Positions 1-64,000 of a DNA stretch of 64,000 bases are shown here, in pieces. Every line of letters begins with the position of its first letter. Within the stretch, counting starts at the first letter, position 1. Origin of the DNA: Dermatophagoides farinae (lineage: Eukaryota; Arthropoda; Arachnida; Sarcoptiformes; Pyroglyphidae); contig NC_134678.1 in NCBI RefSeq assembly GCF_024713945.1, forward strand, positions 620,001 through 684,000, given 5' to 3'. The translations under genes were made by a program, and so were the position numbers. The notes under the pieces are model-generated. The model ran no database searches. It saw only the letters and a list, made by a program, of their open reading frames with translations, and was not told where the DNA came from.

Positions 1-3000
1 GAACAAAATATAACGATGAGTGAGAGAGAGAAAAAAGAAATTAAATAGAAAAAATGATTCATTCTGTGAAAAAGCGGAAAAAAATGAATTTTCAAATATC
101 AATGGATTATCTATGGCTGGATTCCTGCAAACAAAACAAAAAACAAAAAACAAAAAATTTTTTTGTTCAATTTCAATTAATAATGGTGGATCTGATGGTA
201 GGCGTAATACCATCAGATGATGATGATGATATCATCATCATCATCTGACATCATATGATATTTAGATTTTGCCTATGGCGCACCTCTATAAAAATAAAAC
301 AAAACTGCACTGACAAAAAAAAAAATACCCGTTTACAATTGGCTGATGGCTTTATACTTGAGGCGGAGTTTATGACACCACAACAATGCACAACACAAAC
401 ACACACAGCAAACACACACAAAAACAACAGAGACTGCGTTTTCCGACGAATAAATAAAAAAAAAAATAAAAAAAAAAGCTGGCGGCAGAATCTTTGGTTG
501 CAGAAGAAGAAAAAATTTTTTCCTATTGAAAATGCTAAAAAAAAGCCAAAAGCATCTCGATGGTGATGTTTGGTTCTTGGTCTGGAAAAAAAATTCAATG
601 ACATTGTCAATTATTGAGAATGGAAAAAAAGAAAAAGAAAGAAATTCCATCAAAATAATTGATACAACTTGATGATGATGATGATGATAGAAAAATTAAT
701 TAAAATTATTCTCTATCTACGTATACAAATAGGATGAATAATAAACATCTAGGGCAAGAAAAACAGAATCCAGGAACAATACAGGATATTGGATGCAAAA
801 CCAAAAAAAAAAAATGATTAAATGGATGGATCCACAATATATATTGGTTGGCTGTGGAAACAATGATTATCTCTCTCTCTCTCTCTCGCTATTGCTCTAT
901 ATCTCGACGATTTACTATTTTAACCAACCAAATGATATCACAAACACAACAACAATCACAACTGAATGAAATGATGGAAAAAAAGCGAGCAAAAAAAAAG
1001 AGAATGAAAAAGAAAAAAAATTTTGGAAACAACCAAATCATTGGAGAAAGAAATACTGAACTTGGAACTTTTTTTTTCCTCTGGAACGTTGCTGATGATG
1101 ATGATGATGAACAGAAAGAGCAAAATTCAAGCTAAAGCAATCGAATGAGCGATAGAGAGAGACAAATAGCCGGGAGCAAATTTTTCCACCAGAAAAATAT
1201 TCGAAAGAGAACTGGAAAAAGCAAGCAGTGTAGGCAGTACGTACGTATACATCGCTTTTTCCTGGTTCGTTTTTTTTCCATGGATCGGTTCGATGATTGT
1301 AATACGGATTTTTTTTTCGCTCCACTATAACCATCGATTCCCAATTTTCAAAACTCAATTCAAATGTAGTAGAAAACTACTGGTGGAAATGAAAAAAAAA
1401 TCAAAAAAAAAAATAAAAACAGAAAATGATGTTCTACTTGGAGCAAACATTTGTGTGTGTTTGAGCTCCAAAAAGAAAATGGATCTTTCCAACACAAACA
1501 CACACAGAATCCAATCAGGATCTGGTGGATCCACTATCAGAATAATAGAGAAAAAACGTGGGCACTTTCATTTATCATTTATTTGGTGAATGTTGTACCG
1601 TGTTCGTCAAATTGGTGCCAAATGATAATAATGATGATATTTACTTGCTCGCTTGCGATCCATCCAAAGAAATGACATGAAATTGGTCATTTTTTCTTTT
1701 TTTTTAGTGTCACCAACACACACAAACAGAGAGAGATGTTATATAGAGATGATGTTCATTCGTGTTTAGTTTGGCAATGGAATGGAATGAAAATAAAGAA
1801 AAAATCAATCAAAAAAAAAAATGGCAAGAAGCAGCAGCCAGATAAAATTCAGCAGTATACAAGGAAAAAAAATGCATTTTGTCGCTTGTATTTTTTTTTT
1901 CTTTGTTCATTTTCTTCTTTCTATCTCTCGATTCTTGTCGCTGTTTGTTGTCGATTTAGATGATGTTCCAAATGATGATGATGATGGCTTCAGGCGTTTC
2001 ATATGAATTTCGTTTGTTTTGTTTGTTGCTTATTTTGGTTTTTGTTGGTTGGCTGGTTGGCTAGCTGGTCCATTGAGACTTTATTTTACTGGAAATTTTT
2101 ATTTTAATTTTGATTTTTCACAGGAATATTCAAAAATCTAAAATCGAAAATCAATCAATGAGATAATCATTATTATCATCATCATCATCATTATCAAATT
2201 GTAATTACACAAGGGATTTTTTTTGTTGATGCCAAAAAAAAATTTGTTCCAAAAAACAAAAACGATTGTTTCAACAACATGATAAACAAACAAACAAAAC
2301 ACACGCACAAACAGACACGCACACACACACACAAGGCAAAGCAAAGCAAACTACCGACAAACAATGACAATATTCTATTGTCATCACATCATCAACGACA
2401 ATGTGGTCAAATCAATTAGCCTGATGATTCCATTCAATGATGGCATTCATTCATTCAATCATAAAATGAAAATGAAAAATTCTAGTTATTTTTTTCCCAC
2501 GAACAAAACAAAACAAAACAAACGAACAAACATATTGGCTGCTCATCTTCTTTGTTATAATATACAAGCGGGATACCAACAAATATATATCTATCTGATC
2601 GATAATTGAGAGGAGACAGAGAGAAACATAATAAAGAAAAATGAACGTATGCGACACACACACACACACACACGACATTATCCAATGACGTTATGCCCAT
2701 TATTATTCATCGCATTGAGAATTGAAAAATTGAAATCAAATGTCTAATGTTTACAGTGTAAACATTATTATTATTAGTGAGATAAAGAATTTTTCAGGAA
2801 TTCATGAATCTATTCAAGAAAATTATCATCATCATCACCAGAATAAAAATCACTAATAATGGGCATGGCTGGCTGGATGCATGTTTTATATATTAACTTG
2901 TTAAATAATCTATAATGATGAATCAAAAAAAAAAAAAAAAAAAAATTAAAATGTCGTCCATCATCACATGTTTTTATTGTATTGTTATGGCCGAAGCATA

Positions 3001-5196
3001 TTTTTTTCTGGAACATTGTGTTTTCGTTTCCATTGTTCATTTTTTTTTTCGTTATAATAAAGACTATATGTTTGATGAAAGATAAACTTTTTCTTCTTTT
3101 TTTGATATTCAAAGTTTTATTTTGCAATTCAATCCATCTGAATAAAGATGGATATTGGTGAACATTGAGATCATTCATTCATTGTTGTTTTGTGTTGTGT
3201 TGTGGTTGGCGAGGATCATATGTAATAGAGCAGTAGTAAAAGAAACAAAAGAAAAAAATGAAAAACACATACCTATGGATTGAGAGAATAGAATCACAAT
3301 TTGAACAGAAAACCAATATGCAAAAAAAAATGACATATGAACCACAAACACAAATGAAACAACAGAACAAACACTGTGAAAATAAAAGAAAAAAAAATTC
3401 AATTCAACAAAAATCGTTCAATAGCAACATTGATAAACAATGAATATTGGTGCTGGTGGTGGTGGTGGCTATTTTTATCCAAAAAAATTTTTTTCCCTAT
3501 TTTTATATAGGAAACATTATATAATCGAAAAAAAGGTCACAATAAAGGTAAATGATATATGTCATCATGAACATTTACAAATAATTTGACACAAACTCAG
3601 ACAAATGTTGTTCACTCGTGTTTTTCAAAACATCATCATCATCAAAGTTCGATTGTGTTCGAATCGATACAATCGTCCATCACCACGAAATCGGAACAAC
3701 AACAACAACAACAGCAAAACATTCGAAATTTTTCGTAATTTTCAAATCAATGCGTTAAATTATTGATTTCCATCTCTATAAAATAATTTGCATAATTTTG
3801 TTGTGTGTGTGTGTGAGTGTTTTTTGTCCAATTTATCATTACAACAAATCATCATTGAAAACAAGAAGAAAAATTTTAATTTCCAACAAACACCGACATA
3901 GAAAGAGAAAAAAAACTTGAATTTCGAAAAAAACAATTAATTTCATGTCATCATTATCATTGCCGTTGTTGTTGTTGTTGTTGAACATGGTCAAATCAAA
4001 ATGAGAACAACAACAAAATAAAATGAAAACAGCATCAGCAACAGAAGGATTTGAAAAAGGATCAAGGATTAAGGTTATTATTTAATTATATATATGCCAG
4101 CAGCTAGTTGGATTAAAAAAAAATATATCTTAAAGGAAATTTTTTTTAAAATGAAGACAAGAAAAAATTAGATCAAATACAAATCCAAGCAAAAAAAAAA
4201 AAAAAATTTCAAATCAATGGATTTATCAAAACGACGACACAATGAAAGAATGGTAAATAAACACCGACACCGACACCGATACACACACACACACACACAA
4301 AAGATTCATTTTATAACGTGGGAAATTTAATGAAAAAAAAAATTCCGGAAAATATTTTCATTCTATTTTTATACTACACACTTGAAGGCTTTATGATGCG
4401 GTATTTTTTTTCGTTCGTTTGTTTGTTTGTTTCGTCATTTTTTTTTTGTTTATTTAGACGATTAACCATGATGATGATGATGATTATTTTTTGCCCAGAA
4501 GAAAATTAGCTATAACGATGACGATAATAACCGTTTTTTTTTCATTTGATGGCAACTATTTAATTTTAAATCGAATCGAATCGAATCAAATCATTCGTTT
4601 GGCCGGTCGATAGGCTGGTTGTTGTTTTTGTACTGGATCTTTCAATTCTTTAATATCTGAAAAGAAGTGGTACTTGAGATTTTTTTTTTTTTTTTTTTGA
4701 TCCGGTTTTTTTTCATCTTCGTTCTCGCTCTATCGATCGACCGATAGCAGAATGTAACTAAATTTTTTGTTTTCTCCGAAAAAAACCGATCATCATCGAA
4801 CGGTAAAATAATAAAGTCAACCTTTTAAAGTATGAAAAAGAGATGAATAAGACCAAATCAAAACAATGAAAAAATTGGCCACGCGTTTTCTTTTTTGGGC
4901 TCATGTGTGTGTCATGGGTTGCACGTGTTAAAATGTTTACATTAGAAACATATCAATGAATTGATGATGATGATTATTATCGTTGTTGTTGTTGTCAAAG
5001 ATTTTTTTTCAAGTGTTTTGAATGTGAATGAATTTTTGAATTCTTAAAAAAAAAATTCCGTACATTATGAACAACCACTGTGAACATCTGTGTGTGTGTG
5101 TGTGCACGCGTGAAGCAGAATTTTTAATTCTAAATTTTTTTTTTGTGTGTGTATTTTTTGTAAATCAAAATCAAAGAATACTGGAAAAAAAGAAGA
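1..5196. other. Intergenic, simple-sequence rich, no supported gene
   Basis: About 5.2 kb of A/T homopolymers, (CA)n/(TG)n, ATG/CAT triplet tracts and polypurine runs. Open frames occur on both strands, but their translations are Lys-, Phe- or Cys/Val-rich products of the repeats and show no domain. One tiny plausible first exon (4217-4252, 12 codons then GTAAAT) has no partner exon. A CACGTG at 4922-4927 lies 270 bp before MRPL15. Regulatory DNA and untranslated exons may be here but cannot be separated by eye. Confidence 0.6.
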
Positions 5197-6181
5197 ATGA
5201 ATTCACCATCAGAAAAAGCGCTTCAAATTCTTAAATATTTGCCACGTGTTAGTCTGAACAATCTGGTCAAAAATCCATATTTAAAACGAAAGGTTTGTGT
5301 GTGTGTTTGGTTTGTTTTGTTTTGTTAGTAATATTTAATCATTTTAAATTATAGCCAAGAATTGATCCTCGAAAAGAACGTACAATCAATAAAAGTAATC
5401 GTGAAAGAAGACGTTTTTGGCCAGTTGGATATGAAGGTGGCCGTACACCGTTTTATATGAAAATACCGATTGAAAATTATTATAGAAATTTCGGGTAAAT
5501 TTAAATTCCATTGATGATGATGATGAAAAATTTGACCGAATATTTAATCCTGATGATAGACATCGACGTCAATATCCACCACTTAGTTTATATCAGCTAC
5601 AAACATTAATTGATAATGGTGTAATTGATCCATCATTACCGATTGATTTAGCATCATTGTGTAATTCACAATTTTATCGTATCGATCCATTTCTTTCACA
5701 TTATGGTGTTAATCTTACCGATCAAGGTTTGGATATTTTTTGCAGTAAAATCAATATTGAAGTACAATATACAAGTGAACCGGTAATTGCTGCTATCGAA
5801 AGGAATGGTGGTCGAATAACTACCGGTTATTTTGATATTAAAAGCGTACAGGCATTGATGGATCCATTGAAATTTTTTCAACAAGGCATACCAATACCAA
5901 AACGTGGTCTACCTACAGAAGATGCATATGCTTATTATTCGGATCCAAAAAATCGTGGTTACCTTGCCGATCCAAAAGACGTGGAAAGGGAACGTATTTT
6001 ATTGGCACAAAAATATGGTTATGAATTGAAAAATGATGACCATGACAATCCAATGATGTTGATGAAAAAAAGTACTAGGCAAATATTTTTCGGTCTACAA
6101 CCAGGTTGGCTGATTAATCTTCGTGATAAAGAAATACTGGAGCCCAGTAATATTGAATATAAAGAATATTATCGAAATTAA
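5197..6181 (+). CDS. MRPL15: Mitochondrial large-subunit ribosomal protein uL15m (MRPL15)
   Basis: Structural protein of the mitochondrial large ribosomal subunit, made in the cytosol and imported. Exons are 5197-5292, 5355-5494 and 5560-6181, giving 285 residues, close to animal MRPL15. The 65-bp second intron is defined by homology: joining at FG-HRRQY restores the family block RRQY-PPLSL-QLQ-LID. Other matching signatures are EGGRTPFYMKIP, NIEVQYTSEPVIAAIERNGG, IPKRGLP, YYSDPKNRGYLADP and RQIFFGLQPGW. The start ATG is the first in frame and precedes a short basic N-terminus (LKYLPRVSLNNLVKNPYLKRK), as expected for a mitochondrial presequence. The gene converges tail-to-tail with PITHD1, with only 87 bp between stop codons. 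Identity is firm; splice sites are inferred but phase-consistent. Confidence 0.95.
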
Positions 6182-6268
6182 CGAATCTTTTGTAAATTCA
6201 GATACATATAGTTTTATTATTGCCATCCACATATGCATTCATATGGAAAAAAAATAAAACATTTTCTC

Positions 6269-7102
6269 CTAGTGAACCTGATGAAACATTGTTTCTTCAA
6301 TGCCATTTTTGCAATCGGCTGGATTTGGTGCCAATTCATAATTGGCAATCAATATGGCATCACGATTTGCCTGTTTATTGGAGATTAAAAAAAACAAACA
6401 AAATATTTATTCGAATGATTTGATTATTTGAAAACTTACTGGCGAAAATTCACCACGTAGACCAATGTAATAAACTTTAGTGGTGTCAGCACCATAATTT
6501 TTCGGTATATGAATAGTCAAATGAAATACATTGGAAAATTTAACAATTTTCAATGGATATTCCAATGTACCGGTTTGATCTTGCATAATTTCAAATTCTT
6601 GATCAGCTTCAGCGCTTACATCATCGAAACTCATATCAGGACGATTCTTATAGATACGTAAACGTGATGGATGAGATTCATCTTCACCGCCAATTATAAT
6701 GATTCCTTTCAGTTTGATATTACCAGTGAAGCTGTTTTTTTTCAAACAACAAAAAAAAAACAATAAATCATGTGAAACATGAATGAGAGAACACTGGTAC
6801 ATACGGAATTTTAAATAATAATTCTTCATCACAATCACTTTCGACAAACTATATAAACAAAACAAAACGATTAATCAATAGTCAATATTTTCAGTTTGAA
6901 AAAAACATACATTTTCCATATTCAATCGTTCTTCCCATGGTTTGAAAACAAGTTTACCCGAACCTTCAACAGTTTCGTTGAGACATTCTAATTTTGAAAG
7001 ATCAATTTTCGAATACAAACTATATAGGATACCAAGATTATCGGCATCATCCAATGAATTATGTCCATTACAATTATGATCACAATGATGTTGTCTTGAC
7101 AT
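6269..7102 (-). CDS. PITHD1: PITH domain-containing protein 1 (PITHD1)
   Basis: Single PITH-domain protein, 209 residues (human about 211). Four exons: 6911-7102, 6805-6848, 6440-6731, 6269-6370; introns of 62, 73 and 69 bp. The His/Cys-rich N-terminus (SRQHHCDHNCNGH) resembles the family's. The core shows LYSKIDLSKLECLNE, GKLVFKPWEERL, ESDCDEELLFKIPFTGN, KLKGIIIIGGEDESHPS, MSFDD, KIVKFSNVFHLTIHIPKNYG and ADTTKVYYIGLRGE. The last exon adds ANRDAILIANYELAPNPADC and a family-like end in QVH. PITH domains are known from proteasome-associated thioredoxin-like TXNL1; PITHD1 itself has no catalytic residues, and its role is known only in part (a transcription and proteasome link). It is head-to-head with EIF3H across 301 bp, so probably co-expressed with it. 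Confidence 0.95.
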
Positions 7103-7403
7103 TTTTTATTTTTCACAATATTATCCCAAAATTTGACAATGAAGAACAAACAAAAAAAAAATTTCTGTCGATTGTAATCATCAAATTCGTGAGTTGTAAT
7201 CGAAAAATAGCCCAGTTTATACATGAATAGACACATATACACACTCATCGTATAAACTTGGTTTTCAGTCGAGCAGAAAAGGGCATGTGTTGGCAAAGCC
7301 GAAGCATCTCGCTAACACTTCCTATCGTTCTCTTTGTGTTTGTGAGCTCATTTTTTTGCGAAAAAAATTGGTTTTTTCTTTCAATTATTTTTAAAAAAAA
7401 AAC
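7103..7403. promoter_or_regulatory. Shared bidirectional promoter of PITHD1 and EIF3H
   Basis: The two start codons are 301 bp apart on opposite strands. The segment at 7266-7345 is less A/T-simple than its surroundings and holds a pyrimidine-rich run (CTTCCTATCGTTCTCTTT, 7319-7336) that could be an ETS-like site or a start region for EIF3H. No TATA box is evident. The function is inferred from geometry. Confidence 0.45.
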
Positions 7404-8423
7404 ATGTATTCTCATAATTATCGTCGATCACAACAACATCATCATCATCAACAACAACAACAACATAAACAGGGCCCAAAAGAATCACCAATAAAATGTG
7501 TTTACATTGATGGTTTGGTTGTATTGAAAATCATTAAACATTGTCATGAAGAAGGTAGTTCAAGTGAAGCACAAGGCGTACTATTGGGATTAGTATTTGA
7601 CAATGTATTGGAAGTGACCAATTGTTTTCCATTTCCACGATCAAATGATGATGAAGATAATGAAGAAGCAGCCGAATATCAATATACTATGATACGTTAT
7701 TTGAAAAATGTGAATGTCGATCATTTACAAGTTGGATGGTATCAATGTAGTCCATATGGTAGTCAATTGAATAAAATTGAAACAATCGATTCCCAGTACA
7801 TGTATCAAGGAACAATTGAAGAATCTATTGTTTTGCTTTTCGATCCAATTCGTGCACAACGTGGTTTTCTATCGTTGAAAGCTTATCGTCTTACAAAAGC
7901 GGCAATGAATCTTTGTAAAGAAAGTGATTTTAAACCCGAAACATTACGACAGAATAAAATGTCATTTGAAAAATTTTTCGAAGAAATTCCCATCATTATT
8001 CGTAATTCACATCTTTGCAAAGCACTATTATTGGAAATTGATGAAGACATGCCCATCGATGCTGGCCGTCAATTGTTGGATATTGGTGGATTTTCTGTAG
8101 TGGAAAAAAGTCTTCAATCACATATAAAATCAGTGGAAGATTTGAATAAACAAACATCGACTCTGCGTAATCAAATTATTAAACAGCACGAAATTGCACG
8201 AGAAAATATGAATCGATCATTGGCAAAAATGCCTCCGATGACTGAAGATGAAATGGCCAAACTATTGAAATCATTTAAATTGACACCATTACAGCATTTG
8301 GAAAATCTTCTCAACTATTCACAGACACACAATTTCTGTCAACAATCATCATTATATTCTACACAAAATATTGGTAAATTGTTTATGGCTAAAGCTTTAC
8401 ATAATAATAATAATAATAATTGA
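7404..8423 (+). CDS. EIF3H: Translation initiation factor eIF3 subunit h
   Basis: MPN-domain subunit of the eIF3 complex, which recruits mRNA and initiator tRNA to the 40S ribosome. Single exon, 339 residues against about 350 in animals. A His/Gln-rich N-terminus is followed by the MPN domain (about 33-170): VYIDGLVVLKIIKH, EAQGVLLGLVF, LEVTNCFPFP, VDHLQVGWYQCSPYG, IEESIVLLFDPI, GFLSLKAYRLT. The metal-binding HxH of active JAMM proteases is absent, as in all eIF3h. The C-terminal helical part ends in the family hallmark NIGKLFMAKAL, extended here by an Asn run from an AAT repeat. Polyadenylation-like AATAAA motifs lie at about 8504-8520. It converges with SPSB3, with 155 bp between them. Confidence 0.97.
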   Translation: MYSHNYRRSQQHHHHQQQQQHKQGPKESPIKCVYIDGLVVLKIIKHCHEEGSSSEAQGVLLGLVFDNVLEVTNCFPFPRSNDDEDNEEAAEYQYTMIRYLKNVNVDHLQVGWYQCSPYGSQLNKIETIDSQYMYQGTIEESIVLLFDPIRAQRGFLSLKAYRLTKAAMNLCKESDFKPETLRQNKMSFEKFFEEIPIIIRNSHLCKALLLEIDEDMPIDAGRQLLDIGGFSVVEKSLQSHIKSVEDLNKQTSTLRNQIIKQHEIARENMNRSLAKMPPMTEDEMAKLLKSFKLTPLQHLENLLNYSQTHNFCQQSSLYSTQNIGKLFMAKALHNNNNNN

Positions 8424-8578
8424 ATTGAATTGAATTGAATCTATATTTTTACTGAAATTACTTTGTATGTGGAATTTGAAATTTATTTCAATGATGAATG
8501 AATGAATAAAATGAATAAATATTCTGACTAGAATCATGACAAGTTTCGTTGTTGTACTCACTCTATTTAGATTTTTTT

Positions 8579-9586
8579 TTATCTATGTTTCATGATTTTA
8601 CCGACCAATTTCTTATGTTGACTAGAAAATTCTACAGATTCTTCATCAAGTACAAGATATTCTAAAATTCTTTTCGGTAGAATTTGTTGCCATTGATTTA
8701 GATTTTGATGTTCAAATGAATATGTTTGTCGTAAAACATGTCTACATCTAAAAATTGGAAAAAAAGGTAAAGAAATTCAAAAAAAAAAATCAAAATAGAT
8801 CATTCATATATCACACATACCTATCTTGTAGATTTAAATATTCTCGTTTGGCCATTGTTAATATAAATTGTGATTGAGCTGCTGTTGAACTAATTGTTGG
8901 ATAAAGATTATCACCAATCAAATGAAGATCTTGAAATGCTGGTCCCAGGCATTCACCATCTTTATAAAATGTAAGTGTACCATTTTGGCCATCATATAAA
9001 CAACCGATCAATGTTGAACGATTCTCATGAAATGGTTTCGAATATTCACGCCATTGATTATTATGCCATAAAAGACCTTTATGTGATAAACCCTGTGTGT
9101 GTGTTTATGTGAATTGAAAATTGAATAAAAAAACAATCGATTATCAAAAATAAAAAAAAATGTGGCTCTCTACTTACCCATCCAAATTTATTTTCACCAA
9201 TCAAATTAATATAAGAATTGGAATAAAGTTTTGCCTTTGATGTTGTCAATCCAATCATCATACTAGTGCCAAATATACGATCTTTCAATAATACTTCCCA
9301 ATAATATTTACGATTCGGATATATATTGATTGGTTTATTTCCACGTACGGCAGCCGTTCCGCTACTCCAATCGATATGAAAATATGCGATATGTCCATTA
9401 TTGGAAATTCGAACCTTTTTTTTTGGTCAAAAAAAAAAAGAAAAATTAAAATAAAATTTTTTTTAAAACAACCAGCAGAATAAATACCGCATCTGATCGA
9501 TCATCACGATTCCATTGCCAATCATCAATGAATGCATTTGATAATGGTTTTTTCGATGTAGAATGTTTACTAGTTATAAATTTCAT
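8579..9586 (-). CDS. SPSB3: SPRY domain-containing SOCS box protein 3-like (SPSB3)
   Basis: Predicted substrate receptor of an Elongin B/C-Cullin ubiquitin ligase. Exons 9488-9586, 9178-9414, 8821-9092 and 8579-8747 give 258 residues. The SPRY/B30.2 domain spans about 20-195: DDWQWNRDD, HIDWSSGTAAVRG, YYWEVLLKDRIFGTSMMIGL, GWGLSHKGLLWHNN, IGCLYDGQNGTLTFYKDG, LYPTISSTAA. The last exon completes a SOCS box beginning LQDRCRHVLRQ and continuing to LPKRILEYL, the Elongin-BC-type Leu/Cys pattern. Start: an ATG 7 bp upstream (9593) runs into a stop after seven codons, so 9586 is used. The GTDMMVG-type motif (here GTSMMIG) and the SSGTAAVRG block place it nearer SPSB3 than SPSB1/2/4. Confidence 0.88.
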
Positions 9587-11012
9587 ATTTCATGAATATT
9601 CACAATTGAAAAAAATTTTTTGGTCATTTAAATAATGAATTGAACACAGTGTGTTGACTAGAAAAAAAACGTATACGAGAATCAAATATTACATACAGCC
9701 ATCAATCGAATGAACAAATGAAACAAAAAAAAAATTTTTGAAAAATTCATTGTTCACAATATTTGGAACCGTTACCACAAACACACAGACACAGACACAC
9801 ACAGACGAATAAAATAAACATCTGGTGTTCGCGAGATCATTTGCACGAGCAAACCCAACAAAACCGTTATAACATTTTTTTCTTCTTTCAGTTTTTTCTG
9901 GTTATTTAACGGATCAAACAGAGGTGGAGGGTGGTTTAGCCCTTACCATTATAAGGTCTCCATCCACATCTATTTATAGTTGTGTTTTTGGGTTGTCCGA
10001 ATTGAATCATCAAACGAAAAAAAAACACAAACCAGAACACCAATTATTAATCCATATATGTTGTTCAAATATATTTTTTTGTTCTAAAATGTAAAAACTG
10101 ACATCTATTAGTGAAAAAAAAATTCAAATTTTTCAATTTCAATATTTATAAATCTTTCTTTATTAATTATTTTTTTTCAAAATCCATTCATATACAAAGA
10201 GAAGAAGAAGAAGACAAAGAAGAATGATAATAATAATCAAATGTCAAAATTTTTCTCATAATTGTTTTTTGTTTCTGTGTGTGTGTGTGTATGTGTATTG
10301 TATATAATTGAATAATTTTTTTTTCCATCAATCTCTAATTATTTTTTTTTTCGTTTGTTTTTTTGTTTTGTTTTTGTTGACGATTAAAATAATGTGTAAA
10401 GATAGAAAAAAACGTACGAATTACATAGTTGTTACTGTTGTTGAAGATTGTATGTATGTGTGATAATAATAAAGAGATTAGTAGTAGTAATAATAAGATA
10501 ATAGTACAATGTATGTATTATGTGTGTGTGTGTGTAATGGGATAAAAATAATGAAACAAAAATTTTTAAAAAAAAGAACAAAAATGATGAGATGAAAAAA
10601 AACCCGAACATACACAAACACACACACACAAGCACATTATTCAAATTCCTTGTGAGATAGGAGGATGAGGAGAAAAATAGAATAGTAGGGTATGTATGTG
10701 TTGATGATGTTAATCGAATTGGCTGGATGAAAAATTTTTCAATTGGTCAAGAAAGCCAAGCTTGACCAGAACAAAACAGATTTGGATCATCAGAAAAGAA
10801 GCAGCTGGTTGAAAAATGTTGATAAATATGATGACAAAATCAATCAATTTTTTTTGGTGTCACCGATGAAAAGAAATTATTGATTCCTATTTTGGGTTTT
10901 TTTCAAATTTGTCATAAAGATTAAATTGTTCATCCTTGACAACCATAACCACCAATAATTTAATGATTCGTTGATCGATCAATTTATATGTTTTTTTTTC
11001 GTTTCCAATTAA
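9587..11012. other. Intergenic between SPSB3 and XPO1, with one structured segment
   Basis: Holds the SPSB3 upstream region and the 3' flank of XPO1. Most is A/T-rich with (TG)n/(CA)n at 10276-10300 and 10520-10640. The segment 9921-9970 is unusual: higher complexity, and it can fold (CCTTA/TAAGG inner stem; GGTGGAG facing CTCCATCC). A palindromic CTATTTATAG follows at 9970-9979. No reading frame with a recognisable domain. Confidence 0.5.
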
Positions 11013-14000
11013 TTAATTATCATCCATTGCATCAGGTAGATCATATGGATTGATAATACCAGGTACGGATAATTGTCGTTGTCGTTTTTCCTCTTCTTTT
11101 TTCTGCAATTCGCCTAATCGTTCTTCTAAGAAAAGATCACTATCACCTTCACCAGAAAATTCCTGCATAAAAACAAATTAATCTGGTTTCAAAAAAAAAG
11201 ATTTCATGATCAATCGACATACCCGAATTTGAACAAGAAAATCACGTAAATGTTCTTTAAATGCTACAACATCATGATTAAGATTGAAAAATCCTTGCAC
11301 AGTCACCTGAATTTGAGCATCGTTTAGATGGCTAAAAGCACTTTTCAAAAGACTTGATACAAAATCTTTGACAAATTTAACATTATCATATTGTTGTGGG
11401 TTACCACCACCACCACCAGCAGCTGTGGCAACACCATTCTGAATGGCCGGATTAAGTGGTGCGGTTATTTTGTTCATGTCTACAATTTCAAACATAAAGG
11501 CTAAAATTCGTGCCTGCATTGTTAATCCTGCCGAATGTGATGTATCCGTGACAACCGAAAACATATGTTGCATAATATCGGTATAATATGTTTGATAGAA
11601 ACAATTACACATTTCTGTTGGTTGTTGTATCATATTCTCCATTAATGTCAATAGAATTTTCAATCCAGTATCGGCAACATTACGCATTGTATGTTTCAAT
11701 GCCCATATGATTGAATCTAATACCAATTTAAATTGATTAGGTAATGTGTTGAGTAGGGCAGCAAAACAATGTGTAACAACTTGTTGCAATAGTACATAAA
11801 AATTTGTTCGATGTTCAGGATATTCTTCAAAATCTTTGTTTATCATTTCTAATGTACATTCAAACACGGCATCAAAAATAGCTGGAATTTGTGGCGTAAT
11901 ATTATCCTATTTATATGTAGAGTCAGAATAAAAAGTCATTAAAATAAAAAGTTATACAAACAAAAAATTCCAGTCGTTACGAACCGTTAATTTTTTAATG
12001 ACAGTCGACATTGTTGAAAGAACTTCAGGTTCTCTAGCCGAAGGCACTGCACACACTTTATAATCAAGGAGAATAGCATCAAGAAGATTTGGAATAAATG
12101 ATTGCAAAACAACTTTATGATCATTCGAATGATAAACCCATTCATTGATTAATTTAAGAATTTCTTTTTTCAGACCACGCATTGAACGTATGATTGGTTG
12201 TTTCATTACTGATTCACCATTTTTAGCAATGGCAGCCGATATATGTTGACTCATTACTTTATACAGGCTTAACATGTCCATATAGATGAATTTCAATTGT
12301 AGAATATAATTATGACCCAATGCTTTACAAGCATGATAATTTGTTTTTATAATATTATCTAATTGTTTTATCGCAATATGATCAGTGAGAAAATCAACAT
12401 TGATTGCTGCTTTACGAATAATATCATTCCAAACTTGATTTGGTAGTGTCATATAATTTTGTATCAATTTTTCTTGAATTTTTTCATCAGTTTGTGCACT
12501 AATCATATAGCCCACTGCTTCATAAAATGTATGAATCTATTGGAAGAAAAAATCATTTCATTCAAAGCAAATTTGAACTAATCATCAAAATTGATAAATT
12601 TCAAACCTGATGTGGTTCAAGTTGATTGATAACGGTAGCCATATTTTCCAATATTTCATCTATAAATGGCTGTACTTCTCCCGGTTGTATTGTGATGAAA
12701 TGTCGTCGACATTTATTAGCAATTTTGATAAATGTATCACAAGCCATATCTTGCACACCATCGTGTGTTTCTGAATGGAAAACTTACAAAATTAGGCATA
12801 CATAAAGAAAATTAGGAATTCAAGAAGAAAAAACTTACCATGCATAAATTCAAACAATTTATTAACGACTGTTTTCAAGAATTTCCAATATGCTCGAAGA
12901 AATCGTGGATATTGTCCAACCACATACATAATATTTGAAGCAATGATTGCTTTGTTATCTTTACCACGTTTTTGTTCACATAAGCCCAATAATTCTTTGA
13001 TGACAGTGACTAGAAATTTTCTTTCCTCTTCTTCTAACATAGCACCAGAGATTGAACCGATAGCCCAGCACAGCTAAATTTTGAAAATAAACAACAAAAA
13101 TTAGATGAAAAAAAATTCGAAAACTTTTTTTTTGCGTTTACTTACTGTATTTAGATTTTTCCATGACCATTCAGTACCATCAACTTGTTTTTTAAGTTTT
13201 TCATTCATTATATTCTCCGTATCTTGTGAATTCAAATGTGTCAAATAGACCAATGTTTCACGCATATTGTTATACAATTGAATTGAATCTGTATCTTTCA
13301 TAAATTCACGAACAACTTCACCTTGTTCATTTTCAACAACAAGTACTTCTTCCGGTTTAGCCATACGACCAATCATTATGTAACGAAGTTTGCTAAGCAT
13401 TTCTTCATAGATTAGACGACGCATTGGTATAGTTGATGATGCTACAACTCGATCATCTAATGGACATTCTTTATACAATTGCTCTGTAAGTGAACCCCAA
13501 TATTCAAGACAGATTTTAAACACTTCAACATCTTCCACTTGTGATATGACGATTAAATACATGACTGCCATTAATAATTGTTTACGCATAGCTTCAGTTT
13601 CAAACAATTGTCCACGTTTTTTCAACAATGTTGATAAAAACATGGCTAAATTTTGAACAAAATTTTGATTTTCTTCGATACCAGTTTCATAAAGAGTTTT
13701 CAAATCTTCGGGATTAGGAAGAATCTATTTTTCAACAAAAAAAACAAATAATCAACAATGGTGATAAAATAAAGATAAAAAAAACAAATTCAATACCTTA
13801 TTCAATTGAAGCATAAATGTTTCAAACATTGAACAATATACTTCATCATATGAATCCACGCCAATATTGGCTATCTCAGTCAAACATTTGAGGGTGATAT
13901 TACGGAAAACATCATACGGGAAAAACTAAAAATCAGACGAAAAAAAAATTAAATAATTGATATCTTGCAATTTTTTTTTCTTTTCACACATACTTTAAAT

Positions 14001-14971
14001 ATTAATGCATTGATCAATCCAGTTTCAAAAATATAGCCCAAAGGAATCCAATTAAGAAACCTTAATAATGTTTCCAATGTACAATAGATTAATTTTTCAT
14101 TTCGAGAATCTTCTAATACATATTGACAAAGTGAAAAAACTTCACGAAAATGCTGGCACATTGTATCTTTGAGATGTTTTGATTTTGCTTGTGTTAATTG
14201 GCCAGTGGAAAAATCGAAAAGCTCTTCACTATGATTTTTAGAAAAAAAATGGTAATATTAAATAGAATGGAATTCCATTAATCAATGAATCAAAACAAAC
14301 CTTAATAATTTCAGAATGGTCATATTATTCATACATAATGTTTCACTTTTTTTACTGGAAGCACAAATATCCGATATAAAATTAGGCCATTTTTTTGGCC
14401 AATCTTGTTTCAAAATCTGTACTAATATCATATTCAATTTATTCAAATAAACTTTATCTTGTTCCATTGATATTGGATTTGTTGATGTTTTAATGATCAA
14501 TGCAACAATGAATTTTTTAATATTTTCACATTGATTTTCTGGTATTATCTTCCATCTTGTTTTGATTAAATTTTCCAACACTTGTAGAGCAAAATATTTT
14601 GTCTCTTTATTTTTTGCATATTCCAGGATACCATCGACACGTGTCCATGAATCAGGATGTTCTTTGAATGTAGTAAGAATTTCTTGGGCAATCTTTTGTG
14701 GCTGACCCTGAGTTGTATATAAACATTCAACTACCTGTTCTAAAAGTTGTATATCGAATACACCTTTAAAATTCAATAGTTGATTGGCACTTTCAATGGT
14801 TAATGTTTCATATTGATTAACAGTATTATTCGATGTTGCCGTATTATTCAACATTGTAATATGGTTATTGGCTGTACCATTGATTTGATTTACAACACCA
14901 ACCACTGGCGAAGCTGATGTTGGTTGAGCTTGTGGTGGACAAAACATTGCCGATGAATCCATTGAATCCAT
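11013..14971 (-). CDS. XPO1: Exportin-1 (CRM1), nuclear export receptor
   Basis: Karyopherin that exports leucine-rich-NES cargo with RanGTP. Nine exons: 14301-14971, 13994-14228, 13797-13925, 13146-13724, 12839-13073, 12607-12770, 11985-12536, 11223-11906, 11013-11162; 1,132 residues (human 1,071). All phases join cleanly. Seen: the importin-beta N region ([30 protein letters not shown]), the CRM1 signature [71 protein letters not shown]-type block and [12 protein letters not shown]. The C-terminal acidic tail ends [19 protein letters not shown]. The Cys that leptomycin B modifies (human Cys528, in NTLCWAIGS) is present at about residue 540, across the exon 4/5 junction. Extra length is an Asn/Thr-rich N-terminus of about 50 residues and a Gly/Ala insertion near the C-terminal third. 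Start is the first ATG; a frame extension 27 nt upstream begins at TTG and is not used. Confidence 0.97.
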
Positions 14972-17118
14972 GTTTTTGAATGAATAGAAAAAATTCAACG
15001 TTTATATACGATGATGATGTTCATGTAACAGCCAGAATTTATAAATTATAAACAAAAGAATTCTTGATTTGGACAAATAAAATTAGATCAACGGTAATAA
15101 AATATCTGAATTTTCAAAAACTTACTTTTTTTTGTTTTATTTTATACGATTGTTTGGTGCGTCTGTTCTCTCAATCACTCACACACACACACACACACAA
15201 TTAAACAATTGTCGCACTGTATTGGCAATAATGATGCTGATGATGGTGGTGGGTAATGGTAACGTATTTTTCTGATGATTATTTATCGTTTATGTTTGTT
15301 CTTATTATTTAGTATTGATTGATATGATGTAAATCAAAATGAGAGTAAGAAAAAAACAGACTAACTAATTTTAATTTAGATGATGATGATTGATGTATTG
15401 AGAAAATGAAAATATTAGAAAAAAAAGTCATACATTCGAATTCAATAACCAAAATCAACAGCTCAATATCCAACAAGCACACTATTATGGCATACACACA
15501 CACACAGAAACAGGACTGAGACACACAGTGGATAGCAAAGCAAGCAAGAAAAAAAAACCCCAACACCAATGACAATATGTGTGTGTGTGTGTTGTTGTTG
15601 ATGTTGATGATGATCGCTTTTTTTGATATTTAGCGAGATTATAATGTTGATAACACAAAATAAAGTTATTGTCAAGTTTTCTTCACATGAATGAATCAAT
15701 CAATGTGTGTGTGTGTGTGTGTATAAAAAAATGGATTCGAAGAATATTCATTCATTGTCATCAAATTTCATAAGAATTTAAGAATCATTTGAAAAATATG
15801 AATATGAGTGTGTGCATATGAAATTTTTTTGTAATAGTTTCTTAATCACCAAGACAATGGGAACAACAACACCAGAAAAAAAACTAAGCGGCCATACAAA
15901 AAAAACAAATTATACAGATTATTACACACAAACATAGAGAGGGAAAAAAAGAATCTCGAAGCACAATGTTGAAATCTTTTGGATATTACCAATGAAAAAA
16001 AATGTGATGCCACCACCAAAAAAAAAGAAGAAAAATTTTCTCCGTTTTTTTTGTCTTCTTCTTCTTCAATTTCATTCATTCATTCATTCATTCATTTACC
16101 AACAAAAACAACCAAAAACAACAACGATAAATGATGATGATGAGTAGGAGGAAGAAAAAATATAACATAGACACAAATATACAATGAACAAAACACACGA
16201 CGACGACAATGATGATGATGAAAGAAACACACAGAAAAAAACATCGAACACGAACAAATGAACAAGAACAAGAACAAACACACACAAAACGTTCGATAGT
16301 CGGTAAAGTGGGCGGAGGAGGAGGTGGTATGGAAAAAAAACGTTGAATTAATAATGGACGTTGATATTGGTATAGTAGTAGTAGCAGTAGCAGTAGTGGT
16401 AGTAGCAGTAGCAGTAGTGGTAGTAGCAGTAGCAGTAGTGGTATTAAAAATAATTATTTTTTCGTGTATGAGCTAAAAGAAAACGAGAGGGGTTCCATAG
16501 ATACGATATTTATGAATCATCATCAAAAAAAAAAAAGAATAATAATAATAAACTAGTAGCATTTGTGTGAAAAAAAAAAGAATCATAACTTGAATCACTC
16601 TATACCACCACCACCACCATTGTATACAATGTACGTCATAATGATATATTGTAGTAGTAGTACATATTTGAAATGGAATAAATCTGCCACCACCTTTTTT
16701 AAAAGAATTTTTTTTTTATTTCAAAAAAAAAATCGAACGAAATGGAATTTGATTATTTTTATTTTTTATCGGCGATGAGAAAACCGCCAAAACAAAACAA
16801 AAAAAAAACCAATTTATCGAATGTTTTTTATTTCGGGAATGTCTAGTTTTTTTTTATTATGATTGTGTTGCATGTGATGACAAAGTAAAAAAAAAAAATT
16901 TTTTTTTTGTTCAATTAGATCAGATTTATATAAAATGCAAAATTTTAATGTAAAAAAAAAATCTTGTGTACCAGTTCTAGCCAGTTTTTTCTCTCTCTTT
17001 TTTAGTGATTTATGAGTTTTTTTTGTTGTTGCTGTTTTCAATGACAAAGGCAAGTTATTTGTTTGTTTGAAATTGTTTTGATTTGATTTGCATGTATATA
17101 TATAGAAACAAGAATTCT
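14972..17118. other. Intergenic upstream of XPO1; simple repeats
   Basis: Contains the XPO1 promoter side and the 3' flank of SGPP. Frames here translate to Cys/Val/His or Ser/Phe strings from (CA)n and (CAT)n. On the minus strand an AAAAAAAGTAAG donor-like site near 15121 could mark a 5'-UTR intron of XPO1. A GTA/GCA minisatellite lies at 16373-16442. No gene is supported. Confidence 0.55.
16373..16442. repeat. 21-bp minisatellite built from GTA/GCA/GTG triplets
   Basis: Three near-perfect copies of the 21-bp unit TAGTAGCAGTAGCAGTAGTGG stand in a row, preceded by a partial unit. It is a higher-order repeat grown from a trinucleotide tract; it lies in intergenic DNA with no flanking gene. 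Confidence 0.85.
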
Positions 17119-18341
17119 TTAAGCTTCAAATCTCATTGAATGACGTTCCATACAAGTTAAACGAGCCATCAATGGTCCAAAAAATGAAATTGCTAATCCA
17201 ACCATAATGAATGGAATCATTTTCATTGGTATCTTTACGATGGTACGATGTTTTGTTTGTTCATTATTAAGATCTTTCAATCCGGTGAAATATCGAATAG
17301 CATGTTGTGCAAATGATTTTCCTAACGATCGTAAGATGAATAATGAACATAATCCAATGGCAAAACGACCAATGATTACAGGTATATCATATAATGATGG
17401 CAATAAAATTGGATATAATTCATTCAAATGACTAGAATCACGTATAATGGATAATTGATAATTAAGCCATGAACCAATGTAAACACCACCACTGGCCGAT
17501 ATTATTGATATTGTATCACCACGTGATGGTGATTGTTTATTCGATACCGGATACAATAATGATGATATTAACAACACAACAATAATGATTAAAGGCGATA
17601 AAGAATTACGGATAAGGAAATAATCCAAAACGCTCAACATTGGTAGTATGAATGCCAATAATATACAGGTAAGCGATAGACCGACCAATATGTCCTTTTA
17701 AAAGTAAAAATAATTTTCTTTATCAATTTTTTTTTTTTGTTTCACAAACTTACCAAAACAGAATGCATTCCCAAATAGAGACGTGAACAACAAATCAATG
17801 AACACCAACAAATTGAACAAAATATGAATAATAATGGTGATGATGAAATTTGATAACGATTCGATAATAATGAATATAATGTTAATGGTATCATTGCCGC
17901 TAACATTGCATGTGTTGATGGCATACCATATTCAAATGAATATTCTGGTTCTAATATCACTATATTTGGACCATTAGGTCTTGGAATTCGTATAACATCT
18001 TTTAATGCTTGACCTGTGTACATCAGTATGGCCCATATAAGCATCAATTGACGACATATAAATGAATCCAAATTCCAATATAAATATGAAAATGATAATG
18101 CATAGAATACTTCATAACCAAGACGTGCACCAAATGAAAATAGATAATACCATAAATAATTTCGTATACGATATTTTTTCGACAACGATGATGAAATGGA
18201 CGACAAATGATTTGTTCTTGGTTCATCATTTTGTTGATCATGGATAATTTCCAATCCAAATGTTTTCTGAAATCGTTCTACATGAATTGGATCATGTAAT
18301 GAATAAATGGTTTGATATAAATATTTCAATTGCATCTTCAT
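17119..18341 (-). CDS. SGPP1: Sphingosine-1-phosphate phosphatase (SGPP/LPP superfamily)
   Basis: ER-membrane lipid phosphatase predicted to dephosphorylate sphingosine-1-phosphate. Exons 17754-18341 and 17119-17694 give 387 residues. The three PAP2 catalytic motifs are visible: KDVIRIPRPNGP (motif 1), FEYGMPSTHAM (motif 2) and CSRLYLGMHSVL-D (motif 3), whose Asp is supplied by the first codon of exon 2. SGPP-type landmarks follow: SRGDTISII and a multi-pass hydrophobic C-terminal half with about eight membrane segments in all. The start is the first ATG (18341); the frame stays open upstream only from a TTG at 18422, and a possible acceptor (GTTTTTAG, just before TGCTGAAATG) suggests a 5'-UTR intron. 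Whether it is SGPP1 or SGPP2 cannot be told; arthropods usually have a single form. Confidence 0.88.
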
Positions 18342-18963
18342 TTCAGCACTAAAAACACTCTTTTTCTTGAATTTGAATCGATTATTTATTGATTTCACCA
18401 CCACCACCAACAACCACCGCAAGAAAAGGTTTGTATTGTTGTTGAATTATTATTACTGAAACAAGAAAAAAAAACTAACAAAATTTTTATTTCTTAGAAA
18501 CTCGATTTTTTAGTCTATAGATCACGATATATATCAAATGTTGATGGTTGCTTTGTTGTGTTGTTATGATATTGTTTGGTATTGATTGATTTTTTTTTTG
18601 TTTGATATTTATCATTGATCATTGATCATCATCATCATCATCATCATTTCTTTTTGTTTATTTTTCTTTGCTTCCACGTTTTTCTTCTACTGCTTGAAGG
18701 CTAATGAATGATGATGATGAGAATTTTAGTTTTCTTTGCAATATATAAAAAAAAACAAGCAAAGTAATGATATGTTGGCTTTTTTTGTGTATATGCGGAT
18801 GATGATGATTTAGCCATACCCTCATATTTATTGCTCTTTTATAAAATTGAGATGATATCGATCAATTTCAAAATTGACATTCATGCCATCTAGTGTATGA
18901 ATGATCAAAAAAAAATGAATTTTATTTGTCAAATCAAATCAAAAAAAAAAAAAATTTTTTAAA
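18342..18963. other. Intergenic between SGPP and WDR3
   Basis: A/T-rich spacer with (CAT)n/(GAT)n tracts at 18625-18650 and 18706-18720, and the 3' flank of WDR3 near 18920-18960. On the minus strand 18884-18897 reads TACACTAGATGGCA, close to the core of the CTCF consensus. Otherwise nothing is seen. Confidence 0.5.
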
Positions 18964-21900
18964 TCAATTCCATGTCAATATTGGTGCCGTTTGATTATTA
19001 CGTTTTTTATGTTTTTTATTATTTTTCATCATTCGATTTTCCACCAATACCTCTGCAAATAATGATACATTTTGTCGTGATTCGAAAATATTTTCAAAAT
19101 ATTTTAAACCAACATTATTAACGCCAGCTAATTCTTCAACAGATTCGATTGCCAATTGCATTTGTTGACGAATTCTATCGATTAATCGTGCCATCGATGA
19201 TGAACATGAAGTAATTTGGCCAAAATTTACACGTACAATATAACAAACACAACGACAAATTAATTCAATTTCCCAACGACGTTCTAATAATTCGGAAAGA
19301 ATCTGCAATAATTGTTGAATATAATAGAATGGCAGTTGTAATAATGTTTCTTCAAGTTCATTGGATGGAATCCGTAAAAGTATTTCCAACATAAAACGAC
19401 GTGGACATTCTGTACGATAAATCGTTAGATTCGGATTACATGATTCACGTGATGGTTTTTTCATTTCACCATGATCACCATCCTTTGATTTGGTATGTTG
19501 ATTTTCATAAATAGTCATCTGTTGATTATAATGATCAAGTTTTACAATCTCTTCACGATAGATATCGATACTTTCGATTAATCGTTCAATCGATCGAATA
19601 GTTTCGGTGGTTTTTTTCTGTGCACGACCTGATTCTTGATGATTCAACGATGATTCACCAGGTACAGTTGTATGTGATTCTCCAACTAAATCAAATTCTT
19701 TTTCATTTTCCAATTCTTTTTCTTCTTCAAGAATCAATGGTTCCTGTGTTTTTTGCCATAAACGTATCGATTTATCATGTGATGCTGTTACCATGTATTT
19801 TCCATTCGGTGCTATAGCCATTGCCCATATTTCACCATGATGTCCTTCCAATGACGTTATCTTTTCAAATGTATCAGCATCCCACATTTTTATACGATGA
19901 TCTTTAGATGTTGTAAAAAAATGATGTGTTTTCGGCACAAATTGTAAGCAAAGAATATTATCATCATGTGCAAATAATGATCGATGACAATCACCGAAAT
20001 CCATGCCCCAGATTTTAATGTTTTTATCCGATGAACCAGTGACAATTAAACGATTATCATATGATATATCCATACAAAGTACAGGCAATTTATGGCCATA
20101 AAGTGATAGAAAAAATTTATGTGAATCACAGAAATAAATTTTCACACAACTATCTAACATTGCAACGGCAATGAATTTTGAATTTGGTGATACTTTCGTA
20201 CAAATGACACCTTCATCCACTAATAATGTTCGTTCATGATTTAATGTTAGAATTTTCGATTCCGTCGATTGTTGTTGTTGTTGTTGTTGATCATCATTTT
20301 GTTGTTCAAAAATAAGATTAAATGACCAAAATTTAACCGATTTATCTTCACAGCCAGTAACAATACCGGTCAAATTGGGTAATAAATTCAATGACCAAAT
20401 TGGTTGACCAACACCATCGTCGATTGTAGATTGTATCGATGCTGATAACAGGTTTATTATTTGAATTTTACCCGTTTTTGTACCAACGATAGCATGTTTA
20501 TTTCCCGGCACAAAAGTCATGCACAGTGGATATTCAATACCATCATTGATTGTATTTGTACAACGACAACTGGATTTATTCCATAATTTTATTGAATCAG
20601 AACTTGCCGTTAATATTGATAAGCTATCTGAGCTAATTGCAATCGTACGGATATCATTTCGATGGCCCATCGTATTGATGATTGATAATTGTTTCGATTC
20701 GATTGTTTGATTTTTAATTGATTTTATCAAAATTTGTTGAAATTCAATTTGATTATTACACAATAGAATCGATAGACGATATTCTTGTTCACCATCGATA
20801 GATCGTATAAATCGTACATCAATCGAACGAATTTTCGCCACCGATTTAATCGAATCTAAACGTTCGATTTCATCTGAAATTATTGTGGATTCAATTTTTT
20901 CCATTTCATTATCATTATTCAAATCTTCTTCATTTAATCTTCGTTTCTTTTCTTTACGTATTCGTTTCTTCATTTTCATGGAAATTTCTTCATTGGAACG
21001 TATTTTAAATAATTCAATAAAATTATCTTTACCATGACATACTAATAAACGTTCAGTTTGATCGACGAAAATATTGGTCAATTTTTCCATACTTTTTCTG
21101 AGGATGGTGCCAAAATTTTCGATTAAAATAAAATTATCAACATCTTCATCATTGTTGATATCATCATCATCATGATTATCATCACCAAGCAATTGTAATC
21201 GTTTCAATCGTTTAGCACGAGATTCAGCCAATTTTTTCTGAAAATCTTCTTGTTCATCTTCGGCAAATGTTATTTTCCAAACTTTTAGTTCAGAATCAGA
21301 GCCACCAGAAATGATTTCCGTATCATTACGTAATAGAACAAAACTCCATACTTCAGTATGATGTCCAACTATTGTTCGAAAACAATGCTGTGTTTCAAGA
21401 TCCCATAATTTTATATACGTATCACTTGACGCCGATATCAATATCCAAGGATGTTGTCTCATGAATTCCAATTTATTCACTGGACCTTTATGACCTTTAA
21501 GACGAAATAGGCCAGATTGATTGGCAACATCCCAAATGACAATTTCTGTATCTTTTCCACCACTAGCAATACGTAGACCAGTTTGATCCAATGCGATACA
21601 TGTAACACAGCCACGATGGCCAGAAAATATAACTTTTAATTTTCTATCTTCTTGACAATCAAACAATCGAATTGAGCCATCATGATGGCCACTACAAATG
21701 ACCATACTTTTATCATTGAATGCCATACATGATATCATTGAATTTTTTGTCATCGCCGATGATGAATTTGAACCATCATCATCATTAATATCTATTCGTT
21801 CAATTTGTTGACATGTTTTAAGATCCCAGAAAACAATATCTTCACAAGCTGCTGTAGCACAAATACGATCCGTCATTGTCATTCCAGGCCATTGATGCAG

Positions 21901-21984
21901 TAATTGTATTGCTTGACATGGTGAACCGATAACACCGAATTTTTCAGCCGCTGTCCATCGTAGATATTGTTTTGTAATGCCCAT
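18964..21984 (-). CDS. WDR3: WD repeat protein 3 / UTP12 (small-subunit processome)
   Basis: Nucleolar U3-snoRNP (SSU processome, UTP-B) component needed for 18S rRNA maturation. A single 3,021-bp exon, 1,006 residues (human about 943). It begins MGITKQYLRW, matching the family start. Tandem WD40 repeats fill about 60-790 as two beta-propellers, with typical endings such as KLWDLETQHC, IVIWDVANQS, KIWGMDFGDCH and RLWQKTQEPLILEEE. Characteristic stretches are GHHTEVWSFVLL, FLSLYGHKLPVLCMDIS and LFAHDDNILCLQFVP. The Utp12 domain follows at about 880-960 (MLEILLRIPSNELEETLLQLPF, ELICRCVCYIVRVNFGQITS). Acidic/Asp- and Gln-rich insertions sit between the propellers. It is head-to-head with RWDD1 across 227 bp containing two CACGTG sites. 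Confidence 0.97.
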   Translation of the reverse strand: MGITKQYLRWTAAEKFGVIGSPCQAIQLLHQWPGMTMTDRICATAACEDIVFWDLKTCQQIERIDINDDDGSNSSSAMTKNSMISCMAFNDKSMVICSGHHDGSIRLFDCQEDRKLKVIFSGHRGCVTCIALDQTGLRIASGGKDTEIVIWDVANQSGLFRLKGHKGPVNKLEFMRQHPWILISASSDTYIKLWDLETQHCFRTIVGHHTEVWSFVLLRNDTEIISGGSDSELKVWKITFAEDEQEDFQKKLAESRAKRLKRLQLLGDDNHDDDDINNDEDVDNFILIENFGTILRKSMEKLTNIFVDQTERLLVCHGKDNFIELFKIRSNEEISMKMKKRIRKEKKRRLNEEDLNNDNEMEKIESTIISDEIERLDSIKSVAKIRSIDVRFIRSIDGEQEYRLSILLCNNQIEFQQILIKSIKNQTIESKQLSIINTMGHRNDIRTIAISSDSLSILTASSDSIKLWNKSSCRCTNTINDGIEYPLCMTFVPGNKHAIVGTKTGKIQIINLLSASIQSTIDDGVGQPIWSLNLLPNLTGIVTGCEDKSVKFWSFNLIFEQQNDDQQQQQQQSTESKILTLNHERTLLVDEGVICTKVSPNSKFIAVAMLDSCVKIYFCDSHKFFLSLYGHKLPVLCMDISYDNRLIVTGSSDKNIKIWGMDFGDCHRSLFAHDDNILCLQFVPKTHHFFTTSKDHRIKMWDADTFEKITSLEGHHGEIWAMAIAPNGKYMVTASHDKSIRLWQKTQEPLILEEEKELENEKEFDLVGESHTTVPGESSLNHQESGRAQKKTTETIRSIERLIESIDIYREEIVKLDHYNQQMTIYENQHTKSKDGDHGEMKKPSRESCNPNLTIYRTECPRRFMLEILLRIPSNELEETLLQLPFYYIQQLLQILSELLERRWEIELICRCVCYIVRVNFGQITSCSSSMARLIDRIRQQMQLAIESVEELAGVNNVGLKYFENIFESRQNVSLFAEVLVENRMMKNNKKHKKRNNQTAPILTWN

Positions 21985-22211
21985 AATTTATACAAAATTT
22001 TGGAAAAAAAAATTTCAATCAAAAAAACATCAAGCTCACACCACAGCACGTGCTTGTCACGTAAACACACGTGGTCATGGCATTTGTGTACGGTAAACAA
22101 AACGAAACTAAAAAAAAATTCATCTGTTTCGAAAATGATTGCCACATGACTGATTTTTTTTATCGGCCAAATTTTTTTTTTAAAATAATTTTTAAATTTT
22201 CCCATACCATC
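21985..22211. promoter_or_regulatory. WDR3/RWDD1 bidirectional promoter with paired CACGTG E-boxes
   Basis: The 227 bp between divergent start codons contain CACGTG at 22047-22052 and 22068-22073 (21 bp, about two helical turns, apart) plus a half site CACGT at 22058-22062. CACGTG is the established Myc/Max, USF and MITF-type site. Because WDR3 makes ribosomes, Myc control is a reasonable inference. Confidence 0.6.
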
Positions 22212-23093
22212 ATGAGTTACGAAGAACAACAGGCTGATGAATTGGATGCAATGAAAGCAATTTATCCAACAGAATTAACATGTATGTGTTGAAGATTTTG
22301 AATTTTGAAAAAAAATAATTTTTTCTCTCTTTAAAATCATTTCAGTATTCAATGATGATGATGGTGATGGTGATCATAAGAAATTATTGAATGAAAATCA
22401 ATTGCCAAAATTTTCAATCAAAATCTCCAGTGAATTCAATGAAGATGATGATAATGATTGTGATAAATGTATGTTGTGCAAAATGTGTCAAGCCATTTCT
22501 TGATTTAATTAAATTTTCCTTTTTCTTCCATTGATTCTATAGATGAACTTGAATTATTGTTTCAATTACCGAAAAATTATCCCGATGTTGGTCCTACAAT
22601 TGAAATATTTTCATCAAAAAATCTAGAAGATTGTGATGAATTAGAAATCGTTGACATTCTAAATGATATGACTGCTGATAATATCGGTATGGTAATGGTA
22701 TTCACAATGGTTACACGTGCATCCGAATGGTTGAATACATTAAAGGAGCGGAAAATAATCGAAAGGAAACAAGCAGAAGAACAAAGAAAAAAAGAGATTG
22801 AAGAAATGGAACGAAAAAAATTCGAAGGTACACGTGTAACGGTGGAAACATTCATAGCTTGGAAAATGAAATTTGATGCTGAAATGGCTACACTAGCTGC
22901 TAAAAATAAAGAAATGAAAAAAGATGAAACAGGAAAATTAACCGGTAAAGAAATGTTTCTACAGGATAAGAATCTTATTGATTCGGATCTAAATTTTGCC
23001 GATGTTATTGCTGGCGATGATTTAGATGTGGATATTAAAGTTGATGAAAGTCTATTTCAAGATGATGATGAACTTCTGACTGAAGATGACTGA
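22212..23093 (+). CDS. RWDD1: RWD domain-containing protein 1 (RWDD1 / GIR2-DFRP2 partner family)
   Basis: Exons 22212-22281, 22346-22468 and 22543-23093 give 247 residues (human 243). The RWD domain (about 1-120) starts YEEQQADELDAMKAIYPTEL, the classic RWD YPxxxx pattern, and continues through LLFQLPKNYPDVGPTIEIFS to NIGMVMVFTMVTRASEWLN. A charged coiled-coil follows, then GTRVTVETFIAWKMKFDAEM and an acidic tail ending VDESLFQDDDELLTEDD, all matching RWDD1. The family binds and stabilises the GTPase DRG2 through its DFRP-like C-terminal part (yeast GIR2-Rbg2). Introns are 64 and 74 bp. Shares its promoter with WDR3. Confidence 0.93.
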
Positions 23094-23283
23094 TTGATTA
23101 TTTTAAATGGAACAAAAAAAACATTATTAAGTTATATAATTAAAATTTATCAAATTTTTTTTTTACAAAAAAAAAAAATTGTCATTTGATTTATGAACGA
23201 ACCTTTGAGAATCGAATCACGTGGTTGGTGTATACATGCTTGTTTTTTTTTCAATTTGTTACATTTGACATCGATAATTCAAA

Positions 23284-24659
23284 ATGGTTGATGGTTTTCA
23301 AATTGGCAGTCTAACCGATCTGGTTGAACGTAAAGAAAGGACTATGAAAACTAAATTATCACCATTCATGAAAGCCAAAAAGATTGTGATGAAGAATAAG
23401 AAAAAATCCATGTTGATGAATAAGAATAAAAAATTTGTCGTCTTGAAAAATGAATCATCAATAATGAAGAATAAAAAGAAAGGCAAAAAACTTACGACAA
23501 CAATCGAACCAATAGAAGATGAAGAAGAAGCAGATGATTCTCTTGTTGTTGATCCAGAAATTGATGCTGCAGATAACAGCGACGATAATGATGATGATGA
23601 TGATGATGTTGAACAATCGAAAAATTCGTCGACAAATAAATCCGAACAAGATTCATCGGGAAAACAGTTGCGTACATTGTTCATCGGTAATCTTCCGGCT
23701 AATTTTCCAATGAAAGTATGTTGTAAATTGTTTGTATTTTCTGAAACTGTTGGTGATCAAATCGTTTGTTTTGTTTTTTTTTGATTTTTCCTTCATAGAA
23801 TCTGAAAAAAATCCTACAACAATATGGTAAAGTTATAAGCATTCGAATTCGTTGTGTAGCACCGGCCAAGATTACATTATCGAAAAAAGTAGCATATCTT
23901 TCGTAAGTGTTGATTATTTGTAATTAATTTTTTTTGCACTGAACAAAAAAAAAACTAATCCAACCATCATACCACCAAAGTAATCAGGTTAATCCAAATA
24001 AAAATACAGTGAATGCATATGTTGTATTTAAACAACCAGAAGCCGTAAAAAATGCATTGGAATTGTAAGTGATTATAATTGTTATGATTTGATGTTTTCA
24101 ATTCATTTTTGTTTTTTCTTGTTTGACTAGAAATGGAACAAAATTTGAAGAACATACCATTCAGGTTGATACATTGGAAAATGATCGCCATTATGATCAT
24201 TCAATGTCATTATTTTTGGGAAATTTATCATTCAAAACAAATGAAGATGAATTACGTGAATTTTTCATTGAATGTGGTGAAATCAAATCCGTACGTATTG
24301 TACGTGATCCAAAAACAGGAATGGGCAAAGGATTTGGTTATGTTAATTTCAAAACCAAAGATTCCGTTGTATTAGCAATGGAAAAAAATGGTCAAATGTT
24401 CAAGAATCGTGAAATTCGTATTAAACCATATAAATATAATGAAGAATCATCATCATCATCGTCAAAAACAAAAAAGGCAGATAAAATCAAAAATAAAGTG
24501 ACAAAAAAACAACATAAATCATCATCAGATGGTTTTCAAGGTGAATTGGCTATTAAAAAATCAAAAAAATTGATGAAAAAATCAATGAAAAATCGTTTAA
24601 ATGCATCAAAGATTAAAAAACAAAAGAAACAGATTGCACAGATTATGAATAAGAAATGA
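23284..24659 (+). CDS. RBM34: RNA-binding protein 34 (RBM34 / Nop12 family)
   Basis: Nucleolar two-RRM protein of large-subunit pre-rRNA processing (yeast Nop12). Exons 23284-23715, 23799-23902, 23981-24064 and 24131-24659 give 382 residues. The N-terminus is Lys-rich, then acidic (EDEEEADD, DDNDDDDDD). RRM1 (about 135-222) carries RNP2-like LFIGNLP and is spread over four exons; RRM2 (about 232-306) has LFLGNLSF and RNP1 KGFGYVNF. The tail is Lys/Ser-rich, as in RBM34. At exon 3 the acceptor CCAAAG (ending 23980) is chosen over CAG ending 23987, because only the former keeps the frame into NQVNPNKNTVNAYVVF. A CACGTG lies at 23218-23223, 61 bp before the ATG. Confidence 0.92.
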
Positions 24660-25006
24660 TGAATTGTTTTTTTTTCAAATTATTTAAAAAAAAAAAATTT
24701 TCATTATCAATAAAAATATCAGACAGACAAAAAAAATTTCTTTTTCGTGTGTAGATGAGATTACAATTTTTCATAATAAAATGATTGATGATCGATTGAT
24801 TGATTTATAGAGGAGAATATATCACATTTGAATATGTCAAATAATTGTTTTTTTTTTTTTGAATTCCCGGAATTTTTTTTTTCGCGGATCAAATATCACC
24901 GGTATGTGATGTGTGCGTGTTCGTGTGTATATATTCAAATTCATTGTTTATTGTCATTGATTGATTGAAATGACATGACCATGTTTTGGTCAGGATTTAT
25001 GACTTT
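24660..25006. other. Convergent 3' flanks of RBM34 and KLHDC2
   Basis: Stop-to-stop spacer of 347 bp. It contains AATAAA at about 24709 for RBM34 and A/T homopolymers, with TG-rich sequence at 24910-24930. No gene is seen. Confidence 0.6.
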
Positions 25007-27274
25007 TTACAAATTTTTCATTCGTTCATCATCATCATCATTATCATCTTGATCTGTATCATTGTTATTATTATTACTGTTATGATTTTTCTGTAATTTA
25101 ATAATTCGTAAACGATTGTGATTGGTGAGACAACGTTTGAAAACAATTTCCAATATATCGATTGGTAATATATGAAATAATTGTTCTGATAATTGTAAAT
25201 TTGTTGAAATAGTTGATAAACAAAGACGAAATAATGATTGTGGTTGAAATTTTATTGTAAACATATCTTTGGCAAATATATGCTATATATAAATTAATTG
25301 AAATTAATTGAGTGATTATTGGAAAAAAAAACAAAATACTTACATTATATTTAGGATTTCGATGATAAGAACTAATCAATTCTTTTGTTGCACCACCAAG
25401 TACTAATACTGAAAGGTAGAAAAAAAATTATTATGGATTCTAGGTGATGATCTTTAGGTTTACATACTTTCACCAAATGTTGATAATGTTGCTGAATGCC
25501 AAAAACGTGGTTTTTCAAATGGTAATACAATTTCACGCCATGTATATGAACGAGTATCGAAAATCCAACAATCTTTCAGTGGTTGATTATCATGTGAAAA
25601 ACCACCATATAGGACTAACATTTGATCAGATACCGGTGTAAGTGTATGCCATGAACGTCCACGTACATTATGTTCAATATTATTTGGTTGTATCTGCGTC
25701 CATTGCATTGTTGGCATATCTAACATGTACATATCATTCATACGTTCACGATTCATGCGGCCACCAAATAGAAAAATTTTATCACCAATTTTTGATGCTG
25801 CACATGCTGCACGTGCTGATGGTATTTGACCATAGTGTTGGGGCCATTCCCAACAATTCTTTTCAGGATCATAACAAACTAATTGATTATTCCAACCACG
25901 TACATAATGCCAATGTGATGATGTATCAAATATAAATTGAAAATTAAAATCTTCATTCCAAACACGTGGTACTGGACCATAACCACCGAATAAATAGAAT
26001 TTTTCATCATATTCCCAGCAAACATTTTTATCACAAGGTAATGGTTCTAATCTACCATTATCATTATTAGGTTTTATACGACACCATTTCAATGTACAAA
26101 GATTCAATCGATATAATGTATTTAGATTGCCTTCTTCAGAGAATCCACCAAACATATAAAGATGATCATTGATTATTGTTGCACATGCATTACTACGTTC
26201 TAATGGCATATCGTCTTTATCACCAGTTTCAGTGGAACAAATTTTTTTAATCCTAAAAACGAAAAAAAAATCAGATTCAAAAATCATCAAAAAAAAAAAT
26301 CACAGTACATACCATTTTTCTACAATTTGATCATAAATCCAAATCTCTTCGGATGGCCGATAAAAAGCCGTAGAGTTTTCCTAGATTTTATAAAAAAAAA
26401 TGATTAAATGAACAAAACAAAAAAAAATGAAAATTAATCGATTGATTTTTAGCTGTCAGCATTTGTAACTTTTGAACTCTTTTTTTTCTGGAAAACTTTT
26501 ACGATTTTAGACACAGAAAAAAAACTATTCATCAATGTGTTGAATTCATTCATTCGCTATTATCATTTGACAACAACCACTAACAATCATATCAATAACA
26601 TCAATCAGTCAGTGCTTGATAGTATCATTCATTGGAAAATAAAATAAAACTGGTTTCATGTTTCGAAATCATCATGTGGAACACAAAAATGATGATAATG
26701 ATGATAATCATATCGAAACAGACAAACACACACACATGACAACACGTGAGTGATCATCAATAAAAATGTCCTTCGACAACATGAATTGGAATAAAAAACA
26801 AATCGAAGACGAAAGTTTTCCAATATTTATTATTCTTGTTGATCATTGATCATTGATAATTGATAATTGATCATTGATAATTGATAATTGATAATATGAA
26901 CTGACATGGCATGGTATACACCAAGCTTGATCATATGTGTGTCATAAACACGTTGGATGGATAGGAAAATTTCAAATTTTTTTTTTTGACTGATTTATGT
27001 ATATAATATAAAAAAACATACAAAATGATTTTACCTTATAACCTTTGAATCCAGACAACATAATTACATGGCCATTATGTGATACTGTTATATGACCAAT
27101 ATTAATACCGGGATCTTCTTCAAATGGTTGTTCAATAATTTGTTGAAATTTCGTTGATACTGATGATGATAATAATTTTCCAATTGATGCGGTCAATGTT
27201 GAAGATGATGACGATGATGATGATGATGTTTCGTCAGCCATTATTGAACTATGTTTATCGATAGGTGTAGGCAT
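25007..27274 (-). CDS. KLHDC2: Kelch domain-containing protein 2 (KLHDC2), ubiquitin-ligase substrate receptor
   Basis: In vertebrates, KLHDC2 is a Cullin-2 receptor recognising C-terminal diglycine degrons. Exons 27036 or 27035-27274, 26313-26380, 25468-26252, 25344-25408 and 25007-25282 give 477 residues (phase requires the first exon to end at 27035). The Ser-rich N-terminus is followed by kelch repeats with the double-Gly pattern: ITVSHNGHVIMLSGFKG, CATIINDHLYMFGGFSE, KFYLFGGYG, DKIFLFGGRM, MLVLYGGFSH, ILVLGGATKE. Closest to KLHDC2 are HYVRGWNNQLV, RERMNDMYMLD, VRGRSWHTLTPVS and EKPRFWHSAT. The GRSWH and PSARAACA segments form the degron pocket in human KLHDC2. The C-terminal helices (SLFRLCLSTI...LFHILPIDILEIVFKR) fit the BC/Cul2-box region. 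An Asn/Asp-rich tail is added. Confidence 0.93.
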
Positions 27275-30200
27275 TGTTTTTTTTCGTTTTTAAAATTTTA
27301 TGAATTTTTTTCCTGAAGAATTTACTGGATGAATAATACGTCGTTGAAAAAAAATTGCACTTTTTTTCTGAAAAACTTCGTCGTTAACGAAAAAAAAATT
27401 CTCAAATGATTAACAAAGAATATTCTAGTGAAAGAGAAAACAACACATTTGGCGCAACATCAAATTCAGCGACGTATCACCATCATCATCATCAACATCA
27501 TTTCTTCGTTTTCGTTGTAGAGTAACGGTCGATTTTTTAGTTTTTTTTTCACAATTCAAATAAAAGGATCGATTACCTTGATGAAATGTTTCAAGAGAAA
27601 TAAAAATTCGGAAATCACTTTAAAATAAAGTAAACAAATTATTGCTGCTTCTGCTGCTGTTGTTGTTGCTGTTGTTGTAGTTTGCGAAGAGGACAAAAAA
27701 CTTTTCTTGGTGTGATGATGATCTATATGTTCACAAATCTTTATTTTATATTTCTATTTTTGCCTTTACAGATTCTCTCTCGTTCTCTTTAATCCATGGA
27801 AACGTTATAAAAAGTATTTTTTCTTCTTTTTCTTCTTCTTCTTCTTCTTCGTCTTCACAAGTACATGTCTTGTGGATTATAATCATAATCATCATCATCA
27901 ATAAACAGTCATTTTCCATTTCTGAGCATGTGGTGTTTTTTTTTTGATTTGGCAGCATCTTTTTTTGTTAGTAATCAACAGCAGCAGCAGCAACAACAAC
28001 AACAACATCATCATCTGACATCCCACACAATGATTGTTGTTGGTTTGATTTTTTTTTTTTTTTTTTTGATTGCATCCTCAAAAATCTCTTCAAGATGATG
28101 ATGATGATGATGATGATGAAATTCTTCATGACACATGCGCTTCAATAGAAAACAAAATTGATTTGAATTGAATAAATGAAATATAATAATGGAATGGGGA
28201 AACAAAACGAAAAAAAAGTTCGTTTTCATAAGATGAAAAAAAACATTTTTAGTTACTTGACACTGACGACAATGGTTTATTACTTACATTATAAATTTAT
28301 ATTATATTATGTTGGATATTTATTTTCAAGAATTTGACTGTAATTTGATTCATTGACCTCATAATAATCAGCATAAAGAATTCCTAAAGAATGGTGAATA
28401 TGACGACGAAAACGAATACATTATTTCCAGAATAATTGATGTTTTTTCCACTCAACAACGCCTACAGATGGCGTTATTCATTGAGTTGTTTTTTTTTTTG
28501 AACATTCGAAAATTGAAATTCCTGGAAAAAAATTGAACGAAAAAAAAACGAAGAATTAGTATTCAATTTTTTTCAATTTTGTTAATTAAAATTCAATTAT
28601 ACACAGAAAATCAACAGAAGAATATTAAACAATTCATCACAACAAACAATATGATGATTTCATTATTTCTGTTTCAGGATTAGTGCTCGTGTGTGTGTGT
28701 GTGTGGATTACGGATTTTCGACGTTGTCGTTTGTTGTTTTTCAATCAAAGAAAAAAACAAATGCAGAAAATTGAAAATCCATTCTGCTGGAGGATTATGA
28801 GTGAGAGAGAGAGAGAGAGAGATTGAATCAAAATTCAAAAAAAAACTTTTGAAAGATTTTTTTTTCATCGATTCTTAATCATCATGGAATCTTTTCATTT
28901 TCATACGAATTTAAAAAAAAGAGAGAAAAACAAAAAAAATTTTTTTTCCCACGATAAACACCATGCTGGTGCTTTACAATTCATCGATTATCATTTTGGT
29001 TTTTGTTGTTGTTGTTGTTGTTGTTGATGATTGTTGATGATGATGATGACCGTAAAAAAATTTCATGCATCAATTCATCCATGATTGGTTTACGGTTAAA
29101 TTTTTTCTCTTTCTTTTATCGGTTTGTTCCACACACACACACACATCATTTGACACAGTGACAATTATACTCTCTTACCAATGCTTAATCGGGTATTCAT
29201 TGTTTGTGCGTGTGTGTGTGTGTGTATGTTTCAATAAATGAATGGATCAAATGACGCACAAAATAATCGATACTAGCTAGCACTCATTGAAATTGATACA
29301 TGGTTAGTTTAATTTTGATTGTATAATGGTTTTGTTTGGCGATTAGATTGATTTCAATATGTTTTTGTTGGTCTGTGGTGTGTGTGTGTGTGTGTGTGAA
29401 AATGTCACAATAAAAATGATTTTGATTTCGGATATCCTCGATGGAGAGGCAGAAAGAGAGAAAGAAATCAATATTGATGAGATCGATTGATTCGTTCATT
29501 CGAACGAAAAAAAATGATAATGACTGTGCATGTTGACATTCGAAATTCGAATTTTTTTTTTGTTTTGTTTTCTTTTGGCTGTTCAAAAATGTCGTATCAT
29601 TTCAAATGAAGAAAAAAAAACTCAGCAAAACATGAAAAAATTGTACCGAAATCCTACCATTTTCTTTTCATCATATCATATAATGAAAACCACGGCAATT
29701 GAACACTGGATTGACAATGACGTGTGTATATGACAATTGGTTGTGGTTACGCTGGTGGTGGTGGTGATAGAATGTGTCTGTTTTATTTTCTCTTTCTCGG
29801 TTAATCGATCTATCGATCGAATGAATGAATGAATGAGACCCATATCCATCCATTGTGTAATTGTATGCAGCAACATACACGAGACAACAAAAAAAAACCA
29901 TTTCACTACTACTAATTGATTATTACAGCATCAACGAATAATCGACGATTATTGCTGCTGCTGCTGCTGATAATGGTGGTGTGATTATGTTAGTAAATAG
30001 ACGCGCGTGTACACTTTTTATTCAAATTTATTCAATTCAGTGATTTTCAAAAAATTTTTTTTTTTTACACTAAATAAGTACTGATGATGATGATAATGAT
30101 GATTATGACAAATTGAAACATTTTTTTGTCGTTGCTGCTGTTGTCTTTTCCTATTATTTAACCATCACTTCAATTTAAAAGAAACGCAACAATGCAACGT

Positions 30201-30481
30201 GTGACCATTGACAATAACGTGCTAAACGCGTGTCATTATCGATTGAGAATAATATAATAAAAATGTTACAAAGAGAAGGAAATTTTTCCATAAATAAATT
30301 CACCACAAGAGAAAGTTTTCGATGGCAAACAAATGAAAAAAAAATGTAATTAATAATTCGAAATGAAAAAAAAAAATTCTACAATTGATTAACCAACAGC
30401 GAATATAATGGAATGTCCAAACGTTATGAATGTGAAATTTTTTTTTTCTGAAATCCACCAATTTCCAATTGTCAATAATCG
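27275..30481. other. Intergenic between KLHDC2 and the tetraspanin-like gene
   Basis: 3.2 kb of simple sequence: CTG/TTG runs near 27640-27680 and 27980-28010, (GAT)n at 28098-28120, (TG)n at 28690, 29215, 29375 and (GTT)n at 29005. No domain-bearing frame on either strand. One imperfect hairpin with a CAGATGGCG core lies at 28451-28485. Confidence 0.6.
28451..28485. promoter_or_regulatory. Imperfect inverted repeat enclosing an AGATGGCG core
   Basis: CTCAACAACGCC and GGCGTTATTCATTGAG form two arms (AACGCC/GGCGTT and CTCAA/TTGAG) around TACAGAT. The sequence CCTACAGATGGCGT (28461-28474) resembles the CTCF core and YY1/Pho-type AGATGGCG. The function is inferred only from the motif. Confidence 0.3.
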
Positions 30482-31543
30482 ATGAATCTAATCAATGAAT
30501 TATTGTCAATAATACGAAATTGTTTTCTATTAATTTGTGGCCTATTAATCATCAGTGGTGCTACGTTGGAATTGATTTTTGCACCAATGTTATTGGGCAA
30601 ATATTATTTACCATCCATTATTCATCATATACAACAACAACAACAACAACATCAACAGTCATGTTTGATAATATTTTTCTATACAATATTGATGACAATT
30701 CAATTGTTCAATATGATTGCATCTATACTATTGTTTTATCATATATTCATTACAAATTATCATGATAAATGGTTAGCATATGATTCATTAATGTTAATAT
30801 CGATCACAATGTCATTGGCATTGATTTTATATCAAAAACAAATGGATTGGAATTTTTATCAAGAAATTGTTAAAAAAGATTTCTATATTCAAATCAATCG
30901 TATTGGTGATTATGTTTGTCAACGTAGTAGTAGTAGTAATAGTGGTAATGATTTAAGAAATTATCGATCCACAACAACAACAACAAATCAACAACAACAA
31001 TGTCAACATTCAGATGTTTATTATTGGCATCAAATGAATCGTTGTTGTGGTTGGCAATCACCATCAGATTTACTTGGTTTAATTAAGAATACGAAAAAAA
31101 TTTCAAATAAAAATATCAGTAATGATGACAATAGTATCGATGATCATCGATTACCAGAATTTTGTTGTGAATCAATAATAAGTCGTAATGGTGGCGGCGG
31201 CGGCGGTTTTCGTAATCTAAATCGACATAATATTCCATTCTGGATGAAACGAAATCAGAATCAGAATCAGAATAAAAATTATTGCCATTTACAATCACCA
31301 TTCATTTTTAATCGTACCTGTAATGATGATAATCAACAAAATCACCACCAACAACAGAAACATCAGAATTATCGTTATACAGCACAATCATTCATGTCAT
31401 TACGTAATCTATCATTGATTAATCATCCAATCGATTTGATTTATATTTTATTGAAATTATTTGGCACATTGGTTTATACATATTGTAAACAACATTTATT
31501 ACCACAGATTGAAGGACCATATTCATTTTATTTGGTTCCATAA
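30482..31543 (+). CDS. Divergent tetraspanin-like membrane protein
   Basis: Single exon, 353 residues. Four hydrophobic segments are visible at about 9-40, 58-82, 95-113 and 316-334, the tetraspanin layout. The large loop (about 125-310) contains the hallmark CCG motif (MNRCCGWQSPSD), a PEFCCE motif typical of the second loop disulfide, and further Cys residues (NYCHLQ, NRTCNDD). It is far longer than usual owing to Ser/Asn/Gln/Gly insertions from CAA, AGT and GGC repeats. Tetraspanins organise membrane microdomains with integrins and other partners; nothing shows a specific partner here. Intronless structure is unusual for tetraspanins, so a retrocopy origin is possible. The last hydrophobic segment is polar in part, so a peripherin/uroplakin-like or degenerate member cannot be excluded. 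Confidence 0.7.
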   Translation: MNLINELLSIIRNCFLLICGLLIISGATLELIFAPMLLGKYYLPSIIHHIQQQQQQHQQSCLIIFFYTILMTIQLFNMIASILLFYHIFITNYHDKWLAYDSLMLISITMSLALILYQKQMDWNFYQEIVKKDFYIQINRIGDYVCQRSSSSNSGNDLRNYRSTTTTTNQQQQCQHSDVYYWHQMNRCCGWQSPSDLLGLIKNTKKISNKNISNDDNSIDDHRLPEFCCESIISRNGGGGGGFRNLNRHNIPFWMKRNQNQNQNKNYCHLQSPFIFNRTCNDDNQQNHHQQQKHQNYRYTAQSFMSLRNLSLINHPIDLIYILLKLFGTLVYTYCKQHLLPQIEGPYSFYLVP

Positions 31544-33253
31544 TGTAGAAAATTTTTCTGGAAAGAAAATCAATCAATTTTTTTTTTGTTATTCTCTGGT
31601 GATGGTTATATTATAATATATCCAATCACAACAATAAATAATTTGTGTGTGTTTGGGCTGAAACTTTTGTCTTTTGTGGGCGGTTTCATTTGCATATAAC
31701 GCATGCTTATTGGTTTGTTTTTAGTTTATAGGTTGTGATGATACTTGGAACCGCACAGTAGTAGTAGTACCAAATTCGATCCATTTTATTCATCATTATA
31801 TGGAACAAATACACACATGCACACACACACACTGATTTCTGGAACAAATGACTGTTGTCAATTTCAGGCTTCTTTCTTGGTAGTGTATTTTGAAGAAAAA
31901 AAAATAATAACGATGACTGTCAAAACCAGATTCTGGAACTACTACTGAAACATGGAAAACAAGAAAAAGAGATGCAGAAGAAGAAGGAAAAAAAATTAAA
32001 AGTCGTCAAATACAGATGACAAAAAAAAATTCAGAGAGGAAAATGGAATTTTTTTTTTTTTGGAACTAAAAAAAGCTCCACCCACTACAGCTCAATTTCA
32101 TCATATCAAAGAATCCTGTGTGTGTGTGTGTATAAAATGAATTGAGGCGTGATTTGAATTCTGATTTTTTTTTTCAATTTAGATTTTGTTATTATTTTTT
32201 TCTTGGCTAGTACCATGGATTCTAGCATCACATCATGAGAATCATCATTATCGATTGAATTGAGTGAAAAAAAAAAGAAATCTGTTTGGGACAGATTAAT
32301 ATGATGATCATTGGTTGATATTAAACAAAGTTTTTTTTTCTGGAAAACAATTCTATTTGATGATTTGAATTGAGTTGACACAGACACACACACACACACA
32401 CACATACGAACACACTGTATTCGACAGTTTTGTTTCATCATCACCATCACCATCAGCATTTTATTGTCAAAAAATGATTCAATCTGATTTGATTGAACAA
32501 CAACGACAATTTGTGAATATCTAATTAGTGAATGAACAAATGAAATTCATCATCAAACAACAACGATTCGTCAAATTTTTTCTACTGATCAATCAATCAA
32601 TCAAAATGGAAAATATTTCGTTAGAGTCTGTATTCGACAATTAACTTATTAAAATCAAGTTTTGTTTTCAATATTGTTCAAGCATATTTTTATGTCATAT
32701 CATTATCATCATCATCATTTTTTCTGGTTGTATGTGTATGTCTGATCCAGGAACAAAACAACCAAAAAAAAAAAAAAAATTTTGTTGTCATCTGGTAGCA
32801 GAGATATCATTCATTTTTTTTTGAATTTGTTTTGTTCTTGACAAAGCATACAAGTGTCCAATACACACACTGAAGACAGAATTCGACAAACGACAAATTC
32901 ATTCAAATCTGATCTGGTAAATGAAAAAAAAAGAAAAAGAAAAAGCAAAATCCAATCAAATTCATTCACATCTCAAGTGTTTATGTGTGTGTGTGTATGT
33001 ATGGATCTGGCATCTTCAATTCTGGTGAAGCTGTTCGATGATTCAAGAATATTAATAATTTCATTGAGTGTGTGTGTGTGTATGTGCCCTAAAGGGGAAC
33101 AGTGGAAAAAAAATATTTTGAATTTCTGGTAGTAGTAGTTTTTGTACACAATAGTAGTAGCAACAGATTTATTGATTTTTTGTTTTTTTTTTTGTTTTGT
33201 TTTGGAACACAGTGAAAAAGTGACACCATCGTCATCATCATCATCATATAAGA
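31544..33253. other. Intergenic upstream of the bHLH gene
   Basis: A/T-rich with (CA)n at 31810 and 32385-32405, (TG)n at 32115, 32985 and 33068, and GAT/CAT triplets. It probably holds the promoter and 5' UTR of the bHLH gene. Open frames are repeat translations without domains. Confidence 0.55.
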
Positions 33254-35462
33254 ATGTCATATACAGAATCAAAACATCATCATCATCTTCATCATTCATT
33301 TGGAGCGTCAAGAATATCACCACCATCACCAACAACAACAACAACACCACCAGAACAAACCATACAATCATCATCATCTGGATATGTCATTGGTAGTTGT
33401 GGTGGTAGTAGTCGACCTATATCATCATCATCATCAACAACGACAACAACAACAACAACAATAACTGTTCCACCAATCCATTTTAATCAACAACAACAGA
33501 ATTCCAATATTCAACCAATAACAACAACAATATTTGAATCATCATCATCATCATATTCAACAAATAATAATCATCATCATCATCAGAATATTGAACAGAA
33601 TTCAATGGCTATTGATCAGCATACACAACATACAAATTTACATTATCCACATCCACATCCACATACACAGCATCATTTATTTGATTCATATCATCATCAT
33701 CATCATAATGAACAACAACAACAACAACAACAACTAAATCAAAATCAATTTCATTATAATCAAACATCAACATCATCGCCATATTATAATCATCAATTGA
33801 TTGATTATTCTTATCCAACATATTCAGAATCATCATCATCATCATCATGTTGTATTTTACCATATCATCATCAATATCCATCATCCACTACTAGTCAATA
33901 TCATCATCGTAATACATTTTTAGAGACAACAGATCATCATCATCATTCGAATTATTTTGATACACCAACACCAGTATCGAATTTAATTTTTGAACATCAG
34001 CAACAATTTGGACATCACCATTATCATCATCAACAACAACAACAACAACAATCGCAGGATAGATCCTATTTGGTCAGATCGAATAATAAAACCATTGAAC
34101 AAATTTTATTATCATCAATGAATAATATTACCACTACAACTGCTGCTAATGTTGTTGTTGCTCCTTCGGCTGTATTATCATCATCATCACCACCATCATC
34201 ATCATCATCATCATCACCATCTTCATCGACAACAACAACAACAACAACAATGTCACCATCAATATCCGGTGAGAATGAAATAATGATGATGGAAAATAAA
34301 ACAAAAACAACAACAACAACAAATAATCGTGGTAAACGTAATAAATCCGGTAAATTAGATCATCATAATGATGATGATGATATGAATATGAATAATGAAG
34401 GTAAAGATTATGATTTTCAAAGAAATTTTTTTTTGTTTCCGGAAAATTTCTCAAAAAAAAAAATTTTTTTTTCGTTTTCTCAAAAAGAAAAAATTCCTGA
34501 TCAATCAACAACAGCAACAACAACAACAAAATCACCGAAACCATCGTCGATAAAACGATTAAAATTATCGATTATTGATCAATCAGATTTATTGGCCACT
34601 GAAGAAACATCAACAATAATGACAACAGCAGTGAATGAAGATGAAATTGGTATAAGTGGTGGTGGTGGAGGTGGCGGTGTTTCAAGTGGCGATGATTGTT
34701 GTTCCAATAAAAGCACAAATCAATTACAAGATCCAAATTCAATGATTAATACGCAGAATTGTATGTAAATTTAAATTAACCAAAAAAAAAAATGTGCATA
34801 ATGATAATAATTTTTAAACATCATCAAATTCATATATAATACATAGCAAGTGTACGTGAACGTAAACGAATGTTGAGCATAAATTCGGCATTCGAAGAGC
34901 TACGATTACATGTGCCAACATTTCCATTTGAAAAACGTCTTTCGAAAATTGATACATTACGTTTAGCTATTGCATATATTGCATTATTAAAAGAGATACT
35001 TGTATCAGAATTGGATCCAATTACCTATATTGAAAAATGTTTACGTGGTGAATTAAAAGGTGAACATACCGCTGATTGGAATACTAGTGGTAAGTGATTT
35101 GATCATTTTTATCAATTGATTTTTTAATCAATCAATCAATCATATGTTATATAGATTTAACAGCCAGACTTTCATGGATTAATTGGGAAAATCTTGGAAT
35201 TAATATTCAACAACGTAATCCGATGGGTGCATTTTCACCATTCGTACGTACACCGCATTCAATTACATCGATTCCATCGTCATCAACATCAACATCGAAT
35301 CATCAATCGATGACAATGATAATGATGAATCAATCAAATGAATTGGGAATTGTTCCATCATCACCATCATCAACAACAGCAACAACATTGACCCCTGTTG
35401 ATGATTATTATACAACCAGCGGTGCAATCTATGCAAACCATCATCATCATCATCATCGTTGA
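33254..35462 (+). CDS. bHLH transcription factor of the 48-related (Fer2/PTF1A-like) group
   Basis: Exons 33254-34760, 34847-35089 and 35155-35462 give 685 residues. About 500 N-terminal residues are low-complexity His/Ser/Thr/Gln/Asn with no fold. The bHLH lies at about 503-555: basic [19 protein letters not shown], loop VPTFPFEKR, helix 2 [20 protein letters not shown]. The [18 protein letters not shown] block is diagnostic of the p48/PTF1A-Fer group. After it come [22 protein letters not shown] and, across the exon 2/3 junction, [15 protein letters not shown], a post-bHLH tail I associate with arthropod Fer2-type factors. Such proteins bind E-boxes as heterodimers with Daughterless/E proteins and specify neurons in flies. 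The splice into exon 2 (TT then GTATGT) gives QNSSVRERKR, replacing the usual AANVRERKR. The exact start in the low-complexity exon is uncertain. Confidence 0.85.
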
Positions 35463-35984
35463 TTAAACACACAAACACACATGAACACAATTTACAAAAT
35501 TCAAATTCAAAAAAAAAAAAAAAATTTTTTCTTCAATTGTATCGATCACACGATGTTTGATAATCATTAGATTGTTATAAATTTAGTTTGACACGTGTTC
35601 AAAAAGTGTGTTGTCGTTGTTGTTATTGTAACAAAAAAAAAAAAAAAAAATTCATCATCAACCACATACACAGATAAATTTTGTTTTTTTTCAAACACGT
35701 GACATATGGAAAATCTTTATACCAGAAAACAAAACAAAACAAAACAAAATTTCTCTCACAACAACAACCAAAAAAATGTAAATGTAAATGATATTTATTG
35801 AGCATACGGATGTCATATTCAAATATCTTGTAATAATTAACACGATAATCAACAACACATATCCGAAAACGACAACAAAAATAGTTTTTTTTAATTTAAT
35901 AAAAATAATCTTTCAATCAGTGTTTGTTTGTATATTTATTATGTGATGATGATTTCATGTACCAGAAAGAGATTAGATTTTGTT
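35463..35984. other. Convergent 3' flanks of the bHLH and kinase genes
   Basis: 522 bp, A/T-rich, with AATAAAAATAA near 35898 usable as a + strand polyadenylation signal and TTTATT-type sequence for the minus-strand gene. No gene is seen. Confidence 0.6.
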
Positions 35985-38900
35985 TCATTCAGTCATTCTA
36001 TGATTCGTATAATTGAATCCTTGAAACAATAGCTGATCATTTTCATTAATCGGTTTTTCACATGGTGTTATACATGGAATTTCTTTTGTAAAATATTGAT
36101 CAAAATATGATACATCTGCATCGTGTGCCTGGTTGTTGTGATTAAATAAATGAAAATTTTTTAAATTTCCAAATCATTAATCATTCAAAATTCATAAATA
36201 CATACCAATTGTGGTATAAATGGTGGCTTACAACGACATTTTTCCACCATATCCCATTGTACACCATGATACCATGATTGTTGAACAATTTCACCAACCG
36301 TACTATTTGGTGAGCCAAGTCTTTCTTGTGGATTTTTTTTCAATAACTTTCAAACAAACAAATAAATAAAGAACGACATGATTAATTTATAATTTGTGAA
36401 AAAATCAAATCATTCCTTCTTACCAGAACAATTAAATTTTTCACTTGTTCAGAAAGAAATTTTGGATAATGTACTTCAGTATTGCATACATTCCACAATA
36501 GTTCATCTTCATCCGTACCATTGAATGGTGATGTGCCCACACACATTTCATATATGACAACACCTAATGCCCAATAATCAACTGAATGATTGTATTTTAT
36601 TCCTTTTATTATCTATATGTAAAAAAAAGATTGTCTAATTAGTAAACAAAATTCTCATGAATTGAATTATACCTCTGGTGCCATATATTCAGGGGTACCA
36701 CAAAAATTTGATGGTAAAAATTCTTCACGATACATTTTACCAACACACATTCCAAAATCAACTAAACGAATATGTCCCTGTTTTATGAATAGAATAGTGA
36801 TTAAAAAATTTTTTTTTGCTTCCAAACAAAACTCACATCATTAGCAACCATAACATTATCCAATTTGAGATCACGATAAATTATACCACGTTTATGTAGA
36901 AACCAAAGTGCACAAATCATTTCGGATGAATAAAATCTAATTATCATCGAAAAAAAAAATCAAACAGAAACATTAATCAATCCAAGTTTGTTTCATCATC
37001 ATTTACTTACTTTGCTTTATTTTCAGAAAATTTTCCTTCTTTCTGCACATGAAACATAAGATCACCACCGGAACAAAGTTCCATTGAAAAAAATAAATGA
37101 CTCTATTGATTTGAAATGAGAAATTAATTGTTTTGGATCAATCAAATAAACAAACAAACAAACAGACCTCCGTTTGAAATGTGCAAAATAATTTACAAAT
37201 AAATGGATGTGATGTACCATATGCAAGCACTTTACGTTCAATCATAATGGATTCAACATCATCATCTTCGATAACAGTCTCTTTTTTCAAACATTTCACA
37301 GCAAAATGGCAATCATGATTGATCAATTCGGCAAGCATTACTTTACCAAAACTACCACGACCTAATAATGTAAGGAAACGGAAATCATCAATTCCATATT
37401 CACGAAAACGAATTTTTCTTTGATGTGCATTTCGTCCTCGTTGAAATGGATCTTGTTGATTAATTTTTATCTGAATTTTCATTGAATTATTATTATTCGA
37501 ATCAAAATCAGCATCCGTTATGCTGTTGTCGCTGGTAGTGTTGCCGAATTTTTTCTCCGAATTCGATGGACTTGATTGTAATGAATGTGATGATAATGAA
37601 ACCGGATGATTTGTTGATTCATTTTCAACAGATTTTGTTGTTCGTGGTGGTGGTTGTGGTGATGGTAGTAATAGGGTGGCGATTTCTTTTGTTGATTCTG
37701 TTTTCATGAAGAGAGAGAAAAAAAAATGAATCAATTTTTTTTAATCAATCACCAATATCAATCAACCTTGTTATTTCGTTGATTGTCGTCGATAGAAAAT
37801 CATTATTAAAATGATAAAAAATGATATATATAACAATATGAAAATGGCAACAAAACTTTTCAGATAAAGATCAATGTACCATAATCTAGTGATATTTGGT
37901 CTCATTGTTTTTGTTTTTGTTTTCGCTTTTGAAACCCACACACACACACACACACAGAATGAAGAATTGAATTTGAATGGAAAATATCTGCACAACGACG
38001 ACGACGATTGAATTTTATTTGTTTTCTCTTTTTTTCATCTTTCATCATCAATCTCTATATTCATCTTTGCAATAATTTGCAATTTCTATATATAGAATTA
38101 TTATATTATTACTTGTGCTATGTTTGTGTGTGTGTGACAAAAAAAATGAAACTTGTGAAATAGTGTCCACATATTTATTGCCATTTCAAATGTATATATG
38201 TGTGTGTGAAAAAGTGTTCAATTTCAATTTCAACGCCTGGAATATTCTACGTATATATAGAGATAAACAAAACAAAAAAAATTGATGAAAAATAAAATTT
38301 TCAAAATCATTTCTCGTTAAAATAGTTTTAAATGCATGATTAAATGATGATGATCATGATCATCATTTGAAAAACAAAATAGAAATAGAAACAAAACAAA
38401 AACACTAAACGGAAACCATATGTCTTTGTAACTGTGAAACATTTCTGCTTTTCAGATTTTTTAAAAATAAACTTTTTAACTTGTTTTCAAACATTCAAAC
38501 GATGATGATGATGATATGCCAATCAAACCGAATAAGGCCGGTGAATAAAAATCGTTAATTCATTCATTTATGTATATGGTGTCTTGGTGACAAGCGAAAT
38601 TCGAGATTTTTTAAATATACATTTTACAAGCAAAAAAAAAAGATGAAATTTATAATCGTTATTATATACATCTACATCATCATCATCATCATCAAATTGG
38701 TTGCCAAGTGAAAAAAAAATTTGGCGAAAAAAAAACAAACAAATAAACCTTGAAAGAAAAATATAATAATCCATTTATCCATTTAAATGACTTAATAATC
38801 TTTGAACTCGACCGTTTTGTTTTGATTTGTATGAATTCACCAGGCAAACAAGAAACCAAAAAAAAACTTGTCTATACGAACCAGACACAGACAGAAATAA

Positions 38901-41836
38901 TGATAATCAGATTGGATTTGTTTTTTTAGTGGTAAAAAAATTAAGGAAATGAATCGTCTGGAAAATTAAATTAAATTCACATTTTACTTACCATTTTTCG
39001 ATGTTTTAATATTCTTTTTCTTTTTATTTGATTGCTCTTTTGGCTGCTGTTTATTCATTTGATTGATTTCTTCATCTCTATTTGACAATTGATTGGCATC
39101 GGTATTTACTGTATGAATGATGCCAATGTTATTTAATTGTTTTTGTTGTTGTTGTTGTTGTAATAGTCGTTTATCATCTGATTTGAATTTTTCATTGTTA
39201 ATTTCAGATTTTTTCGATTTTGTTCGTTTAACAATGGCTGAACCATTTTCATTTGATTTAGGTGATTGAATAATTTTCGGTGATTTTGGTGGCGATACAA
39301 TTATCGATTCAGATTCTGTTTGTATTTCGGATTCTTTTTCCAATGTCATTGAGGATTTATTGAATGAAAATTTTGTCTTTTTCGATTCTTCTGGTACAAT
39401 CGATTTCGATTCATTTGTTTCCAATTTCGGAGATTTTGGCTTTTCATTCAGTGATTTTTGTTTGATTTTGGACACAGGATCTTCAATCAATTTCGGCGAA
39501 TGTTGTGGTTTTATTTCAGGCGATTTAGGCGGCGACAATAAAACCGGTGACATTGATTTGTCTTTGTATTTTGTTTTTGGTTTTAATTCTAGTATAAAGT
39601 GGAAAAAATGTTAACCAAAATCAACAGGATATCAACACAAACCTTCATTGGATTTTTCTACAATTCGTTTCTGTGAACTTTCACCTTCTTCCGACGTTTT
39701 CTTCGCTGTCGCTTCGTTAGGTGACAATAATGTCTTCTCGTTGTCGTTCAATTCCAATGGTTTTATTGGATCTAATTTTTCTGGAATAAGTTTAATTTTA
39801 GGAACTTTTTTCGATTCAATCTCTTTCGATTGATTATTGTCGATAACAGATTGATCATTTTTAATTTGGTTTTCATCTTGTGTTTGTTTTGGTTTTTTTC
39901 TTTTTGCCACCAAAATTTTCATTGAATTTCCATCATCAGTTGTAGGTGGTGTTTTAGGCGACAGAATTGGCAATTGAGATGTGGCCGATTTTTTCAATTG
40001 TTTCAATTTATTACCATCCGACTGAATGCTAGATTGATCAACAATTGTTAATTTATCCGGTTTTGTTTTGATTTTCTTTTTCACTTCTTTTTCTTTATCG
40101 ACGACCAATTCATTTGCAGAAATTTTCATTTCAATCATTTGATCACAATAAGGTATATCAATCACAGTGGAAAAATTTTTCGATAATTTCAATGATTTTG
40201 TTCGTTGTACTGCTCGTTTTGGTGGTTTCGTCATCATCGCTTTATCCATCGTTTCCTTGTTATTCACCATTGTTGTTGTTTGATCTTTATCTTTAATTTT
40301 TTTCACTGGTTTTCGTTTTGATTTTGGCTTCAAATCATAAGCTTTTTGTGATAATATTATCCGGTGAATTTCATCATTTTGTTGTTGAATTTGGCCATAG
40401 CCAGTGCCGGTGTTGGTGATTGTTGTCAACAATGATTCTTTTAATAAAGTCGGTTCATAATTTCGATGATGTGGGTCGATAAAATTTAGGTCATCGAATT
40501 TATTTTTAAATTCATCATCATCATCATCATTATTATTATTATTATCATCACCAATTCCGGCATCATCGTTCAAATTGAATGAACCTTTCCATCTTGTAAG
40601 ACAAGGGGTGTTGGTGGTGGTGGTGGTTAATGTTTGTTTTTCTTTTTCATCCACAAAAAAATTATTATCATTCGAAAAATTTGTCCCATTCATAGATGAA
40701 ATGTCTTTGATTGATTCTTTTTTCGTTTCTTGTTGTTGACAATTTTCAATCAACATCATTGATTCATTGTCATTATTATTATCTTCAACTTCTTTAATTG
40801 ATTCTTCAGTAATCTTGTGATTGCTACCGAAATTTTTTTTCAGTTGTTGATTATGGTGATCATATGGAATGTCCCATGAAATTGAACTACGACGATTAGC
40901 ATTCAATAATGGTGGTTTATCATGTTCACGAAATTTAATCAAAAATTTATTTCTTTCCAATCCTAATGTTGGTTGTTGCTGTTTTATCGATGATAATGGT
41001 GATCCGGATGATGATTGATCATTCGATAATGATAATGAATTATGATGTGAACCGGATGGTGATTCTTTACGTGATGCTGATGATGATGATGATGGCGGTA
41101 TTGGTGATCCAGTTCCACTGCCACCGCTACCTGAACTACGGCGATGTTCATTTCGTATCAATGATGTTGATGGTGATGATTTGCCAAATTTTTGATTCAA
41201 ATTCGATAATAATGGACGATCACGAAATTTCGGTGCATGATAAACATTAGTGAAACGATAATAATTTCCAGGTAAAATGTATGAATTTTTACTATATGAA
41301 TTTGCTGAATATTTTGTTCCATGATTAGATGATCGACTACTACTACTACTGCTGCTGTTTAAATAGCTTAAATTATCATTGAAATTTGTATAGAAATCCG
41401 TATTACGATTATTCGTTATTGGTGATGTTGATGAATATTGTGATGGACTAGTGCGGCTTGATGAACTATCACGTAGATATGCTAATCTTGGATTCGATGG
41501 TATCGTTCTCAATGGTGTTGTTGTAGTGGTTTTCGATAAACGATTCGATGAATCAAAATCAATTTCAGTGGCCAATGAAAATATACTTTTCGGTCGAAAT
41601 ATACCATCTTTTCCACGATTTAATGATGGTGAATTCAAACGTTCTGTTGATGAATTATATGTTGATGTTGCTGCTGCTGCTGATGATGATGATTGAAAGG
41701 AATGAATATTGGAAAATTTAATATTACGAAAATCGGATATGACATTTGTAGCTGGTGATGATGATGGTGAACTACGATGATAATTATGATGATGATGGTG
41801 ATGATGATGATGATAAGATGAACGATCGTTATACAT
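35985..41836 (-). CDS. Long novel-PKC-like AGC kinase with disordered N-terminus, lacking C1/C2
   Basis: Nine exons: 39643-41836, 38992-39588, 37168-37697, 37011-37102, 36837-36936, 36673-36777, 36424-36612, 36206-36346, 35985-36128; 1,363 residues. Residues 1-1030 are Ser/Asn/His/Lys-rich, almost Cys-free and without C1, C2 or HR1 domains. The kinase (about 1034-1363) has GRGSFGK (1043), Lys1065 in [22 protein letters not shown] (Asp1160), DFG (1178) and APE, then an AGC tail with ITP (Thr1337) and FQGFNYTN. It resembles PKC-delta/theta and less so PKN. The activation-loop Thr is Asn1195 (SNFCGTPEY) and the hydrophobic-motif Ser is Asn1355. Exons 1-2 join exon 3 across a 1,294-bp intron; phase 1 fits on both sides, but two separate genes remain possible. 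Confidence 0.68.
37771..37905 (-). CDS. Possible small ORF, 44 residues with one membrane helix, inside the kinase intron
   Basis: ATG at 37905 opens a 44-codon frame starting [16 protein letters not shown], then about 21 hydrophobic residues and a basic end (FYRRQSTK). Unlike surrounding frames it is not a simple-repeat translation. Three bases after its TAA comes a donor (AAG then GTTGAT, exon end 37767), 69 bp before the kinase exon-3 acceptor, the normal intron size here. Splicing would put it in frame with the kinase apart from the TAA. It could be an alternative first exon with an upstream ORF, a membrane micropeptide, or chance. Confidence 0.3.
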   Translation of the reverse strand: MRPNITRLWYIDLYLKSFVAIFILLYISFFIILIMIFYRRQSTK

Positions 41837-42801
41837 TATTATTATGATGATGGAAAAAAATTATTGATTTATTGATTAATTTAGCTAATTTAAAACATTC
41901 TTTTCAATTAACACTTGAAGAGAAACAAAACAAAACAAAAAAAAATTTAATCGGTTTCTCTCTCTCTCTCTCTCTGTGTATATGTTTGTGTCTGTCTTGA
42001 TTTGTTTTCAATGTATTTTTGTCTTTGAATTTTCACTAGATTCATGTTGAATCAGATGCCAAATGGTAATGGCATCGCTTACGTATGTGTATATGTGTGT
42101 GTGTATGTTAATTAACAAAAGCAGACTAATTCAGATTACCACTATTGTATATTTATATTCTAATGATGATGATGATCATTATTCTTTTTCAATGCGTGTG
42201 TGTGTTTGAATTTGAACTAAAAAAAAAAAAAATCAAACCAGAACACACACACCGTGTACACGTATACACAATGATGACAACAACAACAACAACAAAATGA
42301 AAAATTAGTTCATGAAAAAAAAGAAAGAAAGAAAGAAATTCCTGAATGGGAAACACTTTCACTATGATCATGATGACAACGACGACGACGACGATGATGA
42401 TCATCATGATAATTCATCACCAGAATGAAAAAAAAACAACTGAAAATGAAAATTATTTTTTTTTTAAAGATTCTCTTTTTTTTTATTTTCAGCAAAAAAA
42501 AATCAGGATTAAAATCATATTCTTTCTTGGTTAAAAACGATGCATGCAATTTGTCTGATTATTTTTGTGTGTTTGTGTTTAGAATTTTCTTTTTCAATTT
42601 GAATTGACGTAAATTTTTTGTTTTGTTTTTTAAAATTGTTTTTTTTTGTCAACCATTGATTATTGTATATGTTTCTCATCCATCCATCCATCCATTTCGA
42701 ATCATATGTCAAATCTGGATTTTTTTTTTTTTGAATAAAAAGCCAAAATTTTGTCAATTTATCGTCGTAGTCGTCGTCGTCGTTGTTGTTGTTGTTGTTG
42801 T
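41837..42801. other. Intergenic between the kinase and Argonaute genes
   Basis: A/T-rich spacer with CTCT, (TG)n, and CGA/CAA triplet runs (42275-42400, 42766-42800). Holds the kinase promoter side and the Argonaute 3' flank. No gene is seen. Confidence 0.6.
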
Positions 42802-45725
42802 TCAAAGATAAAAAAATGAATCCTGTGCTTTAGGATCATGAAATGTAATCATCTGCTGTAAATGTTCAACATTCCATTCATCAGTTGATTGAATTGGATT
42901 CTTTTTCAATTCATGTAATAAATGAATTTTACATTTATATGCACAAAGATCAGCATATTTTATTGGCGTTGGTATTGATAATGGTGATGAAAAACGTACC
43001 GAATTGTAGCAAACAAGATAAGCTAGTTTATGCAATTCCGAATTGGTAAATTGTAATTGATTCTCGATGACAATATATTTGGTTGGTTTCGATGTTCCCT
43101 ACAAAGATGATTTAAAAATAAATTTTTTTTTTTAGAAAAATAAAATCACCATCATCATTATAATATACATACAAGTCTGGAAAAATGTGAATTCACATAG
43201 GCCACAGTGAAATTTGGTTCACAAATTGAATTGTCGACCACTGTACCACAAGGTACATTTCGTGTTGGTGGACCTTTTTGATTGGCATCCGAACTGGTTG
43301 GCATTGTTTTTACAAAACGTGTATGATGACGTTTCTGTACGATTATCAATGTGAATCGTATCTTCAATTTTGTTTGTTCAATCAATCGACGAATGGCTTG
43401 CAATTCAATCGTTTTCACTTGATCAAATTGACTTTCGGAAACACCATCACGAAAAATGATCAAATTTTTTGGATAGTCACCATTAATCTTTTTATATTTT
43501 TCCAACAATTCTTTGATCATTTCTGCCAATTGTTCAATAATTTCCATTGTTCTTTCACGTTTTTGTATACGAAAACAATTTACGAAATCAGTCATTTCCA
43601 CATTAGTGGTACCAACAGCAGCGGCTATTGAAACACGAAAATTTTGTGAACATTCAAAGTATCCGGGATGATTTACATCGATACCGATAATCATTGTTTC
43701 ATTCAATTGAATTTTAGTGCCAATTTGTTGTTGAAAATATCGTGGTTCAACTACAGTATTTTGACCGCCAAGATTGCCATTAACTTCAAATAAAAGATTA
43801 TTAAAATAACCACCAGGCACGTTGGCAACACGAAAACCATTTAGACATTGAATTTTCAATCCTAAATCTTTACAGCCAATACTTGATGCAGCATTATAAA
43901 TGTCGCTTGGAGTTAAATAATTATGGTGTTCCGGTACTACCACAAAACAAAATTCAATCTTACATTCAGTTTTTAACTTTTTCAAGACATTTTCAATGTC
44001 ATTCAAATTTTTTATACGTTTAAAATCCTTATATCTCAAACCCATTTGTAGATTTGAATTCATTTTTTCAGCTTCATCCACTAATCCATCAATGAAATCG
44101 TCGATTATTCCATTTGAAATTTTCTCATCAAATGAAATAAAAGCCCATGGAACAATTGATGCTGATTTTGTTATAGCACGTGGATTTCTCACCACCATTC
44201 TAGGTTTATCAAGTTGATATCCATTAAATTTTACAAGTTTATTTTGTAGAGTGACACCAAATTCTTTCAGGATGGTCGATCCAATTTTACTGATACGATC
44301 AACATATGATTGAATTTTGTTGAAAAAGGATTCTGGTTTCAATGCACATTCTTTCATGAATACCTTGTGGATATTTGGATAATTTTTAGTATTATCAACA
44401 AATTGTTTCTCATCAATATAACATAAATCCAATGGCATATAGATGTGTGGTTTTGTCATTTGCACCATTGGTAACCGTGGATTGATTTTCACTTCTGGAT
44501 AATTTTTATTGAAATAATCCAAAATTGTCATATTGTCATCATCATCACCCAATTTCATCTCATTAAGACGAGTGGCAATCAATTCTTTGATTTTATATGA
44601 ACGTTTTTGATTACCATGTTCGGTGTAGATCGATAGATTTTTAATGAATGAATTGATTTTTTTGAAATTAATTTTTTCAAAATTTGTAATATTTTCTCCA
44701 GATTTATGATCATATTCATTGATCAGATCCATTAATGTTTTACATTTTGATGAAATCAAACATTCAACTCTTGGTTGAATTACCAAACAAATGCCAACTT
44801 GTGCCATACGTGTTGATAATTCAAATCCATACACAAATTCAATGAATGACAATTCTCGAACTGATCGTGGTTGATTCATGTCAAAATAACATTGTCCACG
44901 TACGGTATAGTATTCCATGAGAATTTTAGCGAACAATGTATTCAATATATCGATAATTTGATTGGGAATTTCATTCACTTTGCCATTGTAAAAATCTTCA
45001 ATAATTTTAAGATTAATTTTTTCTTTGAAAACAATTTCCACATTTGTTTTCGGCACTGAACGATCAGGTTTTCCATTACCAACACGATATTCAAATTCAT
45101 TGACATAATCATTATCCAATTGAATCTTTTTTGTGGTGTACAGATTTTCCCAACCATTATAGATGAATGGTATATCTTGAAATAATGTTGGATTTTTCGA
45201 TAGAAATTCTTTCAAAATTTCACGTGAATTGTTACGTAGAAATTTTTCACGATTTTGTTCAGATCTTGAATCATTTTTTTGCGTCTGATTGATTGATGGT
45301 GGTTGTGAAATTTGAACATTGTAGTGATAGATTTCTTTTTCGGTTATATCCAATTTATAATAATTTCCAACCAAATTAAGTGAATTCTTTTGATCTACTT
45401 TTGGCGACAATGATCTTCGTATTGGATATTGTTGTGATTCTGGAAATTCTGTTTTTTTTTGTTATTAATTTTTCTATCAATTTTTATGCAAAATTATAAT
45501 TAACATACCCACGGGTGATGCATCGAATGATCGTTGTCGATTATCATTATTCCCGGGATAACGGTTGTTGTTATTACCGTAATTACGGCTGTTGTTATTC
45601 CCGGAATAACGGTTGTTGTTATTACCGTAATTACGGTTGTTGTTATTACCGGCAAAGCGGTCGCCACCACCACCACCACCACTAGCGAAACCACCACGTT
45701 TTGGTTTACCACGATTTTGAGACAT
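42802..45725 (-). CDS. Divergent Argonaute with altered MID pocket and DEDD tetrad
   Basis: Guide-RNA-binding Argonaute, 929 residues, exons 45509-45725, 43173-45448 and 42802-43098. An RG/Asn-Arg-Tyr repeat N-terminus (to about 70) precedes N and L1 regions, PAZ (about 330-430; DYFNKNYPEVKINPRLPMV, HIYMPLDLCYI), MID (about 510-640) and PIWI (about 655-925; IIGIDVNHP, IIFRDGVSESQF, VQKRHHTRFVK, VPCGTVVDNSI). Catalytic positions align as Asp663, Glu708, Asp740 and Asp881 (KYAD, replacing the usual His in YYAH). In MID, Tyr590 and Gln606 are kept, but positions matching human AGO2 Lys533, Lys566 and Lys570 are Ser594, Glu627 and Asn631. It ends SFFYL instead of YFA. It is an AGO- rather than PIWI-type sequence, clearly not a miRNA Ago1 ortholog. 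The start at 45725 is the first ATG; a TTG extends 9 nt upstream. Confidence 0.9.
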
Positions 45726-46956
45726 TTTTTTCAAAGAAAAATTGGAATTAAAATCCTGTTGGCTTGATAGAAAACGTTTTCATAAAAAGATTTTTGAATA
45801 CAAATTTGAGACAAATTTGAAGTCGATTAAAATGACGACTAATTCACTTGTTTATATAGCTGTCTTGTCAGCTTTCAGAAACGCCATCGCTATAATCTTG
45901 TTTATATAGTATGGCCCAACCCAATCTGCTCATTTTATCGTCGATCATTGTAGATACATGATGCAATTGGATGGCAATATGGATCTTCTAGAATATACTC
46001 GAATGGTTATGATCAATAACAGAGAAAACAACAACAACAACAACAACAATAGCAACCAAATGGCGATAATATATTGGACAGACATTTGAATGGTTTTATT
46101 GGTATTGTGTTTGAAATGATAAATTGTGATGAAGGTTGTTGAAGAAAATAAAAACGACCAGCCATTAAACATATGTGTGTCTGTGTTTTTTTTTTTTTTT
46201 ATATGGCAGAGAGAAGTCATTTGCTTGACCTGAATGATTCTTCAGATTCACACTGTTTTAACAGATTTTTTTTTTTTTTTTTTGTTTAATGTGTAGTCGT
46301 AGTCTAACAGATTGATCGTTATGTTGTTGTTGATGATAAAATGATTGTCTGGTGTTTGTGTGAATCATCCAAGGCCAAATAAAAACCTAAAAATGATATA
46401 TAAAATTACAATCATCAATAAACTATATATAAGAATTTAACACATGAAACTGATGCAATAGATAGGCAATAACAAGAAAAAAAACAAACATTGTTTTAAA
46501 ATGATGACCGTCGATATGTTTGATTTTTTTTTTATTGCACTTTATAAACACACAAGTGCTTGCCTGGTTTGTGTGTGTGTCCAAAGATTTGGTCGATTTG
46601 TTTATTGTCGATATTGACTAGCAGAGTCAAGGTCTTCTTTTCAACTTGAAAAACCAATGTGTTTTTGTGTCCAAAATGTCCACCATGTGGTGACGTTTTC
46701 TTGGCGGCTCATGGACATTAATGAACAAAATAATAAATTCGAGGTTTATACCCCCTCCCATTTTATACATAACATATGTAACTGCATCCATATCGAACAC
46801 AAAAACTTGATGATTAATTTTATCGATTGTCGAATATTGATCATTCGATCATGATATATGATGATAATCAAATCTGAGTCTGAGCTTTATGTGCGTTGTT
46901 GTTATAGAAAAATTGCATTCAATTCATTCATTTCAAACGTTTGAACAATAAAAAAG
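45726..46956. other. Divergent upstream region between Argonaute and NPL
   Basis: 1.2 kb between two start codons on opposite strands; contains a (CAA)n tract (46027-46050) and long T runs (46186-46200, 46265-46285). A/T-rich, with two short-range repeats of TGTTTATATAG (45848-45858 and 45899-45909) near the Argonaute side that could be core-promoter elements. No gene is seen. Confidence 0.5.
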
Positions 46957-48102
46957 ATGAACAATTCATTGGAAACACGAAAACAATTGATACACAATTT
47001 TAATGGTCCTGTTTGTGCCGTTGCCACTGCTTTTGATGATGATGATGGGTTTGTTTTGCTTTGTTTTGTTTTGTTCGTTTTTTTTTTTTTTTTGCTAATT
47101 TCACGAATGATTAATTTAGCCAATTGAATACAAATCAAATTGTTGATTATGCTCGACACTTAGTCAATATCGGCGTAAAAGGGGTCTACATTTTGGGCAC
47201 TACGGGTGAATCATTTGCATTGACATTTGAAGAAAAATGTCAACTAATCAATGCCTGGCATGAAGCATTGATACAATTGGATCGAGAAGATAAACATCTT
47301 TTGGCCATTGTAAATGTATCGGCAATGTCGATAAAAGAATCCGAACCATTGGCCAGATTAGTATCAATGCAATTGAATCGTTTCAATGGCATTGCATTGT
47401 TGGCACCAATTTTCTACAAAGTCGGCAATGCTAATCAATTAGTGTCGTATATTGGATCGATTCTGAATAAAACGGATGGCCAAATTCCATTTCTTTATTA
47501 TCATTTTCCCGATAGAACTGGCCAACAGAATTGTAATATTATTATCTTTTTTTCACGAATATTTTTTCACTTTTGATTGAATTTTTTCATTTTGTTTTTC
47601 TCATATAGTTGAACTGGAATCGTTTGTGGAAAAAGCCATGGAATGTTTACCACAATTTTCGGCCATAAAATTTACCGATACAAATATTGTTCGTATGGGT
47701 AAAATTCAACGGAAATTTGGTGATAAAATAAAAATTTTTGCCGGCTATGATGAGGTTTGTTTTGATAATAATGATCAACAAGTTTTGATTAATTTTGCAT
47801 GTCTGAATATTAAGACTTTATTGGCAGCACGAATTACATTGAATATCGATGCTGGTATATGTGCTACATTCAGTCTTGAAAATTGTGTCCAATATTATCT
47901 TTCAATATTGGATTCAGTGGACAAAGGAGATTTGTTACGAGCACAACAGAATCAACAAATGTTGGCCAAAACTTGTGAACAATTACAAATGGATGGAAAT
48001 TTTTTTCATTCATTAAAACAACGTTTAAATGGAGAATTATCATCAAAAGGATTACAATTCGGCAGTGCACGTTCACCAGTTTGGATTCAATTAAAGAATT
48101 GA
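46957..48102 (+). CDS. NPL: N-acetylneuraminate lyase-like aldolase (DapA/NPL superfamily)
   Basis: Predicted cytosolic class-I aldolase that splits sialic acid to N-acetylmannosamine and pyruvate. Exons 46957-47048, 47120-47532, 47609-47754 and 47815-48102 give 312 residues (human 320). Seen: NFNGPVCAVATAF, the pyruvate-binding GTTGES loop after GVKGVYIL, NVSAMSIKES, the catalytic Tyr region PFLYYHFPDRTG, and the Schiff-base Lys in FSAIKFTDTN (Lys189), as in NPL's LKFSDTD. The last join removes 60 bp (47755-47814) that are in frame and stop-free but begin GTTTGT, end AAG and have no counterpart in the family; retention would add 20 residues (332 total). DapA-family specificity is hard to read by eye; the YYHxP and IKFTDTN forms favour NPL. 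The gene stands alone. Confidence 0.85.
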
Positions 48103-48939
48103 AGAAAAAAAAGAAATAAAATAAAAAAATTGTTTAGCAAAAGTGTCGCCGTCTATCCATTTAAAGTGTTACTTTTTTGAATTAATATTCATCAAATAAT
48201 AAGCGGCGTCGCGCCAAACTTAAAGTTAAAACAAAACAGAGAAAAAAAATTTTCTCAAAATTTTCTCTCAATCGATTGTATTGTGATTATCGATTGTTTT
48301 GTTTTGTTTTTTTGTTTTTATTTGATATGCACTAATATTTTTTCCCCCTTAAATGTATCACATTAATGGTGATCAATCAATCATCAATATATCGCAATCT
48401 TTCAATTTTTTTTCATACAAAACTAAAAACGCAATCATCATCATCATCATCATGTGTGGTGAATATTATGATGGAATGAAAGAAAATTTTGAAAAATTAT
48501 CATAAATCAAGCAAATGTTCAAAATAAAAAAATCGATTATTTAAATACTTTAAATTATACGGAATCATCTTTTTTTCTGTTTCGTTTTATTATCTCGCAG
48601 ATCAAAAAAAAAGACATTAATAATCATTGAGGTGTATTGTTGCTGCTGAAAATCATTTGATCGATAAATTGATTCCAATGAAACAGACTAGGTTTCATTT
48701 TATCTCTATAGAGAATAATCATGGAAATTCAGTAATTTTCTTGGCTCCAAGTTGATCGATTGGTCGCAATTTGTTTTTTGAAATAAAGTCTTTTTTAAAT
48801 TGATGATAAAATTGACAATAATGAAGTAATTGAAGTTTACGATAAATATATCCTAATGATTTAAGGTAGTTTAAATACTGGGAAAAAAAATTCCACATTC
48901 GTTTGTCGAATTCAAACTTGAAAAAACCTGAATGTGAAA
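48103..48939. other. Spacer between NPL and the receptor array; first upstream repeat block
   Basis: Begins with the NPL 3' flank. A small GC-rich palindrome GGCGTCGCGCC sits at 48205-48215. From about 48654 to 48861 is the first copy of a 210-bp block found again before other array genes, followed by a TTTAAATA box (about 48870) and a CATTCGTTTGTC block (48896-48907) just before gene 1. Confidence 0.6.
48654..48861 (+). repeat. Array upstream repeat, copy 1
   Basis: Begins near TTGATCGATAAATTGATTCC and ends near AATATATCCTAATGA, with internal GATCGATTGG-CGCAATTTG. Three more copies are at about 50915-51126, 51319-51526 and 54119-54333. All lie upstream of genes 1-3 of the array in the same orientation, so they are part of the duplicated unit. 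Confidence 0.8.
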
Positions 48940-50445
48940 ATGTTGTTCAAAATCAAAACATTTCTATACGATGCAATTAAACATATTGTTGAAGAAAATG
49001 GCACCGTACGATATCGTCTATTACATAGTGTTGATGTTTTGTTTTGTGTTTATTGGTTGATACGAGTTTTGTTCGTTTTATTAATGTTTCTGGATCCAGA
49101 AAGATTTCCGTTATATAGATATGATTATGCATCATTATATTTCTGGAATCATCGTAACATTCTTAATAAATTCTTTATGATCATACAAATGTTTATTACA
49201 TTGATGGAATTTTTCGCTATCAAAACATTTTTCTTTAACCGTGTAGATGCACTTTGTATTCAGATTTTTTATGATTGTATCGTATATAATACTGATCAAT
49301 ATTATAAAAGTCGAGATACGAATGAAAACATTGCAAAGAAATTGTCCCAACGTTTCGAGAATTATCAACAACAATTTGCTCATAATCATTGTTTATTATC
49401 GAAAATGTTTCCGCGATTGTTGAATCATTGGTTCAGAATTCGTGTTTGGATCGATTCATGGTTGCAATTGGATCGTGTCGATAGGAATTTGTTTGAAAAT
49501 CAAAATAAAATGCGTTTGTTTCCCAATGCAAATATCAAAAGCCGAAAACACGTTTTGTTATTCGTATTGATTATTGATTTCTGCAATCATATTCTTCACA
49601 TTTTATTGTGTAAGCATCATCATGTTATTCTAATTTAATTTAATTTTTTAATTTCTCTTTCTATTCATTCTATGGATAAAGTACTAAACAATTTCATCAT
49701 GATTACTATAATTACTCAACAAATGTTTCAATATGAATTGGTAAAAAATTCCCCGATCATGAAATTCAGCGTTATGATTGAAATAATATTATACGCATAT
49801 AATAAATTCACTCTGTTGCAAAATGCAATGATACTTTTCGGTGCAATATTTGCAAAAAATTATGTATATCAAAATCAATTGGCTTATATGCATCAAAATT
49901 TTATGAAAATTATAAAAAATTCAAAAACAAATCAGAGACAAATCAATATGTTGAAGGAACTGCGATTCATTTATATTGAACATAATACATTGGCATATTA
50001 TGTATTACATAGTGACAAATATACATTGAGCGGAACGCTTTACTATTTTGCATTGTTTAGCATACCGGTTAACGTATTATTTATTTGTGAATTAATCTTT
50101 GAAGATCTGTCGGCGCAAACAAAATTTGTATTTTATTTTGCTGTAGTGGTACATGTCATTGCTGGTTTTATTCCGTTCATAACTTTAGCACATGTTTCCC
50201 GTTCTATCCATAAAATCAAAGATTATATACCAGGTATGCAGCTACAATTGAATCGTTCGACACATATTCGAATGAAATTGAAATATGATGATCTCTATGA
50301 ACGTTTGATGTCTGGTAAAAAAATTGCTTTTACATTCGGATATCTCGGTAATCTGACTTATCGTGGGTTATTCGAAGCATTTCTTGGCTATATTGCAGCT
50401 TTCTTTATGATCATGGGTTTCTATACGCGAGAACATTCAACATGA
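48940..50445 (+). CDS. Array gene 1: seven-helix gustatory-receptor-like membrane protein
   Basis: Exons 48940-49609 and 49682-50445 (intron 72 bp, phase 1) give 477 residues. Hydrophobic segments at about 28-48, 65-88, 205-240, 252-285, 345-366, 372-398 and 455-474 give seven helices; no signal peptide. Conserved family marks are FKIKTFLYDAIKHIV, DPERFPLYRYDY, YDCIVYNTDQYYKSRDT, LFENQNKMRLFPN, IKNSKTNQRQINMLKELR and, before the last helix, LKYDDLYERLMSGKKIAFTF then GYLGNLTYRGLFEAFLGYI. No GPCR motif is present. A long helix 6-7 loop followed by a conserved KI-FTF segment just before helix 7 resembles the insect gustatory/odorant-receptor fold, so a ligand-gated chemoreceptor is inferred. The alternative is an unknown mite-specific membrane family. 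The start is ATG 48940; a GTG lies two codons upstream. Confidence 0.75.
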
Positions 50446-50626
50446 ATAATTATGATTTGATCAAATGATGATGATGATTCCATATAATTCTATTACTTTT
50501 AACCTTTAATTTTGAATCATTTGTTAATTCCATCTATGGTTCGTCTTTATTTATGTGTGTGGTAGTAATTGTAGAACAAATAAAATGATAAAAATCTATA
50601 TCTCTATGTCGGTTCTATGTGATTCC

Positions 50627-50740
50627 AATGATTTTCATAAAATCAAAGATCATATACCAGCAATGCAGCCACATTTGAAACGTTCAACACGTCTTCGTAT
50701 GAAATTGAGATATGATGAATGTTTGATGTTGCATTTACAT
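50627..50740 (+). pseudogene. Receptor 3' fragment after array gene 1
   Basis: Reads NDFHKIKDHIPAMQPHLKR then STRLRMKLRYDE, matching the helix 6-7 loop of the array proteins, then loses similarity and stops soon after. It has no first exon. It is a leftover of an unequal exchange or a dead partial copy. Confidence 0.85.
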
Positions 50741-51536
50741 TTGGCTATTGTTATGTTTTTTCATTTTTTATGGTTTATTCCAAGCATTTTTTGGTTTATC
50801 TGTATTTAATTTTTTTTCCTTAATGCGTGCATGCGTGTTACAATGAAAAATTATAAAATTTTGATCAAAAAAAGTCAGGAGTATCATCGATTGGTTTGAT
50901 TTATTGATGAAATCGAATTTGATCGATAAATTGATTCCAACTAATCATACTAGGTTTCATTTTATTTCTAGAGTATAATTTTGGAAATTCAGAAATTTTC
51001 TTTGCTCCAAGTTGATCGATTGGGCGCAATTTGTTTTTTTTTTTTGAAATAAATTCATTTTTGAATTGATGATAAAATTGACAATAATGAAGTAATGAAG
51101 TATACAATAAATATATATCCTAATGATGATCAGTAAAAAACAAAAAAAAACGGTTCATTAAAATTATTGATAAACCGATAAAAAGAAAAGAAAAAGTTTC
51201 TCTTTCATTCGATCAATCAATCATTAGTCATAAATATTTGGCAACATTCCACGAAAATTATTAAGTCATTAATAATAACTGAGGAATATTATCGATTGAT
51301 TTGATTCATTGATGAAATCGAATTTGATCGATAAATTGATTCCAAATGTGATTATATATTTCATTTTATTTCTAGAGAATAATTGTGAAAATTCAGTAAT
51401 TTTCTCTTCTCCAAGTTGATCGATTGGGCGCAATTTGTTCTTTGAAATAAAGTCATTTTTGAATTGATGATAAAATTAACAATGATGAACTATTGAACTT
51501 TAAAATAAATAAATATATCCTAATGAGAGAAGATAG

Positions 51537-51580
51537 TATAAATAGTGAATGAATGGAAAAAAGTTCTTCATTCGTTTGTT
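51537..51580 (+). promoter_or_regulatory. Candidate core promoter of array gene 2 (TATA plus initiator-like block)
   Basis: TATAAATA at 51537-51544 is followed about 32 bp later by TTCATTCGTTTGTTGTATTC. The CATTCGTTTGT block recurs before genes 1 (48896) and 3 (54392), 25-60 bp before their ATG, so it probably marks transcription start. Confidence 0.45.
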
Positions 51581-51611
51581 GTATTCAGACTAAGAAAAAC
51601 TTGAAGAGAAA

Positions 51612-53151
51612 ATGTTGTTCAAAATCAAAACATTTCTCTATGATGCAATCAAACATATTGTTGATGATAATGGCACCGTACAATATCGTCTATTGCATAA
51701 TATTGATGTTTCGCTTTATGTTTATTGGTTGATACGAGGATTAATGTTCTCATTAATCTTTATAGATCCAGAACGTTTTCCATTATATCGATATGATTAT
51801 ATATCATTATATATATGGAATCATCAAAAAATTCTTAATAAATTTTTTGTCTTGATTGTCATATTATTCATATTTACTGGATTTCTTGGTATACGAACAT
51901 TTTTCTTTAACAATGTGGATGAACTTAGCTTTCGATTATTGTATGATTGTATCGTATATAATACGGATCAATATTATAAAAGTCGAGATACGGATGAAAA
52001 TATTGCAAAGAAATTGTCCAAACGTTTCGAGGATTATCAACAACGATTTGCTCGTAATCATCGTTTATTATCGAAAATAATTCCACCATTCTTGGTGAAT
52101 CGTTTGTTCAGAATTCGTGTTTGCATCGATTCATGGTTGCAAATGGATCGTGTCGACAAGGATTTGTTTGAAAATCAAAACAAAATGCGTTTGTTTCCTA
52201 ATGCACCACTAAAAGGACGTAATTATATATTATTATTCGTATTGATTATGGATTTCTGCAATTATTGTTTGCACATTTTCATCAGTAAGTTTCATTTTGT
52301 TTTGTTAATCTTTACCACATAACAAAATGTTTGTTTTTTCTTTCATCTTTTTTCCATCCTTTTACAAAATTTTATTTTAAAAAGTGTTGACTATTTTAAT
52401 TAGCGGAGTCATAGTTATTTATTTTCAAATTTCACAATTTGATATTGTACAAAATTCATTTGTATTGAAATTATGTTTAATGATTGAAGTGATATTATTC
52501 ACACATAATACATTTGTAATGCTTCAATGTGCAATGCTACTATCCGGTACAATGTTGGCATCATTTAATGCATATTACAATCAATTGGCTTATATGAATC
52601 AAAATTTTAAGAAAATTATAAAAAATTCAAAAACAAATCAAAGACAAATCAATATGTTGAAAGAACTCCGATTCATTAATAATGAACATAATACATTGTC
52701 ATATTATATAATATATTCTGATAAAAGTACATGGAGCCAGGCGCTTTACTATTATGCATTGGTTAGCCTTCCGATTAATGTATTATTTATGTGCGAATTA
52801 ATCTTTGAAGATATGCCGGCGCAAACACAATTTGTATTCATATTGATTTCATTGATACATGCCATTTCTGGTCTTTTACCATTCATGACCACAGCACATG
52901 TTTCCAGTGCTTTTCATAAAATCAAAGATTATATACCAGCTATGCAGCTCCAATTGAATCGTTCGACACATCTTCGTATGAAATTGAAATATGATGATCT
53001 CTATGAACGTTTGATGTCTGGTAAAAAAATTGCCTTCACATTTGGCTACCTAGGTAATCTGACGTATCGCGGCTTATTCGAAGCATTTCTTGGCTATATT
53101 GCAGCTTTCTTTATGATCATGGGTTTCTATTTGCGAGAACATTCAACATGA
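51612..53151 (+). CDS. Array gene 2: seven-helix gustatory-receptor-like membrane protein
   Basis: Exons 51612-52284 and 52385-53151 (intron 100 bp, phase 1), 479 residues. Same family marks as gene 1: DPERFPLYRYDYISLY, YNTDQYYKSRDTDEN, NKMRLFPNAPLKGR and the C-terminal YDDLYERLMSGKKIAFTF. The second exon starts after TTTTAAAAAG, and the split codon reads ATG, so a GTG frame start seen there is not a real start. Most of exon 2 upstream of about codon 400 is nearly identical at the DNA level to gene 3, whereas the last 110 codons differ from gene 3 in silent positions. Intact. Confidence 0.75.
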
Positions 53152-53336
53152 ATAATTATGATTTGATCAACTAATGATGATGATGATTCTGTATAATTCT
53201 ATTACTTTTAACCTTTAATTTTGAATCATTTGTTATTTCCATATTACGTTTGTCTTTATTTATGTGTGTAGTAGTGATTGTAGAACAAATCAAATAATAA
53301 AATATATTTATATCTCTATGTCGGTTTCATGTGATT

Positions 53337-53416
53337 CCAATGATTTTCATAAAGTCAAAGATCATATATCAGCAATGCAGCCACAATTGAAACGTTCGAC
53401 ACATCTTCATTCATGA
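53337..53416 (+). pseudogene. Receptor 3' fragment after array gene 2
   Basis: Same fragment as after gene 1 (NDFHKVKDHISAMQPQLKRS then THLH), cut short by a stop at TCATGA. Its repeated presence at the same place shows that it belonged to the ancestral tandem unit. Confidence 0.85.
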
Positions 53417-53832
53417 TTCCACGTACTTACGAACCAAATTTTTTTTTTAAATAAAATTTTTTTTAAAACGCAAACAAATTTCATTGCAAGTTTATCTATC
53501 GATTTTTAGCTTTCATAATTGATGATACAGATTATGACAATTGAAATCACCAATCCAACCACATCAACAAAACCGAAAATTCTTAAATCTGATGATTTTT
53601 TTCCCAACCAGAATTTGATTTTTCTCATCGATATAATCAACAACAATCAAATAATAATCACAAACAAATTTGAATGCAAATATAAAGTGAATTGATAATA
53701 ATATGAATTCAAATAGTTCGAATAAAAATAAAAATTTATCATCTTTATCTGTGATTATCCAGAATTGAAATGAAAAAATAATATTTGAGTCTTTTTCGTT
53801 AGTGATAATTTTAAGGCATAAGGGCTCAAACC

Positions 53833-53970
53833 ATTTTCGACATTTCAATTTTCGACTTTTTTATTTTCGACATTTTTGTCTGTTCGACGTTTTTGTCGTT
53901 TCGTCTTTATTATTTTCGATCAAATATTTTCGACCATTTTGTATTCGACATTTTTATTTTCGACATTTTG
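53833..53970. repeat. Short interspersed repeats of TTTTCGACATTT
   Basis: At least eight imperfect copies of (A)TTTTCGAC(A)TTTT occur in about 140 bp, at irregular 10-20-bp spacing. No such tract occurs elsewhere in the window. Neither a transposon nor a gene can be recognised in it. Confidence 0.8.
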
Positions 53971-54444
53971 TGACAGAACCTTTTTTGGTTTATCTGTATT
54001 TGAATTTGTTCGTTAATGCACTGCATGCTCGTGTTACAATGAAAAATTATAAAATTTTGATCAAAAAAAAAGTCATTAATAATATCTGAGGACTATTATC
54101 GATTGATTCGATTTATTGATGAAAATGATTTGATCGATAAATTTATTCCAAATGAGACTATAAATTTCATTTTATTTATAGAGAATAATTGTTGAAATTC
54201 AGTAATTTTCTTTGGCTATAAAGCTGATCGATTGGGCGCAATTTGTTTTTTTTTGTAATAAAGTCATTTTTGAATTGATGATAAAATTGACAATGATGAA
54301 GTAATGAAGTTTGCAATAAATATATCTTAATGAGTAGAGGTAATTTTTTTCTGCCATGTTATCTTACCAAGAACTAAAAAAAAAAATTCTCCATTCGTTT
54401 GTCACATTCAGATGTAGAAAAACCTGCTTCCTGAATGTGAAAAA

Positions 54445-55935
54445 ATGTTGTTCAAAATCAAAACATTTCTCTATGATGCAATCAAACATATTGTGGAAGA
54501 AAATGGCACCGTACGATATCGTCTATTACGTAGTGTTGATGTTTCGCTTTATCTTTATTGGTTGATACGAGTATTAATGTTCTCATTAATCTTTATAGAT
54601 CCAGAACGTTTTCCATTATATCGATATGATTATGGATCATTATATATCTGGAATCATCGAAAAATTCTTAATAAATTTTTTGCTTTGATTCTCATATTAT
54701 TCGTATTTACTGGATTACTTGGAATGCGAACATTTTTCTTCAACAATGTCAATAAACATGGTTTTCAACTTATTTATGATTGCATCGTATATAATACGGA
54801 TCAATATTGTAAAAGTCGAGATACGGATGAAAATATTGAAAAGAAATTGTCACAACGTTTCGAAGATTATCAACAACAATTTGCTCGTAATCATCGTTTA
54901 TTATCACAAATCACACCTATTGCTAATCGCATGGTTTCATTCAAAGTTTGGCGTGATTCATGGCTAGAAATGGATCGTATAGACACAAATTTATTCGGAA
55001 AAATCAATAAAATGCGCTTGTTTCCTAATGTAACACTAAAAGGACGTAATTATATATTGTTATTCATATTGATTATCGATTTCTGCAATTATTGTTTGCA
55101 CATTTTCATCTGTAAGTTTCATTTTGTTTTTTATCACCTTATACATTACCCCATTTTATTTTAAAAAGTGTTGGTTCTTTTGATTGCCGTACTCATCATT
55201 GGTTATTTTCAACTTTTACAATTTGAAATTGTACAAAATTCATTTGTATTGAAATTATGTTTAATGATTGAAGCAATATTATTCATACATAATACATTTG
55301 TATTGCTTCAATGTGCAATGCTACTATCCGGTACAATGTTGGCATCATTTAATGCATATTACAATCAATTGGCTTATATGAATCAAAATTTTAAGAAAAT
55401 TATAAAAAATTCAAAAACAAATCAAAGACAAATCAATATGTTGAAAGAACTCCGATTCATTAATAATGAACATAATACATTGTCATATTATATAATATAT
55501 TCTGATAAAAGTACATGGAGCCAGGCGCTTTACTATTATGCATTGGTTAGCCTTCCGATTAATGTATTATTTATGTGCGAATTAATCTTTGAAGATATGC
55601 CGGCGCAAACACAATTTGTATTCATATTGATTTCATTGATACATGCCATTTCTGGTCTTATTCCATTCATAACTTTAGCAAATGTTTCCAGTTCTTTTCA
55701 TAAAATCAAAGATTATATACCAGCTATGCAGCTACGATTGAATCGTTCGACACATCTTCGTATGAAATTGAAATATGATGATCTCTATGAACGTTTGATG
55801 TCTGGTAAAAAAATTGCTTTTACATTCGGATATCTCGGTAATCTGACTTATCGTGGGTTATTCGAAGCATTTCTTGGCTATATTGCAGCTTTCTTTCTCA
55901 TCATGGGTTTCTATACGCGAGAACATTCAACATGA
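54445..55935 (+). CDS. Array gene 3: seven-helix gustatory-receptor-like membrane protein (mosaic)
   Basis: Exons 54445-55111 and 55169-55935, intron only 57 bp, phase 1; 477 residues. Family marks as in gene 1. The first exon carries a variant middle (SQITPIANRMVSFKVWRDSW), which links it to genes 4-7 rather than to 1-2. Exon 2 up to about 55660 is almost identical to gene 2; after that it matches gene 1 down to silent positions (for example TTCGGATATCTCGG). So it looks like a product of gene conversion or recombination. Intact, same C-terminus GFYTREHST. Confidence 0.75.
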
Positions 55936-57176
55936 ATAATTATGATTTGATCAAATGGTGATGATGATGATTCCGTATAATTCTATCACGTTTAACCTTT
56001 AATTTTAAATCATTTGTTATTTCCATCAAACGTTAGTCTTTATGAGTGTGTGTGTGTGTAACTGTAGAACAAACATAAGATAAAACATAAAACACAGACC
56101 TTTAGATGACACTTTAAAACAAAAGAAAAAAAAATTCACCAAAATTTTCCATCATTCGATTGTATCGTATCATGATTATCGATCAATCGATTGATAGAAA
56201 AAAAGATGCAAAAAAATTTTGAAAATCAATATAAAATGCGTTTGTTTCCCAATGCAAATCGTAAAAGTCGATCACATGTTTTGTTATTTGTATTTATTAT
56301 TGATTTCTTCAATCATATTCTTCACATTTTTTATCAGTAAGTATCATGTTTGTTTTTATTCATATATTTTAATTTAATTTTTCAAATTTCTTCTTCTATT
56401 CATTCTTTGTATAAAATACTCGTCATTATCATTGGGTGGTATATTGTGATTATTCTACAATTTTTACGATTTGAATTTGCTAAAAAAATTCTTCAATCAT
56501 GAAATTCATCATAATGATTGTAGTGATATATATTGTTCACACATAATTACAATTTTATTATTTCAATGTACAATGTTACTATCCACCACAATAATGGCTA
56601 CATATCACAATGTATATTGATTTATTCATTTAAATCGAAATTTCATTATGATTCTTAAATTCTCAAAAAAAAAAAAAAAAAAATAAAAATTCTCAACATT
56701 GTTGTCATGGTGATTGAAAAACAAAAAAATCAATCAATCAATATGAATGATTTGAAAAATGTTAAATTAATTATCGTAAAAATACAGGTAGTGAGTATTA
56801 AAGTGATCAAAATAAACGTATTCAAGGACAAAGTAATAGTATATATATTTTACTGTTCTGTATTAGTTTCATATTAATACAATAGCATAGCGTGGAACTA
56901 TTGTTCCAAATTGTTTTCAATGGATCATTGTTGACAATTCATTATATTCTAACACAGTGGATGGATGATGTAAATGTATTTTGATTCATGATTACCCCAT
57001 GGCATTTTGGAGCAGACATTGAGCATTTCTACTATTTTCAATACGTTTCAAGACATTTGAAACATTGTAGTACAGAAATATTATTCTTCATCGAACAATA
57101 AATAATTGGCTAAGATTAACAATGGTTAATTTGTCAAACTGTCGAATTCAGGCTAAGGAAAAATCTGAATGTGAAA
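55936..57176. other. Spacer after array gene 3, with a decayed receptor copy
   Basis: Conserved 3' flank, (TG)n, then the decayed copy at 56205-56770, then 400 bp of unique A/T-rich sequence. A block TGTCGAATTCAGGCTAAGG (57138-57156) before gene 4 resembles the start-site region of the other genes. The 210-bp upstream repeat is missing here. Confidence 0.6.
56205..56770 (+). pseudogene. Decayed receptor copy between array genes 3 and 4
   Basis: The end of exon 1 is readable (FENQYKMRLFPNANRKSR, then HVLLFVFIIDFFNHILHIF) with a kept donor GTAAGT at about 56338. Exon 2 begins readably near 56420 (FLRFEFAKK) but then has frame breaks and stops (NSS region, about 56490-56500; Y-stop near 56610) and a long A run (56665-56683). 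No 5' part and no C-terminal part are found. Confidence 0.85.
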
Positions 57177-58717
57177 ATGTTGTTCAAAATCAAAACATTT
57201 CTATACGATGCATTGAAACATATTGTTGAAGAAAATGGCACCATACAATATCGTCGATTGCATTATGCCGATCTTGTGCTTTATCTTTATTGGCTGATAC
57301 GAGCATTATTCATTTCATTAATCTATATAGATCCAGAACGATTTCCATTATATCGTTATGATTATGCATCATTATATTTCTGGGATCATCGTAGAATTCT
57401 GAATAAATTTTTCGTCATTATAATTTTCTTACTAATAATGATCGGTTTGCTTTGTATTAAAACATTTTATTTTCCGAAACAACATGATGATGATGAATTA
57501 CGATTTCAAGTACTGTATGATTGTATCGTTCATAATACTGATCAATATTATAAAAGCCGAGATACGGATGAAAATATTGCCATGAAATTGTCCCAACGTT
57601 ACGAAAATTATCATCAACAATTCGTTCGTAATCATCGTTTATTATCACAAATCACACCTATTGCTAAACGTGTGGTTTCATTCAAAGTTTGGCGTGATTC
57701 ATGGCTTGAAATGGATCGTGTTGATAAAATTTTATTCGAAAAAATCAATAAAATGAAGCTATTTCCTTATGCAACTTTCAAAGGACGTTCTTATATAGTG
57801 TTGTTCATCTTGTTTGCCGATCGTGTTAATTATATTGGACATTTATTATATAGTAAGTTTTTTTGTCATTTGATCTCATAAGCATTCAACAAGTTGTAAC
57901 TGAAAAATTTTTTTCCATAAAAAATTCAATCCTCTCCCAATCTCAAGTTTTCGTAACTCCAATTGCTGTTCCTATAGTTCTTTATCAACTGTTCTCTTAT
58001 GAATTGGTCAAGAATTCATTGTGGATGAAAATTACTCTAATGATTGAAACAACAATTTTCATTTATAATGCATTTCTCTTAATTCAATCAGCAATGCTTC
58101 TCGCTTGTACAATAATGTCAACATATCAAGCATTTCATAGTGGATTATCATATTTGCATCAAATATTTGTTTCAATATTGGATAAATCACGTCACCATAA
58201 TGGAAAACAAATCACCAGGAAAGATGTGCAAAATCTTGGTTTAATTTATCGACAACATAATAAATTATCTTATTATGTTTTACATGATGATAAAAATACC
58301 TGGAGTCAATCATTATACTATTATGCATTGATTAGCATACCAATCAATATAACATTGTTGTGTGAATTAATTGTGGAAGATATACCGGCACAAACGGAAT
58401 TTGTATTCATTGTAATTGCTGTTGTACATGCTATTACCGGTGTTATTCCATTTATGGCCCTGGCACATGTATCCAGTGCATTTCATAAAATCCGTGATCA
58501 TATCTTGCCTATGCAGCTAAAATTAAAACGTAATTATTTACGAACAAAATTGAAATATGATGATCTCTATGAACGTTTGATGCATGGTAAAAAAATTGCC
58601 TTTACATTTGGCTATCTTGGTAATCTGACATTTCGGGGGTTATTCGAAGCGTTCCTTAGTTATATTGCGGCTTTCTTTCTCATCATGGGTTTCTATATGA
58701 AAGAACATTCAACATGA
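57177..58717 (+). CDS. Array gene 4: seven-helix gustatory-receptor-like membrane protein
   Basis: Exons 57177-57852 and 57948-58717 (phase 1) give 481 residues; alternatively exon 2 begins after CCTATAG at 57979, also in frame, giving 11 fewer residues. N-terminus as in genes 1-3 (FKIKTFLYDALKHIVEENG), but with the subfamily features YADLVLYLYWLIRALFISL, FPKQHDDDELRF and an exon-2 insertion DKSRHHNGKQITRKDV. The C-terminus is GFYMKEHST. Start is ATG 57177; a GTG is two codons upstream. From about the middle of exon 2 through 646 bp of 3' flank it is virtually identical to gene 5. Confidence 0.75.
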
Positions 58718-59363
58718 ATAATTACGATTTGATCAAATGATGATGATTCTCTATAATTTTATTGCGTTTAACCTTTAATTATGAATCCTTTTATCGTTGC
58801 TTTCTTTCTGATCATGAGATTCTGCATTTAATTTGTTTCCATATTCATATAATGTAATAAAATGACAATTTGAAAAAAAATTTAGAAAAATTGGAAAATT
58901 TTCTTTTGAATTTCTTATCAAGTATCGATTCATTTTCTCAATGATGATCAGTAAAAAACAAAAACAATCCATTAAAATGATTGATGAACCAATAAAAATA
59001 AAAAGTTTTTCTTCCAATCAATCAATCATTTATTAGTTATAATATACTGGCAGAATTTACTAACCAACTAATTGTAGTTTGGTTTAAAAGTATTGGAAAA
59101 AAAATATTTTGTCATCCCGATGACAATTAACTTTGTTTTTTTTTTGACAAAAAACACCAACATTTAAGAGGAAAATAAAAATGAAAATTTGTTTTTGAAA
59201 AATGTCTAAAATTCATGCAAATTTCCAATTATAATCTGTAATGAGCCAAAATTCGTACTAAACGATAAGTTTTTTTTTCAATACGATAACCATAATTTTA
59301 TTCAACATTTGTTTTTTCCATTTCAAACTTTCAACAACAATAACGAAAACAATAAACGTAAAG
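58718..59363. other. Spacer 4-5 (first copy of the identical 646-bp spacer)
   Basis: Conserved 3' flank followed by A/T-rich sequence, repeated almost exactly after genes 5 and 6. A minus-strand 80-codon frame (58775-59017) is present identically in all three copies; it has no domain, and its conservation follows from the duplication. Confidence 0.7.
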
Positions 59364-60894
59364 ATGTTGTTTTATTTTCGTCATTTCATCTATAATGCAA
59401 TGAAACATATTGTTGATGAATATGGAACTATCGAATATCGTCGATTGCATTATGCCGATCTTGTGCTTTATCTTTATTGGCTGATACGAGCATTATTCAT
59501 TTCATTAATCTATATAGATCCAGAACGATTTCCATTATATCGTTATGATTATGCATCATTATATTTCTGGGATCATCGTAGAATTCTGAATAAATTCTTC
59601 GTCATTATAGTTTTATTATTAATAATGGGCGGTTTGCTTTGTATAAAAACATTTTATTTTCCAAAACAAGATGATGATGAATTCCGGTTTCAAGTTATAT
59701 ATGATTGTATTGTACGTAATACTGATCAATATAATAAAAGCCGAGATACGGATGAAAATATTGCAATGAAATTGTCACAACGTTTCGAGAATTATCAGCA
59801 ACAATTTGCTCGTGATCATCGTTTATTATCACAAATCACACCTATTGCTAAACGTATGGTTTCATTCAAAGTTTGGCGTGATTCATGGCTTGAAATGGAT
59901 CGTGTTGATAAAATTTTATTCGAAAAAATCAATAAAATGAAGCTATTTCCGTATGCAACTTTTAAAGGTCGTTCCTATATAGTGTTGTTCATCTTGCTTG
60001 CCGATTGTGTTAATTATTTTTTACATTTATTATATAGTAAGTTTTTTTTGTCATAAGCATTCAACAAGTTGTTAACGAAAAATTTTTTTTCACAAAAAAA
60101 ATTCAATCTTCTTCCAATCTCAAGTTTCCATAATTTCGATTGCTGTTCCTATAGTTGTTTATCAAATCTTCTGTTATGAATTGGTCCAGAATTCATTGTG
60201 GATGAAAATTACTCTAATGATTGAAACAACAATTTTCATTTATAATGGATTTCTCTTATTTCAATCAGCAATGCTTCTCGCTTGTACAATAATGTCAACA
60301 TATCAAGCATTTCATAGTGGATTATCATATCTGAATCAAATGTTTGTTTCAATATTGGATAAATCACGTCACCATAATGGAAAACAAATCACCAGGAAAG
60401 ATGTGCTGAATCTTGGTTTAATTTATCGACAACATAATAAATTATCTTATTATGTTTTACATGATGATAAAAATACCTGGAGTCAATCATTATACTATTA
60501 TGCATTGATTAGCATACCAATCAATATAACATTGTTGTGTGAATTAATTGTGGAAGATATACCGGCACAAACGGAATTTGTATTCATTGTAATTGCTGTT
60601 GTACATGCTATTACCGGTGTTATTCCATTTATGGCCCTGGCACATGTATCCAGTGCATTTCATAAAATCCGTGATCATATCTTGCCTATGCAGCTAAAAT
60701 TAAAACGTAATTATTTACGAACAAAATTGAAATATGATGATCTCTATGAACGTTTGATGCATGGTAAAAAAATTGCCTTTACATTTGGCTATCTTGGTAA
60801 TCTGACATTTCGGGGGTTATTCGAAGCGTTCCTTAGTTATATTGCGGCTTTCTTTCTCATCATGGGTTTCTATATGAAAGAACATTCAACATGA
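59364..60894 (+). CDS. Array gene 5: seven-helix gustatory-receptor-like membrane protein
   Basis: Exons 59364-60036 and 60125-60894 (480 residues), or exon 2 from after CCTATAG at about 60155 (in frame, 10 residues fewer). Distinct N-terminus MLFYFRHFIYNAMKHIVDEY instead of FKIKTF. Shares YADLVLYLYWLIR, DPERFPLYRYDY, YDCIVRNTDQYNKSRDT, QITPIAKRMVSFKVWRDSW, the HNGKQITRKDV insertion and the C-terminal YDDLYERLMHGKKIAFTF. It is the first of three near-identical 2.18-kb units. Intact. Confidence 0.75.
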
Positions 60895-61540
60895 ATAATT
60901 ACGATTTGATCAAATGATGATGATTCTCTATAATTTTATTGCGTTTAACCTTTAATTATGAATCCTTTTATCGTTGCTTTCTTTCTGATCATGAGATTCT
61001 GCATTTAATTTGTTTCCATATTCATATAATGTAATAAAATGACAATTTGAAAAAAAATTTAGAAAAATTGGAAAATTTTCTTTTGAATTTCTTATCAAGT
61101 ATCGATTCATTTTCTCAATGATGATCAGTAAAAAACAAAAACAATCCATTAAAATGATTGATGAACCAATAAAAATAAAAAGTTTTTCTTCCAATCAATC
61201 AATCATTTATTAGTTATAATATACTGGCAGAATTTACTAACCAACTAATTGTAGTTTGGTTTAAAAGTATTGGAAAAAAAATATTTTGTCATCCCGATGA
61301 CAATTAACTTTGTTTTTTTTTTGACAAAAAACACCAACATTTAAGAGGAAAATAAAAATGAAAATTTGTTTTTGAAAAATGTCTAAAATTCATGCAAATT
61401 TCCAATTATAATCTGTAATGAGCCAAAATTCGTACTAAACGATAAGTTTTTTTTTCAATACGATAACCATAATTTTATTCAACATTTGTTTTTTCCATTT
61501 CAAACTTTCAACAACAATAACGAAAACAATAAACGTAAAG
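60895..61540. other. Spacer 5-6 (second copy of the identical 646-bp spacer)
   Basis: Same content as the spacer at 58718-59363, including the domain-less minus-strand frame at 60952-61194. Nothing else is seen. Confidence 0.7.
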
Positions 61541-63075
61541 ATGTTGTTTTATTTTCGTCATTTCATCTATAATGCAATGAAACATATTGTTGATGAATAT
61601 GGAACTATCGAATATCGTCGATTGCATTATGCCGATCTTGTGCTTTATCTTTATTGGCTGATACGAGCATTATTCATTTCATTAATCTATATAGATCCAG
61701 AACGATTTCCATTATATCGTTATGATTATGCATCATTATATTTCTGGGATCATCGTAGAATTCTGAATAAATTCTTCGTCATTATAGTTTTATTATTAAT
61801 AATGGGCGGTTTGCTTTGTATAAAAACATTTTATTTTCCAAAACAAGATGATGATGAATTCCGGTTTCAAGTTATATATGATTGTATTGTACGTAATACT
61901 GATCAATATAATAAAAGCCGAGATACGGATGAAAATATTGCAATGAAATTGTCACAACGTTTCGAGAATTATCAGCAACAATTTGCTCGTGATCATCGTT
62001 TATTATCACAAATCACACCTATTGCTAAACGTATGGTTTCATTCAAAGTTTGGCGTGATTCATGGCTTGAAATGGATCGTGTTGATAAAATTTTATTCGA
62101 AAAAATCAATAAAATGAAGCTATTTCCGTATGCAACTTTTAAAGGTCGTTCCTATATAGTGTTGTTCATCTTGCTTGCCGATTGTGTTAATTATTTTTTA
62201 CATTTATTATATAGTAAGTTTTTTTTTTTGTCATAAGCATTCAACAAGTTGTTAACGAAAAATTTTTTTTCACAAAAAAAATTCAATCTTCTTCCAATCT
62301 CAAGTTTTCCATAATTTCGATTGCTGTTCCTATAGTTGTTTATCAAATCTTCTGTTATGAATTGGTCCAGAATTCATTGTGGATGAAAATTACTCTAATG
62401 ATTGAAACAACAATTTTCATTTATAATGGATTTCTCTTATTTCAATCAGCAATGCTTCTCGCTTGTACAATAATGTCAACATATCAAGCATTTCATAGTG
62501 GATTATCATATCTGAATCAAATGTTTGTTTCAATATTGGATAAATCACGTCACCATAATGGAAAACAAATCACCAGGAAAGATGTGCTGAATCTTGGTTT
62601 AATTTATCGACAACATAATAAATTATCTTATTATGTTTTACATGATGATAAAAATACCTGGAGTCAATCATTATACTATTATGCATTGATTAGCATACCA
62701 ATCAATATAACATTGTTGTGTGAATTAATTGTGGAAGATATACCGGCACAAACGGAATTTGTATTCATTGTAATTGCTGTTGTACATGCTATTACCGGTG
62801 TTATTCCATTTATGGCCCTGGCACATGTATCCAGTGCATTTCATAAAATCCGTGATCATATCTTGCCTATGCAGCTAAAATTAAAACGTAATTATTTACG
62901 AACAAAATTGAAATATGATGATCTCTATGAACGTTTGATGCATGGTAAAAAAATTGCCTTTACATTTGGCTATCTTGGTAATCTGACATTTCGGGGGTTA
63001 TTCGAAGCGTTCCTTAGTTATATTGCGGCTTTCTTTCTCATCATGGGTTTCTATATGAAAGAACATTCAACATGA
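61541..63075 (+). CDS. Array gene 6: near-identical copy of gene 5, acceptor region altered
   Basis: Exon 1 61541-62213 encodes the same residues as gene 5. Exon 2 ends at 63075. One extra T right after CTCAAG (about 62306) means that the acceptor aligned with gene 5 (CAAG) now gives a frameshift and an early stop. The acceptor GTTCCTATAG just downstream (exon 2 from about 62336) restores the frame and joins ATT-GTT-TAT-CAA, giving about 470 residues. Either gene 6 uses this site (and genes 4-5 may too) or it is broken. Otherwise identical to gene 5. Confidence 0.68.
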
Positions 63076-63721
63076 ATAATTACGATTTGATCAAATGATG
63101 ATGATTCTCTATAATTTTATTGCGTTTAACCTTTAATTATGAATCCTTTTATCGTTGCTTTCTTTCTGATCATGAGATTCTGCATTTAATTTGTTTCCAT
63201 ATTCATATAATGTAATAAAATGACAATTTGAAAAAAAATTTAGAAAAATTGGAAAATTTTCTTTTGAATTTCTTATCAAGTATCGATTCATTTTCTCAAT
63301 GATGATCAGTAAAAAACAAAAACAATCCATTAAAATGATTGATGAACCAATAAAAATAAAAAGTTTTTCTTCCAATCAATCAATCATTTATTAGTTATAA
63401 TATACTGGCAGAATTTACTAACCAACTAATTGTAGTTTGGTTTAAAAGTATTGGAAAAAAAATATTTTGTCATCCCGATGACAATTAACTTTGTTTTTTT
63501 TTTGACAAAAAACACCAACATTTAAGAGGAAAATAAAAATGAAAATTTGTTTTTGAAAAATGTCTAAAATTCATGCAAATTTCCAATTATAATCTGTAAT
63601 GAGCCAAAATTCGTACTAAACGATAAGTTTTTTTTTCAATACGATAACCATAATTTTATTCAACATTTGTTTTTTCCATTTCAAACTTTCAACAACAATA
63701 ACGAAAACAATAAACGTAAAG
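63076..63721. other. Spacer 6-7 (third copy of the identical 646-bp spacer)
   Basis: Same content as the two preceding spacers, including the minus-strand frame at 63133-63375. Nothing else is seen. Confidence 0.7.
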
Positions 63722-64000
63722 ATGTTGTTTTATTTTCGTCATTTCATCTATAATGCAATGAAACATATTGTTGATGAATATGGAACTATCGAATATCGTC
63801 GATTGCATTATGCCGATCTTGTGCTTTATCTTTATTGGCTGATACGAGCATTATTCATTTCATTAATCTATATAGATCCAGAACGATTTCCATTATATCG
63901 TTATGATTATGCATCATTATATTTCTGGGATCATCGTAGAATTCTGAATAAATTCTTCGTCATTATAGTTTTATTATTAATAATGGGCGGTTTGCTTTGT
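63722..64000 (+). CDS. Array gene 7, 5' part, cut by the window end
   Basis: The first 93 codons of another gene-5-like copy, starting MLFYFRHFIYNAMKHIVDEY and running through DPERFPLYRYDYASLYFWDH into the second hydrophobic segment. No difference from genes 5 and 6 is seen in this part. The array therefore continues beyond the window. Confidence 0.8.
   Translation, partial: MLFYFRHFIYNAMKHIVDEYGTIEYRRLHYADLVLYLYWLIRALFISLIYIDPERFPLYRYDYASLYFWDHRRILNKFFVIIVLLLIMGGLLC

Follow-up and report, generated by a model that had tools for sequence, protein, structure and literature searches.

An Argonaute of the dust mite Dermatophagoides farinae with an altered 5'-phosphate pocket and a conserved slicer motif

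Background

A clamp for the 5'-phosphate of the guide is a hallmark of Argonautes; in its AGO-type form it consists of three lysines, Lys533, Lys566 and Lys570 in human AGO2. Variants of this pocket have been described in several groups. In Drosophila Piwi, the position of AGO2 Lys566 is taken by Gln589, which holds a metal jointly with phosphates 1 and 3 and the C-terminal carboxylate of Leu843, and both other lysines (Lys555 and Lys593) are retained (PMC7015924). Flatworm Piwis are reported to have a conserved Lys to Gln change at alignment position 588 (PMC8191739), which we infer to be the same place as Piwi Gln589. The bacterial Argonautes MpAgo and PliAgo are both described as being without the usual (Y/H/R)KQK contacts. 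The MpAgo pocket is hydrophobic, has neither phosphate contacts nor bound metal, and takes non-phosphorylated (5'-hydroxyl) RNA guides in an otherwise normal geometry; PliAgo has an unrelated RHSY set and uses DNA guides (PMC9360449). The pocket has also been called divergent in the nematode WAGOs (HRDE-1, WAGO-1), which are expanded, lineage-specific Argonautes of an animal with RNA-dependent RNA polymerases (RdRPs), and many of which have no slicer tetrad. In HRDE-1, a secondary-siRNA Argonaute, the pocket contains H664 and K668. Replacement of both by Ala lowered the amount of bound small RNA about 20-fold (about 2.5-fold after normalisation), and the mutant is treated by its authors as defective in small-RNA binding (PMC10834429). 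The published trees contain no clear WAGO orthologues from Acari.

In D. farinae, an RNA-seq-aided annotation identified eight confident Argonautes, two canonical ones with a DEDH motif and six divergent ones (DfaAgo3-8; GenBank KY794593-598) with DEDD. The Piwi clade was reported absent, and DfaAgo3-8 formed a clade of their own in the published tree (Mondal et al. 2018, PMC5805368). The same study counted four RdRPs, all judged to be processive and without the loop that is tied to unprimed short products. The siRNAs from a master locus were described as 5'-monophosphate and Dicer-product-like. About half of the siRNAs tested were digested by Terminator, a 5'-monophosphate-specific nuclease, and the rest were resistant; the resistant siRNA gave no migration shift of the triphosphate kind, and dephosphorylated siRNA lagged (PMC5805368). 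In our reading, this resistant half offers the best opening for a second class of guides. RdRP1-dependent small RNAs of a tick have been described as 5'-monophosphate (PMC10062562). In D. pteronyssinus, an Ago2-type gene (derpt12g00670, 68.9-fold) and an RdRP gene (derpt18g01450, 24.9-fold) are strongly male-biased (PMC12105342), which suggests a male germline Argonaute-RdRP pair.

Results and discussion

Gene structure and domains

The gene described here lies in a window of 64,000 nucleotides (C2:620001-684000) of the D. farinae genome (62.4 Mb in 22 contigs), and is referred to below as the window Argonaute. Its coordinates, and those of the residues discussed, are listed in Table 1. Both introns are of the GT-AG type, and the three exons join into a frame of 929 residues that is free of internal stops and closed by a stop codon; an alternative acceptor for exon 2 at 45439 makes the protein three residues shorter and changes only the residue numbering. 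The Pfam models ArgoN, PAZ and Piwi all match above cut-off, the closest PDB sequence match is human AGO2 (HMMER, 1.4e-43), and the top fold matches of an AlphaFold model of exon 2 are AGO structures. By its N, PAZ and PIWI domains the protein is a eukaryotic Argonaute of the AGO side. No relatives were confirmed in one scan each of bacterial/archaeal genome contigs and of viral contigs. As for the species, one locus of this genome matches the structurally solved allergen Der f 21 without a difference along 111 successive residues, and the numbers of Argonaute and RdRP genes agree with those published for D. farinae; of at least seven group-2 allergen loci, two were compared with the PDB, and Der f 2 itself was not among them.

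Eight long Argonaute genes of this genome were compared: an AGO1-like and an AGO2-like gene, five divergent paralogues denoted C10, C4a, C4b, C8b and C8a, and the window Argonaute. The models of these five divergent paralogues begin after the first exon, and the gene counts are lower bounds, as they derive from the best candidates of a genome search. An intron just 5' of the pocket Tyr codon, present in all five other divergent paralogues, is absent from the window Argonaute. N-terminal tails vary: they are GN-rich in the window Argonaute and RGG-like in C10 and C8b, and C4b starts with tandem copies of an RG/ER-rich unit some 21 residues long. Elsewhere in the window, the six ORF pairs of a tandem array apparently encode two-exon multi-pass membrane proteins, similar by eye to arthropod gustatory-type receptors. 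The final two pairs are almost identical to each other, and neither ORF of the first pair has a Pfam match.

Table 1. Positions of the window Argonaute, its pocket and predicted catalytic residues, and other features (positions in the window unless a contig is given)
Feature	Position	Strand	Remarks
Window Argonaute, whole gene	42802..45725	-	3 exons, 929 aa; ArgoN, PAZ and Piwi matches (Pfam)
Exon 1	45509..45725	-	start codon, Gly/Asn-rich N-terminal tail
Exon 2	43173..45448	-	N, PAZ, MID and most of PIWI
Exon 3	42802..43098	-	last part of PIWI with the predicted fourth catalytic residue; protein ends in FFYL
Tyr590 codon	43896..43898	-	AGO2 Tyr529; kept
Ser594 codon	43884..43886	-	AGO2 Lys533; lysine lost, Ser also in C8a
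Gln606 codon	43848..43850	-	AGO2 Gln545; kept
Glu627 codon	43785..43787	-	AGO2 Lys566, Drosophila Piwi Gln589; lysine lost, Glu also in C8a
Asn631 codon	43773..43775	-	AGO2 Lys570; lysine lost, Lys in C8a
Asp663	43677..43679	-	predicted first catalytic residue
Glu708	43542..43544	-	predicted second catalytic residue
Asp740	43446..43448	-	predicted third catalytic residue
Asp881	42949..42951	-	predicted fourth catalytic residue (AGO2 His807); motif DEDD
Lys886	42934..42936	-	AGO2 Arg812 position; still basic
Leu929	42805..42807	-	C-terminal; carboxylate a candidate second metal ligand, by analogy with Piwi Leu843
Short Argonaute-like genes	C2:6.49-6.50 Mb: L030 3611-5789, 6048-8197; L031 2959-5098	-	locus minus-strand positions
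Short Argonaute-like gene	C2:~11.5 kb: L032 5993-7925	-	locus minus-strand positions
AGO1-like gene	L024, C3:4600500-4607500
AGO2-like gene	L023, C9:3399500-3407500		single long open frame
C4b, N-terminal repeat array	L028, C4:4702500-4708800, near 1354-2119
ORF, 504 aa	33254-34768	+	no Pfam match at E 0.001
ORF, 734 aa, adjoining the window Argonaute gene	39632-41836	-	no Pfam match at E 0.001
Tandem array of six ORF pairs	48934-63075	+	230-239 aa + 237-284 aa

The 5'-end pocket

A sequence-only reading of the gene had proposed that the pocket keeps its Tyr and Gln residues and has lost all three clamp lysines. The residue numbers involved (Y590, S594, Q606, E627 and N631) were all reproduced from the rebuilt three-exon protein, and the replacements were recovered in three ways. 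First, the HMMER alignment with human AGO2 chains is gap-free over the stretch Tyr529-Lys570 and places S, E and N opposite K533, K566 and K570, respectively. Secondly, a MAFFT alignment with the seven other long Argonaute genes, in which the AGO1-like row is only partial, yields identical pocket columns. Finally, a structure prediction was run on exon 2 alone (model residue = protein residue minus 73), and its secondary structure fits the alignment: Y590 and S594 lie in a helix (513-527, model numbering here and below), Q606 in the next strand (531-536), and E627 and N631, spaced i to i+4, in a later helix (547-558). This layout agrees with that of the AGO2 MID domain. The model has a mean pLDDT of 71.4 (81-83 around Y590 to Q606, 66-69 around E627 and N631) and a pTM of 0.47, and its domain packing is poor, with TM scores of 0.33-0.46 to the 50 structures listed.

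Since HMMER, MAFFT and the exon 2 model give the same residue pairing, misalignment was rejected as an explanation. Sequencing error was likewise rejected for S594 and E627, because both recur in the sister gene C8a; N631 is known from one assembly. The MID domain has been reported missing from many acarine Ago2 proteins (PMC7659050), and a missing domain was also considered and rejected: the Pfam Mid model finds no match in the N-PAZ-MID exons of C10, C8a and C8b either, two of which retain the pocket lysines, and in the AGO1-like gene its match stops before the pocket. The pocket is therefore genuinely altered, and the window Argonaute lacks the AGO-type clamp. Thr544 of AGO2 has also been lost in both sister genes (Ile in the window Argonaute, Leu in C8a). 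Some basic residues are present nearby: Lys604 (window Argonaute only) and Arg612 (common to the sister) are candidate substitutes on sequence grounds, and Lys886 occupies the column of AGO2 Arg812. The column has Lys in both sisters and Arg in all five other rows covered.

Distribution among the paralogues

At the columns of AGO2 529/533/545/566/570, the AGO1-like gene, C10, C4a, C4b and C8b read YKQKK, the AGO2-like gene reads HKQKK (His at Tyr529, with the lysines kept), C8a reads YSQEK and the window Argonaute YSQEN. All three lysines are thus present in six of the seven other long genes, the Ser and Glu are common only to the window Argonaute and C8a, and N631 is private to the former. 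These two genes are sisters in the eight-row tree (support 100/99, 42.6% identity), in which a branch with 100/100 support sets the six DEDD copies apart from the two canonical rows, the placement of C10 being uncertain (79/84). By its DEDD letters and its grouping apart from AGO1 and AGO2, the window Argonaute belongs to the divergent dust-mite clade. The genome contains at least two canonical-type and six DEDD long genes, like the published set of six divergent beside two canonical Argonautes, and the window Argonaute very probably corresponds to a member of DfaAgo3-8 (Mondal et al. 2018, PMC5805368). For these proteins that study was found to discuss the slicer motif and the tree. The pocket is altered here in just two of the six. 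The clade and its DEDD tetrad are thus already published; a mention of the 5'-end pocket of divergent mite Argonautes was not found in the literature searched.

Alteration of the pocket as a trait of the whole divergent clade was rejected, as four of its six copies keep the clamp. The economical reading is that Ser and Glu arose once, in the common ancestor of the window Argonaute and C8a, and that N631 would have followed later in the window Argonaute only.

Selection and divergence

If the window Argonaute were a redundant copy under relaxed constraint, its pocket could be decaying without any new function. Six divergent paralogues could indeed be partly redundant, and the window Argonaute has lost one lysine more than its sister. 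Nevertheless, we consider such decay highly improbable: the Ser and Glu are common to sisters at 43% identity and were most likely fixed before these split, DEDD is found in both, no internal stops occur in the window Argonaute or in C8a as modelled from the N domain on, and synonymous change exceeds non-synonymous change between them (NG86, dN 0.53, dS about 1.64 and near saturation). The window Argonaute is under constraint.

The changes in the pocket were compared with those elsewhere, using as reference the columns of residues 540-831 that are invariant in six other Argonautes (C8a being left out as the sister). Five of these 48 MID-PIWI columns belong to the pocket. The window Argonaute has changed 8 of the 48, and three of the 8 are pocket lysines; three of the four invariant lysines have been lost. 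C8a has changed 5 of the 48, two of them in the pocket. Hypergeometric tests for enrichment in the pocket gave p = 0.027 for the window Argonaute and p = 0.077 for C8a, both post hoc; because the test was chosen after the data had been seen, it is only suggestive of a pocket change in excess of general divergence. The charge of the surrounding segment differs as well: residues 570-650 contain 4 Lys + Arg versus 6 Asp + Glu, compared with 7 to 11 Lys + Arg and 2 to 7 Asp + Glu in the seven others, all of which have an excess of Lys + Arg.

Slicer motif and loading

The putative DEDX catalytic tetrad of the window Argonaute comprises D663, E708, D740 and D881, and DEDD is found at the corresponding positions of all five other divergent paralogues. 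In the AGO1-like gene, an Asp was observed at the expected second catalytic residue (AGO2 Glu637); D. farinae Ago1 has been published as DEDH (PMC5805368). Beyond the eight long genes, four short Argonaute-like genes were found on the contig of the window Argonaute, three of them clustered. Their N-terminal pieces have no match to Pfam PAZ at E values up to 1, and the alignment shows the third catalytic Asp to be absent from all four. Three of them keep all three lysines, with Phe, Tyr and Phe at Tyr529, and the fourth keeps K566 only. Pocket and slicer thus appear to be separable, with the clamp reduced and the motif kept in the sister pair and the reverse in three short genes.

These observations bear on whether the window Argonaute loads guides at all. 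It could be a poorly loading or non-loading protein that acts via protein contacts, as a decoy, or only transiently on loaded duplexes. The binding defect of the HRDE-1 H/K to Ala mutant (PMC10834429) speaks for this, as the corresponding lysine is replaced here, along with one or two others of the pocket; because that change cut the amount of bound RNA, Ser594 alone could be damaging. On the other hand, the intact gene, the DEDD letters at the four catalytic positions, the 40 of 48 conserved columns retained and dN < dS support a functional slicing Argonaute, a slicer would have no obvious use in a protein that stays unloaded, and the short genes mostly show the opposite combination. Poor or absent loading is therefore quite unlikely.

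The guide 5' end

From the loss of the lysines, the sequence-only reading had derived a secondary-siRNA Argonaute that binds 5'-triphosphate or capped RdRP products. Its premises stand: the pocket is altered, four RdRP loci are present in this genome, and the divergent Argonautes and the absence of a Piwi clade are borne out by the published annotation (PMC5805368). The presence of RdRPs, the Terminator resistance of about half of the tested siRNAs (PMC5805368) and the male bias of both an Ago2-type gene, of whichever paralogue, and an RdRP gene in D. pteronyssinus (PMC12105342) would fit such a function. The step from lost lysines to a triphosphate or capped guide, however, is opposed by several lines of evidence. 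HRDE-1 retains and requires its H664/K668 pair (PMC10834429), whereas the window Argonaute has Tyr590 and Ser594 at those columns and, unlike many WAGOs, a DEDD motif. Wild-type human AGO2 has been reported to bind a 5'-triphosphate hairpin RNA more tightly than siRNA (PMC12424427). Since HRDE-1 needs its His/Lys pair and human AGO2 accepts a triphosphate, binding of triphosphate ends does not require loss of lysines, and extra phosphates should want more rather than less positive charge. Moreover, the D. farinae RdRPs lack the loop for unprimed products and the triphosphate shift was absent (PMC5805368), tick RdRP1 products are 5'-monophosphate (PMC10062562), and four of the six divergent paralogues have the full clamp. 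We regard a guide of this type as very unlikely.

Alternatively, the guide could carry a 5'-hydroxyl and be held independently of phosphate in the manner of MpAgo; Glu627, which would repel a phosphate, could then accept a hydrogen bond. The loss of three lysines together with a net acidic MID segment is most simply matched by such an end, and MpAgo demonstrates that non-phosphorylated guides can be taken in an otherwise normal geometry (PMC9360449). Yet the MpAgo pocket is hydrophobic (PMC9360449), whereas that of the window Argonaute, with Ser, Glu and Asn as replacements, is polar to acidic and keeps the Tyr, the Gln and Lys886. In addition, K570 is kept in C8a, and the Terminator-resistant siRNA of D. 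farinae did not migrate differently, so that an abundant 5'-hydroxyl class was unseen at the locus tested (PMC5805368). A 5'-hydroxyl guide is accordingly unlikely.

A further comparison is with the PIWI clade (Piwi, Siwi), where, as in the window Argonaute, the position of AGO2 Lys566 holds a possible metal ligand and the C-terminal residue is Leu. The residue is Gln in PIWIs and Glu627 here, chemically close but different. The two other lysines kept by PIWIs are replaced by Ser594 and Asn631, and sequence and fold are closest to AGO structures; because neither other lysine is present, the pocket is not of the PIWI kind. The window Argonaute ends in FFYL and C8a in LFYV, and of the four divergent copies that keep the lysines three end in Cys and one in Ala (the AGO2-like gene also in Cys), a pattern of two versus four within one tree that may be due to chance. 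By analogy, a metal ion is a chemically attractive but incomplete model, and a metal bound there may be neutralised by the Glu together with the carboxylate of the C-terminus, which counts against it.

The guides of the nematode Argonaute ERGO-1, which is AGO-related, are 5'-monophosphate 26G-RNAs. Its MID domain, altered like that of the window Argonaute, is described as degenerate and yet must bind the 5' end of small RNAs (PMC6468775), so an altered MID domain does not necessarily imply a different guide end. We tentatively favour the explanation that the window Argonaute loads short guides with ordinary ends, held more weakly or differently, and can slice, although this is far from assured. 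As one of six DEDD Argonautes of a dust-mite-specific clade, it would probably serve as effector for siRNAs produced by Dicer. In the ancestor shared with C8a the clamp would have been partly dismantled (K533 to Ser, K566 to Glu), and the window Argonaute would then have lost K570 as well. The guide 5' end could be held by stacking of its base on Tyr590 and by contacts from Gln606 and Lys886, and possibly also, much as in PIWI and prokaryotic Argonautes, by a divalent metal that links phosphates 1 and 3 to Glu627 and the carboxylate of the C-terminus.

Implications

A bolder proposal, which we consider doubtful, is that the window Argonaute and C8a represent a slicing animal lineage with a non-AGO end chemistry (a 5'-hydroxyl, or a metal held by Glu627 and the C-terminus) and a guide class of its own. 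We know of no animal AGO in which the guide end is held in either of these ways.

The paralogues form a matched set within one genome, with four DEDD copies that have the clamp, one without two of the lysines and one without all three. All six are slicer-competent by motif, and the short genes mostly show the reverse, a broken slicer with the clamp kept. A comparison of bound RNAs across this set would test directly how far the clamp decides the choice of guide, in an animal that is reported to use siRNAs in place of lost piRNAs.
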